Source: Dugong dugon (taxonomy: Eukaryota > Chordata > Mammalia > Sirenia > Dugongidae). From it: a DNA stretch of 64,000 nt. The notes under the pieces were generated by a model. The model ran no database searches and had not been told where the DNA came from. It saw only the letters and a list, made by a program, of their open reading frames with translations. Of this stretch, positions 1-64,000 are shown one piece after another (position 1 is the stretch's first letter; each line of letters begins with the position of its first letter). Position numbers and translations under genes: made by a program. The stretch is taken from assembly GCA_030035585.1 (NCBI GenBank), contig CM057468.1, forward strand, positions 54,990,145 through 55,054,144, written 5' to 3'.

Positions 1-483
1 AGTGTTTGTAGTTGTCTTTTCACTTGTGAAGTTCCAGTTCTGCCCTGGAACCCAAATCTGGAACAGGGAAGAAGGCAACTTGTTCTTGTCCTAACTCTGC
101 CTTTGGCTTCATGATTTAAATTTGCCCAGGAGGCTCTGCTTCCTCATCAATGAGGTAGGGAAAAGGCTCCTCTTCTTTACAAGAGTTGTGTTCATCCACT
201 GCGCTACAAAAACACTTTAAAATGTGGACTAGGAGGTAAGATGGTATTATCGGTGGAGAGCATTTGCTTTACTGCACGTACAAGTCTGTTAGTTTATGGG
301 AATAGTTTAAGGTACAATTTATAATACAGTGAATTTTGGAAAAGATACTGAAGTTTTCACCATCTTTTCCAAAATTCATTTTATTTTTGGAATAAGGGAA
401 AAGGAAGTACTAAATTATAATGAAACAATTTCACCTAGTTGTATCTTATGTGAGATATTTATCTTTCCGTAATTCTTAAAAAC

Positions 484-685
484 CTGTGGAGTTGTCGTAG
501 AGTTGGTTCCGAGTCCTAGTGATCCTACAGGTCAGAGAAGCACTGTCCCATATGGTTTCCAAGGCTGTAAATCCTTATGGAAGCAGACTTCCACATCTTC
601 CTCCTGAGAAGCAGCTGGTAGATTTAAACTGCCTGACCTTTTGTTTAGCAGCCAAATGCTTTAACCACTGTAGCACCAGGGCTCC
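484..685 (-). repeat. AfroSINE, full-length, minus strand
   Basis: A tRNA-derived SINE read in reverse: it starts at the SINE tail (ttgtcgtagagttggttcc) and ends at the complement of the head (accagggctcc). The complement of the Pol III B box is degraded here (ggtagatttaaactgcc), so this is an older copy. It carries the long internal segment with the 'gcagacttccacatcttc' type insert seen in the about 200-bp variants in this window. Confidence 0.85.
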
Positions 686-1261
686 TTGTAATTCTTAAAT
701 TACCTTAAATTACTTCAATTAGTAATTGTTCACTTTAATTTCACTGACTGAAATTTGGCCTGGTACTTCTTTCAATACATCAGGCCAATTACTGATTTAA
801 GAGTACAAGTAGACATTTTAAGTATGCATTTGCCAAGATAAAATCCTGTAATGGGAAATGCCCGTAATTTTTTAAATGGCGTTAATATGGGTAGCATTTT
901 TTTTTTTTAATGTCACAGTCCCTTACCTTTCAGAACGCTCCTGACTGAAGAAACAGTTAATGACCTTTTACTTGATTGACTAAGAGAACCACCTGACCTA
1001 GAAGGCAGTGAGGCAGAGTTTTGGAGAGAAATCATTAGCTCATCCCCTGCTATCCCTTGTGAAAGTGATAGAACTAACATCCAGAAGTTGAGCATGTAAA
1101 TTTATAGAGTCTTATATTATCAAACTAATAATTCCACTGGCCTTGGAACAGGTCAATTCTACCAAGTCACTCCAGATCACAATCTGTCTTCCTAGTGTAA
1201 AAACTTTCTTTGGTTCTATTTAACAACTTATTAAGGTCTTATTTATTAAAAATTATAAGAC

Positions 1262-1400
1262 CAGTATTTTATTGCTTACTGTTTACTAAACACAATGCTA
1301 AGTTCTTTACATGTGCATCTATTAGTCTAATAATTTTATTAGGCAGATACTATTATTTATTTCTATTTAAAAGGGGAGAAAACTTGTGACTAAAAGTGAT
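1262..1400 (-). repeat. MIR fragment
   Basis: Core and 3' part of the ancient MIR SINE in reverse orientation: tactgtttactaaacaca, then ctttacatgtgcatc, then a degraded 'aggtactattattatccccattttacag' equivalent. Highly diverged, predating placental radiation. Confidence 0.55.
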
Positions 1401-1611
1401 TAAGTACGATGCTCAAATTCATAATGAGTAAGTTCAAACATGGTCTGTACGAAGTTAGCAGCAATTTTTTTTTGATCTAAGAACGAGGCCTTCCTTTTTA
1501 TCCATCATTAACACCCTTGGCACCCCTATGCAGTTCAGTCTTCATTTTTCCTGGGCTCATCCTACCACTGCCCATTCCTGTATGCATTACCATGATGCTC
1601 CATGTATTTAA

Positions 1612-2250
1612 ACAAAAAATTTTTTGAAATAATTTTAAATTAACATGAAAGTTGCAACAGTAGTACAAACACCTCTACTAAACCCTTTACGCAGATTCTA
1701 CAAGTTTTCACATTCTGCCACGATTTGCTTTATCATTCACTCTCTTTCTTCCTCACTCATCGGCACATAGGTTGCATATATTATGTCCCTTTACCTGATA
1801 GTTCTAAGTGTGTATTTCCTAAGAACAAGGATATTCTTTTATAAAACCACAATAACTAGTTGTCATCAAGTGGATTCCAACTCGTGGCGACCCCATGTGT
1901 GCCACAGTAGAGCTCTGCTCCATTGGGTTTCAATAGTGGATTTTTTGGAAGTAGAACACCAGACCTTTCTTTCAAGCTGCCTCTGGGTGGCTCGACCTTC
2001 CATTAGCAACCGAATGTGTTAACCGTTTCCACTACCCAGTCAGGGATTCCATAAAACCACAATGGAGTTGGTGAATAAAGGAAGTTTTATACTGATACTA
2101 TACTATGAACTGTAGTCCATATTATCCTATGAAATTCTTGTTCCGTATTCTCCACATTTTCCAAAATGGTCTAGTTATGTCTTCCCTTTCACCAAACTCA
2201 ACTTTATCCATAGTTCATAATTTCTTTGGAAAATCTTCAGCACAATGCTT
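1612..2250. repeat. Old L1M-type LINE fragment, split by an AfroSINE
   Basis: Recognised from the order ttttaaattaacatgaaag, then agattctacaagttttcaca, then gtgtatttcctaagaacaag and, beyond the inserted SINE, a tract around 'ctgtagtccatattat'. This order is common in old mammalian L1 3' regions. The AfroSINE at 1854-2050 interrupts it between 13-bp target-site duplications. The exact L1 subfamily and the orientation are not certain by eye. Confidence 0.45.
1854..2050 (-). repeat. AfroSINE with intact target-site duplications
   Basis: Reverse-oriented AfroSINE (ttgtcatcaagtggattcc to the complement of the head). The host sequence ataaaaccacaat occurs directly before (1841-1853) and directly after (2051-2063), a perfect 13-bp target-site duplication. 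This shows L1/RTE-type target-primed insertion into the older LINE fragment around it. Confidence 0.9.
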
Positions 2251-3664
2251 TAATATTCTCCTTGCTCTCACTGGCTACTTAAAGAGTTATTTACCACTCC
2301 CCACCTTCCAACACTCACCAACCTCTATTCTTTCAAAGTCTACAGCTCTTATTTAATATGCCCCTATCCATCTTTGTTATCATCACTAGACACTTTCCTA
2401 AATTTTACAAAGTGTTCACCACCTTTCTCATGGTTTTCTGCCCCATCTGATTCCATGAAATCATCTATGGTATCTGAAATCCCCAAATCACCCCCACACT
2501 TCACTTCCTCCACCATGGGCAGAACAGTTGAGAATCCCTGGGGCCAGGGACTGCAGCAGGAAATTCTCATGAGCTAGCTATAGGGGCCAATGGATCAAGA
2601 AACCATGAACGAGTTCTTAGGCCCAAAAGACAGAAGAGAAGCAGAAAGAGTAACAGATTCAAGAGGAGCCAGAAGATGGGACAGAAGCAGACTACTGAGC
2701 CAAAAACTGTAAACATGACGTTGAAAATAAACAGAAGTAGGTCAGATACAAAGAGGGTGGTGTATGTATCCTAAGCGACAGCTCAGGTCTTATATTTGAA
2801 GCTGCCTTTATTGGAGATTGTCAAGAGCCTATTAAGGATTTGGTTTCCTCCAAATTCCTTTCTCACCTCAGCTAGCTTCTGGCAGCCTAACCTTATTTTA
2901 TTCACCTCTTGTTGACTTTTCATCGTATTTTTTCACAGTTACTATTTTAAATATTTCTTTTCAATCCCCAAGCACTTCCACCATGAGCTCACACTTGAGC
3001 AATGACCCTAACCTTACCTCTAACATTATTTAGAATATATAAATAACTTTCCTTCTTTTCAACTCACAATTGTTGTCTGTGTTCTCTTTTTGGCAGAAGA
3101 AGAATTTTCTTCCTTAACAAGATGATTTCCTCTATCTGTCCAATGAATTGCTCACTCAAAGGCAAACAAGAATTGTTTTCTTTAGCAACCAACATTTAAC
3201 AATGTTTAAACGTCCTCTTCATTTTAACAGTGAGTTGGCACTCCATCATTTCTCCCATTCCCCCAACTACTCCTTTTATGTCTTTTGCTATTTTCACATC
3301 TCTTTCTAAACTCCACACCTTGATGACTTCATGCACTCCCAAGCCTTTAAGTCTCATCTTCTTGCAGATGACCACCAAATTAGTATCTTCAGGTCAACTC
3401 TGTGATGGACATCCCACTTAGATTCCTGCTGGAAGTTCAAAACCTACAATTCTCAGATAAAAACCATGCTCCTATCCACGAGTAACTCTTCCTGACTTGA
3501 CTGACCTATTTTCTTAGTTGTTCTGATTTAAATCTTGATGGTCAACCTTGATCTTTCCTTTTACCTCGACCCCAACAACCTGTCAGTCATCAAGACTTTT
3601 TGCTTTTACTTCAGTATCTTTATCATTCATCTCTCTTTCCACTCCCATCAACTACTGTAGTTTA

Positions 3665-3884
3665 ACTAGTTGCTGCTGAGTTGATTATGACTCATGGCGA
3701 CCCCAATGTTTCAGAGTAGAACGGTGCTCCATGGGGTCTTCAATGGCTGTGATCTTTCAGAAGTAGACTGCCAGATCTTTCTTCCCAGGAGTCTCCGGGT
3801 AAATTCGAACTGCCAGTCTTTTGGTTAGTAGCTGAGTGCTTAACTGAGTGCTTAACTGAGTGCTTTGCACCGTCCAGGGACTCC
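3665..3884 (-). repeat. AfroSINE with an internal 12-bp tandem triplication
   Basis: Reverse-oriented AfroSINE from tagttgctgctgagttg to cagggactcc. Near its 3' side, which is the SINE's 5' head, the unit tgagtgcttaac is repeated almost three times (about 3833-3865), making this copy slightly long. The repeat covers part of the tRNA-like A-box region. Confidence 0.85.
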
Positions 3885-3891
3885 TCACCCT

Positions 3892-4095
3892 AGTTTGTTG
3901 TTGTTGTTGGGTGCTGTTGAGTGGATTGTGACTTATAATAACAAGCCCGTGTAACAAAGTAGAACTGCTCCATAGGGTTTTCTATGCTGTAATCTTTACA
4001 GAAGCTCATCACCAGGTCTTTCTCTTGAAGAGCTCCTGGGTGGGTATAAACCACCAACCTTTAGGTTAGTAGCCAAGTGCTTAATCGTTTAGGCC
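3892..4095 (-). repeat. AfroSINE
   Basis: Reverse-oriented copy immediately after the previous one. It begins with the gttgttgttgttgggtgctg tail, which resembles the RTE tail, and ends in the degraded head complement near ttaatcgtttaggcc. Two SINEs in the same orientation separated by about 8 bases suggest repeated use of one insertion region. Confidence 0.8.
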
Positions 4096-4251
4096 GACAT
4101 TACTTATTGTCTGGATTACTGTAACAACTTCTTCATAGTCTCTTACTTCTAGCATCCACCATTAAATATTACACACACTGTTGCTAGATTTGCTTCCTGA
4201 TACGGTCTGATCACGTTACTAACTTACTAAACAAACAAACATAAAGTCTGA

Positions 4252-4460
4252 TGATTTATCACCGCTTGATTCCGACTCATAGCAACCCCATGTGACAGCA
4301 GAACTGCCTCACAGTTTCCAAGGCTGTAATCTTTACCGAAGCAGAAAGCCACATTTTTCCCGACTGCCACATCATTCTCCCGCAGAGCAGCTGGTGGGTT
4401 CGAACCACCAAACTTGTGGTTAGCAGCTGAGTGCTTAACCACTGCGCCACCAGGGCTCCT
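4252..4460 (-). repeat. AfroSINE, long form
   Basis: Reverse-oriented, well preserved. The B-box complement ggtgggttcgaaccacc and head complement gcgccaccagggctcct are clear. The internal 'ccgactgccacatc' segment marks the about 205-bp form. Confidence 0.9.
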
Positions 4461-4817
4461 TCACCACTTGAATAGGAAAGTTAAAAAAAAAAATCTACCT
4501 ATTTGTAACTCTATAGTGCTCTTTCACTTCTCTCTTCCCTGATGCCACAGCTAAAATGTACACCCTCTCTCTCTGCCTGCAGAACCGTCCCCCGCATTCC
4601 CGTTACCATCCTGCTCATCCTTCTGAGTCCAACTTAGACTCTTATCTTACTTATAAAACATCCCTGCTATGAAACCCTCCCTGCTCACTGCAGGTGAAGG
4701 TCATCTCTCTTTTGGAAACCTTATAGAACTTTCCCTGTGATTCTTATGTTTTGCACTCTATTTTAGTTATCTGTATCTATGTTATTTGGTTATTTGTGTG
4801 TGTATATGTAAATGGAA

Positions 4818-5016
4818 GGAGCTCTAGTGGTGCAGTGGTTAAAGCACTCGGCTGCTAACTGAAAGATGGATTCAAACCCACCAGCTGCTCTGTGGGAAAA
4901 AGATGTGGCAGTTGGCTTCCATGAAGATTACAGCCTTGGAAACTCTATGGGTCAATTCTGCTCTGTACTACAGGGTCACTATGAGTCGGAATCAACTTGA
5001 TGGCAGCGGGTTTTAT
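4818..5016 (+). repeat. AfroSINE, plus strand
   Basis: Head ggagctctagtggtgcag, tRNA-like body, internal 'aagatgtggcagttggcttc' segment and tail gagtcggaatcaacttgatg. It sits in the L2 fragment and is flanked by a TG/TA-rich simple tract (about 4795-4815 and 5017-5070), which may be part of the target-site duplication. Confidence 0.9.
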
Positions 5017-5279
5017 ACGTATATGGATGTGTGTATATGTGTTAGTGCATATACAAATACACACACATGTAAATTTGTTTATCAAAAAGCAAATTGCCTG
5101 AGGGAGGAGACAACGTTTAATTTATACCTGGTTTGGTAGTTTGGAAAGTTTCCTCATGTGATCAGCTCCATCATCTGGGGTCAAAGGTGGTCCAAGACAC
5201 CCAAAGAAAGCCCCACTCTTCTTGGCAAGAGATGGGGTAGAGTGAGCCCCTCACACTACAACTAAGTCAGGTTTGTTTC

Positions 5280-6215
5280 CTCAGTCCTTCCTCTCCTTCT
5301 GTTGGTACCAACAAGAAACCCCCAACCCCCCACCCCACCATTCACAGCCTCACTACCACTATCTACCTTGAGTTCAAAAAGATGAATCTCATTCATCCCT
5401 GTATATGTCAGCCCCTACTAGAAGTCCAGGCCTCCCAGAGCCCCCTTATTTCCCACACATACTCTAATCCCTATAAGGCTCTGCACAATCCCTCTTCTCT
5501 CCTCATCTTCCACTGCTTTCCAATAACAAGCCCCTCAGCCCTTGGAAATTCAAAGTCCATTTCCAGAAGAATTCCCTATACTGCAACTCCTCTCTGAATG
5601 TTTCCTTTACCTTTTTGCTGTCACAGAAACGTGGCTCTCCCCTGAGGACACTGCTTCCCCTGCTGATCTCAAGAGTAATGACTGATTTTTCTGCCACGAC
5701 CCTTGTGGCACTGGACCTAGAGGTAGTTAAGTGTCTTCCTTATTTCTCATTCCCATTTACAGAGCATTCTCTGTCCCTCGTCCCTAAAAAACTCCCCATT
5801 TTGACACTCCTAAGTTCAGGTTATATCACCCACTATCCTCAACTGTTGTAAGCATCTACTGACCCCAGGCTTATGCTTTCTAATTTTTTATATGATTTTG
5901 ACTCCTGGCTTACTATGACTCTCTCCAACATTACTCCTATTTCAATTTTTGGCAATTTCAGTATATACTCAGATACTTCACTTCTTTGCTCTCTTCTCCT
6001 CCAGTGATTTTGTCCTCCACTTATTTTAGCTACTTGCTTCTTTGGTCATAGCTTTAGACCTTGTAATTACCAGTATCTGCAATTCCTATATAATCTCAAT
6101 TTATATCATGCTTTCTGACCACCACCTCCTCTCTTTCAATTTAACTCACTGCTTTCAGGTTCCAGACACCAACAATCTTCTGTCTCCAGTCCATTTGTTC
6201 TTCCCACCTTCTATA
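5280..6215 (+). repeat. L2 LINE 5' region with endonuclease domain remnants
   Basis: Plus-strand fragment encoding recognisable apurinic-type endonuclease motifs of the L2/CR1 clade. Around 5620-5660 it reads TETWLSPED, which holds the catalytic Glu. Around 5950 it reads GNFSIYSD, where the family has GDFN, so the Asp is lost. Around 6115-6145 it reads SDHHLLSFNL, the catalytic Asp-His block. Frames change between motifs, so nothing is translatable. It lies just beyond the 3' end of the L2 at 3060-5135 and is therefore a separate copy. Confidence 0.6.
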
Positions 6216-6299
6216 GAGAAAAACAAACCTGTGATGGGGGTGAGGAGGGCTGAGGAAGTGGTGCAATTTTAAATAGGGTGGTTAGTGAAGGCTTTTTTT

Positions 6300-7241
6300 T
6301 TTTGCTAGGAGCTGAAAAAATGCAAGCAATCATGTGTACCATTAAGGTCCAGGATACACATCCTGGAACTTGCCTTACGTTGATGCAACTCGAGGCAATC
6401 TTTAAGAATATACTATGCCTAAAAAGGTGAATCTCATATATAGTAAAATCTAAGTAGTTGGAAAATTCAGTTAATCAGGGCTCTCCACTGTAATTCTCAG
6501 CCAAAGGGCCTACCCTTTCAAAAAGTAAAACCAGCTAGCTATTCAGAAGAGATTTCGAGATCCTGTCTTGGCATTAGGACATATTTGATCTCCACACCCT
6601 CTGATTCAGAAGAACTAGAAAACCCGGCAGCACTAATGACCTAGACCCCCGACTTCAGCCCTACATCACTAATTGTATGTGGGCTCATACAGTTCCCCAA
6701 GGTCATCCATGCCATCTATATGATGTCATACTTCTATGTTCCCACATCAAGCGCAATGCCAAATACACAGAGTAGGTGCTTGGGCAATACCTTTTGACTT
6801 ACTGATCAAATGATAACTGTGAGTCTTTGCAAGTTCCTCAAATCTGAAAGAAAGTTTGAATGATGTACTTACCAAGACAGGAAGTTGTACAAATACAACT
6901 TAAAAAGATTTTCAAAAGAAAGAGTCAGAATATGAACGGTCATGGAATTTAGTTAAATAAATCACCACCTTTCACTTGCACTCTAGGAAACCAAGGTTTT
7001 ATTACAACTGTGTTTCACTTTCTCCTGGGCAGCTCAATTAGTATTATTAAAATATTTCTTGATTACAAGGAAGAGCATGGGCAAAGAGGATACAGGTCAA
7101 AAGAGGAAAGGCATTATCATCTGGGAATAGAGAGTGGGAAAACTCCACTTCTTAAAGAAATTTGAAGTTATAGTAATTTTTATGGAATTCATCTATCCAT
7201 GAGTTTTTTTTGACAATTATTTAACACCTGCCATAAGTCAT
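6300..7241. other. No recognised feature
   Basis: AT-rich sequence with a T-run at about 6293-6303. No convincing exon, repeat family or regulatory element was seen. Confidence 0.5.
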
Positions 7242-8004
7242 GACCACCACTCGTGTGTCAGTTTGTCACACTGGTGGCTTGCATGTTGCTGTGGTGCTGG
7301 AAGCTGACAAAGACCAAAGACTAGTCTTCAGTATAGATTACACTTCAACATAAAGACAACAAAAATCCTCACAAATGGACCAATAAGCAACATCATGATA
7401 AATGGAGAAAATATTGAAGCTGCCAGGGATTTCATTTTACTTGGAAGCAGCAATCAAGAAATCAAACAATGATTGCACTGGGCAAATCTGCTGCAAAAGA
7501 CCTCTTTAAAGTATTCAGAAGAACAGATGTCACTTTGAGGACAAAGGTGCACCTGAACCAAGTGATGGTATTTTCAGTCTCCTCATATGCATGTCAAACC
7601 TGGACAATGAATAAGGAAGACTGAAGAAGAATTGATGCATTTGAATTATGGTGAAGAACACTGACTATACCATGGACTGCCAGAAGAATGAACAAATCTG
7701 TCTTGGAAGCAGTACAGCCAGAATGCTGCTTAGAAGCAAGGATGGTGGGACATCTCACGTAATTTGGACATGTTATCAGGAGGGACTAGTCTCTGGAGAA
7801 GGACATCGTGCCTGATAAAGCAGAAGGTCAGCAAAAAGGAGGAAGACCCTCAATGAGATAGACTGACACAGTGGCTTCAATGATAGGCTCAAACATAGCA
7901 ATGATTGTGAGGATGGCACAGGACTGGGCAGTGTTTCGTTCTGTTGTACATGGGGTTGCTATGAATTGGAACCGACTTGATGGCATCAAACAAAAACAAC
8001 AACA
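7242..8004 (+). repeat. RTE LINE internal-deletion derivative
   Basis: Begins with the RTE 5' end (tgtgtcagtttgtcacac, ttgctgtggtgctggaagct). After about 70 bases it jumps to the 3' part of the RTE ORF ('caaagactagtcttcag' at about 7312 onward) and runs to the tail (ggaaccgacttgatggcatc, then caa repeats). The remaining coding part is the RT C-terminal region, for example 'atttcattttacttgga'. The middle of the element, including the endonuclease and RT core, is absent. Both true ends are kept, as in a non-autonomous RTE derivative. Confidence 0.8.
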
Positions 8005-8010
8005 TAAGCC

Positions 8011-8541
8011 ACGTATTAGTTTTCTAGTACTGCTATAACAGAAATACCACAAGTGGATGGCTTTAAACAAATAAAAATTTATTGTCTCACAGTCTAAGAG
8101 GCTAGAAGTGCAAATTCAGGGTACCCACTCCAGGGGAAGGCCTTCTGTCTTTGTCGGCTCCCGGGGAAAGTCCTTGTCATCGATCTTCCCCTGATATAGG
8201 AGCTTCTCAGTGCAGGGACCCCAGGCTCAAAGGACACACTCCACTCCTGGCTCTTCATTTTTGGTGGTAATTAGGACCTTCTCATCTCTGCTTGATTCCC
8301 TCTTTTGTATCTCAAAAGAGACTGATTCAAAATACTACTTAATCCTGTAGATTGAGTCCTGCCTCATTAACATAACTGCCTCTAATCTTGCCTCATTAAC
8401 ATCATAGAGATTAGGATTTATAACACATCGGATAATTACATCAGATCACAAAATGGAAGACAACCACACAATACTGGGAATTATGGCCTAGCCAAGTTGA
8501 TATATTTGGGGAACACAGTCCAATCCATAACAAGCCATGAT
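8011..8541. repeat. Ancient interspersed repeat, family not assigned
   Basis: Starts 'gttttctagtactgctataa' and continues through 'caaataaaaatttattgtct' to 'cagtccaatccataac'. This beginning and end are typical of a high-copy placental repeat of about 0.5 kb. I cannot decide its class (DNA element or LTR-like) from sequence alone. A possible short duplication, aagcca, is present on both sides. Confidence 0.5.
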
Positions 8542-8544
8542 AGT

Positions 8545-9132
8545 GTGCAGGGTCTCAGGCATAGGGTACCTTCCCATGTGAAGCTTACAGAGTAACAGCA
8601 AATACTGACTTGAGACAGAACTTTAAGTAGTATGCTATGAAAAGGAACAGGCTTGGGTACTATGGGAGCAGATAACAGGAGTATGTCACCTAAAGGGGAG
8701 ACAGAGAAGGATGATGAGAGAGTCAGAGAAACTTCCTTGAAGAATTTCCTGGATCTTTTTATTACATGATTACATGTCTGTTTTGTCTGGCTCCCAAATA
8801 TCTGCTGTCTGTTAAAAATCACACAGTATTGTTAGGTTGCTATTGAGAGTCAGCCCATCCTGTTGGATCAGTAAAAGCTGACTGAGACAGTAGTGATCTG
8901 TTCAGAGAAATTAAATCATCCCCAACATACAACACCCCAGGTCTAATCTTTGATACCTGAACCCCTCTGCTTTCTAGTCAGTTTCCCCTGGGACCTCAGA
9001 TCTCCTTTGTCTTCTAACACCTGAAGTACCCATTTCAGGCTCCACACCTAGACATTTCTGCTAGAGACCCCAAGCTGCCTTTTTAAAAATACAATCAAAT
9101 CATATTTGGATGGAAAATACAGGAGTTACCCC
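8545..9132. other. No recognised feature
   Basis: Moderate-GC unique-looking sequence. Chance open frames only; no splice-bounded coding signal stood out. Confidence 0.5.
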
Positions 9133-9632
9133 TTTTGATAGTTAATGTTATGTGTCAACTAGGCTATGATTCTCAGTGGTTTGGCAAACATTGGACTGAC
9201 TGCTTTTCCATAATGTAATGTAATATATAATCACCTCCATGATGTAATCTGATGTGATCAGTCAATCAGTTAAAAAGGGAGTTTCCTCGGGGGTGTGACC
9301 TGCCTCCAGTATATAAATGGATGTTCTGGCAAGATATGCATGCACAGTCTTTCTCCCTCTCTTGATCCTACACTCTTCTCATCACCTGAACTCTGGTTCT
9401 TGGGAACTAGCCTGCAGAAGTCTTCAGCCTGCCTTCTGACCTTCAGATTTTGGGCTCATCAGCCCCTGCAACCACATGAGCTAGCAGAAGTCTTTAGCCT
9501 TCCACCTGACCCATGAATTTGGGACTTGCTAGCCCCCACAACTGTGTCAGTCATTTCCTTAAAGTAAATCTATATGTATTTGTATTTATACTCCACTGGT
9601 TTTGCTCCTCTAGAGAACCAAGACTAAGCACT
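9133..9632. repeat. Ancient interspersed repeat, family not assigned
   Basis: Starts 'gatagttaatgttatgtgtc' and ends 'ctctagagaaccaagactaa'. Both ends are hallmarks of a common placental repeat, and the interior contains repeated 'agcctgccttctgacc' type units. Class not determined by eye. Confidence 0.5.
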
Positions 9633-12390
9633 ACGTATCATAACTGAGGCTACTGAGTGTCTCTCCACTGTGTCAGACCCATATTGCACATCCACTGAAC
9701 ATGCAGAGGTAGCTAAGTTTATGTACCCCTCCAGGACTGGAAGGCTCTGCTTTAAATGACAAACAGACTCCAAACTCTCTCTGCACTTCCTAGACTTCCA
9801 TGTTCCCACAATGCAGCATGAGTACCTGAGGTCATTGATTCCTTGCCTCCTGGACAACCTTGGGGCACCCAGGTTTCCTCCATGCTTTACCACTGCACTC
9901 CAACAATTTAGAAAGGGGATGAATGGAAGAGCTTTTCCTAAACATACTATGGGTATGTAAGTTCTTGGTAATACCTTCTCATCTGTATTGGAATTCCCTA
10001 CCAGTCTCCCAGGATCTCCTGTGATCTTGACGGAGAGATGACTGTAGATCTAGATAACACCCAACAACCTGGCCTTGCATAATCAACTCATTTATATCAT
10101 CCTGGGCCACTTACTTCACAACATTGTCAAAGCTCTAGAAAGGTGAGTTTGCTCTATTCAGGGTAAAGTTTTTAGGAACCCCAAATCCTGTGTAGAAAAT
10201 TCAGGTATATGAGTGACACTATGCTGGAGGGTGGGCTTCAAAAAAAAAAAAAAAAAGTTTAGGTAATTAAAAATTTCTTGGGATTTTTCTAAAGTGGACT
10301 GACCAGTTAACAGGTCCTCCGCAATTATGGCAGCTTTCTAGACCTTGAATCTTCAATTCTGGTGTACTCTGTAGCTTAATGTTCTTTAACATAGGGTTAG
10401 AAGCATCTAGTTTGGCCAAAGGGCCAGAAAAACTCTCATTCCACACATGGGCTTAAAGAAAAAAAATAAACCCAAAGAGAATGATAATTACCCAGTGCAG
10501 GAGAAAGAACTCCATGCCGTTGGAGCAGCAGTTGAGAAGTCTGTCCTGGTTAGGGAGAAGGGATGTAGCATCCAGTGATAGTTCTAACTGAACAAACGTT
10601 TCTACACTGCCAAGTAATTCAGTTAGAGGCAGCATTTGTCTTTTTTTTTTTTTTTAACTTTAAAATTAAACAAATCTCTGGGATGCAGAATTTGTCAAAA
10701 AGCCTTGATACCTGACTCTTTTCATAATGTCCATAAGTGAATCCCTGCCCCAACAAGTCCATCAGCAGATAATCCAACCTGTAGCCTCTGTTCTCAGAGA
10801 GCAGTGGTCTCTGTTCTCAATGCTGTGCTGACCTCCAAGTAGCCAAGGGTCAGCTCTGGAAAGGTCCATTAACACCACATGCACTGTAACACAGGGAATT
10901 GGATTCATCCTCCAGTTGTGCTATGCTGCCTTCAGGAGGGCACAGGTGCATGCTCAGGAGCTCCCTCCCCTTCTCTTACCCATCACAGTCATATCAGAGA
11001 ATCACATGCCTTGGATTCTTCACAAGCACCAAACACACTATATTCTGTGAACAATTAGTCCTCGTATTTCCATTAACAATCTTAGAGATCAGGCTACTGT
11101 CATTATATACCCTGGCTCTCACCTTAGGGCTCTGGAACTAAAACGATTGACCTTTTAAACCAAAACTCAAGATGCCTGAAACTGTGACTCCATTCTTGTT
11201 TTTTTTTTTTTTTTAGTGCCACCATCATCCAGATGAATTCTCTCGGAACTTGGGCCTCATCTACTACTTCTAGAGAGTCCTCTTTTGTACATTCTGGTTC
11301 TCTTGCTTTCAATTCACCACTAAAAATCCAAATCAAATGCACAAAAAGACCATGGAGTAATACTTTGAGAGGTATTCCTTGTAATAAGAAAGAGACCGAC
11401 TAGGCCATTTTTCTGCTAGTAATACAGTTCTACTACAATGAGTTCTGTTTCCAACTAGAACAGCGAGTTCTACAGAATTCTTGCCCACCCTGAAACTTCT
11501 TGTGTTGTTTGTTCTACTACAGTCAATAAATAACTGACATCACTAGGCAAAGCCAGCCTGGCCTCCTAGCAATCTGGAGAGACATTCCCTCCACTTGGCA
11601 CTCCTTAAGGTACTTACGGTCAAACCAGTTCCTGTAGAATCTTGAATTATTTTCTATTAATTATTTTCTTTGTTCATCCTTACAATATCTTAAAACTCAT
11701 TTTGACCATAACTTTCCATCTAGCCTCTTCCCCTACCTAGTACCTGCAACAATTACAGGTGAATTAGATTAAATTTGTGGCCTCCATTGAAATTAGGAAA
11801 GATGCTTGTATTTGGGAAAGTCTTTGTGGTTCAATACCAAGGAAAAAACCCTGGTACCATATGAACTTGCAGGACAGTACTCTCAGCTGTGGCTGCATTT
11901 TACCACTGGTAAATTGGCACATTGTCAAATATCAACCCTTCCTATTCTAAAAGAAAGTTGGGTCCAAAGCCACTGCACAGGTCACATAACAATAAGAAAC
12001 ATTTGGCACATGTCTTCAGACCTGAATTGTTTGTGGTCATCCATCCTACCGTCTTCATTACTGACCCTTCTCTCCACTTCCAAATTCAGTCTCTCCCTTG
12101 GACTTTGGCTGGAATTAGCCCTCGACAGTTACCCTTGTTCTCATTCCTTTTTCTGTACCATTTGGGGAATTTGATTTTTTGCATAATTCCATAGAATAAT
12201 CAAACTGTACCAATAATGATAAAGAACAGCGACGGACACTGTCTTCAACAAATGTAGCAGTATTCTTCAACTAAAAAGCAAGAGTAACAACCAACTACCA
12301 GAGTAAGAGTGATAACACATCTCCAAAACCACTGTTGTAATGACAGCTGGTTCATGAAGTCAGCATGAAAGGTCACTTTTTAAGATTTTA
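9633..12390. other. Mostly unique sequence, no gene recognised
   Basis: Contains A-runs at 10241-10256 and T-runs at 10642-10656 and 11199-11214. Very old repeat remnants may be present between 10.2 and 12.2 kb, but I could not support any. The longest open frame (11806-12174, 122 codons) has no protein-like character and no flanking splice logic. Confidence 0.45.
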
Positions 12391-12434
12391 TATTTACATA
12401 CGTATGTATTACGTATGTATTACGTATGTATATA
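12391..12434. repeat. Palindromic short tandem repeat (tacgtatgtat)n
   Basis: Repeats of attacgtatgt over about 44 bases. The unit contains the self-complementary tacgta, so the tract is both tandem and palindromic. Confidence 0.8.
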
Positions 12435-12851
12435 AATATAGTTTAATATGAACTTTTAGTACTTTTGAATAACATCACCCAAAATAAAAGCATCCTTTAA
12501 TATCATATTAATTGTATAGATCTGATAAGACTACTATAACACTGTAAATTTAACTTAATCATGTTATTCTTATTTTCTAAACTAAGTTGAGAGTCTTTCA
12601 AAATAACTCAAGAAAGGTAATTTCAACACTGCGTCTGCTTAATGTTAGTAATTTCTTAGCAAGCATTAATCCCAGCACTCTTGTGAAAAGGTAGAATTAT
12701 AGTAATTAAATTATAAAATCCCAATAATGACCATTTTGACTTTCATTGTATTTATCTTTGATATGTAAATTATACTAATTAACTTACTGTGAAAGGAGAA
12801 AGAAGGTCACTTTAAGATTGTTTCTGAATTGAAAAAGTCCTTTTAGTCCAT
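12435..12851. other. No recognised feature
   Basis: AT-rich unique-looking DNA with no recognised repeat or exon. Confidence 0.45.
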
Positions 12852-13385
12852 GAAGCCAGTATGTTGTTGTTAGGTGCCATCAAGTCTGTTCGGACTCATA
12901 GCGACCCTATATACAACAGAACAAAAACACTGCCTGGTCCTGTGCCATCCTCTCTATCGTTGTTATGCTTGAGCCTATCCTTGCAGCCACCGGGCCAATC
13001 CATGTCATTGAGGGTCTTCTTTTTTGCTGACTCTATACTTGACCAAGGATGATACCCTTCTCCTCTTCCTGATAACATGTCCAAAGTACTTGAGACAAAG
13101 TCTTGCCATCTTCCCTAGTAAGAAGCATTCTGGCTACACTTCTTCCAACACAGATTTGTTCATTCTTCTGGCAGTGCATGGTATATTCAATATTCTTTGC
13201 CAACACAATTCAAATGCATCCATTTTTCTTCAGTCTTTCTTATTCATTGTCCAGCTTTTGCATGTATATGAGGAGACTGAAAATACCATGGCTTGGGTAA
13301 GGCGCACCTTAGTCCTCAGAGTGACATCTTTGCTTTTCAACACTTTAAAGAGGTCTTTTACAGCAGATTTGCCCAACGCAACGCG

Positions 13386-13899
13386 TCATTTGATTTCTTG
13401 ACTGTTGCTTCCATGGGCATTGATTGTGGGTCCAAGTAAAACGAAATACTTGACAACTTCAATCTTTTCTCCATTTATCATGATGCTGCTTATTGGTCCA
13501 GTTATCAAGATTTTTTTTTTCTTTATGTTGAGGTGAAATCCATATTGAAGGCTGGAGTCTCTGATTGTCATCAGTAAGTGCTTCAAGTCCTCTTCACTTT
13601 CACCAAGCAAAGTTCTGTCATTTGCATATCGCAGGTTGTTAATTAGTCTCCCTATAATTCTGACGCCACATTCTTCTTCATATAGTCCAGCTTCTCAGAC
13701 TATTTGCTCAGCATACAGATAAATACGGTGAAAGGATACAACTCTGATGCACACCTCTCCTAAATTTAAACCACACAGTATCCCTTTGTTTTGTTTGAAC
13801 GACTGCCCCTTGGTCTATGTATGGGTGCCACATGAGCACAACTAAGTGTTCTGGAATTCCAATTATTTGCAATATTATCCATAATTTGTTATGATCCAC
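13386..13899 (-). pseudogene. RTE reverse transcriptase remnant
   Basis: Frames 13899-13708 and 13610-13386 hold RT motifs 'RRGVHQSCILSPYL' and, near the end, IEVVKYFVLLGPTINAHGS, the conserved post-catalytic region of RTE RT. The catalytic YADD motif reads YAND. Broken in several places. Confidence 0.75.
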
Positions 13900-14944
13900 A
13901 CACTAGAATGCCTTTGCATAGTCAATAAAACACAGGTAAACATTATTCTGTTATTCTCTGCTTTCAGCAAAGATCCACCTGACATCAGCAATGATATCCC
14001 TCTTTGCACATCTACTTCTGAATCCAGTTTGAATTTCTGGTAGTTCCCTGTAGATGTACTGCTGCAATCGTTTTTAAATTATCTTCAATAAAATTTTACT
14101 TCTGTGTGATATTAATGACACTGTTCGATAATTTCTGCATTTTGTTGGATCACTTTTCTTTGGAATGGGCACAAATATGGATCTCTTCCAGTCCACTGGC
14201 CAGGTAGCTGTCTTCCAAATTTCTTAGCATAGATCAATGAACACTTCCAGCACTGCATCCATTTACTGGAACATCTCAGTTGGTAGTCCATTAATTCCTG
14301 GAGCCTTGTTTTTTCCAGTGCCTTCAATGCAGCCTGAACTTCTTCCTTCAATACCATCAACTCTTGATCATATGCTACCTCCTGAAATGGCTGAATGTCG
14401 ACCAATTTGTTTGGGTACAGTGACTCTCTGTATTCCTTCCATCTTCTTTTGATGCTTCCTGCCTTCTGTAATATTTCCCCCCCAGAATCCTTCAACATTG
14501 CAACTTGAGGCTTGAATTTTTTCTTCAGTTCTTTCAGTTTGAGAAATGTTGAGTGTGTTCTTCCTTTTTGGTTTTCTATCTCTAGGTCTTTGAACATTTC
14601 ATTATAATACTCTGTCTTCTCGAGCTGCCCTTTCGAATTTTCTGTTCAGCTCTTTTACATTTCTTCCATTTGTTTTAGCTACTTGACGTTCAACAGCAAG
14701 TTTCAGAGTCTCTACTGACATCCATTTTGGCCTTTTCTGTCTTTCCTGTCTTTTTAATGAGCTTTTGCTTTCTTCATGTATGATGTTGTTGATGTCATCC
14801 CACAGCTCATCCGGTCTTTAGTCATTAGTGTTCAGGACATCAAATCTATTCTTGAGATGGTCTCTAAATTCAGGTAAGATATACTCTAGGTCGTACTTTG
14901 GCTCCCGTGGACTTGTTTTCATTTTCTTCGGCTTCAACTTGAAC

Positions 14945-15626
14945 TCACACATGAGCAATTGATAGTTTGTTCCATAGTTGGCCCCTGCCCTTGTTCTGAC
15001 TGACGATATCGAGCTTCTCCATCGTCTCCTTCCACAGATGTAGTTGATTTGATTTGTGTGTGTTCCATCTGGTGAGGTTCATGTGTATAGTCACCATTTG
15101 TGTTGTTGAAAAGGTATTTCCAATGACTGGGTCACTGGTCTTGCAAAATTCTGTCTTGTGATCTCTGTTGTCTTTTTTATCACCTAGGCCATATTTTACA
15201 ACTACTGATCCTTCCTCTTTATTTCCAATTTTCCCACTCCAATTACCAGTAATTATCCGTGCATCTTGTTTGCATGTTTGATCAATTTCAGACTGCAGAA
15301 GTTGGTAAAAATCTTCAATTTTTTCATCTTTGCCATTAGTAATTGGTGCATAAATCTGAATAACAGTTGTATTAACTGGTCTTTCTTGTAGGTATATGGA
15401 TATAATTCCATCACTGACAGAGTTGTACTTCAGGATAGATCTTGAAATGTTCTTTTTGACAATGAATGCAATGACATTCCTCTTTGTCATTCCTGGCATA
15501 GCATACGATATGATTGCCTGATTCAAAATAGCCAATACCAGTCCATTTCAGGTCACTAATGCCTAGGATATCGATCTTCAAGCATTCCATTTCATTTTTG
15601 ACAACTTTCAAATTTCCTAGATTCAT
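14945..15626 (-). pseudogene. RTE endonuclease domain remnant
   Basis: Two overlapping frames (15626-15411 and 15535-14945) together span the apurinic-type endonuclease of the RTE. Visible motifs are ILGISDLKWTGIG, QIYAPITNGKDE and IITGNWSGKIGN, the family form of the last being GDWNAKVGN. The acidic residue changes and the frame change show loss of function. This would nick target DNA during target-primed reverse transcription. Confidence 0.75.
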
Positions 15627-16015
15627 ACCTCTTACATTCCATACTCTGACTATTAATGAATATTTGAAGCGCTATCTTTTCATTTTGAGTTGTGCCATAT
15701 TAGCAAATAAAGGTCTCGAAAGCTTTACTTCATCCACATCATTAAGGTCAACTCTACTTTGAGGAAGCAGCTCTTACCCAGTTGTATTTTAAGTGCCTTC
15801 CAAACTGAGGGGCTTATCTTCTGGCACTATATCAGACAATGTTCCACTGCTATTCATAAGGTTTTCACTGGCCAATTTTTTCAGAAGTAGACCGCCAGGT
15901 CCTTCGTCTTGACTTTTTTAATCTGGAAGCTCCACTGAAGACTGTTCACCATGTGTGACCCTACTGGTATCTGAAATACGATAAACTGACAGACAAGTGG
16001 TGGGAAGCCAGTATG

Positions 16016-16950
16016 ACAGTGTTTTTTATACATATTCACTCACTTATAGATATTAAATATATGCCAGCTGAATAATTTAACCCAATTTGGTTTATTCATG
16101 TCAGTAGAGTGTTCTTTGCTGGGACGTGTTTAAGTTAATAGAGGGAAATAAAAAGTAAAACTAAATTAAGAATATGCATCCACCAGACTCTCACTATAAC
16201 CCTGTTTGCAAGGAGATAGAATGCAGTGAAATATCTATATACATCTTGGAGCCTACCCAAAGGGATTTAGCTGCTAACATAGAAAAGCACCTTGACATGA
16301 GGTAATTCTCCTTATGAGGTAGTCTCTGGTGCTTTGTTTGCTCCTCCATCCCCACTCCATTAATAACTGAATTTCTAGACAAGTCTGACTCTTTTTCAGG
16401 GCCAAGAGCAAAAGTACCAATTGTGGTGGCATACTAAGAATAAGTATTTTAAAGTTACAAACCAGGCTAAGAAACTGTTAAGTAAAATAAATTCTATCAG
16501 CCTATATCTTGATAAACATGCACTCATAATGGCCTAGAAGGATAGGTCTGAATTTAGATTGTCAGCCTCCTTAGCTTTCTGGATGGGAAACTGGTGGTGT
16601 GTAAAGCATTTTCCCTTTAGCCCGTGGTCTGCCCTCTTCTCTCCCCACTCCAGCTCCATCCTGCACTGCAAGGAGCCTGTCACTGACCTGCAGAACACTC
16701 TGTCCTGCATGTTCAAGCTCTGTTTACTTTCCCTGGATCAGCAGACCTTTCCCACTCTCACCTGGGATTTGGCACATGGGTAGCACCGTCTGCCTGCAGG
16801 GGGAAGGCCCTGAAAGTCGGCCTTTGTGTGCAGAAAATTCCGGAGGTGATCTAGAAGAGGGTGACAGACTCTTTATGGCCCAGAGCAGACCCTCCAAAGC
16901 CCAGAGCGGAGGACCCTCTTACCCAGGAAGACGGCCTATTATTCTATTCT
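16016..16950. other. No recognised feature
   Basis: Unique-looking. A moderately GC-rich part (16600-16950) has open frames on both strands (for example 16776-17021), but no splice or homology signal that I recognise. Confidence 0.45.
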
Positions 16951-16954
16951 CGAG

Positions 16955-17210
16955 GTCACTGAGAATGCAGGCCATGGAGTCAAACCACACAGATTTAAAT
17001 TCTGGTTCTACCACTTACTAGCTAAGAGATCTTGAGAAAGTTACACAAGATCTCTTTAAGTGGTTTGCTGAACTGCAAAATGGGAAAAATCACAGTAAAT
17101 AGCTCAGAGAGTTGTGAGCATTAAAGGATATATTTTCATACCATATGTCCATAAGAGTACCTGGCATACAGAAAATACTATGCAAATGTTAACTACTGTT
17201 ATTCTTTTAA
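16955..17210 (+). repeat. MIR SINE
   Basis: Plus-strand MIR with the diagnostic order 'ggttctaccacttactagct', 'cttgagaaagttaca', 'gaactgcaaaatgggaaa', 'gagttgtgagcattaaa' and 'gtacctggcatac'. Nearly the whole consensus can be followed. Confidence 0.85.
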
Positions 17211-17214
17211 CTCC

Positions 17215-17885
17215 AGAACCTAGTATAGCGCCTGTCACAAAGCAGCAGGTGCTGTAAGAAATCTCAATGAGTAGAAGAAGGGATGAAACAGACTACAAAA
17301 CTTTGTCTTTTTATAATTATTTTCAGTATTTAGTTAAAAATTACTATCACTTCTAGTTTCTGTAATCTGAATAGAAATCTATCTTAACATACACACTTAG
17401 GGTAAAGAATTATTTTGGTTAATTGCCTACCAACAATGAAAACGATAGCTGTCACAGAAATTTCTAAAGTAATACAGATTTTACAAGAAGATTAAAGAAA
17501 ACTAAGTCTCTACTTTTTATCTCTGCCAAAGGTTGGCCTACAAGGGCAAGCACCTACTTTCTGAACTGGGAAAGCAGAAATAAGTGTGTTTCATCGTGTT
17601 AAACCTTTTATAGTGGAATCCATTTTTAAAATAAAAATATATTTCCCTAAATTCAAATTCTGGTCAGGATTAGAGTTGAATGGGGCTTATTTGCTTAGCT
17701 GTCCAAAGTGAAACTGTTCACTGCTGTCCTCACCTTATTCATTAAGTCGCTTCAAGTAATTTAATAGAATCTAGTATGTATCAGGCTTTGGAAATACAGA
17801 AACAACAGGCAGTTTCTCCCCTCAGGAGATCACAGGCTGTTGGGGAGACAGCACATAAACATTCCCCAGAGGGCTGGTGGGGCAG
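17215..17885. other. No gene recognised; possible L2 scrap
   Basis: AT-rich. About 17775-17862 (caggctttggaaatacag, ctcaggagatcacaggctg) resembles the common L2-type 3' motif, but only weakly. Confidence 0.35.
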
Positions 17886-17887
17886 GG

Positions 17888-18080
17888 TGCTGTTGGTGGT
17901 ACAAAGGTTAAGCACTGGGCTGCTAACTGAAAGGTTGGTGCTTAGAATCTATCCAGCAGCTCCACAGGAGAAACACCTGGTGATCTGCTCCCATAAAGAT
18001 TTATAGCCTAGGAAATCCTATGGGGCAGTTCTACTCTGTCACATGAGATCACTAGGAGCCTTCGAAGCCACTGGAAGGCA
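17888..18080 (+). repeat. AfroSINE, diverged
   Basis: Plus-strand SINE: head 'gtgctgttggtggtacaaag', body 'ggctgctaactgaaaggtt', then 'ctatggggcagttctactct', and a degraded tail. Older than most copies here. Confidence 0.75.
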
Positions 18081-18757
18081 CCCAAAATAGGGCTAGCGGG
18101 GAGGCGTGCTCTGGGAGGGCTTTGCATGTCAGCCTACGGGCCTAAAGAAAATGGGAACTATGGAAAAGTTCTGAATGAAGAGTTAAAATGTGGACAAAGA
18201 TTTGAAATGACAGGCTGGTTAGGAAGCACATAAAATGAAAAGATAATCTGAGCCTTCTCTACTGCAGTGCATTATATCTTGAAAGAAGGAGATTTCAAGA
18301 ACTCTCTAGGACAAAGAGTCGATGTTAAGAAAATCTCTTACCTAGTATCACCCACGCAGTTATCACCTTGTCACCCCTCCCCTGCCTTATAACTCTTTTC
18401 TACCTAGCCCTAAGTGAGAATGTAATGACCTTGGGTAGCCACGTGTCAGGGCTGACTAAGTCCATTGCCATCTCGATGGCGGCTAAAAACAACAAAAATA
18501 GCAAAGGAGAATAAAATTCCTAGTACCTTATTAACCTGGAAATCCTAATGGAACTCTTTTTTTTCTTGTGCCAGAAGTTAAACTATAGGAGGAGTCCCTG
18601 CGTGGTACAAATGGAAGAAAGGCTGTAGGGATTAGAGGGTTCTGCCACAGTGACTGGATCTTATATGTGACCTACTTCCTTTTCAAAAACTACCTCTTGG
18701 TTACTCTAAATCAGCAGAACAATTACCTGGATTTTATGGGGACTTTTTCTTCAAATG

Positions 18758-18941
18758 GAGTCCCTGGACGGTGCAAGTGGTTAACGTGCTCAGCAGCTAA
18801 CAGAAAGATTAGAGGTGTAAGTCCACCCAGAGGCACCTGGGAAGAAAGGTTTGAAGATCTACTTCCAAAAAATCATCAACTGAATACCCTACGGAGCACA
18901 CACAGGGTAGCCATGAATCAAAATCAACTCCGCAGCAAACT
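18758..18941 (+). repeat. AfroSINE variant subfamily
   Basis: Plus-strand copy with the 'gagtccctggacggtgcaag' head and 'gtgtaagtccacccagaggc' B-box region. This differs from the main AfroSINE body and matches the copy at 28391. A short head-only scrap of the same type (ggagtccctgcgtggtac) lies at about 18589-18616. Confidence 0.75.
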
Positions 18942-19149
18942 ATAGGAAAGATCATGAAATTCCTTAAGTGGACTGTGGAAAGTAAAAGTTGAAGAAGTTT
19001 AATGTTTGAAGTTTAATGAAGGAGCTTAATGAAGTTTAACTTGAAGAATTTAACTTTATCAGGATGATCAGTTCTGATCATCCGTATAAAATAGCAGCCT
19101 GTCCCCTTAGATTAATTTCTTTTTTGGAGGAGACGAATTTGCCCCACTT

Positions 19150-19512
19150 CCTGTTTTTTTTAATTATTATTATTCTTTTCTTTTTGAACATTTTTTTGTG
19201 CTTTAGGTGAAAGTTTATAGAGCAAATTAGTTTCCCAGTCAATAATTTATATACAAATTGTTCCATGATATTGGTTGCAATATCTGCAATGTGTTAGCTC
19301 TCTCACCATTACCAGCCTGGGATTCCCATTTCCATTCATCTAGTTTTCCTGACGCTTCCTGTCTTCTCATCTTTGTTTTGGGGCAGATATTGCCCTTTTG
19401 GTCTCATATAGATGATTGTTCTAAGGAGCGCTTTCCTCATGGGTGTTATTGTTTATGTTACAGGCTGGTCTATTATTTGGGTGAAAGGTGATCTCCACGC
19501 TCCTCACATTAA
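19150..19512 (-). repeat. L1 3' UTR fragment (older afrotherian L1)
   Basis: Follows the same order as the L1 3' UTRs at 34.3 and 57 kb: T/A-rich start, 'gctttaggtgaaagtttata', 'ttggttgcaatatctgc', 'tctagttttcctgacgctt' and 'ctcatgggtgttattg'. It is 5'-truncated and diverged, hence an older insertion. Confidence 0.75.
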
Positions 19513-19570
19513 TTTATGACCCCTCACTCTATTTAATTTCTTCTTTTGATTGCTAACAAATTACATACAT

Positions 19571-19775
19571 ATACACACTTATACATATTTTTACCCAAAT
19601 AACATGTGCCTTCTACATTTGTTTGCCAACTGTACTCTCCTCTGCAAAGTACTTTTGTAAAGAAAAATTTGGCATAGCAGCACTTACAAACAATAACTCG
19701 CAGTGGGAGGGCACAGTTGGCAAACAAATGTAGAAGAAGCACGTTATTTGCGTAAAATACAATAGATATACACAC
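19571..19775. repeat. Long imperfect inverted repeat (hairpin)
   Basis: Left arm about 19571-19640 and right arm about 19706-19775 are reverse complements with a spacer of about 65-80 bases. A perfect 22-bp core pairs 19612-19633 with 19713-19734 (core contains ctacatttgtttgcc). Outside it, cccaaataacatgtgc pairs imperfectly with gcacgttatttgcg, and the arms end in TATA/CACA-rich sequence. Could be a small inverted-repeat DNA transposon (MITE-like) or a local inverted duplication. Confidence 0.75.
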
Positions 19776-20449
19776 ATATGTGCATATATACAGATTTGTT
19801 CTCCTCAATTATAATGTACGTGTCAAGAGAACAGGGACTTTATTTTACTTCCTGCTGCATTCTCATTGCTTAGAACTGAGCCTTTGATCCCTTAGCATCA
19901 AACTGCTGCCTGAAGAAAGTGTAGCAGTATATGCCTTTAGACTAGCATATACTAGAAATCCCACACTCTAAATGACCAATACTGCTAGACATGGCTAATC
20001 ACTAAAAATATTTAACAGCCCAAGGAACGCCTACCTTAGTAAAAATGTGTGTAATAAAAGTAATATGAGTATATGAAACAATGTAGGGCATTAAGTTATA
20101 GAAGAGCTTCAAGTAGCTAGGGATGTGACGAGCCCGTGTTGGTCAATGATCTGACTCATGTACCATGACTTGGTCCCACTGAGTATTTCTGACTAAACTG
20201 ACTGGTTACCAGCTAATTAGCAAGTCAGTCTCTTTCTTTCTTTCTCTCTCATAACCACAAGTCATATACATCTGTAGCACATTGGAAATACTGTGGGAGT
20301 TCCATCCACAATTCCATCCAGGTTACTCCTGTAAAGCCACATGGCTTCTCTGCTCATTCTCACTATGACGTGAAAACATCCATAGTGAGGAGCATTTAAA
20401 GTGTGCTGAGAGTCTCTGGGGATTCAACACAAAGTATGGTTTAACCATG

Positions 20450-20632
20450 CTTCTAATTCACAAATCTGTATCCTTCCCTCTGTGGGAACATCTGTGCTCC
20501 ATAGGGTTTTTGATGGCTGCTTTTTCATAAGCAGATCACCAGGCCTTTCTTCTGAGGCACCTCTGAGTAAATTAAAAAAGCCAACCTTTTGATTAGCAGC
20601 CAAATGCAAACCGTTTATGCCACCCAAGGATA
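20450..20632 (-). repeat. AfroSINE, diverged
   Basis: Reverse-oriented: 'gtgctccatagggtttttga', 'gcagatcaccaggcctttct', and head complement 'gccacccaaggat'. The tail end is degraded. Confidence 0.7.
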
Positions 20633-20640
20633 TTCCATAA

Positions 20641-20729
20641 GATTACAGCTAATGAATCTTGGCTGTACTCTGACACACATGGGGTCACCATGAGTTAGAA
20701 TCAATTCAACAGCAATGGGGTTGGTTTGG
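20641..20729 (+). repeat. AfroSINE 3' fragment, opposite orientation
   Basis: Plus-strand 3' half only ('catggggtcaccatgagtta', 'caacagcaatggggttgg'), directly abutting the minus-strand SINE before it. The two SINE heads or bodies therefore face each other, with no unique DNA between. Confidence 0.75.
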
Positions 20730-20779
20730 TCAACACAGAAATGGTATTTAAGATCGAAGACTACATCAGTTCACCTGAG

Positions 20780-21190
20780 GACTGACTATGCACTGGAAGA
20801 GAAAGTCCAAGGACTGAATCTTGGGCCCCTCCTACATTTGGATGAGGAAGAACCAGCATCAGAGATGAAGAAGGAGATTAGGCCAAGACAGCATGGTGTC
20901 CAGAAAGCTAGAAGAAGTGTTTCAAAGGAGGGAGTGGTCCACAATGTCCATTCACTCACAGACGACAGGACAGGCGAGATGAAGATTAAGAACTGACCAC
21001 CACATTTGGCAATGGGAAGGTCACTATGATCTTAACAAGATCTGTGTGACTGCCAAGGTGATAAAGAAAGCCTGACTGTTATGAGTTCCGAGAGAAGGGG
21101 AAAAGGAGAATTGGAGACAGCAAGTATGAACAACTCTTTCAAGGGCTTTTACTGTTAAGGAGAGTGAGAAATAGAAGATATTATACCACG
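20780..21190 (+). repeat. Ancient mammalian repeat, class unassigned (copy 1)
   Basis: Matches a repeat I recognise from mammalian genomes by the order 'gtgtttcaaaggagggagtg', 'gaactgaccaccacatttgg', 'aggtcactatgatcttaac', 'aggagaattggagacagc' and 'caactctttcaagggctttt'. A second copy of the family lies at 49060-49985. Open-frame content has no meaning here. Confidence 0.55.
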
Positions 21191-21537
21191 TATAGATATT
21201 GATCTAAATGATCCAGTAGAGAAGAGAAAAAACTGATGATGAAATCTTAAGGGATGTTTTAAAGGAACAATCCTTAAAAGTGAAACTTAAAACAAGGTAT
21301 ATCTTCTGTGATTCCATTTGGGATAAAGAAATTAATGTTCGTCTGGGTAAGAAGACTTATTCATATTATTTTTTCTTCTTAATATATATGCATACCAAAA
21401 GGCTGTTACATGTGCATATTTTCAAGAAAAAAATTTTTTTAATGGAACCATGACAGAATGGTTGAAGTTGTATCTTTGCCATTCCTTGCCTCCCTCTCTT
21501 CTGCAATCCTCCATGTGGTCCTAAATTTCTACTTCAC

Positions 21538-21970
21538 CACCTGTCTGTCAGTTTGTTGCACTGTGGTGGCTTGCGAGTTGCTGTGATGCTGGAAGCTATG
21601 CCACTGGTATTTCAAATACCATCAGGGTCACCTGTGGTGGACAGGTTTCAGCAAAGCTTCCAGACTAAGACAGACTGGGAAGAAAGGCTTACAATCTACT
21701 TCCAAAATTTAGCCAGTGAAAGCTGTATGGATCACAACAGAATTTTGATTGACTCAGTTCTTTGGACACATCATTAGGAGGGATCAACCAAGAAAGGAGA
21801 ACGTCATGTTTGATGAAATAGAGGGCCAGCGAAGGAGAGGGAGACCCTTGCTGAGATGGACTGATACTGTTAGCAACGCTGAGGATGACACAGGTGGGGG
21901 GGCAGTGTTTTGTTCTGCTGTATGTAAGGTCATCATGAGTCAGAGCTGACCCCAACAACAGCTAACAACA
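21538..21970 (+). repeat. RTE LINE internal-deletion derivative, short form
   Basis: Starts with about 200 bases of RTE 5' end ('ctgtctgtcagtttgttgca', 'ggtttcagcaaagcttcc', 'ttagccagtgaaagctgtat'). It then passes at about 21730-21760 into RTE 3' sequence ('tttggacacatcattaggag', 'ggagagggagacccttgctg') and ends near 'cagagctgacc' plus caa repeats. It lacks all endonuclease and RT motifs and keeps more 5' and less 3' sequence than the copy at 7242. Confidence 0.8.
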
Positions 21971-22084
21971 AAATCTCTACTGAAAGTGATCAAATAGAAA
22001 TATTCATGTTGTGGGATTAATAACAGCATATTTCTCCTCTAGTGGTATTTCTATTTACTGAAATATTTTAGGATAAAATGACAT

Positions 22085-22262
22085 GAGGGATTTACTTTAA
22101 AAAAATCCAGTTGAGAGAAGGAAAGGAACTGGGAGGGGCAGAAAGGAAAGAAGTTGGCCATGAATTGATAGCTGATGAAGCCAGGTGATGGGTACATGGC
22201 TGTTCCTTATACCATTCTCTCTGCTTAAAAATTTCCATAACACAACATTCAAACAAACAAAC
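22085..22262 (+). repeat. Old L1 3' end
   Basis: Tract 'aggtgatgggtacatggctg', 'taccattctctctgctt', 'aatttccataac' followed by an A-rich (caaa)n tail is the typical end of mammalian L1M 3' UTRs in plus orientation. Confidence 0.6.
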
Positions 22263-25200
22263 AAAACACAAGGTCAATATTCTGCTTAACGCAAAGAAAT
22301 CAATTAAATGATGAAATTATTCAGATAATTTGGTAACAGGTGAAGGAACTATTCTGGGGCACAGATATCTCTCTGGCATTTCCCAAATCATGTCAGCTAC
22401 TTTTCATATACTGTGCAAGAATAGATGACTTGATCAGAAAATGTCTCAGCTGCTTTAAGATAAAATTAATTTGGATGTCTATTCAGGCAAATAGTTTGAA
22501 GGACTGAATTTTTTTTTAAATGAAGTCTTGGTTCTTTTAAACAACCTTTCACTTTAGGTAAACATAAATAATTCTGAACAGGGCCGAAGTTTTGTTGCTC
22601 TTGTGCTCTCTATGCTATGAAACATGTTTTGAGGTAAAGATGTGCTACAGCCACAGAACAATGCTAACCCATTTGATTATTATTGAAAAGAATAAACAGT
22701 TGATTATACACAGAAGGTGAAACTTCATTGTGATAATAATTACCACTTTTATAAAGAAATGGTAACCTTTGAACTTTGTCACTCTTGTATTTCTATATAA
22801 CAATTTAGGTAACAAAGGTTTTTAATCTTTCAAATCAGGCAACAGTGGAAGCAACTGATTTGTTGCATTAACTCTTTAAATGTTAACCAGCTAGGTATTC
22901 TTTAGTGTTTTCCAGTTACTCATTTAACCATTTTATTGTGTTATTTTTTTCTCTCATTGTTGGTAATTTCCACAGGGAAAGTTGAAAAGCAAACTCGTAT
23001 GATTTTTTTCTACACCACGAAGTCATTTTATTAATAGCACCCCCTGTTCACTACATATTTATTATTAAACGTTCACTATGTATTTGGGGCCTATAAATCC
23101 TACTTCAAAATTAAAGTTCTGTTGTTCTTGGGCACTCTTAAGTTTCCTTTTGTATGGCTTTATTGCCCTCAACATTTCCTCGGTGTAAACTACTGAGCAA
23201 GGGAACAAGATTTCCTTTGTAATTGATACCTAAATTTCTATTCTGCTTTAAGCATCTAATTTGCACTGTGCAGACATATAATTTAAGACTTGTAGCTGTA
23301 TCACTAAAGTACAACAGTTTACGCTGATCTCTAATTTTCGGAGTTCTATTGGCTATAATTTAAATTTTTTGCTTGTTTTTAACTGCAGTGTAAACCAGAA
23401 TACATCAGAAATATTTGCATATTGACAGAGACTGGGAAAAGGATGCCTTGTTCTGATTTTAGATAACCATTCTCTTTTCACGACCGCAGGTGCAGGGCCC
23501 ATTCATAATATTTGCTTCAAATCAGTTATATTCACTTGATGGGAACACAGTGCTACTACATGAGAGATTGATTAATATTTACAAAACACAATGATATTAA
23601 AAACAACTTATTACTATTATTAGCAAATTCTAAAAGTAAGTAGGGCTTTTTGTCCTTTGCCTACCTATTAGGGACAAAATATACCCATTGACAGATCTTC
23701 ATCATTTTGTTATTATGTGTATATGTGTTTACTAAATCTAGAATAATACTTTGTCATTAATTTATGAAACAGGATGGAATTTTACTCTGTGGAAAAAATC
23801 TGCTGCAACAAATACATGTTCCATTTAAGAGATAATTGATAGTGAATGTTACTTTTTCCTTTGCTCTATGTTTCACTTATTTTGAAATCAACGTACAAGC
23901 CAAAAATAACCACAACATAAAAATTTACTCTAATTGCCAGGGTTTCACATAGCTAGGTAAATCTCCCTGAAACAAATATTAGACAATTATATATGCAACA
24001 ATTAAGTGAAGCTAGCTTGGTGTTTCCATTATAAACCCTTTTTTACAAGGTTATGACTTGACTGTTGTAATTAGCTTCAGGGTGAAACCTGGCACATCAA
24101 TTCAAAGCGTAGGAGTAAATTTTAGTCTACAAAACAAGTACAATTATTAGTTAAACTCTCCTAGAACCAGAGAGGTCAGAGAAAGTCTGTAATAAAATGT
24201 AAGGACTCAGTGACCACCAAACACAGCTAAGGTAAATCAAAAGAAAAAAGAAAAAAAAGTATGGCAATAATCACTGTACTGCAAAAAATAAATGTCTGAC
24301 CTATGTTTAAAACCAGTGAGAACTCATCCTAAATTGATCATTACTCTTAATTATTGGACGTTTTACTGCTTTCAAACAAAGCCCTGCAAATCCTCCAAAC
24401 ACCTTTTTATACACTATTTGACTTGAGCTTCCTTTTGTGATTTAGGGAGTGCAAGTATTATTATCCCCATTTTACAGATGAAGACAATAAAGTTTATAAA
24501 GAGGTAACCTCTCCAAACCTAAAGTAATTCTGACAGAAGTGGCCTGCCTGGACAGGTCGATCCTAGTTCAGGATTCTCTCTGCTTCTCAGTCTCAGAGAT
24601 TGAGATCACTGAGGGGCCAGGAAAGTTTTTAAAAATCTGAAAAGATGACGATTTAAAGCAAGAATATGCCTCGTGTTTTAATTCATTCAAGCTAAGCACT
24701 ATTCTAGAAGAAACTTGTATGCTGCATCCTATTCTTTCATGGACTTAAAAATGGAAGACTCATTTCCATTCCAACTACTTTATCCACAGCCTCGAGTCAA
24801 ACGCAAGTTAATGGTTAGTGGATCCAAATACTAGAAAGATGGAGAACATATTCTCTACAGACAATGCCCTTAAGGATGGAGCGGAATCCCTACACTGGTT
24901 TCTCTAAGTAAGCCTATCTCCTCCTCCCTTCCAAACTCCTTTATTATTTCGCTTCCCCAACACCCTTGTTAGGGAGCACACAGTGTCTTCTCGTATAATT
25001 AGTTACTGCTATCACTCTGGGACGGAAATGCTTGACACTTGGCCTCCCTGGGGCAGCCTGCGAACGAAGACCTGCCACATATCTGTTCCTCTAAAGTTCT
25101 CTGGGAGACCGACGCTGACACCGACAACTTTACCTGGCCAGGATGCTCTAGCCAGACAGCAATTTCGTGACACCCTTTGGGTAACAGAAGTGGGGGAAAA
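22263..25200. other. Repeat-poor, AT-rich unique region beside the CpG island
   Basis: Apart from a MIR near 24395-24560 I see no SINE or LINE in almost 3 kb. That is unusual for this window, where AfroSINEs fall about every 2 kb. No exon was recognised. The sequence is a candidate for conserved non-coding DNA at the start of the first intron of the minus-strand gene. Confidence 0.5.
24395..24560 (-). repeat. MIR fragment
   Basis: Contains 'ttattatccccattttacag' followed by 'atgaagacaataaagtt', the reverse complement of the MIR 3' half. Confidence 0.75.
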
Positions 25201-25218
25201 AAAAGCAAAAAAACTTAC

Positions 25219-25345
25219 CACTTTGGCTCAGTCCAAGAACAAGTGAAAACACCCAGGCCGTCCGAAGAGCCTGGGCAGGACCTCGCCGGCAGTTTTGCAG
25301 GCAGACAAATGCGGCGGTAAAAAAAGCCAGGGCCCAGCGACACAT
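25219..25345 (-). CDS. Candidate first coding exon of a secreted or membrane protein gene (partial)
   Basis: On the minus strand, an ATG at 25345 (A at -3) opens a frame of 42 codons plus one base, ending at 25219. There the sequence reads caaagtg then gtaagt, a near-consensus splice donor; the junction is phase 1. The peptide has two hydrophobic stretches, ALAFFTAAFVCL (residues 5-16) and AWVFSLVLGLS (30-40), the second shaped like a signal-peptide core just before the exon end. Phase-1 introns right after a signal peptide are typical of genes for extracellular modular proteins. The exon lies at the edge of a CpG island, as first exons usually do. The remaining exons would lie below position 25213, and none were recognised in this window. 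I do not recognise the protein. A chance frame in GC-rich DNA or an extended N-terminus is possible. Confidence 0.45.
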
Positions 25346-26372
25346 AATGCACAGTCGCTCGCACCGCGCCCGCCGCCTCGCTGCTTTCGGGGCGCGTGCT
25401 CGCGCCTCCCGGGCGCACCTCGGGGCCCGCGGGCCGAGTCTCGCTAGGACGTTTCCCGCAGGCCCAGCAGGCGGACCCCGCGGCTAGGAGCTACCGGTGC
25501 AGGTACGCGGGCCGGGACACCCCTCGGCATCTCAGGGCCCCCGTGGCCCTCCCAGCTCGGTACCGCGGGTCCCACCGTCTTCACGAGCAGCACCTCCTCA
25601 GATGGCCGATGCCCCGCGGGGGCGACGCGAGGGAGGGCTCCGCAACCCGCTCCCGGACAAAGAAAAGAGCTTTTGTTTCTTTCCAGCCGGTGGGGCTTCT
25701 GCTGCATAAATCAGCTTAGCGAAAAGCCAAACACAATCAAATCCAAACAAAGCCCGAAGCTGGGGGGAAAAACCACCCTAATGTACATTCACTGAGTGAT
25801 GCTGTTTCTGTGGGAGGGGACGCTGGCGAGGCTGAAGAGGAAAAAAAAAGTCTATGGCGCATCAATCAGCGGGAGCTTCTTCCACAGGTGGGCAGCGAGG
25901 CTAGCTCCACTTAGTTGCAGCTTTGCAGTTTCGTCAGCGGAGCCGCGTGCAAAGACGAGGTGGCAGCGTCCTGGCTGGCGAGGGAGGAAGCTTGGGGTGC
26001 CAGCAGCCGGGGGAGGTGGCTCCAGGAGCGCCCTAGAAGCGCCCGTTGGCTCCTGCGTGGACAGCGCGAAACATCGCCGCTCCCTACTCGGCCGGGAGTG
26101 GAGTGGACCGCCGCGAGCGCTGCAGGGGAGGTTCCGCGCGAGTGCTAGGCGCCCGGCCTCGCGGGGCGGGGGTTGCGTGCCCTCGTCCTCTTGGCTCCAG
26201 TGCACGGCTCGGGCGTCCCGCCACCCAGCCTGGGCAGCTGGAGCGTTCTGGGGCGCACCCGGCGAGGATGCGAGGAACGGAAGGCCGGCGATGGGCGGAG
26301 GAGGAGTGGTCCTGCCGCGGCCTCCCGGGGGTCTCTCAACAAGAGCGTAGCTGGGCGCACTCCTGGCCGGGA

Positions 26373-26385
26373 GTTGCTAGGAAAC
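26373..26385. promoter_or_regulatory. RFX-type X box
   Basis: gttgctaggaaac matches the imperfect palindrome bound by RFX factors (GTTGCC half-sites around a short spacer). It lies inside the CpG island, about 60 bases from a GC box/CCAAT pair. Single motifs occur by chance, so this is suggestive only. Confidence 0.45.
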
Positions 26386-26440
26386 CGCCCCACGCTACCG
26401 GCGGCCCAGGCGGCAGAGCAGCTACAGCTCGGAGCAGCGT

Positions 26441-26454
26441 GGGCGGGACATTGG
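26441..26454. promoter_or_regulatory. GC box plus CCAAT box pair
   Basis: gggcggg followed by attgg (the complement of CCAAT) within 14 bases. This Sp1/NF-Y arrangement is common in CpG-island core promoters. Confidence 0.45.
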
Positions 26455-27310
26455 TGAGGTATGAAGTCACCGCGGCCCACATTCGCTCTTTGTTTTGCAC
26501 ACTCTAGCTCTTTTTCTCTCCCCTTGGCTCTGATAGTTGCCATTCCCATCGTTCGCAAGAACTCCTGATGCGTAGCCGCGCAACAGGAATCGCACTCCGG
26601 GCTCGGTTTCTTATCCTCCCCCGAATCCTTGCACCCCAACGCTCGCCTAGCGGGTGTAGAGACCCGTTCAGCACGAGTGGCAGCTGCGCGCAAACCCCAA
26701 CCTCTCACCCCCCGGCTGCGCGCTCCTTTTCGGCGCTACTCACTGCCTTGCAGCTGCTGCATACTAAGTGGAGTCCGGGGGCCTCTCCCCGCCCCCAACA
26801 CCCTCCGCTCCTGGGGAGAAAGCTGCCCACTTTACTTGAAGTTAGGAGCTCGACCTCTGTCCCAACCCAAGGCTGTCCGGTGTCCCCCCAGCCCTTGGAA
26901 AGTTAGGCGAGTCCGCAGGAGCTGTAACCAGAGTTGCTGGCCCGAGACTTCTCACGGCTCCTTCTCCACTCGGTGCCTTAGCCATGGGCTCCACAGCTTT
27001 ACTCTTCCCAGAGTCTGGTGGTGGCTCCGAGCTTTTGCTACAATGCGTCGTCTGACCTTAAGCGTCACCTTCCCAATAAATGGAACAAAGCAGTTACAGA
27101 CGGCGGCGGAACGGGGAGAGAGACGCTAAGGAGGAGATGGGAGGGCACTTCTGCCTGCTTGCGGCTCAGAAATTTAGGCACAATCGGGGAGTGGGTGCTG
27201 TGCCGAGCAGCTGTCTGGGAAGCAGCGCGCCTCCTCGGGTCCCGTCACTACCGCTCTAGGCCTAGGGAAGGAACCCAGCCCCCTCTCCCGCCGGATTGCA
27301 GACAAGGCTT

Positions 27311-27990
27311 TCAAACACTGAGTGATGGTTCTCTTTTTCCTCTAGGGGCAGAAGCGGTTCTCCATGGTGAAGTCTGACCCCTCATTTCTCCTCTAGCAGC
27401 CTAGCCCACCTCATTGGTAGGTCATCTGCCTCTTGGCAGGTATCGTACCAGTCGAGTACAGTGAAATATGCAGGAGTTTCCCTTCTTATTTGTTTAATAG
27501 TTTCCATCTCCATATTTGGAGGAAAAAAACAAGTAGGAGGAGCTCTCTTTTTTTCTTTCTGTTTTCTAATTGTTAACTGAGTGAATGGAAAGTACCTGGT
27601 TAATTATCCACAACATGAAAACTCCCCCTTTTTCAGGTGTGGACTGCACACTGGAGCCCACAGAATTAGCTAAGCAAACCAGGAGCCCAGTTGGAAAATT
27701 AAAAGACCCCTGGATCTACAAAGCAGGTCATTTTCAAAGACTAAAGGCATGGTCCAAAATTTAAAAACTGACACTTGTAAAAAACTCAATTAACACAACA
27801 CGCAATGTACTCTAAACAGGATTTAATCCAACTCAGCCTCATTATTTGTTTCTTTCCTTAGTTCCATGTCTGAACTGTTACGGTTTTGTCTTTGGTGGTC
27901 TGAAAGTGAAGGGCCTGGAAAGTGGCTGGGATGAGAGATGAGGCTGTTTTAGCTCGGTATACAGATATATCAATACCTAACAATATTAAA
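27311..27990. other. Island shore, no repeat or exon recognised
   Basis: GC content falls back to background. Nothing recognised before a short SINE-tail scrap at about 27994-28025 (attgccgtcaagttgattct). Confidence 0.45.
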
Positions 27991-27993
27991 AAA

Positions 27994-28025
27994 CCAATTG
28001 CCGTCAAGTTGATTCTGATTTACGG
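27994..28025 (-). repeat. AfroSINE tail scrap
   Basis: Only the reverse-complemented SINE tail (attgccgtcaagttgattct) is recognisable. The rest is missing or unrecognisable. Confidence 0.4.
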
Positions 28026-28390
28026 ACTTGAAAATTTGCGCACAAAATGAACACATACAAGCGCTGGTTAGTTATTCTTTAATGGGGCAACATGTACTAT
28101 ATTTTTCAGAGGTTGTTTCACAGACCTCAGATACCTAGTTACCCTGGAGATGGTGCAGTGCTGCACTAAACAAACAAGGTCATTGTGATGTATGTGGAAG
28201 TCCACTCTACACTACAAAGTGACTATCACGTCAGAGTTTCATGACATATTTCTAAATCTAACTCTTGATGCTGGATTGCAAATATCAATGACAGTGTTAA
28301 GTAAAATAGAAGCTTATTAAAATAATATGTTTGTGTTTTGCGAAATTGAAGAGGTATGCATTGATTTTTGTAATTTTATGTTGTTAAGAT

Positions 28391-28597
28391 GGAGTGCCTG
28401 GGTGTTGCAAATGGTTGAAGCACTTGGCTACTAACTGAAAGGTTGGAGGTGTGAATCCACCCAGATGTGCCTTGGAAGAAGGTCTGGTGATCTACTTTCA
28501 AAAAATTATTTAGCCATTGAAAACTCTATGGAACACAGTTCTACTCTACAGACATGGGACTGCTATGAGTTGGAATCATCTTGACAGCAACTGGTTA
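28391..28597 (+). repeat. AfroSINE variant subfamily
   Basis: Plus-strand: head 'gagtgcctgggtgttgcaaa', 'gtgtgaatccacccagatgt', tail 'gagttggaatcatcttgaca'. Same variant body as 18758-18941. Confidence 0.85.
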
Positions 28598-28640
28598 TTT
28601 TTAATATTGTTAGTTGTTGATATATTGTATATACTGAGCT

Positions 28641-28796
28641 AAAATGCGTTGCTGTCAAGTTGATTCCAACTCATAGCAAATCTACACGACAGGGTAGAAC
28701 TGCCCGGTAGGGTTTTCAAGGAGCAGCTAGTGGATTTGAACTGCTGACCTTCTGGTTGGCAGCTGAGCTCTTAACCGTTGTGCCACCAGGGCTCCA
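28641..28796 (-). repeat. AfroSINE, short form
   Basis: Reverse-oriented about 155-bp form: 'gttgctgtcaagttgattcc' through 'gaactgctgaccttctggtt' to 'gtgccaccagggctcc'. It lacks the extra internal segment of the long form. It lies 40 bases from a plus-strand copy, forming an inverted SINE pair (28391-28796). Confidence 0.9.
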
Positions 28797-28799
28797 GCT

Positions 28800-29700
28800 A
28801 TGCAGCAAGAGGACTAAAATGATGTTTATAAGTCTGCTTCAGGAAATTCTGAAGCCCGTCAAATAGAAAGACTTTATCGTTTGTTACATGAGGCCCATGT
28901 AGATATATGTGAGGATACCAGTTTTATGGAGAATAGAAGAATAAGCATGGTGCCATCTATCATCACTTCCCAGTAGTAAAGAGGTTGCAATTCTAGTTGT
29001 AGAAATAACATATGACAGAATATTCTTGATGTGAGACTGTGATGTCTACAAGTTATTTATAGACAAATTATCTGTGCATTTTGGGCTGTAAAGGAAAAGG
29101 TGAATTCTCCTGAAACCCGGCAAACCATCTGTAGGGTTGTCTTACCAAGAATGTAACTAGTGACTCAGCAACAAAAAGTTTGTTTTTTTCCAATAAATGT
29201 TACTAGTCACATAACCCATCCTTTTTCCTGTAAGAAAATAAGTAGGATATTGAAAAGTAATGCAACATTGTTTCCTTCATCATATTACCTGAAAAATTCT
29301 AACAGAAAGAAATGTTTCAAAAGATGGTGACTTGATTAATTCTTGTATTTCTGGTGTGTTCTACTGTCTTGTTTTGAAATTTCTGACAGCTAACTTTTCT
29401 TCATTTGTGGTGATGAGAGCAAGTGAAATTCACGGTCTAAAAATAACATTTTAGTTACTCATTCCAGCTTTTCTATTATTAAACTCTTTGAGTTGCTAAT
29501 AAGTCATAAAATCAGATGACTTGTTTCTTCCCTACTCTTTAAACCTTGATTTCTCACTAATCCAGTTTATAATGAGAAATGAATTAAACTATAGGCAGAT
29601 AGTGGGAGCCAGAGAGACATTTGAGACTGTTCCTTCAATTGGTACTCAGACTTTTAACTAGATTTTGTCCAAATTACTGACCTTGTAAACAAACAAACAA
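28800..29700. other. No recognised feature
   Basis: AT-rich unique-looking DNA with no convincing repeat or exon. Confidence 0.45.
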
Positions 29701-29704
29701 AGAA

Positions 29705-29891
29705 AAAACCCTGTTTCTGTCAAGTGGATGGCAACTCCATTTTTTATAGAGTAGAACTGCTCCATAGAGTTTTCTTGGTTGTAATCTTTATAGAAGCAGA
29801 TTGCCAGGCCTTTCATCTGTGGCCCAGTGGATTCGAACTGCTAACCTTCAGGTTAGTAGTCAAGTGCAAACCATTTGTGCCACCCAGGGAT
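29705..29891 (-). repeat. AfroSINE
   Basis: Reverse-oriented copy, 'ttctgtcaagtggatggcaa' through 'gtggattcgaactgctaac' to 'tgccacccaggga'. Confidence 0.85.
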
Positions 29892-29905
29892 CTGCTGACC
29901 TTATG

Positions 29906-30103
29906 TTGTTGTGTGCCATAGAGTTGATTTTGACTCATAGCAATTATATATGACAGAGTAGAACTACCCCGTAGGATTTCCTAGGCTGTAAATCTTTACA
30001 GGAGCAGATCGCCAGGTCTTTTCTTCCTCAGAGCCACTGGTGGGTTTGAATCACTGACCTTTCAGTTAGCAGCAAGTGCTTAACTATTGCACCGTAGGTT
30101 CCT
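29906..30103 (-). repeat. AfroSINE with target-site duplication
   Basis: Reverse-oriented. The 13-base host sequence tgctgaccttatg (29893-29905) recurs as tgctgacctcatg (30104-30116), one mismatch. The left duplication lies directly after the SINE at 29705-29891, so this copy inserted at its edge. Confidence 0.85.
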
Positions 30104-30389
30104 TGCTGACCTCATGGTTGTGGCTAAAACCATATTCGACTTTTAATATTATATTTTTCTAAAGTTGAGGTCAGAGATTCAATAGGCTTTAAGTGGGTGT
30201 TTTCAAGTTTTCTATGACCTTGCTTCATCTACAGCTCTTAGGAGTTGATGAATGCTCAAGTCAGAGGGAAGGACGTATTATTATGACTATAGCTTCTCGT
30301 TGCTTCTCATGAAAAAGAACAGAAGCCACTAAAAAGTACTTTTCACTGAAGTAGTGCATGTCTCCCATACTCTGGACTGAAGACTCCCT

Positions 30390-30515
30390 ACAACACAATC
30401 ACCTATGGAGTGAGTCAGATTAACTGGTATTCCTGGATGTTCTGAATTAGTAGATCTGGTGCAGTCCCCAGCAGATCTCAAACGAGTCTTATACACTGAA
30501 GTTTAAGAACCCCTG
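30390..30515 (+). repeat. MER20/MER5-like hAT-Charlie fragment
   Basis: Order 'cacctatggagtgagtcag', 'ctgaattagtagatctgg', 'gtttaagaacccctg' resembles the non-autonomous hAT-Charlie MER20 group ('aatcacctggg', 'ctgaatcagaatctctgg', 'gtttgagaaccactg'). Confidence 0.55.
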
Positions 30516-30824
30516 CTTTCATAGGTTAATACTGAGAATCCCCAAAAGCCTAAGGAGTGCTTGATGACAGATTCCAGTGTCAGGTACATTTCAAAGAAAA
30601 ATGAACTGGCGCACACAGGTCTTCCCAAGATATTCTCTAGATAATTAATTCTATGAGATGTTAATATTTTCTGAAACAAGACTTCCATGATTAAGTCTGG
30701 GAAATGCTGGGTGAAAGTTAAACTAAATCCTTCACTGGAGGAATTTGCAGAAACTTAAATAGGCCAATGTGCAATTGGATTCTGCAAATGGAGAACCCTT
30801 TATTTAGGGGCTATCTCACAGACT

Positions 30825-30920
30825 TATTTTCCATAAAGCACACCACTGTTATAGCCCCATTTTACAAATGTGGTAACTGAGTCCTGAATAGGTGAGGAGA
30901 GCAACTTAACTTCTTCAAGG
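30825..30920 (-). repeat. MIR fragment
   Basis: Contains 'gccccattttacaaatgtgg' followed by a degraded 'taactgagtcctgaat', the complement of the MIR 3' half. Confidence 0.5.
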
Positions 30921-30929
30921 GGGTTATTG

Positions 30930-31810
30930 AGTACGGCTCTGATTCTTCTCGACTACCTCATATCTACAACATGGTTCCAAGCAGCAGAGTCAGACTGTAG
31001 CTGTCATAAGTTTAAAAAAAAAAAAAAAAAAGAATTTATTGGAAGGAAATTGAGAGCTCAGAATCAGCAGGAGGCTGAGAGACAAGATTGAATCAGGCCA
31101 GAAACCTAGGGAGGTAAACCAGTAGGACTAAGTGGCCAGCAGACAAGAATGTGTTCTAACCATTGTTTCATCTTCAGGCCACCTGCTCAAGATTCAGAAT
31201 TCTGCTTGGGAATGTCTTAATTTCCTGAACCTAAGTCACATGCCAGTACCCTAGGTTTCTAGGGGTGGAGATTGTGAAGGTGCAGGTCTTATTTTAGTTC
31301 CCACTGTAAAGTATAAGACTATTTTCCAATAAGATAAAACATAATTGTCTTAGTTTGATAAAGGGAGCCCATAAACTGACAAATGTCTATTATTCCTTAT
31401 CTTGGTTTCCTTAGGTAACCTGCTTTGCATTACAATTGGATTTCGGATAATGATACTGCTTTAATTTATCTACTCTGACCACTAGCAGATGCTTTGGTTG
31501 GCAGTATTCCTTACCTACAGGGTTACTACTGAATGAAACATTTTATGTGTGGATAGTCTAATCCTAGCTTTCTATTATCCTTTCATAGCACACAGCGAAC
31601 TAATGCTTATTTAGCTTGTAACTCATTATCAGAATGATTATAGACATGAGATGGTGTTTGAATTCACTTCTTAGCTTGTGAAATTCTTTATCAGATTTGT
31701 AGCAGACTCTATTAGTGACCTTCCCATGCCACTCTAGGCTCACCACATCATTGCAAACAGCTAGAAGTGCTAGGTAATGAACACTGCTGGAAGCTGTCTT
31801 AACCAAAGAC
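30930..31810. other. No gene recognised; A-run at 31013-31031
   Basis: Otherwise unique-looking. The A-run may be the tail of an old retrocopy, but no element body was recognised. Confidence 0.4.
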
Positions 31811-31830
31811 TGACCTGACCTGATGGGAAA

Positions 31831-32031
31831 TCAGTTGCTGTCGAGTGGTTTCCAATTTATGGTGACCTCGTGTGTATCAGAGTAGAATTGTGCTCCATAG
31901 GATTTTCAGTGGCTGATTTTTTCAGAATTGGATCACCAGGTCTTTCTTCTAAGGCACCTCTGGGTGGACTCAAACCGCCAACCTTTTAGTTAGCAGACGT
32001 ACATGTTAAACTTTTGCACCACCTAGGAACA
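31831..32031 (-). repeat. AfroSINE with perfect 16-bp target-site duplication
   Basis: Reverse-oriented SINE bounded by ctgacctgatgggaaa at 31815-31830 and again at 32032-32047. The flawless duplication suggests a fairly young insertion although the body has scattered changes. Confidence 0.92.
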
Positions 32032-32499
32032 CTGACCTGATGGGAAACTCTTGCTCCTTGTGTGGAATCACTTTGGACCTTGTATTCTATATGACTACTT
32101 CTCAAATTATCTTTAGGCCAAAGACATATCAAGTTGCTATAAAAATTTCTAAGTACTTTGAATTTTTGTACATACTTCATCCTGGACCAGTCTCAAACAG
32201 TTCAAGGAGTGGTAGTGTCACATACCGCATTTTCGAGTAACACTGAGCACCTTTTGCCCAAGTTCCCCTGTAGGAGTAAGCTGCAGTTGCCCACGGTGAC
32301 AACTAGATTCAGTCATATCCTTCATTGGCCACCTTTTGCTCCCTCATTGCCCTTTCGCCCCTGGTGTTTGTTTCCTTGTCTCAGGCTCCTCTTCTGGGGG
32401 ATTCCAAACTAAAACAAGGAATAAATATGACTGTAATCTAACCTCTGTGGATTTGAATTCTTTTCTGGTCTAGCTTTAAGGCAACCCAAGGAATAAAAA

Positions 32500-32690
32500 G
32501 CTCAAGGGCTCTGGAGTCTGAAAAAACTAAATTTCAGTCTGCTACTTGGTAGCTGTAGAATCACTGACAAGGTATTTAACATCCCTGGGCCTTGGTTTAC
32601 TAATTTATTCAATGAAGATATTAAAATAGCTCCCAAATAAGATGATCATGAGAATCACAGGAGAGATCACCAATGAGACATGTTCGAATC
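32500..32690 (+). repeat. MIR SINE
   Basis: Plus-strand: 'gggctctggagtctga', 'ctgctacttggtagctgt', 'ccctgggccttggttta' and so on follow the MIR core order. Confidence 0.75.
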
Positions 32691-32694
32691 TACC

Positions 32695-34309
32695 ATGTAT
32701 TATCCCAAGGGCTTTTGCAATGGTGATTTGGATTTTTTAAGTATCACAATATAAACAACTTAGAAAATACATGAATATTTATTTCAAGACTTGACTATTG
32801 GCACAAAAAGAACATTGAATATCATTGGTTTTGTTGAATACATAGCTTTCCTTTTCTGGTAACTATACAATTCTTTACTCGCAGTAATAAATGTAGTGAG
32901 CATGTCTTTATATAGAAGAATGTAATCCTGGCATTCTTTGTGACATTCTAGTTTTCTATCTCCTTAATCAAACCAAATTGTTCCGCGGTCTTTTCAGCCT
33001 GAAGTCATCCATGTGCAGTTTGATATACAACTATATGAAAGTTTCACTTAATTGTACATGACAGGGACAACATATTTAATTCTGCCTTATATTTAGTATT
33101 TATTCTGTTGAAAGTTAAATGTATTCAGGAGAGTAAATGTAGATGTAACAAGTTTTGAATGTTATTGCTTTAGTGTTCAAGACTCTAGATGTACAGCCTG
33201 TTAAGGGCCTACAGCTGGTTCTCTCAAATAGAGGTATCAGCAGACACTATAAAGACAACATTTCACCATTGACATAGTTCATCTGTTGAGCCACCATGGT
33301 ATGTGGACCGAATTGCACATCATTATACAGCTGAAGGCCTTTCTGAACTTTAACAACTCAGAGTGAGCTGACAACTAAAATTCTCCGTCTCAGCATTTTC
33401 TCATGATCACATAGCCTCTGGAGAATGAAGTCACTATAAAATTTAAATTATTCTAATCAAATTCACATGGAATTTTTACATTTGGAATACTGCCATTCTC
33501 AGCCCCCTTCTCCAATTTCAAGATTACTTCACGTTTCACCTTGAAGAATGTGACCTTTTAACATAGTAAGGAAATTCTTTGTAAGTTAGTCACAGGAAAT
33601 TTAATTTAAACATTCATTTAATAAATATGTAAATATTTATTGAACATTTACTGTGTGTAAAGTGATAGGTCCTATAGAAACTACTAGGGTCAGTAAGACC
33701 CAATCCCTTTTTTCAAAGAAGTTATAATTTGCTTTGAAAATAACATATAATAATACAAAAAAGATGACTGAATTGGCAAATAGGATAGTTCAGAAATTAA
33801 CCCTAAATCGGTAGTCATTTAATATAGCATAAACCATGGTACACAAATTAATGGAGAAGGGATAAATAATCCCGTAAATGGTGTTGGAACAATTGTTAAC
33901 TATTTGGAAAAAATAAACAGCATTAATTTAGAAATTTAATTTATAAAATATATTCATGATGGATTAAAGGACTTAGTGTAAATTTAGAAAATCATGTGTA
34001 TCAATATTTTTCTGGTGTTGGAAATAAGATATCTTTCTAAATGTAAAAGTAACTGTAAATTTCAAAAGAACAAATCAATAAATTTGATGATGAATTTTTT
34101 TAAACCTTTGGTGTTTTTAAATATTGTGGAAAAGGGTAAAAAATGTTTACCATATAATGTGCTCATTCAAATGGATAAGAAAATATTAAGTCTACAATAG
34201 ACAAAAGTGCAAAGTACATCAGCTTATGACTCAAGGATAGGAAATACAAATGCTTACAAACATGGGGCGAGTTCAGCTTCGCTAGTTTTAAAAAAATACT
34301 AATTAAAAA
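32695..34309. other. AT-rich unique region, no gene recognised
   Basis: No AfroSINE in 1.6 kb. A weak L2-like scrap lies at about 33620-33740 (tatttattgaacatttact). The rest has no recognised features. Confidence 0.45.
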
Positions 34310-35272
34310 AAGAGAGACCATTTTTTTCCCATACGAAAATTTATATGTACATTGTTATGTGACTCTAATTGCTCTCCCCATACTGTGACAACACACTCCT
34401 CCTTTCCACCCCTGATTCCCCATGTTCATTCAACCAGCTCCTAACCCTCTCTGCCTTTCCATCTCACCTCTGGACAGAAGCTGCTCGTTTAGCCTCTTGT
34501 ATCTACTTGAGCAAGAGGCACGTTCCTCACGAGTATCACTTTATGTCCCACGGTCCAGTCCAATCCCTGTCTGAAGAGTTGGCCTCGGAAATTGTTTTAG
34601 TTCTGGGCTGATAGAGAATCCAAGGGTGATGCTTTCCGGGGTTCCTCCAGTCTCGATCAGACCATTAAGCCTGGTCTTCTTACTAGAATTTAAGTTCTGC
34701 ACCCCATCTTTCTCCTGCTCCATCCGGGACTCCCTGTTGTGCTCCGTGTCAGGGCGGTCATTGGTGGTACCCAGGCACCATCTAGTTCTTCTGATCTCAG
34801 ACTGAGAAGTCTCTGGTTTACGTGGCCCTTTCTGTCTGTTGGGCTAATACTTTCCTTGTGTCTTTGGTGTTCTTCATTCTCCTTTACTCTAGGTGGTTGG
34901 GACCAATTGATGCATCTTAGATGGCCGCTTGCAAGCTTTTAAGAAAGACCCCAGACGCTACTCACCAAAGTAGGATGCACAATATATTCTTAATAAGCTT
35001 TGTTATGCCAATTGATTTAGATGTCCCCTGAAAGCATAGTCCCCAGACCCCTACCGCTGCTACTTTGTGCCTCAAAGTGTTCGATTGTATTCAGGAAACT
35101 TCTTAGCTTTGGTTTAGTCCAGTTATGCTGACTTCCCCTGTAGCCTGTGCTGTCCTTCCCTTCACCTAAGATAATTCTTATCTACTATCTAGTTAGTAAA
35201 TAACCCTCCCTCTTCCACCCTCCTAACCATCAAAGAATGTTTTCTTCTGTGTTTAAACCTTTTCTTGAGTTC

Positions 35273-38200
35273 TTATAATAGTGGTCTTATACAATATTTG
35301 TCTTGCTGTGAATGACTAAGTTCATTCAGCATAATAAGTTCCAGCTTCCTCCATGTTATAAGATGTTTCACAGCTTCGTCATTGTTCTTTATCATTGCAT
35401 AATACTCCACTGTGTGTACGTACCATAGTTTGTTTATCCATTCATCTGTTGATGGGCATCTAGGTTGTTTCCATCTTTTTGCTATTGTGAACAGCACTGC
35501 AATGAACATGAGTGTGCATATATCTATTCGTGTGACGGCTCTTATTTCTCTAGGATATATTCCAAGGAGCTGGATAGCTGGATCGTATGATACTTCTATT
35601 GCTAGCTTTTTGAGGAAGTGCCAAATCGATTTCAAAAGTGGTTGTACCATTTTACATTCCCAGCAGTAGTGTGTAAGTGTTCCAGTCTCTCCACAACCTC
35701 TCCACCATTTATTATTTTGTGTTTTTTGGATTAATGCTAGCCTTGTTGGGGTGAGATGATATCTCATTGTAGTTTTGATCTGCATTTCTCTAATGGCTAA
35801 TGATCATGACCATTTCTTCATGTATCTGTTAGCCACCTGAATATCTTCTTCATCAAAGTGCCTGTTCATATCCTTTGCCCATTTTTTAATTGGGTTATTT
35901 GTTTTTTTGTTGTTGAGGTTTTGCAGTATCCTGTAGATTTTAGAGATTAGACACTGAATGGATCTGTCATAGCCAAAATTTTTTTTCCAGTCTGTAGGTT
36001 GTCTTTTTACTCTTTTAGTGAAGTCTTTTGATGAGCATAAGTGTTTGAGTTTTTAGGAGCTCCCAGTTATCCAGTCTTTCTTCTGGTGCTTGTGCATTGT
36101 TACTTATGGTTCGTACTGTGTTCATGCCATGTATTAGGGCTCCTAGCATTGTCCCTGTTGTTTATTCCATGATCTTTATAGTTTTCAATTTTATATTTAA
36201 GTCTTTGATCCATTTTGAGTTAGTTTTTGTGCATGGTGTGAGCTATGGGTCTTATTTCAGTTTTTTGCAGATGGATATCCAGTTATGCCAGCACCATTTG
36301 TTAAAGAGACTGTCTTTTCCCCAAATATCAGCTGCTCATAGGTAGATGAATTTACATCTGGATTCTCAATTCTGTTGTTCCATTGGTCTATGTATCTGTT
36401 GTTGTACCAGTACAACAGTTCTGACTACCGTGGCGGCATAATAGGTTCTAAAATCAGGTAGTGTGAGGCCTCCCACTTTGTTCTTCTTCTTGAGTAATGC
36501 TTTACTTATTCGAGGCATCTTCCCTTTCCATATGAAGTTGGTGATTTGTTTCTCCATCTCATTAAAAAATGCTGGTGGGTTTTGGATCAGGATTGCATTG
36601 TATCTGTAGATCGCTTTGGGTAGAGTTGACATTTTCACAATGTTGAGTCTGCCTATCCATGAGCAAGGTATGTTTTTCCACTTACACAGGTCTCTTTTGG
36701 TTTCTTGCAGGAGTGTCTTGTAGTTTTCATTGTACAGATCTTTTATGTCTCTGGTTAGATTTAAGTATTTTATCTTCTTGGGGGCTATTGTAAATGCTAT
36801 TGATTTGGTGATTTCCTCTTCAAGGTTCTCTTTGTTGGTGTAAAGGAATACAACTGATTTTTGTATGTTTATCTTGTATCCTGAAACTTTGCTGAAATCT
36901 TCTATTAGTTCCAGTAGTTTTTTTGTGGATTCTTTGGGGTTTTCTGTGTATAAGATCATATCATCTGCAAATAGAGATACTTTGACTTCTTCCCTACCAA
37001 TTTGGAAGCCCTTTATTTCTTTTTCTAGCCTAATTGCTCTGGCTCGGATCTCCAGCACAATGTTGAATAAGAGTGGTGGTAAAGGGCATCCTTGTCTGGT
37101 TCCCATTCTCAAGTGGAATGCTTTCAAAGTCTCTCCATTTAGGATGATGTTGGCTGTTGGCTTTGTATAAATGCCCTTAATTATATTGAGGAATATTCCT
37201 TCTATTCCTAATTTGTTGAGAGTTTTTACTGTGAATGGGTGTTAGACTTTGTCAAATGCCTTTTCTGCATCAATTGATAAGATCATGTGGTTCTTGTTTT
37301 TTTTTTTTTTTTATTAATGTGATGGATTACATTGATTGTTTTTCTAATGTTGAACCATCCCTGCATACCTGGTATAAATCCCACTTGATCATGGTGAATT
37401 TTTTTTTTTTTTTTTGATATGTTGCTAAATTCTACTGGCTAGAATTTTGTTGAGGATTTTTGCATCAATGTTCATGAGGGATATTGGTCTGTAATGTTCT
37501 TTTTTTGTGGTGTCTTTACCTTGTTTAGGTATCAGGGTTATGCTGGCTTCATAGAATGAGTTTGGGAGTATTCCATCCTTTTCTATGCTCTGAAATACCT
37601 TTAGTAGTAGTGGTGTTAACTCTTCTCTGAAAGTTTGGTAGAATTCTCCAGTGAAGCCATCCAAGCCAGAGCTTTTTCGTCGGGAGTTTTTAAATTACTT
37701 TTTCAATCTCTTCTTTTGTTATGGGTTTATTTAGTTGTTCTACCTCCGTTTTTGTGTTAGTTTAGGTAGGTAGTGAGTTTCTAGAAATTTGTCCATTTCC
37801 TCTTGGTTTTCAGATTTGTCAGAGTACAATTTTTCATAGTTTTCTGTTATGATTCTTTTAATTTCAGTTGGGTCTGTTGTGATATCACCCATCTCATTTC
37901 TTATACGGGTTATCTGCTTCCTCTCCTGTTTTTCTTTTGTCGGTTTGGCCAGTGGTTTATCAATTTTGTTGATCTTTTCAAAGAACCAGCTTTTGGTCTT
38001 GTTAACTCTTTCAATTGTTTTTCTATTCTCTATTTCATTGAATTCTGCTCTAATTCTTATTATTTCCTTTCTTCTAGTGCCCAAGGGCTTCTTTTGCTGC
38101 TCTCTTTCTACTTGTTCCAGTTGTAGGGTTAATGTTTTGATTATGGCCCTTTCTTCTTTTTGGATGTGTGCATTTACTGCTATAAACTGACCTCTGAGCA

Positions 38201-39100
38201 CTGCTTTTGCTGTGTCCCAAAGGTTCTTGTAGGATGTATTTTTATTCTTGTTTGATTCTATGAATTTCTTTATTCCATCCTTTATTTCTTCTATAACCCA
38301 GTAGTTTTTGAGCAAGGTGTTGTTCAGTTTCCATGTGTTTGATTTTTTTTTCCTTGCTTTTTGTGTTGTTGATTTCCACTTTATGGCTTTATGGTCAGAA
38401 AAGTTGCTTTGTAATATTTCGATGCTTTGGATTTTGTTAAGGCTTCCTTTATGGCCTAATATGTGGTCTATTCCAGAGAAAGTATACTTGGCTGCTGTTG
38501 AGTGGAGTGTTTGGTATATGTTTATGAGATCAAGTTGGTTGATTGCAGCATTTAGCTCTTCTGTGTCTTTGTTGAGCTTCTTTCTGGATGTTCTGTCCTT
38601 CACCGAAAGTGGTGTGTTTAAGTTTCCTACTACTACCGTGGAGCTGTCTATCTGTCTTTTCAGTGCCGTTAGAGTTTGTTTTATGTATTTTGGAGCCCTG
38701 TCGTTGGATGTGTAAATATTTATTATAGTTATGTCCTCCTGGTGTATTGACCCTTTAATCATTATATAGTGTCCTTACTTATCCTTTGTGGTTGATTTTA
38801 CTTTAAAGTCTGTTTTGTCAGAGATTGATATTGCCACTCCTGCTCTTTTTTGAGTGCTGTTTGCTTGATATATTTTTTTCCATCCTTTAAGTTTTAGTTT
38901 GTTTGTGTCTTTAAGTCTAAGGTGTGTCTCTTGTAGGCAGCATATAGATGGATCATGCTTTTTATCCAATTTGCCACTTTCTGTTTCTTTATTGGTGCAT
39001 TTACTCCATTTACATTCAGCATAATTATTGATAGGTATGAATTTAGTGCCGTCCTTTTGACGTCTTTTTTTGTGTGTTGTTCACAGTTTCTTTGTTCCAC
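35273..39100 (-). pseudogene. L1 ORF2 (endonuclease/reverse transcriptase), broken
   Basis: Recognisable blocks from the N-terminus: NVNGVNAPIKKQKV (39100-38894), CCLQETHLRLKD with the catalytic Glu (38969-38775), VVGNLNTPLS with the catalytic Asp replaced, and SNFSDHKAI (38762-37740). The thumb and RT region follows with [16 protein letters not shown] and the catalytic FADDMILY (37127-36366). The C-terminal Cys/His region is [19 protein letters not shown] and [13 protein letters not shown] (35785-35273). The order is complete, but at least five frames are needed, so it is inactive. Confidence 0.88.
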
Positions 39101-39692
39101 TTAATTTTCTGTGCTGAATTGTTTCTCTTTATGTATTTTTTCATTGTTGTTGATTTTGTGTTTGCTGAGTCACTATCTTTTTCCAGTTTTTTATTTTAAC
39201 TTGTAGGAATGTTAATTTCCTTTGTGGTTACCTTAGTATTTCCCCCTATTTTTCTAAGTTTATAGCAGCCTTTTATTTCTTTATATCATCTTGACTTCCT
39301 CTCCATATGAAAAATCTATGTCTACATTTAAGTCCCTCTTTTTTGTTTTAATGTTGTCATCTTTTACATATTGGCATCTGTTTCCCTATCTTCAGTGTTT
39401 TAGCTCTGATTTACTTTTGTGACTTCCCTATCTGGGTTGATATCTGGTTGCTCTGTCCTGTGTTCTAGTCTTGGTTTGTTACCTGATGTTACTGATATTC
39501 TAACCAGAGGACTCCCTTTAGTATGTCTTGTAATTTTAGTTTGGTTTTTGCAAATTCCCTAAACTTTGGTTTATCTGGAAATGCCCTAATTTTGCCATCA
39601 TATTTGAGAGACCGTTTTGCTGGATATATAATTCTTGACTGGCAGTTTTTTTCCTTCAAGGCTTTATATATGTCATCCCATTGCCTTCTTGC

Positions 39693-40437
39693 CTACAGGG
39701 TTTCTGCTGAGTAGTCAGAGCTTATTCTTACTGACTCTCCTTTGTAGAAGACTTTTTGTTTATCCCTAGCTGCTTTTAAAATTCTCTCTTTATCTTTGGT
39801 CTTGGCAAGTTTGATTATGATGTGTCTTGGTGACTTTCTTTTGGGAGCTACCTTATGTGGGGTTTGATGAGCATCTTGGGTAGATATCTTGTCATCTTCC
39901 ACAGTATCAAGGAATTTTTCTGCCAATAAATCTTCAACAATTCTCTCTGTATTTTCTGTCCCCCCTGCCCCATTCTGGTACTCCAGTCACTCATAGGTTA
40001 TTCCTCTTGATAGAGTCCCATGTAATTCTTAGGGTATCTTCATTTTTTTAAATCCTTTTATCTGATTTTTCTTCAAATAAGTTGGAGTCAAGTGCTTTGT
40101 CTTCAATCTCACTAATTCTGACTTCCATTGCCTCAGTTCTGCTCCTATGACTTTCTATGGAGTTGTCTAATTCTGAAATTTTATTGTTAATCTTCTCGAT
40201 TTCTGACTGCTGTTTCTCTATGGATTCTAGCAGCCTGTTAAATTTGTCATTATGCTCTTCTCTAATCTTTTTAATTTCCTCTATTTCATGTTCTGCATTT
40301 TGCTTAATTTTCTTCCTAATTTCATGAAAAGTTCTGTATATTAATCTTTTGTATTCTGCCTCCAGTAATTCCAAGAAATTTTCCTCCTCTGGAAAATTTC
40401 TAGATTCTTTATTTTGGGAGCTTGCTGAAGCCATCAT
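39693..40437 (-). pseudogene. L1 ORF1 (RNA-binding protein), broken
   Basis: Begins with tandem ATGs at 40437 and 40434 (MMASASSQNK). A long coiled coil follows (heptads with EEIKKIREEHND, QQSEIEKINNKISELD). After a frame change near 39960 the RNA-binding and C-terminal domain continues: RKSPRHIIIKLAKTKDKERILKAA. This is the nucleic-acid chaperone that coats L1 RNA as a trimer. The frame break makes it non-coding now. Confidence 0.85.
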
Positions 40438-41468
40438 GGATTGCCTCTTTATGTGATTTGATATTAACTGTTGTCTCCGAGACGTCAATAAGTTATTATA
40501 TTTATTTATTTCATGTTTGCTTACTGTATCCTAGCCTCTTGTTTTGTTTCGATATGCCCAAATAGGCTGCTCATATGAGGTAGTTTGATTATTGACACCT
40601 TTGGAGCTCTAATGTTCTGTCAGCAGGTGGTTAGATCAGTTACTAGGTATTTGAGCTCAGGAGTCTCCCCACTCCTCCTGTATGGATTTAGCTTGGGTGC
40701 CCAGGTAGATAGCCACCAAGAGTGTGGTGTAGGCTCTCACTTACAGTCCTAGATAGGCATGGATGATTGGTGTAGGCACAGGCATCTGGCTGCAGTGGGG
40801 GGGACACACTGAGCAAGGCAGAGGGCTGATGGCCACCCTCGAGTGTCCATGAGGAAGGCACGTTCCTGTTCCCTAGAGTGCATAGGTGGGTGGGTTTTTG
40901 CAGCTGGACTATGAGCATCTAATGCTGTTTACTGTAAGGACTGGGGGGTATCTCTTATTCATGGGTCCCTATCGCAGGTGGCTAGGTGGCGTGGGTGGAG
41001 CCAGCAGTCCTCAGGCCCCTGCTGTGGGTAGGTGAAGACCCTGCTTAATGGGCAGAGCAGTGTCAAATATTAAGAACCTGCCACTTTACAGCTGAAACAG
41101 TTGAAGTTAGAGTTCTGGTATATACTCTGCTGTACTGTGGAAATGAGGGCCTACACTTTTGAAATGGGCCCACACAAGTCTATGCAGGCGGAAAGGCACT
41201 CAAAGTTCGTGGATCCTTTATGCCTGTTCCTGGGCAAGGGAGCTGTGCCTACGCTGGGTTCCTGGCTTAGGGGCGCTGGCAGGTTTTTTTTTGCCCTGTT
41301 TGTTAATTTGTTCACTCTCCAAGGCAGGGAGAATGACTCCAGGTGTGTGATGGATCCTACTTCCAGCCCGGGGGACTCGGCAATTGCTGAAGCTGGTCTG
41401 GGACCCAGTGCAGAGCAAGGAGCAGGGAGGTAATGGGAGACAAGTTTCTCCCTAAGGGGGTTGTTTTT

Positions 41469-42418
41469 TTTTTTGTTTTTTGATTTTTTTTTTTAATTGT
41501 ACTTCAGGTGAAGGCTTACAGAACAAATAGTTTCTCATGAAACAGAAGTACAAATGTTGTTTTATGACATTGGTTAACAACCCCACAACGTATCAACCCT
41601 CTAACTTCTCAACCTTTTTTTTTTTTTGGTGAAAATACGCATAGCCAAAGATACACCATTTCAAAAATTTCTACATGCACAGTTCAGTGACATTGACTAT
41701 GCTCTTCGAATTGTTCTGTTATTCTCACTTAAGATGAAGGCTTACAGAACAAAATAGTTTCTAATTTAACAGTTACTACAGATGTTGCCCTATGACAATG
41801 GTTAACAATCTCACAACATGTCAACAATATCCTTACTCAACCTTGGGTTCCCTATCACCAGCTTCCTTGTCCCCTTCTGCTTTTTGGCCCTTGTCACTGG
41901 ACTCCTGTACCTCGTTAGTCTCATTTGGTTTTACGGGGCTGTCCAATCCCAGGCTGAACAGTGAACCTCAAAGGTAACTTCACCACTGAGCTAAAAGGGT
42001 GTCTGGGGGCCATACTCTCGGGGTTTCTCCAGTCTCCTTTAGGCCAGTAAATCTGGTCTTTTTTTTTTGTGGATTAGAATTATGCTCTACATCCTTCTCC
42101 AGCTCTGTCCAGAACCCTCTGTTGTGATCCTGGTCAGAGCAGTCAGTGGTGGTAGCTGGGCACCATCTAGCTGTACTGGACTCAGTCCGGTGGAGGGCTT
42201 GGTAGCTGTGGACAATTAGTCCTCTGGACTAATCTTTTCCTTGTATCCTGTTCTCTTCATTCTCCCTTGCTGCCGAAGGGATGAGACCAGTGGAGTATCT
42301 TAGATGGCCGCTCACAGGCTTTTAAGACCCCAGACACTACTCACCAAGGTGGAATGTAGAGCATTGTCTTTATAAGTTGTGTCATGCCAATTGAGCTAGA
42401 TGTTCCCCGAGACCATGG
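41469..42418 (-). mobile_element. L1 3' end nested in the 5' UTR of another L1
   Basis: A 5'-truncated L1 3' UTR, with the T-run of its A-tail at low coordinates. It is bounded by a 20-base duplication containing ccctaagggggttg at 41449-41468 and 42419-42438. The body contains 'gtgaaggcttacagaaca' twice (about 41511 and 41735), with a different segment between ('aaatacgcatagccaaaga'). It ends in '3 UTR' sequence like that at 34.75-35.04 kb. It is younger than its host L1. Confidence 0.92.
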
Positions 42419-42429
42419 TCCCTAAGGGG

Positions 42430-42826
42430 GTTGTTTTTGATCCTTGCGGTAGGCCTACGCAGTTACTTATCTTTCGCCTGATCGAGGGCCACTTCTCACT
42501 GGTTCTGGGTAGCCGTGTAGACTCTCTGGTGCTGGGTCTCTCCTGGCAGAAAATGCCCCTCTGGAGCTGGCTGCTTGCCTACCTCACTGCTCACCCCCAA
42601 GCTGATCAGGCCTGAAGGGCTCAGGCTCTCGCCAGGTTAGGTCTGGCACCTCCTCGCTACTTCCAAACCATCTCTCCCTCCCCTTTCACTGGTTCCTCAA
42701 CTCTGCCTTTGATATTCAGGGCTCCCAGATTGCCATATATAATCAAATCACTTGTTCTTTCAGGTCTTAGTTGTGAGAGGGTCCACTGGAAGTGTCTGAC
42801 TACTCCGCCATCTTGGCCCCACCTCC
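42430..42826 (-). promoter_or_regulatory. L1 5' end / internal promoter with YY1 site
   Basis: GC-richer 5' UTR. The ccgccatcttgg at 42805-42816 is a strong YY1 site (complement of aagatggcgg), which in L1s sets transcription start at position 1. The rest of the 5' UTR continues left of the nested insertion to ORF1. Confidence 0.7.
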
Positions 42827-42895
42827 AAGAGAGACCTTTTTTACCTATCAAATAGTCAAAGACAGTTCAAAATGACACTACTCAGTACTAGTGAG

Positions 42896-43088
42896 GTTGT
42901 TGTTGCTAGATGCCATCAAGTTGATTTCGAATCATAGCAACCCCGTGTGACAGGATGAAACTGCCCCATAGGGTTTTCTTGGCTGTACTCTATGGGAGAA
43001 GATTGCCAGGTCTTCTGTGGAATCACTAAATGGGTTCAAACTGCCAGCCTTTCAGTTAGCAGCCAAGTGCTTAACTGTTGCACCACTG
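42896..43088 (-). repeat. AfroSINE
   Basis: Reverse-oriented, with an RTE-like gttgttgttgctagatgcc tail, 'ctgccccatagggttttctt' and head complement 'ttgcaccactg'. Confidence 0.85.
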
Positions 43089-43444
43089 AAATAGGAATTC
43101 ACTTATGGTAGAATGGTAAATTGGCTCCAACTTTCTTGAAATCAGTTGGCAAGCATGTGATAAAATCTTTAAAAAGATTTGAAACATTCATCCCATTGCT
43201 GGGAAATTTAATCTTCTAAAGATTCAGAAATATAAGAAAATATTTAGAAAGATGTACATTTCAGCATGATATACAATCACAACAAAAACAAAAAAATGGA
43301 AACAATATTTTAGATCATTTGAACCCTTTTCGGTACAAAGATTATTAAGTTTTAAGTGGTCTGTAGGTATTATTGTTCCCTTTTACAGATGTGTGTTTTC
43401 TGGAAAAGATGTATCCTGCCTTTCATGAGTTTTTAAATTATATT

Positions 43445-43612
43445 GGAGCCCTGGTGGGGCAGTGGTGAAGAGCTTGGCTGCTAACCAAAACGTTGGCAGT
43501 TCAAATTCACCAGCCACTCCTTGGAAATCCTATGGGACAGTACTACACTGTCCTGTAGGTTCGCTATGAGTAGGAACCGACTCCACGGCATCTGACAACA
43601 ACAACAACAATT
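43445..43612 (+). repeat. AfroSINE, short form, well preserved
   Basis: Plus-strand: ggagccctggtggggcagtg head, 'gcagttcaaattcaccagcc' B-box region, and a tail ending in 'catctgacaac' plus (aac)n. The tail is the same kind as in RTE elements, supporting RTE-dependent mobilisation. Confidence 0.9.
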
Positions 43613-44035
43613 AATCCTACTTTAGAAAAGTGTCTGAAGCCATTTCCTCTCTCTTTAATGCCTTTACTGTTGCCTTAGCTCAGGTTTCCTCATCTTTGTC
43701 TTGAACTCCCAACCATCCTTTCCCCACAGTGCTATGGGAGTTTTCCTTCTGAAACACACATCAAACCTGTTGTTCCTCTTCTTAAACCTTCTGTGGTTTT
43801 TCTTATGCCACTCCTTTAACTCTCTCCCAGGCCATGAACGAGACCTTTGGCATTAACTATGAACATTCTGGTCCCAAACCACATTCCCAGATCCGTTTTT
43901 TGTGACAACCCCTTTCTCTCTCCCCAACTCTATCTATACCTCGTGATCTGCAGAACAAAATGCTGGTTGTTTCCAAGCACTTTGACTTGACTTTTCATGG
44001 GCTTTATCCTCACCAGACGTTCTCCTTGATTCCCT
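43613..44035 (+). repeat. Probable L2 fragment
   Basis: Pyrimidine-rich tract with L2-like phrases (cacatcaaacctgttgttcc, ttctgtggtttttctta, 'tcctcaccagacgttctc'). Heavily diverged, so the assignment is tentative. Confidence 0.4.
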
Positions 44036-44039
44036 CAGA

Positions 44040-44500
44040 TTCTTGGCAGTGAAACAGATACCATACTCAAATTGGGTAATTAGAGGAGAATTTGTTAATG
44101 AAGGGATCATTTATAAATATGGAGATAGGATGACAGGGATGGTGCTGTATCCCTGTGTTAAAAACACAGGGGAGATAGAACATCACTATGCTTAGGCTTC
44201 ATAGGGAAAATGGAGGGTGTAGTTACTGAACCCTAGAGAGATTTAGCTGCATGGAGAGGGCCACCTGACAAGTTCTATCACCTTTTTTCACGAGTGAAAG
44301 CCAGCCTGAAGACATCTGCAGGGAGGGAATAGGGAGAATAAATACCCTTACTTCATTCTTTGTCTTTTCATTGATTGCCTGTCAGGACACACCACTGGCA
44401 AAACTGTTCCAAAGCCAGGGGGTAGTGGAGCCATAACTGGAATCTAGAAAGGCTATTTTGCCCAAGGTGGAAAGCAATGTAAAGAGGGAAGCTGGCAGGA
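44040..44500 (+). repeat. Ancient interspersed repeat, class unassigned (copy A)
   Basis: Contains 'gaaacagataccatactcaa', 'gggtaattagaggagaattt' and 'agggatcatttataaat', a signature shared in weaker form by 45125-45620 in the same orientation. I recall it as a common mammalian repeat but cannot name the class safely. Confidence 0.45.
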
Positions 44501-44666
44501 CAAACAAAAGATGCTGACGTACCCCAGTGATAGAAAGTGAGTTGTTGATAGTGTTTGACCATTTTAATAATAAACATATTTGCATAAATCTCTATACAAA
44601 TTGAATATTCTTTCCTTAGTACAGACTTCCAAAATGATGTTCCTGGGTCAAAGGTTAGATAAATTT

Positions 44667-44826
44667 TGTTGCTGTTAGTTGTCATGACATCGATTCTGAC
44701 TCATGGCGACCCCATGTGTGCAGAGTAGAACTGATCCATAGGATATCCAAGGCTGTAACAGAATCAGATTGCTAGGCCTGGGTGGGTTCGCCTTTAGGCT
44801 AATGGTTGAATGCTTAACCCTTTTTA
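44667..44826 (-). repeat. AfroSINE, partly degraded
   Basis: Reverse-oriented: 'ttgtcatgacatcgattctg', 'aactgatccataggatatcc'. The B-box region is partly deleted. Confidence 0.8.
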
Positions 44827-45124
44827 CCTAGATACATTTTAATCCTCCTGAGATACATTGCTTTTCTAAAGGTTTTTTCCACTTAACCCTCCAACCAGAA
44901 AGATATGAAAACACCTGTTTCTTTATATCCTAAACCCTAGGGAATGTAAAAATCAGAGAATGCTTTCTGACAACCTGTAAGAAGTAAAGCATAGGTGTGG
45001 TGGGCTTAGCAGGGAGAAAAGTTCTAGTTTAAAGACAGAGGAAGATGAGGGTAAGTCAAAAGATTCTGGGATGTAAGAATTAAGTTGACTAAGATCTAAA
45101 CCCTGGGGAATGGTTGTGTCCTTT

Positions 45125-45620
45125 GAAATTGCCCTGTAAATCAGGCTTTCAGCAGGAAACAGAACGCCCAGTCAAGCTGGGTAGTTGAGGCCTGTAGGGA
45201 AGGTTTTAAGGAAGGAACACGTGATGGTGCAGTCCCCTGGGGCTAGTAACAGTGGGGAGCTTTTAGCTCCCCTGGCTTAAAGAAGCAAGAAGAGACATTA
45301 TTTCCAGGAACCAGGAGAGAGAGAGAGCACAAGAGCGAGCTGTAGAGGGCCTCCAGATAGGAAGAAGGGTATTATTGATCAGTGAGCCAGCAGGGAAAAA
45401 ACGAGGACAAATGAATGCCCTGGTTTCAATGTTTTAAATTTTTTCCCACCCTCCAGACTCCTTCCAGTGCTCCAGATGGGCCAAACCCAATGGAAGCCAG
45501 AGGACAAAATAGCTGCACTGACCAGCTCCCTGGACACAGAGAGGGTAATGAGAGGATCTGGAGGGACGAAGGGAAAATATCCCATTTAGCTTTAAAGGAG
45601 ATCACATGGCCAAGGGGAAA
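45125..45620 (+). repeat. Ancient interspersed repeat, class unassigned (copy B)
   Basis: Same family as copy A: 'aggaaacagaacgcccagtc', 'aagctgggtagttgaggc'. It ends with 'ggccaaacccaatggaagcc' and 'gatctggagggacgaaggg'. Contains a short (ga)n run near 45320. Confidence 0.45.
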
Positions 45621-45944
45621 GAGATTGCTTTTAGTAAGATGGACGTAAATCTATCTAGAAAATGAGGCCTCACAATTTCTTGGCAAGATTAGCAAAGGAA
45701 ACCATAACAATTGCTCCTTAGTCTATATTTCACTCTTTTTGCTCAATTATTAACTGTTTTTATTGCTATTAGCTAAGGTCCTTTTGCACTAAAATATAAC
45801 TCAAATTATTTGCTTGGACTTTTGGATCTTTTTGATTGACAGAGAAACACAAATCTCAGATTTAAATACAAAGGAAGAAAACAAAGGAATTAAAAAAAAC
45901 CCAGAAAGGTCATTGCATGTTTCTAAAACCCCCGTATACAGAAT

Positions 45945-46140
45945 AGTAGCAAATTAGCAGCCCATGGACCAAATATGTCCAGCAGGCCTGTTTTGTTTGG
46001 CCTGCACAGTAACAGCCCACACAGTGGTTTAAAAAAATAATGAAAATTTTGCCAAAATTTTAAAATCAGTTGATTTGCTAAAATCTTGATTTCACTCTGT
46101 CTTGAATAATCAGAATGTTTGGCAAAACCAGGCCTGCATT
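45945..46140. repeat. Possible hAT-type DNA element fragment
   Basis: 'gcagcccatggaccaaat' and 'tgtttggcctgcacagt' resemble the 'cagcccatgggccaaatccggcc' group of hAT repeats. Very diverged. Confidence 0.35.
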
Positions 46141-46149
46141 TCTGCAAGG

Positions 46150-47560
46150 CAGTGAGCTGGAGGTTCATCTCAGAGGTTCAGGCTCTCCTTACCATGGTTC
46201 TCACCACTCCCTGTTGTCTTCCTGAGTGTCAGTTACCATTTCTCATTGTGTTTGTGTTACTGCTTTGCTTACACCCAGGCCTGGTTCACTCATATCTGTT
46301 ACATGCTCAAATCCTCTAGGCATTTAAGTTTGTGAGCCTTGCATTGGTGGCTCACACAGTGACAGGAATGCCCAGCCTCTGATTCTTTATTTTCTTTAAA
46401 TCAACCGAACAGTTAACATCAATGCAGCAGAAACTACATTGTGACAAATGGCATGTGGCATGAGTAAAACTACTGACAGTTTCCCCACAATTCCTTTTTC
46501 CAAATAATGACAACCTGTTACCTTTCCTATGACCTGGCACTTGCCGCTCTCCCATTGTACCTCTTCTTTCTATATTTTATTCATTCTGCAGGAAGTGGTT
46601 TAGAATAATAACAGCTTCTCTCCCATTAAATCAGATTTACTTTCATGAAACAGAAAGTTTCCTATCTTTTGAGAGCCCTCTTTTTTGATGTTGACTTGAT
46701 TTTGAATCCTCCAAGATATGTTATCCCTATTGTAGCTCTGTAAGACTGATGTGCTCTGATAAGTGATTTTTTTCCAAAAATAAAAAGTAATTTTCGGAAG
46801 GTGTTATTTATTGAATTACTGATCCTCCTGACATAACAACTGGCATTTCTGCCAGTGAATAAATCTCACTGAATTATGTTATGACAGCCTGCTTGGAATT
46901 TACCATCCTGGGCCTTGGCTAGTGATAGCTTCCTGACGGTCGTTACCTACCACTCCAATTTCTATCAAAAAAAAGCCTGCAGTCCTAGATCTTGCCCAGT
47001 TGGTTTCAGGTCCTGGAACTAAATAATAATATGGCTTTCCATTAAGGACCCTTCAGACAGTATTGGAGAGATGCTTAAGAGAAGGTGGACCATACAACTT
47101 GGGCAACATCAGGTTTTGTGATTTATGTAAAGTGTTCATTAAGATGTTAGGCCCAGCATTTTAAAGAAATTATTAAAAACTACTTCCTATAATATTAGAA
47201 AGGTTATAAGATAAAAAGACTTTGAAGAACTTAAAAGATCGTAAATATTTTACCCAGATGGCAACAATATGTGGCTATAGAATTGGGCAGGGGAGAAACA
47301 ACTATTAGAAGCATAATTGGCCTACAACCTTCCTTTGGCTGAAAGCCAGTGCTTGAAAAATCATTCCAAAAATCTTACTCTATTTTAGTTTTCTCTTAGT
47401 TATTTTGAACCCTAGGACAGAAGATGCATAAAAATATAAGAATATATACACATCTATGTGTTCAGGCATGGTAAAAATAATTTCTGCTAAGCAGGAATCA
47501 GATTCTTAAGACTAAACAGGGTTCAGAGACTCAAAGCCTTTTAAGGATAACATACAAAGT
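46150..47560. other. Unique sequence, no feature recognised
   Basis: AT-rich. No SINE or LINE in about 1.4 kb and no convincing exon. Confidence 0.45.
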
Positions 47561-47584
47561 TCTCTCAAAACCTGGTCATCCTGA

Positions 47585-48276
47585 CCATTAAAAAAAAAAA
47601 AAGCAAGTATTGGCAAGGACAGGGAGAAACTGGAACCCTTGTGCGTTGCCGGTAGGAATGTAAATGGTGCAGCTGCTGTGTAAAATAATTTGGAAATTCC
47701 CCAAAAAGTTAAACATAGAATTACTGTATGACCCAGCAATTCCACTCCTATGTATATACCCCAAAGACTTGAAAGCAGAGGCTCAAACAAGTATTTGTAC
47801 ACCAGTGTTCATAGTAGCATTATTCACAATAGCCAAAATATAGAAACAACCCAAATGCACATCAGCGGATGAATGGATAAATAAAATGTGATATGTACTA
47901 ACAATGAACTATCATTCAGCCATAAAAAGGTACATACTATGAGGTGGCTGAAGCTTGAAAACATTATGCTAAGTGAAGTAAGCCAGACACAAAAGGACAA
48001 ATATTGTATGATTCCACTTATATGAAACATCTTGAATAGGGAAATTCATAGAGACAGAAAGTAGATTAGAGATTATCAGGGTCTGGGGAGAGGCGGAATG
48101 AGGAGTTACTGCTTAAAGGGCATAGTATCTGTGGTGATGAAAGTTTTTGGAAATACATAGAGGTGAAGGTTTGTATAAAATTGTGAGTTTAATTAATATC
48201 ACTGAATCGTACATTTAAAAATGACCAAAAAGGCAAATTTTATGTTATGTATATTTTACAATAAAAGAAAGAAAAG
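47585..48276 (+). repeat. 5'-truncated L1 (older mammalian type) with target-site duplication
   Basis: Plus-strand ORF2 C-terminus and 3' UTR: 'gacccagcaattccactcct', 'attcacaatagccaaaata', 'gatgaatggataaataaaat', ending in an A-rich tail. Host sequence aaaacctggtcatcctga before (47567-47584) and aaaacttggtcatcctga after (48277-48294) form an 18-bp duplication with one mismatch. This is a different L1 lineage from the two large ones. Confidence 0.85.
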
Positions 48277-48812
48277 AAAACTTGGTCATCCTGAGGCCTC
48301 AAACTAGCTGGAGTAGCTGAGGAAGCAGAGTCACGAAGATTACGGGTAGCACAAAAGTGAGAGTGGGGTAGGGGTGGAGTCAAAGACGGAAGCCAGCTGT
48401 GAGTGAAAAATTTAAGCACTGAAATTAAATGTAAGAGTTTTGGCTCTAAGCCTTCACCCTGAGCCATTTTATACCAAGTTGAATCCTTAGTGGACTAATA
48501 TATATATTCTTATTTTATTAATAATTCAACAAACATACATGGAGCACTGGTGTGTACCCATTTTTCTCGTAGATGCTAGAATAAAATAATGAATGAGACA
48601 CAGTCTCTATGTCCTAGGACTTCATAGTATACTGAGGTAGACAGTCATTTTTAAAATAACTATAATACATGATGATATCAACAATAATAGCAATGTGTTT
48701 AGAACATATGGTGTAGTAAAGAGAAGGGAGAAATTTACTCCATTTGAGAATCAGGAGAGACTTTAAATGAAGAGCCTGGACAGGGTTATGAAGAATGAAT
48801 AAGAAATGGGTA

Positions 48813-49019
48813 GTTGTTGTTAGTTGCCGTGGCGTCGATACTGACTCATGGTGACCCTGTGTGTGCACAGTAAAACTGATTCATGGGGTTTTTCAAGGCT
48901 GTGACCTTTTGGAAGCAGATCGCCAGGCCCATCTTCTGAGGCACCTCTGGGTTGGTTCAAACTGCCAACTTTTCAGCTAGTAGTTGAGTGCTTAACTGTT
49001 TGTACCACCCAGGGACTCC
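48813..49019 (-). repeat. AfroSINE
   Basis: Reverse-oriented full-length copy: 'gttagttgccgtggcgtcga', 'ggaagcagatcgccaggccc', 'ccacccagggactcct'. Confidence 0.88.
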
Positions 49020-49059
49020 TAAAGGAATGGATACTAGGATCATTAAAGGAAAGGAGGAG

Positions 49060-49985
49060 AAGGTGCAAGGGCCCCAAGGTATTGTAGTGGGTTGTAGTTT
49101 GACTATGGAAGGAAGTAGCCAAGGATGAAGCTAGAGAGGTGTGCAGAGATGACCATGGAGGACTCTATCTGTTGGCCAGGGAGCTTAGACTTTCTCCTGC
49201 AGATGATGAGGAGTTTCTGAAAAGTTTTGAGCAGCAGATGGTTTGGTCATACTGACATTTTGGATGCATCATACTGGTGTTAGTGTGAGGAATGAATTGG
49301 GAAGACCAGATTGGAGCAGGGTTAAGTGAAAGGTAGAAATAACCTAGAATTAGGGAGTTATATTCAGTGATAGAGAGCAGGCCACAGGTTCAAGAGCTAC
49401 TTAGGAGGTAAAATGGCTTTAGTGATTAGCTAAGGAATATAGGAGGAAATATAATTTTAATGGGGAAGATAATTTAGAAATGGCCTACAGGAGTATCAGA
49501 TAAAGATGTCAAGAAGACAGTGGAAATACTATCTGGAGCTTAAAGGAGAAGTATGGAATGTCATAGGTTTGGGAGTAAGAATATGCTAAATGGTACATAA
49601 AGTTATGGACATCTCATGGGAGAACATGTAGAATGGTTACAGAATAAGGACAAGTATAGATGTCTGGGAAAGACTACAACTGAAGGCTGAGACAAGATGT
49701 TCAGAGAGGCAGGGAAACAAGAAGAGTATGGCCTCATCGATAGAAGCCAAAAAAGTTGAAATGTTTCTAGAAGGGCTGACTAGAAGGTCAAATGCTACAG
49801 AAAAGTCAGCTATCACAGAACTCTATATTCCCCACAGAATCTGAACGCACGAGGTCACTGTGGCGGTTAGAGAGATCATCCTCAGTGAAGGGTGCAATAG
49901 AAGTCAGACCACAGCATATTGATAAGTTAGAGACATCTTTTGAGATGCCAGATAAAAAGAGAATGGCAGAAGTCAGAGAGTAATC
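49060..49985 (+). repeat. Ancient mammalian repeat, class unassigned (copy 2)
   Basis: Purine-rich. Its order follows a repeat recognised across mammals: 'gccagggagcttagactttc', 'agttttgagcagcagatggt', 'aagaccagattggagcaggg', 'ggtcaaatgctacagaaaag', 'cgaggtcactgtggcggtta'. The last part overlaps the region seen in the copy at 20780-21190. The 63-codon frame at 49792 is accidental. Confidence 0.5.
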
Positions 49986-49989
49986 TGAG

Positions 49990-50580
49990 AGAGTGAGATG
50001 TCTGTGTTTCTCAAAAAATCTTTATATACGCTGCCATACTTAAGTGTTTTCGTATGATCAGTATGGAAACTATTGTTTGGTATATCAACAAAAGTAATAA
50101 TGTTTATAGGACAGTTTACCTGTCCTTAGCTTACCTGGATGTAGGTACTGGCATTTTAAACTTCAATTTAGGAGAAAATAGGTAACATCTACAAAACTTG
50201 ACATGGAAATCCAAGTATCCCAGCATTTCAAAACATACTAACTTGATGCAAATCAAGCCTTTAGGTATTTAGTAAATACATGAAATTTATGGAAGCTAAC
50301 TCTGTGTTATTAAAGTAATAGAGAAAATAAAAGATATGTTTTATTCATGTAAATTGGACACTCTGATGTGGAAAAATAGACCTAGACCTACCTCAGAGGC
50401 CAGAATCTTAGGAATTCAGAGTTAGAAGGAACCTAGCACAGTGGATAATTTTGAATTGAACTTTAGGAATTAAGGCCCTTGTAATACAAATAAAATAAAT
50501 AAATAAATATTAGAGAGATCAAATGACATAAAGTCATTTGTCACTAATTATAAAGCCAGCATTATAACCGTGTTTAATTC
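49990..50580. other. No recognised feature
   Basis: AT-rich with an (aaat)n run at about 50487-50510. Confidence 0.45.
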
Positions 50581-50584
50581 TCAT

Positions 50585-50770
50585 TCATTAAGTACATCTT
50601 ACGTGCCAGGGACTATGCTAAATACTTTCCATTCACTTTTTCTTTTAATCCTCAGAGGCATTTCTGACCTCAGTACTGCTATTATTACCATTTTGCAGAA
50701 GAGAAAATTGAGTCACAAGAGCTAAAACAACATGCCCAAGGTGACATTGTAAATGGTGGAGTTACGATAT
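50585..50770 (-). repeat. MIR SINE
   Basis: Reverse MIR: 'gtgccagggactatgctaaa', 'ttttaatcctcagaggcatt', 'ctattattaccattttgcag', 'atgcccaaggtgacattgt'. Well-followed consensus. Confidence 0.82.
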
Positions 50771-50776
50771 AGATCT

Positions 50777-51243
50777 GTTGTTGTTGTTAGGTGCTGTAGA
50801 GTCGGTTTCAACTCACGGTGACCCTATGTCATAGTGACAAAACGTTGCTGGGTCCCATACCATCCTCACAATCATTGTTATGCTTGAGCCCATTGTTGCA
50901 GCCACTGTGTGAGTCCATCTCGTTGAGGGTCTTCCTCTGTTTCACTGACCCTTTACCAAGCGTGATGTCCTTCTCCATGGATTGGTCCCTCCTGATAGCA
51001 TGTCCAAAGTAAGTGAGGTCTTGGTGTCCTCACATCTAAGGAGCATTCTGGCTGTGCTTCTTTCAAGACAGATTTGTTCACTTTTCTTGCAGTCCATGGT
51101 TTATTCAATATTCTTTGCCAACACCATAATTCAAATGCATCAATTCTTTTGTGGTCTTCTTTTTTCATTGTCCAGCTTTTACATGCATATGAGGCAACTG
51201 AAGACATCACAGCTTGGTCAGGCGCATCTTAGTCCTCAAAGCA
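50777..51243 (-). repeat. RTE LINE 3' fragment, 5'-truncated
   Basis: Reverse RTE from its tail (gttgttgttaggtgctgtag) through 'tgcttgagcccattgttgca', 'tcctgatagcatgtccaaag' and 'ttgttcacttttcttgcagt' to 'ggcgcatcttagtcctcaaa'. It holds the end of the ORF and the 3' UTR only. Diverged, in frames that no longer code. Confidence 0.88.
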
Positions 51244-51770
51244 ATTTAAACCTAGGCCACCTTATTCAAGAGCTCATGCTCTTAATCATGACCTTCTAGC
51301 AGTTGTGGGCTACATACTGTACACTTAGTACTTGAAACTGGACGTTCAGGTTTCTATTCTCTAGATAGTGAGCATGAGAGTGAAGTTTTTTCTGGTTTTG
51401 GCTTCAGTGAAAAAGAGTTAAAAACAGAAGTTCCAACTAGATAAGTATTGAGTAATTATTTTAGTAAATTGTTGTTTTCCTACCACAACTACAATCTGAA
51501 AAGAAAAATAGTTTGCTTTTTGTCTCTTTATCACAAATGTAATATAATAGCAATGCTTTCAGAAATGCTCATTGTTATGAGGGAATGAAATACATTATTT
51601 TGCTGAGGTAATTATTATAATAATAGGCTATTTCACACTCTTCCCTTCTCCACTCAAGTAATTTTTTTTTTTTTTTTTTTTTATGAGCAGGCTTTTATCT
51701 GCTTAGTGTCTGAGGCCGACAGCGATGAATTTGACTAAGCACTGTTTTCTGGGCAAGGTAAGTCCTATTT
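51244..51770. other. No gene recognised; 22-base T-run at about 51661-51682
   Basis: The T-run would be the tail of a minus-strand retroelement, but what follows it is not a recognised element. Confidence 0.4.
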
Positions 51771-51771
51771 A

Positions 51772-52012
51772 AGGAGCCCTGGTGGCGTGAGTTGAAATCA
51801 ACTTGATGGCAATGAGTTTGTTGTTGGTTTGGTGGTATGGTGGTTAAGCACTAGGCTGCTAACCAAAGAGTTGACAGTTTGAACCCAGCAGCTGCTCCAC
51901 GGAAGAAAATGTTGCAGTCTGCTTCCGAAAAGAAACCCTACGGGGCAGTTCTACCCTGTCTCATAGGGTTGCTGTGAGTCAGAATTGACTTGACAGCAAC
52001 GAGTTTGATTTT
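51772..52012 (+). repeat. Compound AfroSINE (collapsed copy fused to a complete copy)
   Basis: Begins with the SINE head aggagccctggtggcg, jumps at once to a SINE tail (gagttgaaatcaacttgatg, gtttgttgttggtttgg) and then runs a complete body from ggtatggtggttaagcac to 'cagaattgacttgacagcaa'. Flanks ggtaagtcctattta (about 51758-51771) and ggtaaatcctactta (about 52015-52028) look like one duplication with two mismatches, so both parts went in together. Confidence 0.8.
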
Positions 52013-52313
52013 TTGGTAAATCCTACTTAGAAAGAGATGAACCTTAGCAAAACAGCACCCTAACAGCAATTTTTGGAACAATGTAAATCATATAAATTAT
52101 TTTGTTTAGCTTGACGCTTCAGAGGTAAAACTCTAAGAATATTGACTGATGTTTTTTACATCTACCTTAAGTAATTAATGAAAACACAGCAAATAGAGCT
52201 GATTTAATTAGTGAAGAGGTACACAACGCAACTGATTGAGCCCAGGATACCTGAATTGAAGAGAATAATGGATAAGAATGGAGTACCTCACTGCTGTGGA
52301 CCAGATCTACATC

Positions 52314-52492
52314 TGTTTCTCAATCTCAGCATTGTGCAGGCTTGATAATTCTTCACTGTGGGGCTGTCCTGTGCCGCATTGCAGGATGTTTAGCAGTCTC
52401 CCTGGCTTCTACCCACTAGATGTTCTTCCCGGTTTTGACAACCATTAAATATCTCCAGACATTGCCAAATGTCCCTTGGGGGACAAAATCTC
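52314..52492 (-). repeat. MER5A (non-autonomous hAT-Charlie DNA transposon)
   Basis: Diagnostic blocks: 'ataattcttcactgtgggg', 'gctgtcctgtgccgcattg', 'aggatgtttagcagtctccc', 'tctacccactagatg', 'ctccagacattgccaaatgt'. Almost the complete consensus. Confidence 0.9.
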
Positions 52493-52645
52493 AAAGTCTA
52501 GACAATTAACTAAGGAAGGACTCAATAAGTTGGTCTGGGGATCGATCTGGCTGGCTAGAATTAGAACTCTTTAAAATCAAATTGGAATGCATGAAGGTTA
52601 TCTGGGGCCTTACATTTCACCTGAAGAATCTACAAAAGTATTTGG

Positions 52646-53140
52646 AATTTGTTCTAGTTATCTATGGCTGCATAACAAACCACTGTGAAACTTAGTGACT
52701 AATTTTATTCACAAATCTGAAGTTTGACCAAGGCTTGGTGAGAGAGTTTGCCTTTGCTTTACTGAGGTGGCCCAAAAGCTGGGAGTGGAGAAGGATTGTC
52801 TAAAGAGTTGCTCACTCACATTTCTGGTGGTTGATGGCTGGTGGCTGATGAGAGCTTCAGCTGGAGCTATGGCTGAAAGACTTACACGTGGCCTTTCCAC
52901 GTGGCTGCTTGGCTTTCTCACAGCGTGGTGGCTGGAGTCTAAGAGCAAGCATTCCTAGAGAACCAGGCAGAAGCTGTATTGCATTTTATGAATTAGTCTT
53001 GGAAGTCACATAGCATCACTTCTCCTGCAGTCAAAATTCCACCCAGATTCAAAGAGAAGGAACATAAACCCTGTGTTTTGATTGAGGGATGTCTGTGTTA
53101 CCTTATAGGAAGAGCATATAGAATAGTATATATTGATGCA
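52646..53140. repeat. Ancient interspersed repeat, class unassigned
   Basis: 'tctagttatctatggctgca', 'aacaaaccactgtgaaactt', 'ttccacgtggctgctt', 'ggcagaagctgtattgcatt', 'ggaagtcacatagcatcac' follow the order of a well-known placental repeat of about 0.5 kb. Class not decided by eye. Confidence 0.5.
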
Positions 53141-53219
53141 GCCATCTTTGGGAAATACAGTCTACCACATAGTTGAAAAAGGCAGGACTCTTAGGGTTAC
53201 TTACCAGGGGTCTATGACA

Positions 53220-53385
53220 TTGCTATCTAAAGATTATTCTAAGGACCACCTATATCAATCTGCTCGGGAGAATTTATTTCAAATGCTAATTTCTGGGCCT
53301 CTCCCAGGAATTCCGATTTAGCAGGTCAGCCGTGAGCATCTGCTTTTTCAGTAAGTCCTTGTGCACGTTAAGAATGTTCTTTGTT
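53220..53385 (+). repeat. MER20-like hAT-Charlie element
   Basis: 'ggaccacctatatcaatctg', 'ctgggcctctcccaggaatt', 'gatttagcaggtcagccgtg', 'gtgcacgttaagaatg' match the MER20/MER58 pattern in plus orientation. Confidence 0.6.
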
Positions 53386-53389
53386 TATA

Positions 53390-54730
53390 CAGATGCTTTA
53401 ATCATTACACATTTCCATTACACATTTACACATTTTCTTCCAAGAAACAAGGTGGTGATACAGAGATAGTTTTGAGGAATGTAGCTGTTTTGAAGAGTCA
53501 CTTCAAACACTGCCTTTGTGTTTTTAATATGCACATGTTACTTGTCAAAAGACACTTTGAAAGTGGTGTTACATATTTGGGTTGTCTAGACATTTGATTT
53601 ATTTAGTTTTCATGCCATGTCAAAGTGAAAAAAAAGGAGAGAGATACCATTACAGTCCAAATGAAGAAAATTGGGTTTTTTTTTAGTCTACATTTATGGT
53701 TAGATTTTACATGCTTTTTATGTTACACTTGAGGACTATACTTCAGGTATCAAATGAAAGCCCAACATTTATAATGATGTAACTGAAACTGCATCATAAG
53801 GAAGAATCTTTTGTAGAAAATTAAAATGATAATGTGTATAGTAATGTGAATCCCATTTTCAAGGAGCATCATGAAAATGTGGGAAATAAAATGTTAGTTT
53901 AGGGACATTCCCCTGACTTGAAAGTTGCTGATCCGACAACTTCAATGACCTAAAACATACTTGAGGAAACAGCATGTAAGAAAGGCCCCTGTGCAATCAA
54001 AATAGAATACAAAAGTCCATATCATTTACTTGGAGTCTACTTACCATTAACTTGCATGAAAGGCAAATAGCGGAGTCTCTAGCTTATAGCAAAGGAAAAA
54101 GAACCTGTTAGAATGGGTCAGATGTGGATGGCCTGCAGGCAGGTACAATGAGCACTAGGAGCATCTGAGAGCACAGTAGTTGAGGGGTTTTTCAGAGTAG
54201 AGGAAAACCACTTTTGTATCTCACTATTTTAGAGGTACTTCTACATTACAGTGGTACAGCATTTGCTTTCCATCATGGTGAGCCTGAGTTTTTGAGAAGT
54301 TTAACTATTTTTTAAGGGAAATATTTAATGAATTTAGAAAAAAAAAATCCTTCAAAGTGGTTAAAAAAAAAAAAGCTTTGGTGCTTTTAAGAGACAAATT
54401 TGTTACCTGTAGAATTATTTTTTGTAGACTATCTCACTGGCAGAAGATGCTAGATAATAAGTGTTTCTTTACTGAAGTATACAATGGTCATTCTATTGTA
54501 AGATTTTTTAAAAACGTATTTTATTAAATTTAAAGCTTAGTTTTGACTTGACAACTAATGTGGAAATCTGAATCTAATGTGAGAAATTATATAAACATTT
54601 TAAAGCTATGCTGATATCAGCAAGTACTAACAAGCTGGGAAGGAAGGACAAAGCCGAGTCATGGGACTTACTACGAAGTTCTACTGAGTCTAATCCAAAA
54701 ATTCACCTCAAATGTATCTAGTTCTTTTTG
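53390..54730. other. Unique sequence, no feature recognised
   Basis: AT-rich. No repeat family seen in 1.3 kb and no exon supported. Confidence 0.45.
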
Positions 54731-54734
54731 CCTC

Positions 54735-55390
54735 CACTGCCACCACCCTTGTCCTTGGCCCCATCATTTCTCTTATCTGTATTTCTGCAGTAAACTCCTG
54801 TCTTCTTTCTCTTGGGTGCCTTTAATCCATTCTCCATGCAGCTTTCAAGTCAAGTTACTTCCTTCTTTAACCTGCTAACTGCAGCTCTCCATCCTATTTC
54901 AAATAAAACTTAAAGTCCTTACCGTGGCTTTCAAAGCCTTGCATGATTTGGGTTCCTTCATGCTTCTCCAATCCAGTCTCAGGACATTCTACCTTTTACT
55001 CACTCTGCTGTAGTTCCCTTGCCTTCTTTGAATATTTTGGCTTTTGCATAGACAAGTCCTTCTGCCTCTTTCTCCCTATCATTGGCAGGGCTGGATCCTT
55101 GTTTTCAGCTCTCAATTTAAATATTGCCTCTTCAGAAAGGCCTGTTTTGACTACCTTATCCGAAGTAGGTCTCTCTCCAACATTGTTCTCTATCACACTT
55201 CAGTGTTAAATTTATTTGTAGCCTGTACCGTAATGCATTGTAGATTTTATTTGTTTTTCCCTTGTAAACCACATGAGGTCAAAGACTACATCTGCTTTAT
55301 TGAACAGACAATGGTGAATGCCTGGCACATAGGAGGTGTCTAATAAATATCTTTTGAATGAAAGAATGAATAAATGAATAGTAGTCTATA
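54735..55390 (+). repeat. L2 LINE 3' end, well preserved
   Basis: Follows the L2 3' end closely: 'agcctgtaccgtaatgcatt' region, 'ggctttcaaagccttgcatg', 'cttctgcctctttctcccta', 'cttcagaaaggcctgttttg', 'gcctggcacataggaggtgt', and the terminal (gaat)n-like 'tgaatgaaagaatgaataaa'. The best L2 match in the window. Confidence 0.85.
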
Positions 55391-56940
55391 AATAAATCAA
55401 GGGCTAAATACATGGATTCTATTAAGACAAGTACATGTACTAGTATATGTGCTTGATTAGAATTTGGATGATTTGTAGATGCTCTGTCTACACAGATTTT
55501 GAAATAAGTTTGTGGAACTCAACTGTCTTTTCACTATGGTATCATAGATGGCATTGATTCAATGCTCCAAGTGTGACTTTGTCAGAGTTCAAGTTTGGAG
55601 ATATTTGGCTTGACTCTTTTTAGATATGGAGCAGCCCATTTACCCTTAGGCACAATAAAGAGATTACACCTGTTATTAATGTTCTCTAGCTATGTAACTT
55701 GAAGAGTTTAGCATACACATTACACTCAGCAGTGGTTCAATAAACATGGGTTTAACTGAGTTTACCTTGGAAAGTTGGGAATAAGAAACATTTCTTTTTG
55801 TTCAGGCTTTTCCTAGATTTACTCTGTGGTATCTAATTAATAATTCTAATACAGACGATGACAAAATGGAGCCAGTTTCTTACTACATCAAAACAAACAA
55901 ACGCGTTGCCATCGAGTTGATTCCACTCATAGCCACCCTACACTGGCAAATGCTTCTTGAAGTCAGAAGCCATGACTTAAATAGTTTTCTGTTTCCAAGA
56001 TGGGCCTAGGAGTAGGAGTGGTACATACGAAATGTCTTGAATAAATGGCAATTCTCAGACCACTTAGAGGACCCAGTTTAAATTGCTTTTTGGTATCAAA
56101 TAGATTGAGAAGCAGGTATAATTTTATTTTTGCTAATACAAATACACAAAGTAAAAAAAAAAAAAAAAACATGCTGCACGCTGAGACAAATCTCTTTACC
56201 CGATACTTATGTAGAAGCATGTGATGACAGATGCAACGATTTTATTATAAAAAGAATGCACAGTAGGTCTCATGTAAAATAAAACATGGAAGAAACCTTT
56301 AGGTGGCGATCAAGAGCTATGGTTATGAATTCCTTGGCTTTTATGAGATTTTATGATCTTATTTGAAAGTGGTCATGTTAAGCAGGCTATTTAAAGCACA
56401 ATAATTCAGTGCAAAGCAAATATAAGAGACAAAATTAGTTCCAGAAATAAATGGATTTAGATGTTAATATTATCCAATAATCAGTCAAATCAAGTTTGGT
56501 AAAACAACAGATGACTTAACTATAAATTAGAAAACCAGATCCTGGAAAATAAATGTATTGGTATTGAGTTATGGGATTAATTACTCTTAGCACTATAATA
56601 ATTATTCTGATCTTCAAAGACATTATCTTTAAACAAAAGAACTCATAGAGTATAATAAAGATGTCAAAACTGTCCAAATACTCATAGTGCAATTGGACCC
56701 CACTCAAAATAGGCACGAGGCCCCAGAAAAAATGCTCAATTATATAACTCATTCTTGCAACATCTGCAGAAGCTATGGCTTCTTAGAGACTAGTATGCTC
56801 TTCATCTCTTCTTTCATTGCTCTCTCAAATAAACTTTAAGATCAGATTCACCATATGCCTCTTTCAGTTCTAGAAGAAAGGGGAAATATAAAATATTTGT
56901 AAATAGACAACATGATTTTGTGATGGCATGCACTTTTTTT
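55391..56940. other. Mostly unique; small AfroSINE tail scrap
   Basis: A scrap of reversed SINE tail (cgttgccatcgagttgattc) sits at about 55900-55930, and an A-run at 56154-56169. Nothing else was recognised in 1.5 kb. Confidence 0.45.
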
Positions 56941-56960
56941 TCCTTCCTGCTTATTCTTTT

Positions 56961-58300
56961 TTTTAAATTTTTTATTGTACTTTAGATGAAGGTGTACAGA
57001 ACAAATAATTTCTCATTAAACAGTCAGTACACATATTGTTTTATGACATTGGTTAACAACCCCACCACATGTCAACACTCTACCTTCTCTACCTTGGAGG
57101 ACCTTTTTTTTGTTGAAAATATACATAGCCAAAGTTACACCATTTCAAAAGTTTCTACATGTACAATTCAGTGACATCGATTACATTCTTCCAGTTGTGC
57201 TGCTATTCTCACTATCCTTTTCCAAATTATTCTATCATGATTGTCTTCAACTCACTGACCCCTAGGCTTCCCATCAAACCTTTTGAGTTGCTGTTGTCGA
57301 TTTGATCTCACATAGACAATTTTTTTTTTTTTTGTACATTAGATGAAGGTTTGCAGAACAAATAGTTTCTCATTGAACAGTTAGTACGTATATTTCCCTA
57401 TGACAATGGTTAACAACCCCATGACATGTCAACACTGTCCCTTCTCAACCTTGGGTTCCTTATCACCAGCTTTCCTGTCCCTTCCTGCCTGCTAGTCCTT
57501 GTCCCTGGACTGCTGTGCCTCATTAGTCCCATTTTGTTTTATGAGGCTGTCCAAGCCCTGGCTGAGCAGTGAACTTTGGGAGTGACTTCACCACTGAGCT
57601 AAAAGGGTGTCCAGGGGCCATACTCTCGAGATTTCTCTAGTCTATCAGGCCAGTAAATCTGGTCTTTTTTTTGTGAGTTAGAATTTTGCTCTACATCCTT
57701 CTCCAGCTCTGTCCAGGACCCTCGATTGTGATCCCAGTCAGAGCAGTCAGTGGTGGTAGCCAGGCACTATCTAGCTGTACTGGACTCAGTCTGGTGGAGG
57801 CTGTAGTAGCTGTGGTCCATTAGTCCTTTGGCCTAATCTTTTCCTTGTATCCTGTTCTCTTCATTCTCCCTTGCTCCCAAAGGGGTGAGACCAGTGGAGT
57901 ATCTTAGATGGCTGCTCACAAGCTTTTAAGACCCCAGATGCTACTCACCAAGGCAGAATGTAGAGCATTGTCTTTATAAACTGTGTTATGCCAATTGAGC
58001 TAGATGTTTCCTGAGACATGGCCCCCACAGCCCTCCACCCAGCAATTCAGTCCATCAGGGAGTTTGGAAGTGTCTATGGAACTTCCATGACCTTTCCTTG
58101 TACAAGTTGTGCTGGCTTCCCCAGTATTGTGTATTGTCTTACCCTTCACCAAAGTTACCACTTATCTATTATCTATCTAGTTATCCCACTCCCACCCCTC
58201 CCATCCCTCATAACCAACAAAGATTGTTTCTTTTTGTGTGTAAACTTTTACATGAGTTTTTACAGTAGAGGTCTCATACAATATTTGTCCTTTCATGATT
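56961..58300 (-). repeat. Compound L1 3' UTR
   Basis: Two copies of the terminal motif (gatgaaggtgtacagaacaa at about 56984; gatgaaggtttgcagaacaa at about 57343) flank a segment beginning 'tgaaaatatacatagccaaa'. The same arrangement occurs in the nested L1 at 41469, so it was inherited by a subfamily and was not made locally. Confidence 0.75.
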
Positions 58301-58460
58301 GACTTATTTTACTCAGCATAATGCCCTCCAGTTTCATCCATGTTATGAGATGCTTCACAGATGCATCATTATTTTTTATCTTTGTATAATACTCCATTGT
58401 GCGTATGTACCATAGTTTGTTTATCCATTCATCTGTTGATGGGCATCTAGGTTGTTTCCA

Positions 58461-58595
58461 TCAATTTGCTATTGTGAACAGTGCTGCAATGAATATGGGT
58501 GGGTATGTGTCTATCCGTGTGATGGCTTTTATTTCTCTAGGATATATTCCTAGGAGTGGGATTGCATTTTGTGGTGCTTTTTTTTTTGTGGTGCT
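58461..58595 (-). pseudogene. ORF2 C-terminal remnant and deletion junction
   Basis: A continuous minus-strand frame (58829-58461) runs from inter-ORF sequence straight into the ORF2 C-terminus ([20 protein letters not shown]). The junction lies between two direct copies of tttgtggtgct (58568-58578 and 58585-58595). Confidence 0.8.
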
Positions 58596-59200
58596 GATGT
58601 TTTCTTTGTTCCTCTTACTCTCCTGTGCTGAGTTCCTTTTGTTTGTGGAGTTTTTTTCCATTTCTTTTGTTTTTGTAGGTTTTGTTTTTATTGAGACTTT
58701 ATGTTTTTCTTCTTTATTTTGATGAGTAGGTTTGTTAACTTTCTTTGTGGTGACCTTGAAATTTACCCTTATCTTCCTAGATTTGAACCAGTCTGTTATT
58801 ACTTGGTATTGCCTTGCCTTCCTCTCCATTAGAAGGTTCTATACATACACCATTTATTCCCTCTTTTATTGTTCTGATGCTGATATAATTTACAGATTAA
58901 CCTCTGTGGTTCCCTGTTGTAATCCCTTTGGTTTTGCATAGTCCTTAAGGGTTCATTTCCTAGGTTGGTATCTGGCTAGTACAATCCTGTGTCCTAGATT
59001 TGGCCTGTGGTCTGATGTTTGTTGTCAGATCAAAGGACTCTCTTTAATAAGTCTTGTAAGTTTGGTTTGTTTTTACACAGTCCTTTAATTTCTGTTTATC
59101 TGGAAATGACCTAATTCATCATATTTGAATGAGAGTTTTGCAGGATATATTATTCTTGGCTGGCAATTTTTTCCTTCAAGGTTTTGTATATGTCATCCCA

Positions 59201-59964
59201 TTACCTTCTTGCCAAATAATCTGAGCTTAGTCTTATTGTTTCCCCTCTGTATGTGACTTTTTGTTTTTCTTGAGCTGCTGTCAGGATTCTTTGTTTGTCT
59301 TTGGTTTTAGTGAGTGTGATTCTGGTATGCCTTGGTGATTTTCTTTTGAGGTCTATCCCATATGGGGTTCGTTGAGCTTCTTGGATGGTCAGCTTTTCAT
59401 CTTTCATGATATTGGGGAAGTTTTCTGTCAGCAGTTCTTCAATGATCCTCTCTGTGTTTTCTGTTTACTTCCCCTGTTCTGGAACTCCGATCACTTGAAG
59501 ATTTTTGCTTTTGATTGTATCCCACTTAATTCTCAGGGTTTCTTCATTTTTCATCATTCTTCTTTCTGATTTTTCCTCAAACAGAGCTGTAGCCAAGTGT
59601 TTGTCTTCGATTTCGCTGATCCTATCTTCCATTGTTTCAGACCTGCTCCTCAGCCCTTCTATGACACTGTGCATTTCTGAAATCTTGTTGTTTATCTTTT
59701 GGATTTCTGATTGTTGTTTTTGTATGATTTCTGGTTGTGAATTTATTTTAGCCATTTTGTTCCTGTATTTTCTTGAATTCTTCCATTTTTTGTCTGTATT
59801 TTCCATGAATATGTCTATTTTTTCCTCATTTTTGTCTACTTTTTGCTTCAACTCTTGGATAATTCTGAATATTAGAGTTTGAATTCCCTATTAGTTAGGT
59901 CTAGTGCCTTTTCTTCTAGTGGAAGATCATCTGGTGTTTTAATTTGGACACCTACTGGAACCAT
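59201..59964 (-). pseudogene. L1 ORF1 of the half-L1, broken
   Basis: ATG at 59964 begins MVPVGVQIKTPDDLPLEEKA. A coiled coil follows (QQSEIQKINNKISEM, SRSETMEDRISEIED). The RNA-binding region includes NEETLRIKWDTIKS, and the C-terminal domain is RKSPRHTRITLTKTKDKQRILTAAQ. A frame change lies near 59880, and an in-frame TAA at 59465-59467 separates the last two parts, which are otherwise in one frame. It aligns by eye along its whole length with ORF1 of the other L1, so this is an ORF1 protein gene that has since decayed. Confidence 0.85.
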
Positions 59965-61471
59965 CCTGTCCTGTTTTTGTAAATGTTTTGTTATTGTCTG
60001 CTGTCTTTAGGGCATTCAGTGGTTATTCTCCTCATTTATTGATTGTAGATTTGTTTGTTTCATCCTGCTTTTTTGTTTTATTTGGTTATGTCTGAGCAGG
60101 CGGTCTGTGCATTCTTTGTTGTTTGCTCATATGTGGGCACGATACTTCACCTCCTTCTCCAATGTGCAGGGTCAGTCACTCAGGTATGGTACAGCAGGGC
60201 AGATCCAGCTGAAGGGGAGTTGCTGGGATGGGTTTTTTGTGGCACATACCAGGGTTGACAGTGCAAACTGGGAATCAGTGCAAGGCAGGTTCCAGTAGGC
60301 CATGCCTGTGCTGCTTGGGAGTGTGATGTTCAGTGCATGGTGCAGGTAGGCAGGAAGGAGGAGGTATATTGTGATGTGTAGAGCTAAGATGGGTATGGGA
60401 AAGATGAGAGAGAGAGGAACAGGAGCCAAAAGCATACACACAAAAAAGAGTGCTAAGGGAGCTTGCTATTGGAGTGGAGAGATGAGAGACTGAGAATGAG
60501 GAAAAACAAAAACGAAAAAAGAGTAATAGAAAAAAATTAATAAATTGAGAAACTGGAAATAAAGAAAGACAAAAAGGAAATAAGAGAGAAGAAAACAAAA
60601 CAAACAAACAAACAAAAAAAACCCCCAAAAAAACAAGAAAAAAGAAATGCCCCCAGGGATGTCACTGTGCGTCTGCGTGGAGTAAGGGAGTAACTTCCAA
60701 GCCGTGCAGTACTGCCTGGCTAGAAGGGGCTCCCTGCCGAGAAAAAAAAAAAGAAAACAAAGAAATCAAAATAGCAAAAATCAAAGAAAACTAACAAAAA
60801 AGCCCTGGGGGTCCCATCAGCATGGTGGCACAGGCTGGGAAGCAGTTTCACAGTTGAGTGGTGTTTCGCAGCCTTTCAGGAAGAAGAAAAGATAGCGCAC
60901 AGAGCCAGGTATTTGAGAGAAAGGAGGGGTAGGTGGTGAGAGGTAAGGAAGAAATCTAAAGAAGCAGAAAAAAGCAACACCGGCAACCAACAAAAGGCAC
61001 TCAGGGAGCCAGCCAGTGCGGGCGGGTGGAATCCAAGTGACACCAGGGTGAAACTGGTGCTTCCCAGCCAAAAGATTGTGCCTGCAGGAAGCAGAGGAGA
61101 CTAAGTGGGGGTAAAGAAGGTTGGGCAGTGGGAAAGCCTATATCGCTGGTTACTTGTTGTTCTATCTCCTGCTGGAAGCTCCGTGAAGCTGCTTTCTCAT
61201 ACCTCTGGTTTGCTGATCTCTGATGAGAGTCCAAGATGGCGGATCCGTGCTGCGGTAGCTGATAGGAGACCTCTGCATGTATCTCTCCTCGCTCTCTGTT
61301 CTTGGTCAGTTTCTTATTCCATTTGGCACTTGGCAGAGTTCTTTATCTCTTCGTTTGATGCTTAGGGTTTCAGGATTGACATATAACTCTGTTTGACTTC
61401 GTTTTTCTGATCTTTGCTGTGGAGGGACGGCGTGGTGCTTCTGGCTATAGCGCCATGTTGCCCGGAAGTCC
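59965..61471 (-). promoter_or_regulatory. L1 5' UTR with two YY1-type sites
   Basis: Rich in A/G blocks on the plus strand (60480-60640, 60740-60800) and GC-rich near the 5' end. A YY1-like core, cgccatgttg, lies at 61451-61460, right at the 5' end. A stronger aagatggcgg in the opposite direction lies at 61233-61242. Its sequence differs from the 5' UTR of the L1 at 42.4-42.8 kb, so the two belong to different promoter lineages. Confidence 0.65.
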
Positions 61472-61734
61472 CCTTCCTGCTTATTCTTTTCATCAATGTG
61501 CACTAGTGTACTAGAAGAAACAATTTTAAGCCTCACTGTTAGATATTGTTTTATAATAATTTTATTTAAAATTTTCCCATTAATGATTAATTCTGTTAGC
61601 ATTTAAATTCATAATGTATATTTTTGGGGCACTTTTGGCAAGATAAATTAAATTTGAGTATTTGCTTTCAGTTGATTAGGGTTTTTGTGATGAAGTTGTC
61701 TCTAGTTCAGTTTTTGTTCACTTAGGGCACACTC

Positions 61735-61896
61735 ATTAGCTGGTGGCACAATAGTAAAGAGATGGCTGCTAACCAAGAGATTGGCAATTTGAATCCACCA
61801 GCGGGTCCTTGTAAACACTCTAGTGCAGTTCTACTCTGTCCTGTAGGGTCACTATGAGTTGGAATGGACTTGATGACAACAAGTTTGGTTTCTGTT
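61735..61896 (+). repeat. AfroSINE
   Basis: Plus-strand short form: 'tagctggtggcacaatagta', 'ttgaatccaccagcgggtcc', 'gagttggaatggacttgatg'. Confidence 0.88.
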
Positions 61897-62226
61897 TTTT
61901 TGGATATATACACCATGGAGGAGAGAAAACAAGTAAAAGACAAACTTGTTACACAAGGAGCCGACGAGCTTTCTAAACACAGCAAGAGAACAGAAACAAA
62001 TTAATAGTACTATGGCAAAACCCACACTTGGTATTGAGTAATAGAAAGAAGGCGAGGGAAGTGTGTGGGTTGATATCAATAAAAAAATCTTGATAGAGAA
62101 GATGAGTAAACTGGTGAAGTTTCCCAATACATTAATGGGAAAGGAGATATTTTAATTCCTAACAAGCTGTATTTCCATTACTTAATTTTAATATTCCAAA
62201 ATTCTTCTGTAGTAATATACATGTAG
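61897..62226. other. No recognised feature
   Basis: Unique-looking AT-rich DNA between two AfroSINEs. Confidence 0.45.
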
Positions 62227-62379
62227 GAAACCCTGGTGGCATAGTGGTTAAGAGCTACTGCTGCTAACCAAAAGGTGGGCAGTTCAAATCCACCACGCAT
62301 TCCTTGGAAACTGTATGGGACAGTTCTACTCTCTCCTATAGGGTTGTTATGAGTCAGAATAGAACTTTTTTTTTTTCTT
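62227..62379 (+). repeat. AfroSINE
   Basis: Plus-strand: 'aaccctggtggcatagtggt', 'gcagttcaaatccaccacgc', 'gggttgttatgagtcagaat', then a T-run. Confidence 0.88.
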
Positions 62380-62955
62380 AATGTCACAGTAGCATTGAGC
62401 AGTTCCTTTTTTTTAGAAAATATTTTCCACTACTTTAGTCAATAAAGATGGTGATGTCCCCTCTCAAAAATCCATTCAGTATGTTACTGGATTATATAGC
62501 AAGCAGCACAAGAGAATTGCCCAGAAATTATTTCAGTTCTCTAGCAGTTTGCAAAACAAAATTGCCCAGGAATAAAGTTAAGCTAAAAACTTAGAAAGTT
62601 GTTCCTATGGGATTTATGTGGTAGAAACATATTATTATCTCTCAAGTTACCATGAATGTCTTCAAAATTATATTACTGAGGCTAGGAATTAGGAGAGTTG
62701 ACTCTAATGCTGACTCCGATGATAAAATTGTGGTCAGAATGCATCATTTCTATGGGCAGTGTCTTCCATCTCTGTAAAATGAGAGAGGAGGCCCAGATGG
62801 TCTTTTTCTTCTCAACTCTAAATAAAACCATTACGTTTCCTGATTTCTAGAGAGCAAAACCAAATAATGTTATCAGAATGAAAATTATGTCCATCTGATG
62901 AGTAAAACCACAGCATAGTTTCAGTGAGAGTTGCTGAATGAATCCAGTTATATGC
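62380..62955. other. No recognised feature
   Basis: AT-rich, with no convincing repeat apart from a possible MIR trace near 62720-62790 (tctgtaaaatgagag). Confidence 0.4.
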
Positions 62956-62956
62956 T

Positions 62957-63371
62957 TTGTTGTTGTTAGTTGCCCTCCAGTAGCTCCAATTCATGGCGAC
63001 CTTACGTCTAAGAGAATGAAATGTTGCCCAATCCTGTGCCGTCTTCAGGATTGTTGGTAAGCTTAAGTCCATTGTTGTGGCTATTGTGTCAGTCCATTTC
63101 ATTGAGTGTTTCTCTTGTTTTCACTGGCCTTCAACTAAACACAGTGTTCTTTTCTAGTGATTGATCTTTCTTGACGATGCGTCCAAAGTGAGCTCGTTGA
63201 AGTCTTGCCATCCTCTCTTATAAGGAGCACATGGGTTGTATTTCTTCTAAGACTGATTTGTTCTTCTAGCAGTCATTCAATATTTTTGCCAGCACCAAAT
63301 TCAAATGCTTCTTCTGTCTGTCTTTTTCATCGTCCAGCTTTCACATGCATATGAGATGATTGAAAAGACCA
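62957..63371 (-). repeat. RTE LINE 3' fragment, old
   Basis: Reverse RTE tail and 3' coding region: 'ttgttgttgttagttgccct', 'aagcttaagtccattgttgt', 'gcgtccaaagtgagc', 'catcgtccagctttcacatg'. More diverged than the copy at 50777. Confidence 0.85.
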
Positions 63372-63447
63372 ACTGTATGTGGGGCCCCACATATAGGTCA
63401 GGTAAAAACTGGTGCTCGCTCAAGTTCTGTATTTCACAACATACTGT

Positions 63448-63600
63448 AGGAGCCCTGGTGGCACAATGGTTAAGAGCTTGGTCGCTAAACAAAAGGTTGG
63501 AAGTTCGAATCTACTGGCTGCTCCTTGGAAACCCTATGGGGCAGTTCTACTCTGTCCTATAGAGTCACTGAGTGGAATTGACTCAACGGCAGTGAGTTTT
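63448..63600 (+). repeat. AfroSINE, well preserved
   Basis: Plus-strand: ggagccctggtggcacaatg, 'ggaagttcgaatctactggc' with an intact B-box core, 'accctatggggcagttctac', 'gagtggaattgactcaacgg'. Among the most consensus-like copies here. Confidence 0.92.
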
Positions 63601-64000
63601 TTATAAGACGTGATTGTGTGTGGTGGCTGTATAATCATACCATTAATGAAGAAAAGAAGTTGTTGAAACTTTCTCTGTACTAAAATTTTATATATAGTGG
63701 TGTATTTTTCAATCCACTATCTTTTTTTCATGACCTGGGGTCTTAAGCAGCATAAAATATGTTATATGCAAAATCAGTAAACTGAGGAAAAGAGAAAGGG
63801 CATGTATTTTAATTATGGTGGGTGAAAATGATTGATTAAGCATTGAGTAGTACAAAACCAGTAGATGTTATGGGGCATTCAGTATTTTTTTCCATAGATT
63901 TAAAAAACTGAAAATTTGTTAGAGATTGTAAAACAGTTGTTGAATGTGACTTTTGGGTGATTAATAACTGTAATCTAAATTAAAATATAGTTTGCCAAAA
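63601..64000. other. No recognised feature
   Basis: AT-rich DNA to the window edge. Confidence 0.45.

Follow-up and report, generated by a model that had tools for sequence, protein, structure and literature searches.

A half-L1 element of the dugong genome belongs to a mobile family, part of which may have amplified with a dead ORF1

A complete half-L1 element

The stretch of dugong DNA analysed here (64,000 nucleotides, hereafter the window) holds a complete half-L1 (HAL1-type) element of 4,511 bp at 56961..61471. It lies on the minus strand, with its 3' poly(A) end at 56961 and its 5' end at 61471. Twenty fetched copies align with it piecewise at ~71-90% identity and share a common 5' end. 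The exact 19-mer CCTTCCTGCTTATTCTTTT flanks the element, once on the 3' (poly-A) side (56942..56960) and once on the 5' side (61472..61490), and an exact search of the window found no site other than these two, which start at 56942 and 61472. The original prediction had given the element both of its ends and a perfect 19-bp target duplication, and this is what we found.

All the internal features lie on the minus strand. The 5' UTR (60016..61471) shows 71-79% identity with the 5' UTR of the full-length L1 L044/L053 from the same genome. It is followed by ORF1 (59002..60015), a frame open over 347 codons at the family level and dead in the window copy, with six frameshift indels and four stops. 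Its product would comprise a coiled coil, predicted from heptad-like sequence, and then the L1 RNA-binding domain, for which Pfam gave a match to PF02994 at 59201-59407 on the minus strand (E 1.6e-11). The inter-ORF spacer (58565..59001), delimited by alignment with 17 L1s that run on into ORF2, has the ORF2 start ATG as its last codon. Beyond the deletion junction (58564..58565) comes an ORF2 tail (58262..58564) of the final ~100 codons, which is not in frame with the ATG that was kept and matches human ORF2 residues 1173-1272 at 55%. The human query gave no match to earlier ORF2 parts inside the element. Finally, the 3' UTR (56961..58261) contains two related 3'-end modules (57325-57454 and 56968-57097) that are 85% alike. 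Going by the PF02994 match, the ORF2 tail and the homology with L1, the predicted 5' UTR, ORF1, spacer, ORF2 end and 3' UTR are all present. Scans of the window for tRNAs and Rfam families found nothing. Outside the element, a presumably AfroSINE-like repeat at about 61750-61890 was the basis of the 'Afrotherian' label.

The deletion junction and the parent L1 lineage

Comparison with full L1s from this genome places the join exactly, to the base, at 58564|58565, with one base common to both sides: ..CACTACAAAATG, whose last codon is the ORF2 start, is followed by CAATCCCACTCC.. of the ORF2 tail. Measured by positions in the L1 copy L044/L055, ~3.5 kb of ORF2 are gone, in agreement with the predicted loss of about 3.5 kb. 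That the loss would begin close to the ORF2 start also held and could be refined, as the breakpoint lies immediately 3' of the ORF2 start codon, past a spacer of about 430 nt in parent-type L1. The other side of the deletion is near codon 1173.

From the 20 L1 loci fetched, 17 show 83-85% identity with the half-L1 up to the ORF2 ATG, after which ORF2 goes on. Many of the 150 L1s listed from the same genome have a 1288-aa open frame, and the L1 lineage parental to the half-L1 is still represented here by intact copies. Intact L1s such as L040, L043 and L048 are 84% identical to the half-L1 over ORF1 and the spacer, but possess the full ORF2, with its 1288-aa open frame, that the half-L1 lacks. 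Regarding the ends, homology with the half-L1 5' UTR was found on L044 and partly on L039, and homology with its 3' end on L044.

One could argue that the deletion came from a spliced L1 RNA (SpIRE-like) rather than from a DNA deletion or a template jump, given that an acceptor-like CAG precedes the 3' breakpoint. However, the removed segment would start with AC or GA, and in 17/17 related L1s the ORF2 ATG has neither a GT nor a GC donor. Hence, with no donor on the left side of the deletion, we rejected splicing as very unlikely.

Copy number and independent insertion

The genome of the window was searched with a 30-base junction pattern, allowing at most 3 mismatches, and the reversed pattern served as control. 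We obtained 2,759 matches for the junction (sites not inspected singly) versus 0 for the control, that is, many copies and not a junction found only at this locus. The join is identical in the 21 aligned copies (the window copy plus the 20 fetched), bar point changes and one nearby 1-nt gap, and all of the fetched copies reach the 5' end, starting at element position <=15. A single locus by itself would look alike if one full-length L1 had suffered a local deletion after its insertion, but the number of junction sites and the identical join in aligned copies with different flanks reduce the chances of this explanation to practically nil, and it was rejected.

Alternatively, one deleted L1 could have been multiplied by segmental duplication, with no retrotransposition. 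Target-site duplications bear on both sides of this question. Duplication scores of at least 11 were obtained in 8/21 true flank pairs, compared with 1/420 mismatched pairs. In a wider scan, 12/21 copies had a duplication of their own that exceeded the best of 20 shuffles, while the remaining nine gave no convincing duplication, as segmental duplication would allow. In L012, L024 and L025, the second duplication copy lies 0.07-0.7 kb past the mapped end. Besides, the flanks differ among copies, the 3' ends are A-rich, and the 39 other scored matches are spread over 17 numbered contigs. On the strength of the differing flanks and the duplication statistics, we also rejected segmental duplication, which is extremely unlikely.

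According to these results, the deletion preceded insertion, the case that the original prediction had considered, because the 2,759 junction matches come with a common join in different flanks, 12 of the 21 with a duplication. The half-L1 (HAL1) architecture proposed at the outset likewise agrees with the common junction, the removal of ORF2 and the independent insertions. We can conclude, with a probability of roughly 0.93, that the element is a decayed member of a mobile half-L1 (HAL1-type) family.

Subfamilies and selection on ORF1

L021, L029, L030, L031 and L032 did not have the length required for the ORF1 alignment, and the ORF1 counts cover 20 half-L1s; L021 was also omitted from the variable-site association and divergence analyses. 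We propose that at least two sister subfamilies, G1 and G2, amplified and swapped segments, with L021, L023 and L028 falling in neither. The unrooted tree of ORF1 and the spacer is star-like, with stems of 0.07 for the L1 clade and 0.30 for the outgroup, both of which branch from within the half-L1 star, where support is low.

ORF1 is intact today in none of the 20 half-L1 copies. The dN/dS ratio was 0.33 for fixed differences from L1 versus 0.82 for single-copy mutations (p=0.0004), but too few changes could be polarised to the half-L1 side (5 synonymous and 4 non-synonymous) for the ratio to isolate the post-deletion period. Within the family, comparisons of single variants with variants in at least 4 copies (p=0.85, or 1.0 without CpG-like sites) or in at least 2 copies (p=0.11, or 0.06 without CpG-like sites) had no power to show selection on ORF1. 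Differences between G1 and G2 are scarcer in ORF1 than elsewhere in the element (p=0.02), and the three that fall within it are all non-synonymous.

A shared ORF1 frameshift

One 4-base frameshift in ORF1 is common to 11/37 scorable half-L1 copies. Its carriers come at an equal rate from two non-overlapping samples, with six among the 20 full copies and five among the 17 scorable of 20 unselected junction copies. In the six carriers checked, the shifted frame runs into a stop 11-32 codons later, ahead of the RNA-binding domain. We did not find it in any of the 17 related L1s or the four outgroup L1s. The reading that we favour is that the frameshift was probably inherited from source elements, in which case its carriers would have moved without a full ORF1p of their own.

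The alternative is that half-L1s always needed their own ORF1p in cis and that the common frameshift is a recurrent post-insertion mutation, which we regard as possible but unlikely. A cis requirement is indeed stated for the guinea pig HAL1 in a passage of PMC3627910 citing Bao & Jurka 2010, and both the scarcity of G1/G2 differences in ORF1 and the fact that ORF1 is now broken in all 20 copies scored would suit it. Recurrence is real in tandem repeats: another 4-nt deletion, within a CAAA tandem repeat, is found in 8/20 half-L1s and also in 1/17 L1s, and we excluded it as evidence because of that one L1. The common frameshift, however, lies outside any tandem repeat (there is a 2-nt repeat only) and yet reached 11 copies. 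The site reads TTTC, not TTTG, in 16 of the 17 related L1s, so these lack the 2-nt repeat and are of limited value as a control for a mutation hotspot, for which they leave room.

Linked variation is divided as well. The two strongest associations among 129 variable sites flank the frameshift on both sides, ~40 nt upstream and 140 nt downstream, which argues against recurrence, with p=0.007 each, uncorrected, and not significant after correction for 129 tests. In favour of recurrence, the nearer variable sites 1880, 1917 and 1974 show no strong association, and at site 1880, ~10 nt away, all four combinations with the frameshift occur, so that a second origin or very local exchange is needed. 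Divergence is below the mean in carriers L011, L012, L014 and L019, against recurrence, but above it in L024 and L028, L028 being the most diverged of the 20 copies. A target duplication is demonstrated in two of the 11 carriers; 4/6 full copies had none above the shuffles, and the other five are short pieces outside the scan.

On balance, we think that a branch with a dead ORF1 probably amplified to roughly 30% of the copies, needing neither L1 protein from its own RNA. If so, the mode of movement of this branch would have been that of a very long SINE, with ORF1 retained in the sister branch. The 'ORF1-only family' of the original prediction stands as an ORF1-plus-tail family, but not for every member, since 11/37 copies carry the frameshift and some members probably arose without the ability to make a full ORF1p.

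Discussion

In the mechanism that we propose, one element in the L1 lineage would have lost ~3.5 kb, from immediately behind the ORF2 start to about codon 1173, and the remnant, with the L1 5' UTR, ORF1 and 3' end, would have been transcribed. L1 ORF2p acting in trans would have copied it to new sites by target-primed reverse transcription, giving rise to poly(A) tails and target duplications; copies without ORF2 imply this dependence on trans ORF2p. G1 and G2 may then have amplified and traded segments, probably via template switching between subfamilies. Certain source copies would have encoded ORF1p, while others probably had the 4-nt frameshift yet still amplified, in which case ORF1p could also come in trans.

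Amplification of ORF1-dead copies, if true, contradicts the need for cis ORF1p in HAL1s that is inferred in the published passage cited above. For the question of which parts an L1-dependent RNA cannot do without, the half-L1 family is a natural experiment on a large scale: it multiplied despite the loss of ORF2 and, in a branch that is likely heritable, of ORF1 as well. Within a single genome, copies of the family that code for ORF1 could be set against ORF1-dead ones to gauge the strength of the cis action of ORF1p, which is still an open question for L1 and its parasites. In addition, to decide if a deletion is confined to one locus, counting its junction in a single genome can be enough.

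HAL1 (half-L1) families of mammals were reportedly described by Smit in 1999 and by Bao and Jurka in 2010. In an excerpt of PMC5322556, HAL1 is L1-derived and multi-copy, with nearly 2,100 human copies, and is said to rely on L1 reverse transcriptase; an excerpt of PMC5753468 has HAL1s originating independently several times. As far as these excerpts go, mammalian HAL1 and the half-L1 described here are alike in the ORF1 kept, the ORF2 lost, the poly(A), the target duplications and the multiple copies. Our family shows the L1 origin, ORF2 removal, common junction and independent insertions of a HAL1. As for encoding ORF1p, the family frame is open, with the frameshift shared by 11/37 copies and 0/20 intact now. 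It differs in deriving from an L1 lineage of the same genome, in its common ORF1 frameshift and, probably, in a junction of its own directly behind the ORF2 ATG, with ~100 ORF2 codons retained. It is a further HAL1-type member, unless Bao & Jurka 2010 already lists it.

Another comparison is with the guinea pig, for which part of PMC3183009 names the subfamilies HAL1-1 and HAL1-3, and part of PMC3627910 reports ORF1 coding retained for about 29-44 Myr and infers cis ORF1p. On these partial accounts, the guinea pig HAL1 and the half-L1 described here share an apparent family-level capacity to encode ORF1p and the presence of several subfamilies. The guinea pig HAL1, however, reportedly kept its ORF1 coding, whereas 11/37 of the half-L1 copies carry a frameshift that kills ORF1.

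Structure of the window element

The half-L1 lies on the minus strand, with its 5' end at window position 61471 and its poly(A) end at 56961. The original prediction of a real element, with L1 parts, both ends and a perfect 19-bp target-site duplication, is confirmed, with exact duplicate sequences on both sides (56942-56960 and 61472-61490). Along the minus strand, a 5' UTR of ~1.46 kb in the 5' part of the element is accompanied by an ORF1 region (59002-60015), an inter-ORF spacer of ~430 nt, the final ~100 ORF2 codons and a 3' UTR of 1.3 kb. The L1 RNA-binding domain was matched by its Pfam model inside the ORF1 region, at 59201-59407, and ORF1 of this copy is dead, with four stops and six frameshift indels. 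The 3' UTR holds two related 3'-end modules (57325-57454 and 56968-57097, 85% alike), which the L1 copy L055 has too. Another half-L1 copy, L022, stops at the end of the first module and has a duplication of its own, which suggests alternative polyadenylation sites.

Elsewhere in the window we found an older, nearly complete L1 on the minus strand (34603-40228; ORF2 at 35276-38963, 54-59% to human ORF2), which is 71-75% identical to the half-L1, and a separate L1 3' fragment (41485-42422). A weak reverse-transcriptase-like match on the minus strand (13720-14334), with 26% identity to residues 460-667 of human ORF2, is perhaps an RTE element.

The deletion is a family feature

The window belongs to contig C10 of the 3.16-Gb genome that we searched. 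Using a 181-bp query across the junction we obtained 1,763 first-look candidates, and the best 40, which were scored, comprised the window and 39 others with 87-94% identity. From these 39, the 20 closest in sequence were retrieved with 9 kb each, and 2.8 kb was retrieved for 4 more. The join is identical in all 21 copies of the 9-kb set, window included, and the only variation near it consists of point changes, a single 1-nt gap and different lengths of an A-run. When up to 3 mismatches are allowed, a 30-base pattern over the junction is present at 1,379 forward and 1,380 reverse places in the genome, counted by pattern rather than by inspection of individual places and with the first 100 listed, while the reversed pattern, used as a control, gave 0 places genome-wide. 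According to these counts and the common join, the deletion is a feature of a half-L1 family with ~2,700 or more junction-bearing copies. Recurrence of the junction in many copies was the check proposed with the original prediction and, carried out in the window's own genome, it was decisive in its favor. As a HAL1, the element is of an ordinary kind, but its family is large and has a base-exact origin.

Regarding the insertions themselves, all 20 retrieved copies start at element position 15 or before, having been chosen by similarity around the junction and not by length. Both 3'-end modules are clearly present in 17 of the 21 copies and absent or ambiguous as a pair in L014, L022, L024 and L026; L021 has a large internal gap. 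In a strict flank test, 8 of 21 true pairs reached a duplication score of at least 11, versus 1 of 420 mismatched pairs. A wider flank scan exceeded the best of 20 shuffles in twelve copies (L009, L010, L012, L016, L017, L018, L020, L022, L024, L025, L027 and the window), with weaker evidence in L012, L024 and L025, where the second duplication copy lies ~0.7, 0.2 and 0.07 kb past the mapped end, and gave no convincing duplication in the remaining 9 of 21.

Parent L1 and breakpoint

With the endonuclease region of human ORF2 as query, 150 matches were listed in the same genome, and many of them have an open frame of 1288 aa. Seventeen of 20 retrieved L1 loci match the half-L1 with 83-85% identity between roughly the ORF1 start and the ORF2 start codon, where the similarity ends; the other three form an older group (~71-72%). 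The ORF2 ATG is followed by ACAGCAAC in 17/17 of these L1s, and the ATG retained in the half-L1 by CAATCCCACTCC, which in L1 sits near codon 1173 (human numbering). One base (G) is common to both junction ends, and the retained ORF2 tail is out of frame with the retained ATG. One could argue that the deletion arose by splicing, which seems unlikely from the sequences because no GT or GC donor follows the ORF2 ATG in those L1s.

The half-L1 5' UTR shares homology with the 5' UTR of the L1 copy L044 (71-79%) and partly with that of another, L039 (~75%). L044 (with L053-L055) seems to be nested in an older L1 or half-L1, since it is preceded by a match to element positions 1297-1401 and followed by one to 1414-1667. 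When ORF1 and spacer were placed in an unrooted tree, the L1s form one clade leaving a half-L1 star with low internal support, a shape that fits, without proving, a burst soon after the half-L1/L1 split.

Age and ORF1 constraint

Copies differ from the family majority letters by 6.7% on average, or 5.2% without CpG-like sites (n = 20, L021 excluded). Mammalian substitution rates are 1-2.2e-9 per site and year, so the 5.2% would place the family, very roughly, at 24-52 million years.

At family level, ORF1 has an open frame of 347 codons. Comparison of 20 half-L1s with 17 L1s gave 33 synonymous and 44 non-synonymous fixed differences and a dN/dS of 0.33, versus 0.82 for single-copy changes (p = 0.0004). 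This shows constraint on ORF1 in the source lineages, in a measure that also takes in the L1 side and the period preceding the deletion. No more than 9 changes were placed on the half-L1 side (5 synonymous, 4 non-synonymous). The sister subfamilies G1 and G2 (10 and 8 of the 21 copies, defined from these same copies) have 39 differing sites, of which 3 fall among the 1,059 ORF1 columns and 36 among the 3,514 columns elsewhere (p = 0.02), and all three ORF1 differences are non-synonymous. Hence, these two sets of changes do not demonstrate selection on ORF1 after the deletion. Half-L1 ORF1s also show a presence/absence difference of 21 nt (7 codons, heptad-sized) at alignment column 237.

A shared ORF1 frameshift

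The same four bases, CTCTG[TTTG]AGG, are missing in 6 of 20 ORF1-covering copies (L011, L012, L014, L019, L024 and L028), leading to a stop 11-32 codons downstream, ahead of the RNA-binding domain. In order to avoid sample bias, we turned to contig C1 and took 106 bases at the expected site for its first 20 loci that match the junction perfectly; 17 were scorable, 5 with the deletion and 12 without, and 3 did not show the site. The samples do not overlap and together give 11/37. The deletion is absent from all 17 related and all 4 outgroup L1s, with 16 of the 17 reading TTTC at the site, a weak control for a mutation hotspot.

Among 129 variable sites, the strongest associations with the frameshift were 1848 and 2030, on either side of it (p = 0.007 each, uncorrected), and would fit inheritance with the local haplotype. 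Sites nearer to the frameshift show no strong association, and with the adjacent site 1880 all four combinations are found, which implies either two origins of the deletion or a short exchange. The subfamilies do seem to exchange segments, as L028 is mostly of G1 type as far as site 1633 and of G2 type from 2432 onward, and L023 combines both, a pattern that fits template switching during reverse transcription. We consider it fairly probable, at about 0.6, that ORF1-dead source elements were amplified.

Comparison with known HAL1s

In the papers cited here, HAL1s are L1 derivatives encoding ORF1p only, with several independent origins (PMC5753468); they have target duplications at both sides, rely on the L1 reverse transcriptase and number nearly 2,100 in human (PMC5322556). 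The window family shares the L1 origin, the ORF2 loss, a common junction and independent insertions, with mixed ORF1p coding, and would presumably use ORF2p in trans. Lineage-specific full-length L1s number 17,445 in elephant versus six in manatee, and full-length L1 and HAL1 were screened in RepeatMasker output from species including elephant (PMC5322556), so the family may have been counted there. Young HAL1s are given for guinea pig and marmoset, and elephant is given no young families of any kind (PMC3183009); HAL1 activity in rat is mentioned (PMC8535693). A literature search of titles and abstract starts found no elephant HAL1 paper, and the family may already be described, for example in Bao & Jurka 2010. 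In guinea pig, HAL1 is reported to have retained a coding ORF1 over ~29-44 Myr, and ORF1p in cis was inferred as required (PMC3627910). The window family offers a natural test of whether ORF1p needs to come from the same RNA.
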